Origin: a virus
Length of the DNA stretch: 20,272 nucleotides
Virus record (IMG/VR): IMGVR_UViG_3300011116_000666
Span: 1-20,272 of that record
Strand: one strand, 5' to 3'
Below the pieces are notes generated by a model that worked only from the letters and a program-made list of their open reading frames with translations, ran no database searches and was not told where the DNA came from. Below, one piece after another: positions 1 through 20,272 of this stretch (positions within the stretch are counted from its first letter, which is position 1; each line of letters begins with the position of its first letter). The position numbers and the translations under genes are program-made.

Positions 1-1
1 C

Positions 2-244
2 ATGAAAAAGAAAATTAAACCAGTGTGGGGTTGGGTTGACGATGATCACATCTCTATCTTATGGAATGTCGAAGACGTTCAGACTCAGGCCAAAGTTAAT
101 CAACTTAAGCTTACGAAGGAGGAATGTCGCCAGGTTCTCGATGCGTGCTTAGATGGTCATGATGCAAACATCGGCATCAGCTGGGACATCCTGGATCACC
201 ATATCTGTCATTTGTTTGGTGATAGAATTGGAAAGGCAGCGTGA
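2..244 (+). CDS. Small hypothetical phage protein (80 aa)
   Basis: I do not recognise this 80-residue protein. It is soluble, with no signal peptide or membrane segment. It has an aromatic N-terminal part (PVWGWVDDDHISILW, about residues 7-21) and a central charged helix around LTKEECRQVLDACL (residues 37-50). The ATG is the second base of the window, so its ribosome binding site, or a longer N-terminus, may lie outside; treat the start as provisional. The stop is followed one base later by the ATG of the next small gene, so the two look co-transcribed. This stretch is visibly richer in G+C than the structural genes downstream, which may mean a different origin. Role unknown; an accessory or early gene is a guess from its size and place. 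Confidence 0.6.
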   Translation: MKKKIKPVWGWVDDDHISILWNVEDVQTQAKVNQLKLTKEECRQVLDACLDGHDANIGISWDILDHHICHLFGDRIGKAA

Positions 245-245
245 C

Positions 246-350
246 ATGTGGACATTGATAATAATCCTCGCGCTCATTGCGATCCTGTATCCAGAGACTG
301 CAGCCACCATATGGATCGTCCTGGCCATCGGGGTAGAGAAGCTGGTGTAA
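246..350 (+). CDS. 34-aa single-pass membrane micro-protein
   Basis: A very short gene starting one base after the preceding stop (TGA C ATG), with a GGAAAGG sequence about 10 nt upstream as a possible ribosome binding site. The product is almost wholly hydrophobic: MWTLIIILALIAILYP at the N-terminus, then TAATIWIVLAIGVEKLV. The PE pair in the middle suggests either one long bent helix or a short hairpin in the membrane. A longer in-frame ATG at 153 exists but lies deep inside the previous gene, and 246 fits the coupling better. Small membrane proteins of this kind are common phage accessory or lysis-related genes, but nothing here allows a specific function. Confidence 0.5.
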   Translation: MWTLIIILALIAILYPETAATIWIVLAIGVEKLV

Positions 351-396
351 CCTCGTTCTCGTTCAGGCCGACCTTTGTTTGATGTATACTAAACAA

Positions 397-420
397 TCTC
401 CCTGCAGCGTGGCAGGGAGA
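397..420 (+). terminator. Perfect 9-bp hairpin without a U-tract
   Basis: TCTCCCTGC (397-405) pairs exactly with GCAGGGAGA (412-420) around the loop AGCGTG. No T-run follows, so this is not a textbook intrinsic terminator. It may instead be a 5' stabilising hairpin of a transcript starting at the TATACTAAAC box just upstream, a processing site, or a protein-binding inverted repeat. Confidence 0.45.
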
Positions 421-482
421 TCCGTGATGGTAAGCTCGTTCGTGTGGGGTTTGATGTGTACAACTAGAACTAGAAAATCTGG

Positions 483-494
483 ACGGGGGACAGG
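483..494 (+). repeat. G-rich intergenic motif, copy 1
   Basis: ACGGGGGACAGG, preceded by CTGG. A near-identical block, CTGGC then ACGGGGGACGGG, lies at 1310-1326. A run of five G residues is rare in this A+T-rich genome, so two copies, each in a non-coding spacer upstream of a gene, are unlikely to be chance. Function unknown: operator, RNA element or replication site are all possible. Confidence 0.45.
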
Positions 495-570
495 TCATTG
501 GAAGCTCAACTTGCAAATCCTTGTGCCTTATAGAAAGACTTTTTTACAACTAAATAGTGAAAATGTTCGC

Positions 571-599
571 TTGACATCATTTAGCGAATATCTTATTTC
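571..599 (+). promoter_or_regulatory. Candidate sigma70-type promoter for the 202-aa gene
   Basis: A perfect -35 box TTGACA (571-576) is followed after 17 nt by TATTTC (594-599), a weak -10. The overlapping block ATCTTATnnnTATGGGAT (590-607), also found before the next gene, may be the real core element. It sits 30-60 nt upstream of the ATG at 628. Confidence 0.45.
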
Positions 600-607
600 T
601 ATGGGAT
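590..607 (+). promoter_or_regulatory. Shared upstream motif ATCTTATnnnTATGGGAT, copy 1
   Basis: Fifteen of 18 positions are identical to the block at 1377-1394. Both lie 38-53 nt upstream of a start codon that has an AGGAGTAA ribosome binding site. A promoter or operator used by more than one early or accessory gene is the simplest reading. Confidence 0.45.
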
Positions 608-627
608 AAACAACAAAGGAGTAAATT

Positions 628-1236
628 ATGGGCTTTGACTTATACGGAGTAAATCCAAAAATCAAAGAGGGTACAAAGAAACCTAAAGAGATAGACTGGC
701 AAACTGCAACGGAAAAAGAAAGAGACGAACACTTTGAAGCCGTTAATGAGTTTGAAAGTATTAATAAAGGTGTGTACTTTAGAAACAATGTGTGGTGGTG
801 GAGACGACTTGCCGACTATATTCTCGACCATACAAAATGTGTTGATGAAAAAGACTTTGATAAATGGCAACACAATGACGGACACGAGGTAGACGCCGAG
901 ACGGCAGAACAAATTGCCAATCAACTAGAACACTTAATTAAAACAGGACACGCTGAAAAGTACAAGCAAGAGATAGACGCCGAAATAAAAAAGGCAGAAG
1001 AACACAACAACAAAGTTGAACAGATGTTGTCGGAACTTCGTTTGGAAGTCGCAAAGATTGTTGGCGAGGATAAAGCAAAAGACCTCGCACCGATAGACTA
1101 CCCAGAACCATTACATAAAAAATGGAATGAAATCTACGCTGAAACGGACTACCGAGCAAACTATCCATTTAGTATTGAGAATGTGAAAGAGTTCATAGAG
1201 TTCGCTAGAAATTCTGGTGGCTTTAGAATTTGCTAA
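628..1236 (+). CDS. Conserved phage protein with GFDLYGVNP N-terminus (202 aa)
   Basis: I recognise this as a conserved hypothetical family of marine and other environmental phages, with no experimentally known function that I can name. Hallmarks are the N-terminal MGFDLYGVNPK, the aromatic block YFRNNVWWWRRLADYIL (about residues 50-66), and the C-terminal end FARNSGGFRIC. Between them lies a charged helical region (about residues 95-145) that may form a coiled coil. The start is well supported: AAAGGAGTAAATT sits directly upstream of the ATG. It is soluble with no signal peptide. It is flanked on both sides by non-coding spacers that share motifs, so it is probably a one-gene transcription unit. 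The strongly conserved tryptophan-rich core in this family suggests a binding pocket, but that is inference. Confidence 0.8.
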   Translation: MGFDLYGVNPKIKEGTKKPKEIDWQTATEKERDEHFEAVNEFESINKGVYFRNNVWWWRRLADYILDHTKCVDEKDFDKWQHNDGHEVDAETAEQIANQLEHLIKTGHAEKYKQEIDAEIKKAEEHNNKVEQMLSELRLEVAKIVGEDKAKDLAPIDYPEPLHKKWNEIYAETDYRANYPFSIENVKEFIEFARNSGGFRIC

Positions 1237-1244
1237 TCACACAA

Positions 1245-1270
1245 ACGAGAACGGCTAACGCCGTTCTCGT
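1245..1270 (+). terminator. 11-bp perfect hairpin after the 202-aa gene
   Basis: ACGAGAACGGC (1245-1255), loop TAAC, GCCGTTCTCGT (1260-1270). It begins nine bases after the stop codon, a typical terminator position, and the stem is strong, but the downstream sequence is TCTCGCCTG rather than a U-tract. It could be a weak or factor-dependent terminator, or a 3'-end protecting hairpin. Its right arm contains the CGTTCTCGT block that also occurs unpaired at 354. Confidence 0.5.
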
Positions 1271-1314
1271 TCTCGCCTGTGTCGGTGTTGTTGTATTATA
1301 AACTAAACACTGGC

Positions 1315-1326
1315 ACGGGGGACGGG
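1315..1326 (+). repeat. G-rich intergenic motif, copy 2
   Basis: ACGGGGGACGGG, preceded by CTGGC and followed by GTGG. It differs from the copy at 483 by one base in the 12-nt core. It lies seven bases after the ACTAAAC box here, whereas the gap is about 88 nt in the first spacer, so the blocks recur but their spacing varies. Confidence 0.45.
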
Positions 1327-1376
1327 GTGGAACTGTGGTTGGTGTCAAGAAAAATATTTTTTCTTTTACTCTTGTA

Positions 1377-1394
1377 ATCTTATCGATATGGGAT
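1377..1394 (+). promoter_or_regulatory. Shared upstream motif ATCTTATnnnTATGGGAT, copy 2
   Basis: Identical to the copy at 590-607 except for the three central bases. It is followed by TATATGTATTG. A looser relative, TATGG then TTTATATT, occurs at 2445-2457 upstream of the terminase gene. A TTGTAA at 1372-1377 could act as a poor -35 to TTATAT at 1394-1399. Confidence 0.4.
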
Positions 1395-1429
1395 TATATG
1401 TATTGAAACAAACAAACAGGAGTAATCAA

Positions 1430-1780
1430 ATGACAAACAAAGTAGTAAAAATAAAACAATCTACTAAAGTCAGTAAAGATGAAAAAAAGTTTTTATTGAA
1501 TTATGGTATGATGAAAGAAACCATTAAGGGTTATAAAAAACAAATGGAACTGATGACACCAGAAATCGCAGGGCTATTTGAGAGAGTTAAATCTAATTTA
1601 ATCGTTCTCGTAGATATGGATAACGACTTCGAGGGTTTTGCTCAAAAAATAAATCGTAAGATGAAACGATTTGATGTATCTCGATTTAAAGATGAGAACA
1701 CCGAATTATACGAAAAGTATTTAGTTGATAGTGAATCAACCGAATACAAAGTTGAATACAAATTGGCGAGACAGGCATAA
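1430..1780 (+). CDS. Hypothetical basic protein (116 aa)
   Basis: I do not recognise this protein. It is soluble, lysine-rich and probably mostly helical, starting MTNKVVKIKQ. A central segment KKQMELMTPEIAGLFERV (about residues 36-53) leads into an acidic stretch around VDMDNDFEGF, then a basic region and a charged C-terminus. An in-frame ATG 42 nt upstream would add 14 residues, but the ATG at 1430 has ACAGGAGTAATCAA directly in front of it, the same leader type used by the neighbouring small genes, so I chose it. It is followed by an intrinsic terminator and preceded by a motif-rich spacer, so it is likely transcribed alone or from its own promoter. Confidence 0.65.
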   Translation: MTNKVVKIKQSTKVSKDEKKFLLNYGMMKETIKGYKKQMELMTPEIAGLFERVKSNLIVLVDMDNDFEGFAQKINRKMKRFDVSRFKDENTELYEKYLVDSESTEYKVEYKLARQA

Positions 1781-1791
1781 CTTACCAATAC

Positions 1792-1835
1792 AACCTACAC
1801 TAGAAACCTTGTGATGTAGTCTAGTGTAGGTTTTT
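1792..1835 (+). terminator. Intrinsic terminator after the 116-aa gene
   Basis: A 13-bp perfect stem, AACCTACACTAGA (1792-1804) with TCTAGTGTAGGTT (1820-1832), encloses a 15-nt loop and runs into TTTTTATTT. It begins 11 bases after the stop codon. The long loop is unusual, but the stem and U-tract fit a rho-independent terminator. It separates the accessory genes upstream from the 82-aa gene. Confidence 0.85.
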
Positions 1836-1882
1836 ATTTATGTACTTATTTTTTTTATTATTAATTATTATTTTTTTATTTG

Positions 1883-1910
1883 TTGCATTTAAAAAATAAA
1901 TCTTTATAAA
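1883..1910 (+). promoter_or_regulatory. Candidate promoter for the 82-aa gene
   Basis: TTGCAT (1883-1888) and TATAAA (1905-1910) are separated by 16 nt inside an extremely A+T-rich stretch, directly after a terminator and 30 nt upstream of the ATG at 1940. The position makes a promoter necessary or at least plausible; the AT-richness makes a chance match likely. Confidence 0.4.
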
Positions 1911-1939
1911 TATATTTATAACAAACAACAGGAGTAAAT

Positions 1940-2188
1940 ATGCCTAATAATCTAATACAAATAGTTAGAAACAGTTTAACTGAAACTAACAACAATGAAA
2001 TAGAACAGGCAAGTAGCAACCCACTTGATACAAAGTTGAACTATCAATTTATGTATAAACAGTTGGAGAGTGCAGTTGAGGAGATACTAATTAAGTACCC
2101 TAATGATGATGTAGTTAAGGAGTTGAGAAGTACAGTCATCAGAAACCTACAACCTATTTTAACACTATTAAAGAATAGCCAAGAATAA
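1940..2188 (+). CDS. Hypothetical small protein (82 aa)
   Basis: I do not recognise this protein. It has a polar, asparagine-rich N-terminal half and a helical C-terminal half (about residues 35-80) with regular hydrophobic spacing, seen in YKQLESAVEEILIKYP and VVKELRSTVIRNLQPIL. This suggests a small helical bundle or a dimerising coiled coil. There is no signal peptide or membrane segment. The start is supported by ACAACAGGAGTAAATATG, the same leader as the two preceding small genes. It is the last gene before the terminase operon and is separated from it by 280 nt of structured DNA. In other phages the small terminase often sits here and is helical, but I see no helix-turn-helix pattern that would support that name. 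Confidence 0.6.
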   Translation: MPNNLIQIVRNSLTETNNNEIEQASSNPLDTKLNYQFMYKQLESAVEEILIKYPNDDVVKELRSTVIRNLQPILTLLKNSQE

Positions 2189-2202
2189 TTGGCTCTTGTA
2201 TC

Positions 2203-2226
2203 GTGGGCTATGAATACATAGCCCAC
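2203..2226 (+). terminator. 10-bp perfect hairpin after the 82-aa gene
   Basis: GTGGGCTATG (2203-2212), loop AATA, CATAGCCCAC (2217-2226), starting 14 nt after the stop codon. The position suggests a terminator, but the following sequence ATAATACCC lacks a U-tract. Its right arm is also the first unit of the tandem repeat beside it. Confidence 0.5.
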
Positions 2227-2268
2227 ATAATACCCACATAATAACCAGCATAATCACCAGCTAACCTA
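2222..2268 (+). repeat. Degenerate 11-12-nt tandem repeat
   Basis: About four units line up: CCCACATAATA, CCCACATAATAA, CCAGCATAATCA and CCAGCTAACCTA. The first two are identical over 11 nt and later units decay. Short iterated repeats near packaging or replication genes can be protein-binding sites (iterons); here it may also be a slipped-strand remnant. Confidence 0.45.
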
Positions 2269-2468
2269 CCATCACCTTCCTACCTTCAGCATCAGGGTAC
2301 GCCTGTACCAATAGGGCAAGGCTCAACTAATAGGGCTACTATTAAAATCAACCACAACATCTTGTACCACGCACACAATCTATGATTGTAGCTACGGCTC
2401 AGCCTAAAACGTAAGTTTTGAACATACATAGAAATTAAATTAGTTATGGTTTATATTAAAGGGGACCC

Positions 2469-3944
2469 ATGGATAAATCGCTATATACAATCGACAAGCT
2501 TCGTGAAGAAGTAGAAAAAAAATGGTTGAGTCACATAAAATTATGTCAGGATAATTTTTTATATTTTGTGCAGGAGGTGTGGCCTGATTTTATTTGTCGA
2601 AGAGAAAAGGACCCAAAGAAATGGGGGCACCATCAAATTATTGCAAATGAATTTACTAAGATAGCCAGTCAGAAAAAAGGAAGGCTCATTATCAATATGC
2701 CTCCACGACATACTAAATCTGAATTTGCTTCCTATCTTTATCCTGCTTGGATGATAGGGAAGTATCCTAAGATGAAAATAATGCAAGTGTCTCACAACGC
2801 AGAACTTGCAGTAAGGTTTGGTAGTAAGGTTCGTAACTTAATGGAACAAGCAGAATATAAACAAATTTTTGGTGATGTAAAATTAAAAGAAGATTCTAAA
2901 GCAAAAGGACGTTGGGAAACAAATCATGGTGGTGAATATTATGCTGCCGGTGTTGGAGGTTCCATTACAGGACGAGGTGCTGATTTATTAATTATAGATG
3001 ACCCACACACGGAACAAGATGCCATGTCTGACATGGCCATGGAACGTGCATACGAATGGTATAACTCTGGACCAAGACAACGATTACAACCAGGAGGCTC
3101 AATCTTAGTTGTCATGACGAGATGGGCAGAAGATGATTTGACTGGAAGATTAATCAAGGCTCAAAAAGAACCTAAAGCAGATAAGTGGAGATTAATTTCT
3201 TTTCCTGCAATTTTAAATTCAGGTAAACCTGTTTGGCCTGAGTATTGGGATTTAGAAGAATTAGAAAAAGTTAAAGCATCTTTACCAGTTAGAAACTGGT
3301 CAGCTCAATACATGCAAGAGCCAACATCAGAAGAAGGTGCAATTATAAAACGAGAATGGTGGAGAGTATGGAAGAAAAAAGGAATTCCTAATCTTGCTCA
3401 TGTCATACAATCTTACGATACTGCATTTAGTGCAAAAGAAACTGCCGACTATTCAGCTATTACAACTTGGGGAATATTTTATCCGCATGAAGATAAAGGT
3501 GCTAATATAATTTTATTAGATGCTATGAAAGGTAAATATGACTTTCCAGAACTAAAAGCTGTGGCTTTTGAACAATACAAATACTGGGAACCAGAAACAG
3601 TAATCATAGAAGCTAAGGCTTCAGGACAACCATTATCTCAAGAGTTTAGACGTATGGGTATTCCAGTTGTAGACTTTATGCCATCTAAAGGAAGAGATAA
3701 ACACGTAAGGGTAAATGCTTGTGCTCCTGTATTTGAATCAGGATCTGTGTGGATTCCAGAGGGTGAACACTATGCCCAAGAGGTAATTGAAGAATGTGCT
3801 GCGTTTCCTAATGGTGCACATGATGACTATGTCGACAGTACTACTCAAGCTGTGTTAAGATACCGTCAAGGTAATTTTGTTGAAACTTTATCAGATTGGA
3901 GAGATCCAATGGACAGAATACCTAAAGAATATAAATATTATTAG
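2469..3944 (+). CDS. terL: Terminase large subunit
   Basis: This is the DNA-packaging motor: an ATPase that pumps DNA into the prohead through the portal, and a nuclease that cuts the concatemer. The N-terminal ATPase shows a Walker A-like PPRHTKSE (78-85), a Walker B LLIIDD (173-178), and a coupling segment SILVVMTRWAEDD (211-223). The C-terminal RNase H-like nuclease has its acidic residues in QSYDTAF (D317), VIIEAKASG (E381) and HDDYVDSTTQ (D452, D453, D456). At 491 residues it is full length, and all key residues are present. The family resembles the Terminase_6 group with PPRH-type P-loops (TIGR01630-like C-terminus). The ATG is preceded by AAAGGGGACCC. A small terminase is not recognisable nearby. 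It leads the structural gene run, with the next gene nine bases downstream. Confidence 0.96.
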   Translation: MDKSLYTIDKLREEVEKKWLSHIKLCQDNFLYFVQEVWPDFICRREKDPKKWGHHQIIANEFTKIASQKKGRLIINMPPRHTKSEFASYLYPAWMIGKYPKMKIMQVSHNAELAVRFGSKVRNLMEQAEYKQIFGDVKLKEDSKAKGRWETNHGGEYYAAGVGGSITGRGADLLIIDDPHTEQDAMSDMAMERAYEWYNSGPRQRLQPGGSILVVMTRWAEDDLTGRLIKAQKEPKADKWRLISFPAILNSGKPVWPEYWDLEELEKVKASLPVRNWSAQYMQEPTSEEGAIIKREWWRVWKKKGIPNLAHVIQSYDTAFSAKETADYSAITTWGIFYPHEDKGANIILLDAMKGKYDFPELKAVAFEQYKYWEPETVIIEAKASGQPLSQEFRRMGIPVVDFMPSKGRDKHVRVNACAPVFESGSVWIPEGEHYAQEVIEECAAFPNGAHDDYVDSTTQAVLRYRQGNFVETLSDWRDPMDRIPKEYKYY

Positions 3945-3953
3945 GAGAACATT

Positions 3954-4379
3954 ATGTTATCACCAAAGCAAAAAAAGATTGCTTCAAAAGCAGGCGATCC
4001 AAATAAAATAGATGCAAAAGATTTCGCAGTACTTAAAGCTGAAAAAGCTAAAGGTAGAGGTATGGGTTTAGAAGATGAGAAACTAGAACCAGGAAAAGAA
4101 TACGTAGAAAAAGCTAAGGGCGGAATGACTAAGGGTCAAAAGAAAGTTGGCAAAGTCATGAGAGAATTTAAAGCTGGTAAACTACACAGTGGTAAATCTA
4201 AAAAAATAGTTAAGAACCCTAAACAAGCAATTGCTATTGCATTGTCAGAAGCCGGTATGTCTAAAAAGAAAATGATGGGCGGTGGCATGATTCAAGAACC
4301 TATGGGTTATAGCCATGGTGGTGGAGTTCGAGGTGGTAGAAGAGAGATCAAAGGTTTAAGATCAGCTAAGTTATTCTAA
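3954..4379 (+). CDS. DUF6496-like basic protein with glycine-rich tail (141 aa)
   Basis: The central part, VMREFKAGKLHSGKSKKI followed by VKNPKQAIAIALSEAG (about residues 68-101), matches a small domain I know as DUF6496, found in many phages and some bacteria, function unknown. The N-terminal part carries IDAKDFAVLKAEKAKGRG, also a recurring marine-phage sequence. The C-terminus is glycine-rich (MMGGGMIQ, SHGGGVRGGRR) and ends in SAKLF, similar to tails on neighbouring proteins. The protein is very lysine-rich, so nucleic-acid binding or a role inside the capsid is plausible but inferred. AGGAGA lies six bases before the ATG. Its stop overlaps the next start (TAATG). The domain assignment is from memory of the sequence pattern. 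Confidence 0.8.
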   Translation: MLSPKQKKIASKAGDPNKIDAKDFAVLKAEKAKGRGMGLEDEKLEPGKEYVEKAKGGMTKGQKKVGKVMREFKAGKLHSGKSKKIVKNPKQAIAIALSEAGMSKKKMMGGGMIQEPMGYSHGGGVRGGRREIKGLRSAKLF

Positions 4380-4789
4380 TGGCTCGCGGCACTTGTTGGG
4401 TTGGTTACGAACAAAAAGGAATGAAGATGAAGAAAGGTAAGCGTGTTCCTAATTGCGTAAAAAAAGCTAGCAAAGGTAAATACATGGATGAGTCCAAGGC
4501 TCATGAGTCAAAAGAATCTAGATCTGAAGAAGCTAGAGAAACAAGGCTTGAGAAAAAAGGTTACGTAGAAACAAAGTCAGGCAAGATGAAAAAAGTTCAA
4601 AAGGCTTACACAGGTAGAGCTATTAGACAACCCACAGAAACAAATACTGAATTTGAAATCAGACACGAATATCACACACCATTTGAAGGACCACAAAAAG
4701 CATACGAAGGTAAATTTATAGATGTAGAATTAAATGGTAAAAGATATTCTAATGCAAGTAAAAAAAATTATTACAAAGGAATGATTTAA
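4379..4789 (+). CDS. Basic protein with CWVGYEQKGM...PNC motif (136 aa)
   Basis: The N-terminus TCWVGYEQKGMKMKKGK then RVPNCVKK (residues 5-29) is a short module with two cysteines (C6 and C26) that I recognise as recurrent in marine-phage structural regions; its function is not known to me. The middle is highly charged (ESKESRSEEARETRLEKKG, about residues 43-61) and probably helical. The C-terminal half is polar, with a possible beta-rich segment around GKFIDVELNGKRYSN. It has no GG tail, unlike its neighbours. Translation is coupled at both ends: TAATG with the gene before and TAATG with the gene after. The paired cysteines could form a metal site or a disulfide, but two cysteines alone do not decide this. 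Confidence 0.75.
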   Translation: MARGTCWVGYEQKGMKMKKGKRVPNCVKKASKGKYMDESKAHESKESRSEEARETRLEKKGYVETKSGKMKKVQKAYTGRAIRQPTETNTEFEIRHEYHTPFEGPQKAYEGKFIDVELNGKRYSNASKKNYYKGMI

Positions 4790-5118
4790 TGCCTAGTAGA
4801 CTTAAACAATTAAAACAACAACTTGCAGATGCAAAAGCAAAAGGTGATCAAGATAAAATAGATATTATCCAACAAGAATTGTTTACTTTAAAAAATCCTA
4901 GACCTTCAAAAATATCTGATAAAGTTGTAGGTGATCCTTTTTTGGAAAAACAAAAAAATACAAATTATTTTATTCCTAGAGGATCTGGTGAAGAATTTAT
5001 TTCAGAAATGCCAGTTATTGATAGACCTTCAACACCAGGATTTAGAAGTCCAGAAGAAATAAAAAAAGGTGGATTAATTAAAGGCAAACCAAAACTAGCA
5101 TTACGCGGATGGAAGTAA
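4789..5118 (+). CDS. Small protein with GG-type C-terminal tail (109 aa)
   Basis: I do not recognise a function. The N-terminal 35 residues form a charged helix (SRLKQLKQQLADAKAKGDQD, residues 3-22), probably a coiled coil. The middle is polar and proline-containing, with a likely disordered stretch. The protein ends EEIKKGGLIKGKPKLALRG followed by WK, one of the clearest examples of the basic Gly-Gly tail shared by several proteins in this block. It overlaps the previous stop by one base, and the next gene starts immediately after its own stop (TAA then ATG). The tail and position suggest a minor virion or assembly component. Confidence 0.7.
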   Translation: MPSRLKQLKQQLADAKAKGDQDKIDIIQQELFTLKNPRPSKISDKVVGDPFLEKQKNTNYFIPRGSGEEFISEMPVIDRPSTPGFRSPEEIKKGGLIKGKPKLALRGWK

Positions 5119-7455
5119 ATGTCAAAGTATCAACAAAAATTAAACGAACTCTTTGGCACAGAATCAACATCAGCTGTACCAAGTGATCCTGTAAAAGAAG
5201 ATTCATCAGGCTTAGGTGTTGTAGGAGGACTCGGGGTCCTTGGAGCAACAGGCGTGGGACTTTATGCATTAGCTAAAAGAAGAATTCCTGGTGCAAAGAT
5301 TGCAGATGATATTTTAAAAAAGAAAATACCAGAGCTTCCTGTATCACGAACCACGGAACTTCCTAACGATAAGGTTGCAGAAATCTTAGACGTTGTTCCA
5401 ACTAAAGTACAACGAGCAGCAGAAGTTGCACCTTCACAATATCAACAATACATAGATCAATTTAAACAGTTACGTGATGTAAGTAAAACTAAACCTTTAA
5501 CTGTTGGTGGTAAAAAAGAAAGATTTGGTTCTGCACTATATGATTATCTTGCACAACATCCTGCTAACAAACCTTTACCTGCAGATCAATGGATAAAAGA
5601 ATTTTCTAATTTTAATAGATTAAGTTCTTATGAAATACCAATTCAAGGTGCAAAGATTAGAGGATCTATTACTAAGGAAGAATTGTTTGATACAAACATA
5701 GCTCAGTTTAATAAAGAGGGAAAAGTTGTTGGTGGCTTTTTAAGATTAGCACAAGAAAATAATTTACCTGTATCAAAATTAGATTTAATGCAAATGGTTG
5801 AAAAATCACCTGCAGTTAATACTGTTATTAAAAGATTTAAATATCAAAATCCTGATAAAATAAAAGCAGACGTTGATGATTACATAAACACAGAATTAAG
5901 ATTATATGATGATATATCTAAAAAACTTGATGAATATTATGCAGGTCTTCCTGCAAAAGAACAAGCAAGAACTCAAAATTTAATAACAAGTGTTCAAAAA
6001 GGAATGATGGATTTAAAAGCAGAATCAAAAGGTGTTAAAGCAAGAGTTGAAAATGCTTTAGAAAATGGTTTATTACCAGAACGATTAGCTAAAGATTATT
6101 TTACTTCAATAAAAGAAACAGGTAGCTCTCAAATAGGAATTGGACGCGTGCGAGATTTTATTAAAAGAGAATTAAATATAGATCCTAATATAATCATAGG
6201 ACCAGATCATTTAGCACCTTTAGCTAATAAAGGAAGAACAATTGCAAGAAATATACAAACACAAATAAATCAAGGTTTAACTCCTAGATATGGAGAACAA
6301 AACAGTTACAGAATAAGAGGGGCGGAAGATTATTATGAAGATGTTGCTTATATTAAAAAAATTCCATTTGATAAAGATGTAAAACCAGGAACTCTATCTG
6401 CACAAAAACATTATGAACAAGTAGCAGGTGAAACTTTTAAAAATCAAATTTACCATAACAGATATGGTTTAAGATCTTTAGAAGGTAATCCAAATAAAAA
6501 AGTTTTTGCAATAGATGAAATACAGTCAGATATTCAAGCAGTTGCTTTTCCAGCAGATCCAACAAGATCTAAAGTTATAAACCCATTCAACAGTGAACAA
6601 GAATTTAATCAAGCAAATGTTGCACTTAATAATTTAAAAGACAAAATGAAAGCAATTGCAAGTAAAGGTGCAGCAATAAATGAAAAAGATAAATTTGAAT
6701 TTAAAAGATTAGCTTCTAATTTTGAAGAGCTTAGAAAAAAAACTATGAATGCTTCCAACGTTGCAAAAATTAAAGAAAGATTTGGAAGAGATTCAGAAAT
6801 TCCATATCTTCCATTTTTTGATAGATCTTCATATGGTGATCATGCTTTAAAACAAACATTAAAAACTGCAGCAGAAAATAATGTAGAGTGGGTCGTTGTA
6901 AACCCAGTTGAAAGATTACATGTTTTAAGAAATATGGGTTCAGATGGCAGTAAAACTTATTATGGAAAATTAGGAGATTGGGAATTTTATGGTGATGCTA
7001 GTGGTAAAGCTGGAAGACTTGGTGTTGCTGCAAAATCAGATAGAGCAGGAGAAATAAAAAATACAAATCCTAAACAGTTTGCAATTATACCTGACCGTAT
7101 GAGAGATTTAGCAAGACAATACAATACTGAAGCAAAAACTATTAATGTATCTTTATCAGATCCTGAAAAACCTTTTAAAGTTGTTGAAAGAATTAAATAT
7201 GAAGAAAATGCAGCAAAAGCTTTAGGTGTGCCTAAACAATCACAATATCAACACATAGCTGCTTTTAAGTCAAAAGAAGAAGCATTAAATTGGAAAAGCA
7301 TAACTGGATCAGGAGGCGAGATAGTTGAAATGAAAGCTAATGATCCAAACCTATATTATCCTGCATTTGGTATAAAAGTCACGGAAACTATGAAAGGCAC
7401 GCCTTTTAAACTGTACAAAAAAGAAGGCGGTCTAGTCGTTAATATATTTGCATGA
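5119..7455 (+). CDS. Large virion-associated protein with EIQSD polyvalent-type domain (778 aa)
   Basis: A 778-residue protein lying between terminase and portal. Near the N-terminus is a glycine-rich hydrophobic segment (GLGVVGGLGVLGATGVGLYA, residues 31-50) followed by KRR, a likely membrane or membrane-inserting helix. The C-terminal third contains VFAIDEIQSDIQ (E467, Q469, S470, D471), then about 95 residues later FFDRSSYGDHALKQTLKTAA and EWVVVNPVERL. This series matches the domain in large polyvalent phage and conjugative proteins whose signature is EEIQSDW followed by a KRxLRxAAENG-type helix; the usual W after QSD is I here. Its activity is not established. The protein ends KKEGGLVVNIFA, a GG tail. 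Injection with the DNA, or a role in the head interior, is likely for such proteins but inferred. It is full length and has no frameshift. Confidence 0.72.
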   Translation: MSKYQQKLNELFGTESTSAVPSDPVKEDSSGLGVVGGLGVLGATGVGLYALAKRRIPGAKIADDILKKKIPELPVSRTTELPNDKVAEILDVVPTKVQRAAEVAPSQYQQYIDQFKQLRDVSKTKPLTVGGKKERFGSALYDYLAQHPANKPLPADQWIKEFSNFNRLSSYEIPIQGAKIRGSITKEELFDTNIAQFNKEGKVVGGFLRLAQENNLPVSKLDLMQMVEKSPAVNTVIKRFKYQNPDKIKADVDDYINTELRLYDDISKKLDEYYAGLPAKEQARTQNLITSVQKGMMDLKAESKGVKARVENALENGLLPERLAKDYFTSIKETGSSQIGIGRVRDFIKRELNIDPNIIIGPDHLAPLANKGRTIARNIQTQINQGLTPRYGEQNSYRIRGAEDYYEDVAYIKKIPFDKDVKPGTLSAQKHYEQVAGETFKNQIYHNRYGLRSLEGNPNKKVFAIDEIQSDIQAVAFPADPTRSKVINPFNSEQEFNQANVALNNLKDKMKAIASKGAAINEKDKFEFKRLASNFEELRKKTMNASNVAKIKERFGRDSEIPYLPFFDRSSYGDHALKQTLKTAAENNVEWVVVNPVERLHVLRNMGSDGSKTYYGKLGDWEFYGDASGKAGRLGVAAKSDRAGEIKNTNPKQFAIIPDRMRDLARQYNTEAKTINVSLSDPEKPFKVVERIKYEENAAKALGVPKQSQYQHIAAFKSKEEALNWKSITGSGGEIVEMKANDPNLYYPAFGIKVTETMKGTPFKLYKKEGGLVVNIFA

Positions 7456-7464
7456 TATTATAAT
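7436..7464 (+). promoter_or_regulatory. Candidate internal promoter before the 126-aa gene
   Basis: A perfect -10 TATAAT (7459-7464) lies 26 nt upstream of the ATG at 7490, in one of the few gaps of this operon. The -35 at 17-nt spacing, TCGTTA (7436-7441), matches only half of the consensus. The leader TATAACAAAGGAGTAAATC resembles those of the accessory genes at 628 and 1940. Confidence 0.35.
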
Positions 7465-7489
7465 CTTTGCTATAACAAAGGAGTAAATC

Positions 7490-7870
7490 ATGGCAAGAAA
7501 AAACTTACAAAGATTAGGAAAAGCAGCGGCACTTCTCGGAACAGCATTTGCAGCCTCAAAAATGTTAGGTGCTGGAACTGGTGGAGAAGATGAAGCTATT
7601 CAAAAAGGTTTAGAAGTCACAAGAGCAAAACCATTTAGAATGTCTGATGATGCAGCTATGGCTCAAATTGCAAAAAGAGATGAAGCCATTAAAGCTGGTT
7701 TAGATTTAACACGATCAAAACCATTTGGACAAACCGAAGGAGCACAAACACCTGGATTTTTTGGAACTATTAGAGGAGCTTTAGGAAGAGCAGGAGTAAG
7801 ATTTCAAAAAGGTGGATCTGTTGTTGCAAAAGTAAAACTAGGAAGAACTAAACCTACAAAACTTTATTAA
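7490..7870 (+). CDS. Small protein with internal 16-residue repeat and GG tail (126 aa)
   Basis: I do not recognise a family function. An alanine-rich hydrophobic helix (about residues 10-28, GKAAALLGTAFAASKMLGAG) follows a basic start, so the protein may touch a membrane. Two copies of a 16-residue repeat follow with a 30-residue period: DEAIQKGLEVTRAKPF (34-49) and DEAIKAGLDLTRSKPF (64-79). The C-terminus is VRFQKGGSVVAKVKLG then RTKPTKLY, a textbook case of the GG tail seen in this block. The start is well supported by AAAGGAGTAAATC. The stop overlaps the portal start (TAATG), so it is coupled to portal translation. A minor head or portal-associated protein is the likely role, by context. 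Confidence 0.7.
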   Translation: MARKNLQRLGKAAALLGTAFAASKMLGAGTGGEDEAIQKGLEVTRAKPFRMSDDAAMAQIAKRDEAIKAGLDLTRSKPFGQTEGAQTPGFFGTIRGALGRAGVRFQKGGSVVAKVKLGRTKPTKLY

Positions 7871-10242
7871 TGGCTGAAATTGATAAGAATAACGAATCTC
7901 AAGAACCAGTTCTTGAAGAAAAAGAAGTTGACGTAGAAATTGAAACTCCAACTGACGAAGGTGATGTTGAAGAAGAAACTACAGAAGAGACTGAAGGAGA
8001 TTTCTACAAAAACTTAGCTGAAGACATGGACGAGCGTGTCCTTGCTCGTATGGCTAATTCTCTTATCCAAGATTTTAGAAAAGATAAAGTTTCAAGACAA
8101 GATTGGGAACAAACTTATACTCAAGGTTTAGATCTATTAGGATTTAAATATACAGATCAAACTAGACCTTTTCAAGGAGCATCAGGCGTGACTCATCCAC
8201 TACTAGCAGAGTCCGTTACTCAATTTCAAGCACAAGCTTATAAAGAATTATTACCACCTGAAGGACCTGTAAGAACACAGGTTATTGGTGCTGCAACTCG
8301 CGAAACAATAGAACAAGCAAAAAGAGTTCAGGACTTCATGAACTACATGTTGGTAGATCAAATGGAAGAATACACTCCAGAGTTTGATCAGCTATTATTT
8401 TATTTACCTATATCAGGATCTACATTCAAAAAAATTTATTACGATGAAATAATGCAAAGAGCAGTTGCTAAGTTTGTACCTGCGCAAGACTTAGTTGTTC
8501 CTTATTATGCAACAGATTTAAAAGATTGTGAAAGAATCACTCACATTATTAAGATGAGTGACAATGAAGTTCTTAAAAAACAAAAAGCAGGTTTCTATAG
8601 AGATGTAGAATTATCTGTTAAAAGACCAGAAGAAAGTGATTTAAAACAAAAGTTAGATGAGATTGAAGGTGTAAAACCTGCAGGAGATACAGAGTTTCAA
8701 CATAACATATTAGAAATGCATGTTGATTTAGATTTAGAAGAATTTGAAAAAAACCCAGACACTACTAAAAAGAATAAAAATATAAAAATTCCTTACATTG
8801 TAACGATTGATGAAGGCTCCCAAGAGATTTTATCTATTTATCGTAACTATGATCCCGAAGATGAATTAATGAAACGAACAGAATACTTTGTTCATTATAA
8901 ATTTTTACCAGGTTTGGGATTTTATGGCTTTGGATTAATCCATATGATAGGTGGATTATCACGAACAGCAACTTCTGCACTAAGACAATTGCTTGATGCA
9001 GGTACTTTAGCTAACTTACCAGCAGGATTTAAGTCGCGAGGCATTAGAATTCGTGATGATGACCAACCTTTTCAACCAGGTGAATTCAGAGATGTTGATG
9101 CACCAGGTGGAAATATCAAAGATCAGTTTCAAATTTTACCTTTTAAAGAGCCAAGTCCAACATTATTTCAACTTTTAGGCTTCTGTGTTCAAGCTGGACA
9201 ACGTTTTGCATCAATTGCAGACATGCAATTAGGTGAAGATGTTGCAAACAGGGCTGTTGGAACAACAATTGCACTCCTAGAACGTGGTTCAAGGGTCATG
9301 TCAGCTATTCATAAACGAATTTATTACACAATGAAGCAAGAATTTAATCTTTTAGCAGATGTTTTTGCAACTTATTTACCTCCAGTGTACCCATATGCAG
9401 TTACAAATGCAGATCGAATGGTAAAAGTAGAAGATTTTGATGACAAAGTTGATGTTATACCGGTTGCAGATCCAAATATTTTCTCAATGGCTCAAAGATT
9501 TACACTAGCACAGACACAATTACAAATTGCACAGTCAAATCCACAAATGCATGACCTAAGAGAAGCTTACAGACGTGTTTATGAGGCAATTGGCACAAGA
9601 GAAATAGATTTATTAATGCCACCACCACAACAACCAATGCCACAAGACCCTGCAATTGAAAATGCACGATCTTTAAAGATGGAAATGCTACAAGTATTTC
9701 CAGATCAAGACCATGATGCACATATTTCGGCTCACGGGGCATTTATTCAAAGCAGAATGATACAAATTAATCCTATGGTGTACGCTTTATTGCAAGGACA
9801 TATATCAGACCATATTTCTTTTAAAGCACAAGGAGAAGTTGGTGCAATGATAGCTGAATCTGAAGAAATGGCAGCAATGGCACAAGAAGATCCAGCAGGA
9901 TTCGAAATACAATTTAATTCAATGATAGCAAAAAGAATTGCAGAACTTACAGCACAGCTAGTTCAAGCAGAAGGTGGTTCTCAACAACAAGATCCATTAG
10001 TTGCATTGAAGCAAAGAGAGTTAGATCTTAAAGCTATGGACATTCAAAGAAGAGCACAAGAAGCTCAACAAGATATGGATCGTAAAGAAATGGAACTTGA
10101 AGAAAAATTTGATATTGAAAGATTAAAAGTAGAAAATCAAGAAGAACAAGCAGCTGAAAGAATGAAAGTTGCTAAAGATAAATTAAAACTTCAAGAACAA
10201 TCTTTAAGAGCTAAATCAAATGAACCAGCGAAAAAAGGTTAA
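7870..10242 (+). CDS. Portal protein, P22/podovirus type
   Basis: The portal forms the dodecameric ring at one head vertex through which DNA enters and leaves and to which the tail attaches. At 790 residues it fits the large portal class of podoviruses. Recognisable conserved stretches are WEQTYTQGLDLLGFKY (79-94), RPFQGASGVTHPLLAESV (99-116), LPISGSTFKKIYYD (179-192) and VAKFVPAQDLVVPYYATDL (199-217), followed by ERITHIIKMS. The N-terminal 45 residues are strongly acidic and probably disordered. The last 110 residues are a long charged coiled coil, ending with EPAKKG. It overlaps the preceding stop by one base and carries a 33-aa micro-ORF over its own 3' end. I am confident of the function; the assignment to the P22-like Pfam family rests on pattern memory. 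Confidence 0.92.
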   Translation: MAEIDKNNESQEPVLEEKEVDVEIETPTDEGDVEEETTEETEGDFYKNLAEDMDERVLARMANSLIQDFRKDKVSRQDWEQTYTQGLDLLGFKYTDQTRPFQGASGVTHPLLAESVTQFQAQAYKELLPPEGPVRTQVIGAATRETIEQAKRVQDFMNYMLVDQMEEYTPEFDQLLFYLPISGSTFKKIYYDEIMQRAVAKFVPAQDLVVPYYATDLKDCERITHIIKMSDNEVLKKQKAGFYRDVELSVKRPEESDLKQKLDEIEGVKPAGDTEFQHNILEMHVDLDLEEFEKNPDTTKKNKNIKIPYIVTIDEGSQEILSIYRNYDPEDELMKRTEYFVHYKFLPGLGFYGFGLIHMIGGLSRTATSALRQLLDAGTLANLPAGFKSRGIRIRDDDQPFQPGEFRDVDAPGGNIKDQFQILPFKEPSPTLFQLLGFCVQAGQRFASIADMQLGEDVANRAVGTTIALLERGSRVMSAIHKRIYYTMKQEFNLLADVFATYLPPVYPYAVTNADRMVKVEDFDDKVDVIPVADPNIFSMAQRFTLAQTQLQIAQSNPQMHDLREAYRRVYEAIGTREIDLLMPPPQQPMPQDPAIENARSLKMEMLQVFPDQDHDAHISAHGAFIQSRMIQINPMVYALLQGHISDHISFKAQGEVGAMIAESEEMAAMAQEDPAGFEIQFNSMIAKRIAELTAQLVQAEGGSQQQDPLVALKQRELDLKAMDIQRRAQEAQQDMDRKEMELEEKFDIERLKVENQEEQAAERMKVAKDKLKLQEQSLRAKSNEPAKKG

Positions 10243-10321
10243 ACTTCCTGGTAAAAGATTTGGACCACCTCCGTTAAAAGGACCTGCCTCTCAAGGTTTA
10301 AAACTTAAAAAGAAAAAATGA
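10220..10321 (+). CDS. 33-aa basic micro-protein with RFGPPPLKGP motif
   Basis: This ORF starts inside the portal gene's last codons in another frame, passes through the 75-nt gap, and its TGA overlaps the ATG of the 541-aa gene (ATGA). The product begins MNQRKKVKLPGKRFGPPP and continues with LKGPASQGLKL and a lysine run. The KLPGKRFGPPPLKGP and PQGL-like words look like a sequence I have met in marine phages, often as a short separate ORF or tail. It fills the only gap between the portal and the next gene exactly, with overlap at both ends, which is strong positional evidence. No strong ribosome binding site is visible, so translation would depend on coupling. Function unknown. Confidence 0.6.
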   Translation: MNQRKKVKLPGKRFGPPPLKGPASQGLKLKKKK

Positions 10322-11943
10322 GTAGCACAAGATTTGTAAAATTTGTTACTGATAAGTTAGGTATTACTAAAACAAAACCAACAGTAAAAGAACTTTTTCA
10401 AAATAAATTAGGTTTAACAGATAATGTTAGTGGCCAACAAGGAATAGGAGCATTTGCTGATGAAGATTTAGGAAGTATGATTAAATTTACTTCAAAAAGG
10501 GCGGACAGTGAAACAGTTAATGTAAAAAAATTATTAGAAAATTTTTATAATAAAAATGTTACTGATGAAGGTCTTGTTAAAACTCCAAAAGGAGAAAATA
10601 TATTAATAAACGTCTCTAAAGCATTTAATACAACTAAACTTATAGATGATGGTGCACTTCCAATACAAATTAAAAATAATATTTTAGGTAAAAAATTAGA
10701 TATTAATAAAACTCCAAAATTAGTTGAACAAATTGAACCTTACCTTGATAAAGATAAATCTGAGGTTTTAAAAACAATAGCTTTAGGGTTAGGTAGAGAA
10801 AAAGCAAATAGAAAAGTATTATTAAATGTAATTCAAAAAGAGTTTCCAGCAAAAAACGAATTTACAACTCTTAAAAAATTTGAAGAAGCTTTTCCTACTG
10901 AAAGATTAAAAACAGATTTTATAATTAGTAAAAAACCAGAGATTGATGAGTTATTAACAGCTTATGGTTTACCTTTAAAATCTTCAGAATCATTAGCTAA
11001 GTCTGCTCAAAATATTAAAACTAAGCTTGATGTTAATCAAAGAAGACAACTTATGACTCCAAGAGGAGAAACTTTAAGTAAAGTTCAAGCAGGTGAAATA
11101 GAAGCAAAGGGTCAAGGTTATGGAAAAGAAAGAACACAAATAATGGCTGCTTATGCTCCTGAAACAGTTACTTCTTTTTTACGAAGTGGACCAGAAAAAC
11201 TTTTTGAAGCTAGATTTAGAAATTTATTAGAAGGTAAAAAGTTTGTAGGCTATAATGAAAATTTAGAACGAGTTTTAACACCAGTTTCTGGTTTTACAAA
11301 ACAACACAGAACACAACTTGCGGTTGCTAAAGCTTTTAAAAGATACGGAATGCCCAATGAAGTTGTTGAAGCTTTTGGTTATAAGAATATTATGATTCTT
11401 CCAAATCCATCAAATATGGTTTTGTCAAAATATGAAAATCAGGCTACAACGTTAATTAAACAAGCTGTAAAAGATGATATGAAACTTAGAAATATAACTT
11501 TTAAAAATAAACTAGGTTATGCAACCAGTAAAGAATTAGATCAACTTCCAAAATTAAGTGAAAATTTATTGAAAACAAGGAACAAAATAAGTGAAATAAA
11601 AAATAGTTTACCAGAAGATTTACAGTTAGCTTTTAACCCTATTACTGTACAACTTAATAATGGAATTAAATTCAAACCAATACAAAGTTTTATAAATGAC
11701 TTTGTTGGAACAGATGTTGCAACAGCAAAAGCTACAGGTTTAGTTAAGGGATTAGCTAGACTTGGTGTTCCTGAAAAAACAATAAAAAAAGCTTATGATA
11801 AAGCTTACTTAGATGTGTTAAATGAAGTAAAAGCTGGCAAGTTTGCACAATCTTATTCAGAAACTATGGTTGTGCCTTTTGAAAAAATAAAGTATAAATT
11901 AAAAAGGGGAGGAATCGTTGATCTCATACGAAAAGTTAACTAG
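10318..11943 (+). CDS. Large hypothetical virion-region protein with GG tail (541 aa)
   Basis: I do not recognise this 541-residue protein. It is lysine-rich, predicted mostly helical, with no signal peptide and no membrane segment that I can see. The N-terminus (STRFVKFVTDKLGITKTK) leads into a series of helical segments; a more distinctive central part reads QRRQLMTPRGETLSK (about residues 241-255). Near the end are GLVKGLARLGVPEKTIKKAY (residues 478-497) and the tail YKLKRGGIVDLIRKVN. The tail groups it with the other GG-ending proteins of this block and suggests a common localisation. Size and place next to the portal are typical of internal or ejected virion proteins, which are poorly conserved. 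The last 26 nt overlap the homing endonuclease gene, whose ribosome binding site is formed by the codons for the RGG. Confidence 0.7.
   Translation: MSSTRFVKFVTDKLGITKTKPTVKELFQNKLGLTDNVSGQQGIGAFADEDLGSMIKFTSKRADSETVNVKKLLENFYNKNVTDEGLVKTPKGENILINVSKAFNTTKLIDDGALPIQIKNNILGKKLDINKTPKLVEQIEPYLDKDKSEVLKTIALGLGREKANRKVLLNVIQKEFPAKNEFTTLKKFEEAFPTERLKTDFIISKKPEIDELLTAYGLPLKSSESLAKSAQNIKTKLDVNQRRQLMTPRGETLSKVQAGEIEAKGQGYGKERTQIMAAYAPETVTSFLRSGPEKLFEARFRNLLEGKKFVGYNENLERVLTPVSGFTKQHRTQLAVAKAFKRYGMPNEVVEAFGYKNIMILPNPSNMVLSKYENQATTLIKQAVKDDMKLRNITFKNKLGYATSKELDQLPKLSENLLKTRNKISEIKNSLPEDLQLAFNPITVQLNNGIKFKPIQSFINDFVGTDVATAKATGLVKGLARLGVPEKTIKKAYDKAYLDVLNEVKAGKFAQSYSETMVVPFEKIKYKLKRGGIVDLIRKVN
11905..11920 (+). 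promoter_or_regulatory. Ribosome binding site for a TTG start, inside the upstream gene
   Basis: GGGGAGGA (11905-11912) sits five bases before TTG (11918-11920). It decides the start of the homing endonuclease, since no ATG is available in that frame near the N-terminal motif. The same bases encode the Arg-Gly-Gly of the upstream protein's tail. Confidence 0.6.
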
Positions 11944-12334
11944 AGAACAAAAACTAATATTTCTTGCTGGAGTATTTGAAGGCGAAGGATCATTTGGTTT
12001 TTGGGGAAAGCTATTAAAAAATAATAGATTTTTTAAAATTCAAGTAAGAATGACAGATGAAGATATTGTTCTTAGGTTTGTTGATTTTTTTAGATTAGGT
12101 TCTATCAACGTATATACACCTAAAACACTACATCATAAAAAAACATTTAAATGGCAAGTATCTGGAGACAAAGCAATGGAAGTAATGTTGCAAATGGCCC
12201 CTTACCTTGGTATAAGAAGAAAGGAGAAATTTGAACTATGTTGCCAATCATTCAAGCAGTTGCCCCACTTGCGAAAATCTTATTTAACACAGTTGACAAA
12301 GCAGTCGCAGACAAAGACCTTGCCGCTAAACTAA
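11918..12334 (+). CDS. LAGLIDADG homing endonuclease, single-motif
   Basis: Homing endonucleases cut a long specific site in alleles lacking the element and so spread the gene by recombinational repair. The motif here is FLAGVFEGEGSFGF (residues 15-28), a variant of LAGLIDADG in which E23 takes the catalytic acidic place. Downstream, IQVRMTDEDIVLRFVDFF (about 43-60) and WQVSGDKAMEVMLQM then PYLGIRRKEKF (about 80-105) match the usual core. One motif means it should work as a dimer. The start is TTG with a strong GGGGAGGA five bases upstream. At 138 aa it is complete. It overlaps the 541-aa gene by 26 nt and runs 97 nt into the holin gene, so its C-terminal tail (about 30 residues) is out-of-frame holin DNA. 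No intron or intein is visible, so it appears free-standing. Confidence 0.85.
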   Translation: MISYEKLTREQKLIFLAGVFEGEGSFGFWGKLLKNNRFFKIQVRMTDEDIVLRFVDFFRLGSINVYTPKTLHHKKTFKWQVSGDKAMEVMLQMAPYLGIRRKEKFELCCQSFKQLPHLRKSYLTQLTKQSQTKTLPLN

Positions 12335-12666
12335 AAGCAGATCTGCAAACGCAGATGTTGCAGTCACATACACAAGAGTTAACTGCTGCAGCTAAAATTA
12401 TAGAAGCAGAAGCAAAAGCAGGATGGTTCGTATCTAGTTGGAGACCTTTATTAATGTATGTGCTTATATTTATTCTTGTGTGGAATTATGTATTAGGACC
12501 AGTAATATTATTTTTCTTTAAAGCATCTATTACTATAACTTTACCAGGAGATGTTTGGACATTATTACAAATAGGTTTAGGTGGTTATGTTGTGGGCAGA
12601 AGCGCGGAATCAGTTGCTAGAACAATAGCAAACAAACCACAACCTAAAGATCAGGAAAATGGATAA
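12238..12666 (+). CDS. Holin, 3-TM type (gene-transfer-release family)
   Basis: Holins sit in the inner membrane and open it at a set time so the endolysin can reach the wall. The N-terminal 60 residues are an amphipathic helical region (DLAAKLKADLQTQ, then KIIEAEAKAG). The hallmark SSWRPLLMYVLIFILVWNY (66-84) begins the first membrane helix. A second follows (LGPVILFFFKASI, 86-98), and a third ends in LGGYVVGRSAESVA (114-127). The SWRP and GGYVVGRSAE pair is diagnostic of the Holin_3TM group (PF11351), first named from gene transfer agents. AAAGGAG lies about 13 nt upstream of the ATG. The start is inside the endonuclease gene, and the end overlaps the epimerase by 8 nt. No endolysin is in this window. 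Confidence 0.88.
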   Translation: MLPIIQAVAPLAKILFNTVDKAVADKDLAAKLKADLQTQMLQSHTQELTAAAKIIEAEAKAGWFVSSWRPLLMYVLIFILVWNYVLGPVILFFFKASITITLPGDVWTLLQIGLGGYVVGRSAESVARTIANKPQPKDQENG

Positions 12667-13666
12667 AACCATTTTAGTTACTGGAGCCGCAGGTTTTTTA
12701 GGCTCACACATCTGTAAAGAATTACTTAATAAAAAATACGAAGTTATAGGTGTAGATAACTTGTTAGGTGGAGATAAAGATAATATTCCTTTTTTAAATA
12801 ATTTTTATAAAGCAGATTGTGCTGACTTTAAAACAATGCTCAAAATTACAGAGGGGGTTGATGTGCTATTTCATTGTGCCGCGACCGCGCACGAGGGACT
12901 ATCTGTATTTTCACCTTACACAATTACACAAAATAATATTATGGCAACGGTCGGTGTTGCAACAGCAGCTATTCAAAATAAAGTTAAAAGAATTATTTAT
13001 TGTTCATCCATGGCAAGATATGGAGATCAACCAAGTCCATTTACAGAAGACATGCCAACTAAACCAGTAGATCCTTATGGTATATCTAAAGTTGCTGGAG
13101 AAGAGATATTAAAAACATTATGCAAAGTGCACGGCGTAGAATTAGTTATTGCAGTTCCTCATAACATTATTGGACCTAATCAAAAATATGATGATCCATT
13201 TAGAAATGCAGTTTCTATTTTTATCAATCGTATGCTTCAAGGTAAACCTCCAATTATTTATGGAGATGGATTACAAACAAGATGTTTCTCATATGTAGAT
13301 GATTGTTTAAGTTCTTTACTTAAAATGGTCGATGATCCGTCAGTCGTGGGCCAAGTCATTAACATCGGGCCTGATGAAGAGTTTGTGACAATAAAAGAAG
13401 TAGCCGAAACGTGTGCCAACCTTACTGGATTCAACGGCGAATTTGTCTATGTTCCAGATAGACCACAAGAAGTAAAACATGCAACTTGCTCCTCGGATAA
13501 AGCAAGAAGATTACTTGGATATAAGACGATGACTAATACAAAGGATGGTATTAGAAAAACTTATGAATACATTAAGGATCACGGACCACGGGACTTTAAA
13601 TATCACCTAGACATAGAGATTATAAATGATAAAACTCCAAAGACCTGGACTAAAAAATTAATATAA
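12659..13666 (+). CDS. NAD-dependent epimerase/dehydratase (extended SDR)
   Basis: A nucleotide-sugar modifying enzyme of the UDP-glucose 4-epimerase / dTDP-glucose 4,6-dehydratase superfamily. The Rossmann fold is opened by ILVTGAAGFLGSHI (5-18, GxxGxxG at 9-15) and D33 for the NAD ribose. The catalytic set is S116/S117 in IIYCSSMARYG and YGISK (Y140, K144). Substrate-domain signatures follow: PHNIIGPNQKYDDPF, then QGKPPIIYGDGLQTRCFSYV. The length of 335 aa is normal and all key residues are present. The substrate cannot be read from sequence. It overlaps the holin by 8 nt and is coupled by TAATG to the methyltransferase, forming a three-enzyme sugar cassette with the glycosyltransferase. 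Local G+C rises to about 48% at 13321-13380 and is far lower in the next gene, suggesting acquisition or a mosaic history. Confidence 0.93.
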   Translation: MDKTILVTGAAGFLGSHICKELLNKKYEVIGVDNLLGGDKDNIPFLNNFYKADCADFKTMLKITEGVDVLFHCAATAHEGLSVFSPYTITQNNIMATVGVATAAIQNKVKRIIYCSSMARYGDQPSPFTEDMPTKPVDPYGISKVAGEEILKTLCKVHGVELVIAVPHNIIGPNQKYDDPFRNAVSIFINRMLQGKPPIIYGDGLQTRCFSYVDDCLSSLLKMVDDPSVVGQVINIGPDEEFVTIKEVAETCANLTGFNGEFVYVPDRPQEVKHATCSSDKARRLLGYKTMTNTKDGIRKTYEYIKDHGPRDFKYHLDIEIINDKTPKTWTKKLI

Positions 13667-14211
13667 TGCATTCAATAACAGTAACCGTAAAAGATATAAC
13701 TAATTTTTATTTTAATTTTTCTAAATATGATCAATCTGATATTAATGAACATATTTCAGTCATGCATAAATATGCAAATGAATGTGAACATATTACTGAA
13801 TTTGGAGTTAGAACTGGAGTAAGCACTTGGGCATGGCTAGCATCTAGAGCAAAAGTAGTTAGATGTTTTGATATACAAAACGTAAGTAACAATTTAAAAT
13901 ATCATTACGAATCTGCAAGTGAAACTAAAAAAGATTTTACTTTTACTTGTGTAAGTACAGTTGCAGATAAATTAGATATAGAAGAAACTGATTTATTGTT
14001 TATAGATACTGAACACACTTATGATCAATGTTCAAAAGAATTAAAAAAACACGGTAGTAAAGTAAGAAAATATTTAATATTTCACGATACAACATTATGT
14101 CCAGATTTAAATAAAGCTATCGAAGAATTTTTAAAAGATAATTTAAATTGGAAAGTAAAAGAAATATTTACTAATAATAATGGTTTAACTGTTTTAGAAA
14201 AAACAAAATGA
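13666..14211 (+). CDS. Class I SAM-dependent methyltransferase
   Basis: The fold signature is ITEFGVRTGVSTWAWL (43-58), a motif I glycine loop for S-adenosylmethionine. An acidic residue ends strand 2 (CFDI, D69), and the block DLLFIDTEHTYDQCSKEL (109-126) with YLIFHDT (136-142) follows. The FIDxxHxY and HDT pair is typical of the Methyltransf_24 / cephalosporin-hydroxylase-like group, many of which methylate sugars. At 181 residues it is short but complete. Its ATG overlaps the epimerase stop (TAATG), and its stop overlaps the next start (ATGA). O-methylation of a glycan made with its two neighbours is the likely role, inferred from context. The gene is strongly A+T-rich (about 18% G+C in 13681-13740), quite unlike the epimerase. 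Confidence 0.85.
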   Translation: MHSITVTVKDITNFYFNFSKYDQSDINEHISVMHKYANECEHITEFGVRTGVSTWAWLASRAKVVRCFDIQNVSNNLKYHYESASETKKDFTFTCVSTVADKLDIEETDLLFIDTEHTYDQCSKELKKHGSKVRKYLIFHDTTLCPDLNKAIEEFLKDNLNWKVKEIFTNNNGLTVLEKTK

Positions 14212-15083
14212 ACCATGTTTTTTGTTTTGTAAGTTCTGCAAAAACTGAAGATTATTCTAGACTTGCATTATATTCTTTTTTTTTAAAAACAAAATTAGAA
14301 ACAGGAGATATATTCGTTTTTGTAAACAATGATGGAACAAATGCATTCAGAAAAGAATATCCAATAGATATTTATATTAATAATAAAAGCCCAAAGTCTT
14401 GGGCAACAAATTTTAATAAAGGTTTGAGAATTGCTAAGAAATTTAAAAAACATTTTGTAGTTATTACTAATGATATTGTATTTACAGATAATTGGTTTGA
14501 ACCATTAAAACAAAGAGATGATGCAATACTCATACCTGCTTGTAACATAAACTATTTATATAATTCAGCTGAATTTAAAACTTCTCCATGTATGCAACTT
14601 GATGAATATATTGGTAAAGAAAAATATTTAGAAAATATTGTTGCATTTCATCAACAACATTTTAAGTTTGATCACTTACAAGAAAGAATATTTATGCAAA
14701 TGTATTTAGGAAGAATACCTTATCAAATACATGATGAAATTGGTTATTTTGATTATACATTTTCTAATTGTGGTGGTGAGGACATGGATTATAGAATAAG
14801 ATGTGCAATAAAAGGTTTTAAAACAATGATAGCAAATCATTCATTAACTTTACATTTTCACGGTAAGTCTAGTTGGGATGGTAATGAAACTACTGAACAA
14901 GAAAGAATAAGACGAGAGCAGTATCTTAAAAGAGGTGTAAGAAAATGGGGAGAAGACTTAACAGAGATATTTATTAAGGGTACAAATGCTAAAGAATGGG
15001 CTTATAAACTAGGTTTAAAAAAAGAATTTGATAATGGTGAATCATTTAATATAATAAGAAAACTTAAAAATAAATATGCTTGA
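14208..15083 (+). CDS. GT-A fold glycosyltransferase, family 2-like
   Basis: The protein would transfer a sugar from a nucleotide donor to an acceptor. Seen in sequence: an N-terminal nucleotide-binding half with SWATNFNKGLRIAKKFKK (64-81), VVITNDIVFTDNWFEPL (84-100; N88-D89-I90 stands where the metal-binding DXD usually is), a GYFD turn (179-182), the catalytic-type CGGEDMDYRIRCAIKGF (188-204) and a final HSLTLHFHGKSSW (211-223). These steps match GT2-type enzymes, including those acting on surface polysaccharides. The third residue of the DXD motif is not clearly conserved. At 291 residues it is full length. It overlaps the methyltransferase by ATGA and the following gene by 8 nt, closing the sugar cassette. 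Donor and acceptor are unknown. Confidence 0.85.
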   Translation: MNHVFCFVSSAKTEDYSRLALYSFFLKTKLETGDIFVFVNNDGTNAFRKEYPIDIYINNKSPKSWATNFNKGLRIAKKFKKHFVVITNDIVFTDNWFEPLKQRDDAILIPACNINYLYNSAEFKTSPCMQLDEYIGKEKYLENIVAFHQQHFKFDHLQERIFMQMYLGRIPYQIHDEIGYFDYTFSNCGGEDMDYRIRCAIKGFKTMIANHSLTLHFHGKSSWDGNETTEQERIRREQYLKRGVRKWGEDLTEIFIKGTNAKEWAYKLGLKKEFDNGESFNIIRKLKNKYA

Positions 15084-15282
15084 TATAGGAACAGTACAAA
15101 CAATCAAGAATTACGTGAAAAAACGCATCGATGAAACCAAGCAAGATATTTGCTATGGTATAGACACTCTCGACAGGCTCCACTATGCTAAGGGCAAGCT
15201 CAGTGCTCTAGAAGTGCTGCTTCAGGATCTTAATGACCTGCTAAAAAAAGAGGAGAATGTCGATGACGATAATAACGCCTGA
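15076..15282 (+). CDS. Small conserved phage protein (68 aa) upstream of GroES-like gene
   Basis: A short helical protein beginning MLDIGTVQTIKNYVKKRIDE and continuing with DICYGIDTLDRLHYAKGKLS and ALEVLLQDLNDLL before an acidic tail. I recall similar short proteins in marine phages directly before a co-chaperonin gene, which gives some support that it is real. The function is unknown; the regular heptad-like spacing suggests a helical dimer or hairpin. It overlaps the glycosyltransferase by 8 nt and the co-chaperonin by 20 nt. Its DNA is richer in G+C than that of the cassette just before it, consistent with a junction between modules. Confidence 0.75.
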   Translation: MLDIGTVQTIKNYVKKRIDETKQDICYGIDTLDRLHYAKGKLSALEVLLQDLNDLLKKEENVDDDNNA

Positions 15283-15703
15283 TAAGGAACTCATCCTTCC
15301 TAAAACCGATGATACCGAAAACGAAGGTATTAAAATTCCTACCGATCCAGAAGGTATAAAAAAATACTTAGACAGTTTACCTGATCCAGTTGGGTATCGA
15401 ATGTTAATTCGACCTTATTCTGGAAAGAATAGAACTGATGGAGGTATTTTACTTTCTGAACAAACTCACGAAACTATTCAAATGACAACTGTTGTTGGTT
15501 TAGTAATCAAGATGGGAACTCTTTGTTATGAAGACAAAGAAAAGTTTCCTGATGGAGCGTGGTGTAAAGTTGGAATGTTTATCATGTATGGCAGATATGC
15601 CGGTTCAAGATTCAAAACAAAATATGGTGAACACCGTATTTTAAATGATGATGAAATTATAGGTATTGTTAGAAAACCATCTGACGTTCTTCATCTATAC
15701 TAA
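15263..15703 (+). CDS. GroES-like co-chaperonin (Cpn10)
   Basis: A phage version of the lid that caps host GroEL, like T4 gp31, probably used to fold the capsid protein. The core is PVGYRMLIRPY (42-52), a mobile-loop region TDGGILLSEQTHETIQ (58-73), TVVGLVIKMG, and KVGMFIMYGRYAGSRFKTK (102-120), then RILNDDEIIGIV (125-136). The family residues for a short beta-barrel are all there. The 40-residue N-terminal extension is unusual for GroES but common in phage forms. Two starts compete: 15257 (MSM...) leaves GAGGAG only one base away, whereas 15263 puts it seven bases upstream, so I chose 15263 (146 aa). It sits directly before the scaffold and capsid genes, fitting a role in head assembly. Confidence 0.9.
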   Translation: MTIITPDKELILPKTDDTENEGIKIPTDPEGIKKYLDSLPDPVGYRMLIRPYSGKNRTDGGILLSEQTHETIQMTTVVGLVIKMGTLCYEDKEKFPDGAWCKVGMFIMYGRYAGSRFKTKYGEHRILNDDEIIGIVRKPSDVLHLY

Positions 15704-15714
15704 GGAGATAAAAA

Positions 15715-16710
15715 ATGGTTGAAGAAACTAAAAAACAACCTGAAGTTGAACTAGACTTGGATGACGTTAAAGAAACAGAAATCCAATTAAAAGATCAACC
15801 TAAGGAAAAACAAGAAACAAACCTTAATGTTGGTGAAGTAGATCTTGGTTATACTAGTTACGATAGTAAAAAAGAAGAAAAAGCACAGATCGTAATTGAT
15901 GAACAAGAAAAAACTTCTCAACCTAAAGTTGAAACAAAAAAAGAAGAAGACCCTGATGATTTATCAAATCTATCAGAAGGTGTTCAAAAAAGAATAGATA
16001 AGCTAACTCGAAAATATCGTGAATCTGAGCGCAGAGAAAAAGCTGCATTAGATTATGCGAAAGCGTTACAGAAGAAATACAGTGAGTTTGAACAAAAGTA
16101 TGATTCTGGAGAAGAACTTTATATTAAAGAATATGAAGCAAGAATTGACGCTCAAAGAGAACAAGCTAAAATAAAGCTTAAGGAAGCTACTGAAGCTCAA
16201 GACTCCACTAAAATTATGGAGGCAACTGATGAGCTTACAAGACTTGCTGTTGAGAAAGAAAAAGCAAGAAGAGTAGTTATTGATAGAGAACAAAGATTAA
16301 AACAGGTAAAAGAAAGAGCACCTGAAAGCTATGTTCAACCTGAAGCTAATACTGAACAAGTTCCACCACAACCTAGCGAAAAAGCTAGATCGTGGGCTCA
16401 AAAAAATACTTGGTTTGGCAATGATAAAATCATGACAAATGCAGCTTTCACCATCCATGAAGATCTAGTAGGCATGGGTGTTGAAGTTGAGAGCGATGAG
16501 TATTATAATGAGATAAACAAACGTATGTCGGAATCTTTTCCACATAAGTTTGCTCAAGAACAAAGAAAACCCGTTCAAACTGTTGCTTCCGCTGGAAGAA
16601 AACAGGAAGGACGCAGAACTGTGAGACTCACCAAATCACAGGTGGCTATTGCCAAAAAATTAGGGGTGCCACTAGAAGAATACGCTAAATACGTGAAGGA
16701 GGCTAATTAG
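15715..16710 (+). CDS. Head scaffolding protein
   Basis: Scaffolding proteins guide the capsid shell to form and are then removed. The 331-residue protein is typical: a strongly acidic, probably disordered first 85 residues, a long charged coiled coil (about residues 95-205, for example GVQKRIDKLTRKYRESERRE), then a compact conserved part SWAQKNTWFGNDKIMT with AAFTIHEDLVGMGVEVESDE (about 226-262). It ends in a basic capsid-binding-like helix region (VRLTKSQVAIAKKLG, EYAKYVKE). The central WFGND and HEDL words are what I remember from marine-phage scaffold proteins. The start has AAGGAGAT six bases upstream. It precedes the capsid gene by two genes. No maturation protease is recognisable in the window, which fits a separate scaffold. 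The function is likely but not proven by motif. Confidence 0.82.
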   Translation: MVEETKKQPEVELDLDDVKETEIQLKDQPKEKQETNLNVGEVDLGYTSYDSKKEEKAQIVIDEQEKTSQPKVETKKEEDPDDLSNLSEGVQKRIDKLTRKYRESERREKAALDYAKALQKKYSEFEQKYDSGEELYIKEYEARIDAQREQAKIKLKEATEAQDSTKIMEATDELTRLAVEKEKARRVVIDREQRLKQVKERAPESYVQPEANTEQVPPQPSEKARSWAQKNTWFGNDKIMTNAAFTIHEDLVGMGVEVESDEYYNEINKRMSESFPHKFAQEQRKPVQTVASAGRKQEGRRTVRLTKSQVAIAKKLGVPLEEYAKYVKEAN

Positions 16711-16711
16711 T

Positions 16712-17182
16712 ATGAGCGATAAAAACAAAAGAACTTCACGCGCGTCTGAAGAAGTAAAACAAACAAGGTCTAAACCTTGGACGCCACCATCATCTCTGGA
16801 TGCACCACCTGCGCCAGAAGGCTTTATCCATAGATGGATAAGGGTCGAGTCAATGGGTTTTCAAGACACTGCAAATGTGTCGAAGAAAATGAGAGAAGGT
16901 TGGGTATTTGTAAGATCCGAAGAGATTAAAAATCAAATCGGTGAACATAGTTATCCAGTCATCCATGACGGAAGATACGCAGGGTTGATCGGGGTTGCTG
17001 GCCTAGTGTTGGCTAGGATACCGGAAGAGATCGCAAGATCACGCGCAGAGTATTTCAGAAGAATTACTCGAGATAGATTAAACGCGATTGATAATGATCT
17101 CATGAAGGAACAACGACCGGAGATGCCTATTAATATTAGTAGACAATCTCGCGTAACTTTTGGTGGTGGACGTAAGTCATAA
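16712..17182 (+). CDS. Conserved head-region protein (156 aa)
   Basis: The core APEGFIHRWIRVESMGFQDT (about residues 34-53) followed by NVSKKMREGWVFVRSEEI (about 55-72) is a conserved pattern in marine-phage proteins between scaffold and capsid; no molecular role is known to me. The middle holds a small hydrophobic segment, YAGLIGVAGLVLARIP (about 88-103), then an arginine-rich helix, SRAEYFRRITRDRLN. The C-terminus is basic and glycine-rich (VTFGGGRKS). The first 30 residues look disordered. AAGGAGG lies nine bases before the ATG, a strong site. Its DNA is less A+T-rich than that of the neighbours. A head-assembly or minor structural part is the best guess by position. Confidence 0.75.
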   Translation: MSDKNKRTSRASEEVKQTRSKPWTPPSSLDAPPAPEGFIHRWIRVESMGFQDTANVSKKMREGWVFVRSEEIKNQIGEHSYPVIHDGRYAGLIGVAGLVLARIPEEIARSRAEYFRRITRDRLNAIDNDLMKEQRPEMPINISRQSRVTFGGGRKS

Positions 17183-17186
17183 TTTT

Positions 17187-17212
17187 TTGACAAAAGTCGA
17201 CCACTGTATAAA
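17187..17212 (+). promoter_or_regulatory. Candidate promoter before the decoration and capsid genes
   Basis: TTGACA (17187-17192) and TATAAA (17207-17212) occur in the 53-nt gap before the probable decoration gene, with a strong AAAGGAGA site after them. The 14-nt spacer is short for sigma70, so this is uncertain. A dedicated promoter here would raise capsid expression, as the terminator at 18768 also suggests. Confidence 0.35.
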
Positions 17213-17235
17213 AACTTAAAAAGGAGAAAATAAAT

Positions 17236-17817
17236 ATGCCAAACGTAGTTGAAAAATATGGTCTAAGACCATCTAGACAACTGAACGGAAGCCCATTTAT
17301 TAACGCTCAAAACCGTTACAGAATTGCTGCAAACAATACTACTGCAATTTTCCAAGGTGATTTAGTGAAACCACTAACATCTGGAACAATTTCAAGAGCT
17401 GTTGCAAACACTTCAGACACGGTTGTAGGTGTTTTTAATGGTTGTTTTTATACAGATCCAACAACACAAAAACCAACTTTTCTTAATTACTATCCAGGTT
17501 CTGTTAATGCTAGCGATATTATCGCTATGGTCATTGATGGTCCAGATACTGTATATGAAGTAAAAGCTAATGCTACTTTTGTTGTTGCGGATTTGTTTAG
17601 AAACTATTCCATAACTAACGAAACAGGATCAACACAAACAGGAATTTCTAAAGTAACTCTTAATGTGTCTGAGTCTGGTACAGCAGGAACATTTGTGGTT
17701 CAAGCAATTGATATATCACAAGATGTATTTAACAGCGATGTTAACGCATCATCCAATGTTGGAGTTCTTGTTAGAATCAACAACCATTTCTACCGTCAAG
17801 GTGGAACAGGTATATAA
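17236..17817 (+). CDS. Probable head decoration/structural protein (193 aa)
   Basis: The sequence begins MPNVVEKYGLRPSRQLNG and NGSPFINAQNRYRIAANNTT, a pattern I remember in marine-phage structural proteins lying just before the major capsid gene. Most of the protein looks beta-rich: alternating hydrophobic residues, many Thr, Ser, Asn and Gly, as in GDLVKPLTSGTISRAVAN and ATFVVADLFRNYSITN. The C-terminus RINNHFYRQGGTGI is polar. There is no signal peptide and no membrane segment. It has a strong ribosome binding site, AAAAGGAGAAAATAA, and lies 14 bases before the capsid gene, so both should be made together in large amounts. A decoration or capsid-stabilising protein fits place and fold, but no diagnostic motif decides this against another small structural protein. 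Confidence 0.72.
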   Translation: MPNVVEKYGLRPSRQLNGSPFINAQNRYRIAANNTTAIFQGDLVKPLTSGTISRAVANTSDTVVGVFNGCFYTDPTTQKPTFLNYYPGSVNASDIIAMVIDGPDTVYEVKANATFVVADLFRNYSITNETGSTQTGISKVTLNVSESGTAGTFVVQAIDISQDVFNSDVNASSNVGVLVRINNHFYRQGGTGI

Positions 17818-17831
17818 TAGGAGAATAAATT

Positions 17832-18758
17832 ATGGCTATATCACGTTCGCAACTAGTCAAAGAGCTAGAGCCAGGATTGAATGCCCTATTCGGCCTGGAA
17901 TATAACAGATATGACAACGAGCATGCTGAAATCTTTTTAACAGAAACTTCTGATCGAGCTTTCGAAGAAGAAGTAATGTTATCAGGTTTTGCTGCTGCGG
18001 CTGCTAAAAGTGAAGGTGCTCCAGTAGTGTTTGACGATGCTACAGAAGCGTATACTTCAAGATACACTCATAATACTTATGCGTTAGCATTTGCTATTAC
18101 TGAGGAGGCTATTGAAGATAACCTTTACGACAGACTTGCGTCTAGGTACACAAGAGCATTAGCAAGATCAATGTCGCAAACTAAACAACAGATTGCTGCA
18201 GACATCTTAAACAATGCTTTTAATAGTACTTACACAGGTGGTGATGGAGTAGAATTATGTGCTACTAACCATCCATTAGCAAATGGTGGAACTTTCAGAA
18301 ATGAACTTTCTACTGCTGCTGACTTGTCTGAAACTTCATTAGAGCAATCATTAATTGACATTGCTGCTTTTGTAGATGAGAGGGGTTTAAAAATCGCTCT
18401 TCAAGGTATTAAATTGATTATTCCAAAAGAATTACAATTTACTGCTGAGAGAGTTCTTAAAACTCCTTTATCAACAACTGCTGGTGGTTCAAACGCTTTC
18501 GCTAAGAACGACATCAATGCAATGTTGAATATGGGAATGATTCCACAAGGTTATAGAGTTAATCACTTCTTAACTGACACGGATGCATTCTTCATTATCA
18601 CTGATGCTCCAAATGGATTAAAGCACTTTGTAAGATCGCCAATTAAAACAGCGATTGAAGGAGACTTTGACACTGGTAACGTTAGATTCAAAGCTAGAGA
18701 AAGATACAGTTTCGGCTGGTCTGATGCTAGAGGAATCTTCGGTTCTCCAGGAATCTAA
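17832..18758 (+). CDS. Major capsid protein, HK97-fold
   Basis: At 308 residues this is the shell subunit. I recognise SQLVKELEPGLNALFGLEY (6-24), ALAFAITEEAIEDNLYDR (83-100), the long helix ASRYTRALARSMSQTKQQI (102-120), and the stretch TNHPLANGGTFRNELSTAAD (143-162). Later blocks are LEQSLIDIAAFVDERGLKI and the C-terminal FKARERYSFGWSDARG (290-305). This set is typical of a large capsid group in marine podo- and siphoviruses with no separate delta domain, so it probably relies on the scaffold at 15715. AGGAGAATAAATT precedes the ATG. It follows the probable decoration gene by 14 bases, and an intrinsic terminator comes right after, as expected for a highly expressed gene. I am confident of the function; HK97 fold is the expected family fold. 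Confidence 0.93.
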   Translation: MAISRSQLVKELEPGLNALFGLEYNRYDNEHAEIFLTETSDRAFEEEVMLSGFAAAAAKSEGAPVVFDDATEAYTSRYTHNTYALAFAITEEAIEDNLYDRLASRYTRALARSMSQTKQQIAADILNNAFNSTYTGGDGVELCATNHPLANGGTFRNELSTAADLSETSLEQSLIDIAAFVDERGLKIALQGIKLIIPKELQFTAERVLKTPLSTTAGGSNAFAKNDINAMLNMGMIPQGYRVNHFLTDTDAFFIITDAPNGLKHFVRSPIKTAIEGDFDTGNVRFKARERYSFGWSDARGIFGSPGI

Positions 18759-18767
18759 TAAATTAAT

Positions 18768-18799
18768 ATACAGGGGCGTATTTACGCCCCTGTATTTTT
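18768..18799 (+). terminator. Strong intrinsic terminator after the capsid gene
   Basis: ATACAGGGGCGT (18768-18779), loop ATTT, ACGCCCCTGTAT (18784-18795), then TTTT. The 12-bp perfect stem with a G+C-rich core stands out in this A+T-rich DNA. Ten bases separate it from the capsid stop. Partial read-through would still supply the genes downstream, which have no clear promoter of their own. Confidence 0.92.
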
Positions 18800-18816
18800 A
18801 ATGTAAAATTACTTTT

Positions 18817-19152
18817 ATGAAATCAGATGTAAAACCAGTCGTATGTGCAAGCACATCATCTAACGCAGTTTTATTTACAGGTCCTACAAGACTACGAGGT
18901 TTTATGGCTCAATCTACAGGTCCTGCTGGAACAGCAATCATTAACGGTTTAGTAAATGTTACAACTGTCAGTGGTTCAGTTAACACACAAGTTTATATTC
19001 CAATATCTGTCGGAGCTGGCGGAACAGAAACATTAAATCTTCCAGAAGATGGTGTTTTATTTGCTGAAAGAAATGGCACTGGTATTATAGATGGTATTGG
19101 TGTAACCGCAAATATAAGCGCTCTACAAATCACATTATTTATTGATAAGTAA
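18817..19152 (+). CDS. Small beta-rich structural protein (111 aa)
   Basis: The sequence MKSDVKPVVCASTSSNAVLF, then TGPTRLRGFMAQS (residues 21-33) and NLPEDGVLFAERNGTGI (74-90), ending SALQITLFIDK, matches in layout a small protein often found just after the capsid gene in marine phages. The alternating polar/hydrophobic pattern and many Gly, Thr and Val residues predict a beta-sandwich or beta-barrel. I know of no assigned role; a head, connector or tail minor structural protein is the usual guess. It begins 17 nt after the U-tract of the capsid terminator and has only a poor ribosome binding site (TTACTTTT upstream of the ATG), so expression should be lower than for the capsid. Confidence 0.72.
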   Translation: MKSDVKPVVCASTSSNAVLFTGPTRLRGFMAQSTGPAGTAIINGLVNVTTVSGSVNTQVYIPISVGAGGTETLNLPEDGVLFAERNGTGIIDGIGVTANISALQITLFIDK

Positions 19153-19157
19153 TTATC

Positions 19158-19517
19158 ATGTTTGATAAATTAGATCCATATTCATACTATGGAGAATATT
19201 TAGAAGAACACACAGGATTAGAAAAGAAAAACGTAACTCCTTATTCTAAAGGAGGAATGCCACCAAGAAATAAAAAAAATTTTAGATCAACAGAAGCTGG
19301 TGCTGGAATGACACAAGCTGGTGTTAAAGCATACAGAAGAATGAACCCAGGTTCTAAATTATCTACAGCTGTAACAGAAGATAGTCCAGGACCTAAAAGA
19401 GCTGCAAGAAGAAAATCTTATTGTGCTAGATCTGCTGGTCAAATGAAGATGTTTCCAAAAGCAGCAAAAGACCCTAATTCAAGATTAAGACAAGCAAGAA
19501 GAAGATGGAAATGTTAG
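19158..19517 (+). CDS. DUF6321-like basic protein (119 aa)
   Basis: The region GAGMTQAGVKAYRRMNPGSK (48-67) followed by LSTAVTEDSPGPKRAARRKS, YCARSAGQMKMFPKA and the final SRLRQARRRWKC is a conserved small phage domain that I know as DUF6321; its function is unknown. It is very rich in Arg and Lys, with C89 and C119 conserved in the family as I recall. The N-terminal 45 residues are less conserved and include YSKGGMPPRNKKNF, which also holds a Gly-Gly pair next to lysine. Strong positive charge suggests DNA binding, for example in packaging or head filling, but this is inference. It starts five bases after the previous stop with a weak ribosome binding site. Confidence 0.82.
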   Translation: MFDKLDPYSYYGEYLEEHTGLEKKNVTPYSKGGMPPRNKKNFRSTEAGAGMTQAGVKAYRRMNPGSKLSTAVTEDSPGPKRAARRKSYCARSAGQMKMFPKAAKDPNSRLRQARRRWKC

Positions 19518-19523
19518 CTTGTA

Positions 19524-20189
19524 ATGTCTTATTTAAATGCTAACATACCACCTATATATTGTAAAATAAGAAGGGAGTATTTATATGACTTACGAGAACA
19601 TCAAGGAGAAACTGAAGATTGTGTGGTCTTTGCTATTGCAAGTATTCCAGGGCGTGCAATCTTATTTCATGCTTTACTTACGAATGGTGCAATATTCTGG
19701 AGGCTTCCTATCTCTGCTTTTGTTCAAAGAGGAGACAGCAGTTCTTTGCATCAACCACAAATGGAACATCAGGATCTCGAAGATCTTGAGTTGTGGAATT
19801 CATTTAGTTATTATCCTGCTATTACTACTTTTGATTTTTTAATAGGACAACGTTGTAAATATTTAGGTAAAGATAAAAAATTTTATCATGGAGAATATTT
19901 ATTCACTGTGGATTGGGCACATCCGGAACCTAATATCCTCGATACTGAACATTCTGAAATTCCCGATCAGCATAAGTGTGCTCACATTTTGGCTCTTGAT
20001 AACGGTAATTATTCAGCTCAGCCTAATAATCGTATTTTGTGGAGTATTCCTAGCTTTACAACTTCAACACATTGGCCAGATTATAAAGTACAAACTACAG
20101 AATGGAATGTGGAAAACAAAAAATTTATAACTGATGACACGGATAGATTTTTTTATGATATAATAGATAAGGATAAAAAAAATGAGTAG
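19524..20189 (+). CDS. Conserved marine-phage protein (221 aa)
   Basis: I recognise a family found next to structural genes in many uncultured marine phages, without a known function. Conserved words are MSYLNANIPPIYCKIRREYL (1-20), VVFAIASIPGRAILFHALL (34-52), GAIFWRLPISAFV (55-67), LWNSFSYYPAITTFDFLIGQ (89-108), and DQHKCAHILALDNGNYSAQP (147-166), then NNRILWSIPSF. The motif HGEYLFTVDWAHP lies between. It is predicted soluble and beta-rich, with no signal peptide. It starts six bases after the previous stop and overlaps the next gene by 8 nt. A strong ribosome binding site at 19570-19577 serves a competing start in another frame, but the conserved frame is this one. Confidence 0.82.
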   Translation: MSYLNANIPPIYCKIRREYLYDLREHQGETEDCVVFAIASIPGRAILFHALLTNGAIFWRLPISAFVQRGDSSSLHQPQMEHQDLEDLELWNSFSYYPAITTFDFLIGQRCKYLGKDKKFYHGEYLFTVDWAHPEPNILDTEHSEIPDQHKCAHILALDNGNYSAQPNNRILWSIPSFTTSTHWPDYKVQTTEWNVENKKFITDDTDRFFYDIIDKDKKNE

Positions 20190-20272
20190 TGAGTTTAAAG
20201 TTAGCGATCAAACAAGTGTAGCCTTACCTATTAAAAATATAGTGGCTATTATATCTGCTATTGTTGTAGCAG
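20182..20272 (+). CDS. Membrane protein, 5' part only (cut by window end)
   Basis: An open frame from ATG at 20182 runs off the window end after 30 codons. It reads MSSEFKVSDQTSVALPIK then NIVAIISAIVVA, a short polar start followed by the beginning of a membrane helix. The pattern matches small single-pass membrane proteins that follow the 221-aa family in similar phages. The start overlaps the previous stop by 8 nt, the same junction type as elsewhere in the window, and GATAAGGA lies 8-15 nt upstream. Whether it is a spanin, a holin or something else cannot be judged from the part visible. Confidence 0.7.
   Translation, partial: MSSEFKVSDQTSVALPIKNIVAIISAIVVA

Follow-up and report, generated by a model that had tools for sequence, protein, structure and literature searches.

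Two putative promoters upstream of the terminase gene in a relative of Pelagibacter phage HTVC023P share a palindrome that is probably the operator of a phage-encoded regulator

Arc and Mnt are ribbon-helix-helix repressors of phage P22. The locus described here resembles the Arc/Mnt systems in that it points to a small phage protein with weak similarity to an Arc-like PHROG, a palindromic operator over a promoter and likely autoregulation. However, it belongs to a group of lytic phages for which no lysogeny switch is known, it has several separate small-gene promoters, and the family membership of the candidate, a protein like gp13 of HTVC023P, is not secure. RelB-type ribbon-helix-helix antitoxins repress their own promoter, according to the accessible part of one report (PMC2812701), and the same is predicted here, although no toxin partner was identified and distant promoters are also predicted targets. 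The Aca repressors of anti-CRISPR operons, as covered in the accessible part of another report (PMC9410906), provide a further parallel, namely a small phage regulator that limits a small-gene locus, as is predicted here; in contrast, Aca families are helix-turn-helix proteins, and no anti-CRISPR was identified here. A PADLOC search returned one weak match only. In the literature searched, we came across no description of such a regulator controlling transcription in HTVC023P-type pelagiphages. The individual parts (phage repressor, palindromic operator) are of familiar types, and the system as a whole appears to be undescribed in that literature.

The window, by which we mean the whole stretch of DNA that was analysed, is a virus record of 20,272 bp and a fragment from a relative of HTVC023P. 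The best phage-record match to the window was HTVC023P, with 74% identity over 29% (one record), and the large terminase of the window (2469-3944) shares 76% identity with its HTVC023P counterpart and 63% with that of HTVC027P. The two spacers under study lie just upstream of the terminase gene, amid small genes. The first precedes a forward-strand gene (628-1236) that encodes 202 aa (MGFDLYG...) and has 567 relatives in viral contigs and no Pfam or PHROG family; the second precedes another forward-strand gene (1430-1780) of 116 aa, whose sister-phage homologues match HTVC023P gp27. The ribosome binding site AGGAGTAA was confirmed on the forward strand in front of both (617-624 and 1418-1425), and the two proteins share no alignment at E<=100, which bears out the description of these genes as unrelated in the sequence-only reading. 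After the second gene, a perfect inverted repeat of 13 bp with T-rich DNA behind it (1792-1840) is likely an intrinsic terminator.

That reading had placed four blocks in the same order in both spacers, and its coordinates were confirmed exactly: block 1 (CGTTCTCGTTC, 354-364 and 1262-1272), block 2 (TATACTAAAC, 385-394; TATAAACTAAAC, 1297-1308), block 3 (CTGGACGGGGGACAGG, 479-494; CTGGCACGGGGGACGGG, 1310-1326) and block 4 (ATCTTATTTCTATGGGAT, 590-607; ATCTTATCGATATGGGAT, 1377-1394). Block 1 was found 3 times in the window with <=1 mismatch, versus 0.12 expected from shuffles, and block 3 was found 2 times with <=2 mismatches, versus 0.28. Block 4 has exactly two occurrences in the window, and its matches with <=3 mismatches numbered 3 versus 1.28 expected. 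The ribosome binding site AGGAGTAA is also present before a gene at 1940 that is without block 4.

Relatives were fetched with the gene at 628-1236 (80 kept of 567) and the gene at 1430-1780 (6 loci), and viral contigs were scanned with block 3 (24 stretches) and block 4 (98 stretches). When the second spacer was aligned among 7 relatives, the window included, block 4 and its surroundings were kept, with the core ATCTTAT..ATGGGAT in 7/7, block 3 did not survive as a unit, and block 2 varied, most of it being changed. Blocks 2 and 3 were dropped as shared elements because they are not kept in the second spacer of relatives. In the first spacer, block 3 lies within a longer stretch upstream of the promoter that is kept in several relatives, and among the stretches of the block-3 scan only L018 had block 4 nearby (L058 came from the block-4 scan). 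The likeness of blocks 2 and 3 between the spacers is, to judge from these alignments, coincidental. Both copies of block 1 are on the forward strand: the first (352-364) is a (CTCGTT)n repeat after the preceding gene, outside the operator, and the second (1244-1272) forms, from 1262 on, the 3' arm of a 12-bp perfect hairpin (1244-1271) right after a stop codon, which is terminator-like but without a T run. We regard block 1 as a lineage-specific repeat: in the clade of the window it is a CTCGTT repeat with a strand bias, and another clade has CCCGTTCCCG in its place. The idea that the blocks are retained elements therefore survives for block 4, which recurs in relatives, and fails for blocks 2 and 3 between the spacers, block 1 being a lineage repeat. 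Absence elsewhere and lack of conservation, which had been named as counting against the blocks, are largely what we found for blocks 2 and 3 as a pair, and the recurrence of block 4 answers the point for that block.

Some further features of these spacers were observed. Short G+C-rich repeats with a strand bias, built from a unit that is specific to the lineage (CTCGTT, CCCGTTCCCG, GCTTGAAGCTTGC or GCTCGCTTGC, the last two recognised by eye), follow stop codons within this spacer cluster, in the window at 352-364 and 1244-1272, in G013, G014, G011 and G009, in HTVC027P at ~17390-17430 and in psg01 at ~15400. Upstream of the first promoter (window 460-570), CTAGAAAATCTGGACGGGGGACAGG...AAAGACTTTTTT is kept in several relatives, and part of this stretch persists also in loci that lack the operator (L130, L137, L181). 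At 1341-1349, GGTGTCAAG occurs nearly throughout the 7 aligned spacers, with TGTCAAG in 7/7; its complement is CTTGACACC, a -35-like hexamer facing left.

Block 4 is an 18-bp DNA palindrome, ATCYYAT-N4-ATRRGAT. The putative operator site 1 (590-607) reads ATCTTAT-TTCT-ATGGGAT and is conserved before the homologous gene in seven relatives (L018, L126, L127, L128, L132, L141 and L220), and the putative site 2 (1377-1394) reads ATCTTAT-CGAT-ATGGGAT. Upstream of the MGFDLYG gene the site is two-fold symmetric, its half-sites varying within ATCYYAT, and perfect palindromes such as ATCTTATATATATAAGAT occur. Searching the 50 related records for the pattern ATCYYATNNNNATRRGAT with <=1 mismatch yielded 78 forward matches, spread over 26 records, as compared with 2 for the reversed control. 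This tally includes two one-mismatch matches in coding DNA of HTVC023P (49103 and 50298), which are likely due to chance, and single AACTTATCTTAATAAGAT-type matches in G016, G020 and G023, which look like chance. T2, C3, A6, T13, G16 and A17 were fixed in 62/62 oriented sites, a fixity that the <=1-mismatch match rule favours, and the half-sites vary alike on both sides, within YY/RR. In long records most of the sites are clustered in the spacers that precede the gene for the large terminase: all four sites of G014 (59 kb) lie within 30408-32953, and all four of G013 (38 kb) lie within 26003-28548. The sites of HTVC023P are at 7951, 15174 and 16557. We also noted that the homologue of the first gene of the window (2-244, forward strand) in G009 (L223), 86% identical, has the operator directly upstream. 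The promoter of gene 2-244 itself is cut off by the window edge, and this gene is probably also a member of the regulon.

The palindrome is associated with promoter-like sequences. TTGAC starts 14-20 nt upstream of 39/59 distinct sites (27 loci), where ~1.1% is expected, a ribosome binding site and ORF start follow within 130 nt at 48/59, and both occur in one orientation at 33/59, which places the palindrome on or beside promoters. The commonest distances from TTGAC to the palindrome are 19 and 15 nt, so that the -10 hexamer would fall inside the palindrome. On the forward strand at site 1, the -35-like TTGACA (571-576) starts 19 nt upstream, and a weak -10 hexamer, TATTTC (594-599), assigned by its position 17 nt after TTGACA, would lie inside the palindrome. 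At site 2, a weak -35, TTGTAA (1372-1377), and a -10, TATATG (1395-1400), both on the forward strand and assigned from sequence only, would make the palindrome fill the -35/-10 spacer; CTTGTAAT is kept in 6/7 relatives and TATAT in 7/7. The same layout is repeated at HTVC023P 16557 (TTGACT-ATCTTATCTACATGGGA-TATAAA). A consensus promoter scanner called neither window promoter (site 1 at 571, site 2). Symmetric, conserved half-sites located at the promoters of several genes are what an operator would present. The earlier suggestion of a common promoter/operator thus holds for block 4, which is found again in relatives, lies on or next to promoters and stands in front of genes, and, as far as these comparisons reach, block 4 is the only recurring control element among the four blocks.

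A candidate for the regulator was found in HTVC023P, where site 7951 precedes the operon gp11-gp14 and gp13 encodes 73 aa. Besides HTVC023P itself, a gp13-like gene is present in 9 sister records (G004, G007, G013, G014, G021, G041, G044, G045 and G049) out of 14 fetched that contain sites; the gene was not found in the other records (G009, G011, G018, G039 and G042), all of them fragments of <=20 kb. It is also present in G016, G024, G032 and G037, without matching site clusters, and in three of these four the protein has the same residues at the putative base-contact positions. When viral contigs were searched with the gp13 family, 300 relatives were obtained, of which 80 were kept. These 80 loci contained 44 matches to the operator pattern versus 1 for the control, and in 22/80 the 700 nt in front of the gp13-like gene contained a site with <=1 mismatch, at clade-specific positions of about -404, -37, -276, or -557 to -596; in L254, L120 and L121, for instance, the operator is 37 nt upstream. 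With a matrix trained only on 16 sites (those before the MGFDLYG gene and in the window; threshold >=8 bits), a site was detected within 700 nt upstream of the gene in 15/34 non-redundant loci, as compared with 17/378 control stretches from the same loci, some of which are the genuine downstream site cluster (Fisher p 5e-10, for loci that are related and not fully independent). In the remaining 19/34, nothing upstream of the gene exceeded the threshold. Where a site was detected, the operator lies upstream of the candidate's own operon, as autoregulation would predict. The gene of the 023Pt_psg01 homologue is likewise downstream of TTCCCATA sites, and a genome-contig scan detected a gp13-like protein in a single MAG contig. 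In G004 (L242) a distance of 5 kb separates the gp13-like gene from the homologous promoter downstream of it, and from this gene order the regulator gene, which is outside the window, would be expected a few kb to the left of window position 1; the phage of the window presumably encodes it.

The gp13-like protein is a probable, not an established, member of the ribbon-helix-helix (Arc/CopG-type) family, because the fold evidence is weak. A profile search gave no family match for HTVC023P gp13 itself. The best RHH_1 score was E 2.4e-4 (the psg01 homologue), below the curated cut-off; RHH_5 (1.6e-3) and MatP_C (6e-3) matched gp13-like proteins weakly, as did the Arc-like PHROG (0.004), and Bystin scores as well in some members. 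In the AlphaFold monomer (pLDDT 73.5) helices 13-24 and 30-49 fit the fold, and the expected strand is modelled as a helix. Fold searches with the model gave weak matches, with CopG at Z 2.4 only, a score that we do not count as evidence, and PDB sequence searches also gave weak matches, including AvtR (E 0.36) and Reg576 (0.96), plus unrelated proteins.

HTVC027P, a lytic HTVC023P-type phage with RNA-seq data (PMC12753301, accessible part), allowed a comparison. Its gp21 matches the gp13 profile (E 3.7e-4). Its most intergenic-enriched 8-mer, obtained without using the motif, is the half-site ATCCTATA/TATAGGAT (6 intergenic, 1 coding), and TATAGGAT is found at the promoters of gp02, gp21 (ribbon-helix-helix-like), gp33, gp34, gp36 and gp38. 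In the accessible part of the same report, gp33 and gp34 form their own expression cluster, high at 6-9 h (PMC12753301). This pattern fits shared control of the TATAGGAT promoters, of which the gp21 protein would be the controller; TATAGGAT could also be simply a preferred -10 box in this phage.

We consider it rather probable that block 4 serves as operator for a dimeric factor encoded by the phage, probably the gp13-like protein, acting as an autoregulated repressor of a small regulon. The palindrome, its recurrence, its promoter and gene context and the sites upstream of the regulator gene were observed, and from them we infer binding, repression and timing. The operator would sit on host-type (sigma70-like) promoters, covering the -10 region at site 1 and filling the -35/-10 spacer at site 2, and the regulator would be encoded some kb upstream of the small-gene cluster, in an operon whose promoter has the same operator. 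Host RNA polymerase would first transcribe the regulator operon and the small-gene promoters, and the accumulating regulator would then cover the -10/spacer region and close these promoters, including its own, resulting in a burst of expression from a small phage regulon. If this is true, HTVC023P-type pelagiphages would gain a regulator that can be tested, along with its operator and a small regulon, the unusual temporal clusters of HTVC027P genes would have a reason, and several uncharacterised gene families would be linked by a sequence tag. More tentatively, the operator might mark, in any related contig, a set of genes for host takeover or counter-defence.

Several other explanations of the palindrome were weighed. 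A non-coding RNA unit made from each spacer, as once proposed, is disfavoured: an Rfam search of the spacers gave no match, the first spacer folds no better than shuffles (z -0.86), and the strong fold of the second (z -7.5) is attributed to two local hairpins in its first half rather than to a unit common to both. There is a very small chance that block 4 itself acts in RNA as a 5'-leader hairpin. Its arms can pair when G-U pairs are allowed (96.1% of cells paired), but no pair is changed on both sides, 500/500 shuffles pair as well or better, and no compensatory change was seen among the 30 distinct sites of block 4; an RNA hairpin is disfavoured because the arms do not covary, and the inferred promoter layout also puts most of block 4 upstream of the start point. 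It is scarcely credible that block 4 is the promoter of a single-subunit phage RNA polymerase, even though a conserved core near gene starts would suit one. Such a T7-like promoter was rejected because the relatives of block 4 are two-fold symmetric, true palindromes (as in ATCTTATATATATAAGAT) and shift in register against TTGAC; in addition, no single-subunit RNA polymerase is annotated in HTVC023P or HTVC027P, and HTVC027P is reported, in the accessible part of PMC12753301, to encode no RNA polymerase.

We think it unlikely that some other regulator, of phage or host origin, uses the palindrome as its operator, the gp13-like protein being a bystander whose operon is regulated. The weak ribbon-helix-helix scores, the gp13-like genes in records without an operator cluster and the other small proteins that share the operon all speak for a bystander, but across differing operon layouts (L254, HTVC027P and psg01) the operator-adjacent gene is the ribbon-helix-helix-like one. 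HTVC023P also has a winged-helix-looking protein, gp20 (no family match), which was dropped as a candidate regulator, as homologues were found in no fetched sister record. An activating role of the gp13-like protein, on which promoters with a poor -10 would depend, seems quite improbable. Poor -10 hexamers at many sites, together with the failure of the scanner to call a promoter at 571, make an activator possible, but TTGAC is good at most sites, and the palindrome is centred on the -10 region or fills the 17-nt spacer, which at classical promoters is the position of a repressor. The ribbon-helix-helix protein AmrZ can activate, according to the accessible part of PMC3325190.

A different hairpin was observed outside the window (L118:5765-5806, L058, L075, L085, L089, L091, L105 and L328-L335), and in several phages it comes immediately behind the operator, within the 5' leader. 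Its 26-nt loop, ACACGGTCTTGTAAATTGGCTAGCCA, is invariant, which partly reflects how the loci were selected, since the exact loop with one position free was used to find them. Its 8-bp stem covaries: 96/96 cells are paired, 5/8 pairs are changed on both sides and the covariation score was reached by 0/500 shuffles. One weak Rfam match near it, Mu-gpT-DE, was below the gathering score, and the hairpin is possibly an undescribed phage RNA element. Further along the window, the ORF at 11918-12334 matches a LAGLIDADG/HNH-like endonuclease (Pfam E 0.0022, below the cut-off; PHROG HNH endonuclease 3e-21) and is a possible homing endonuclease among the late genes.
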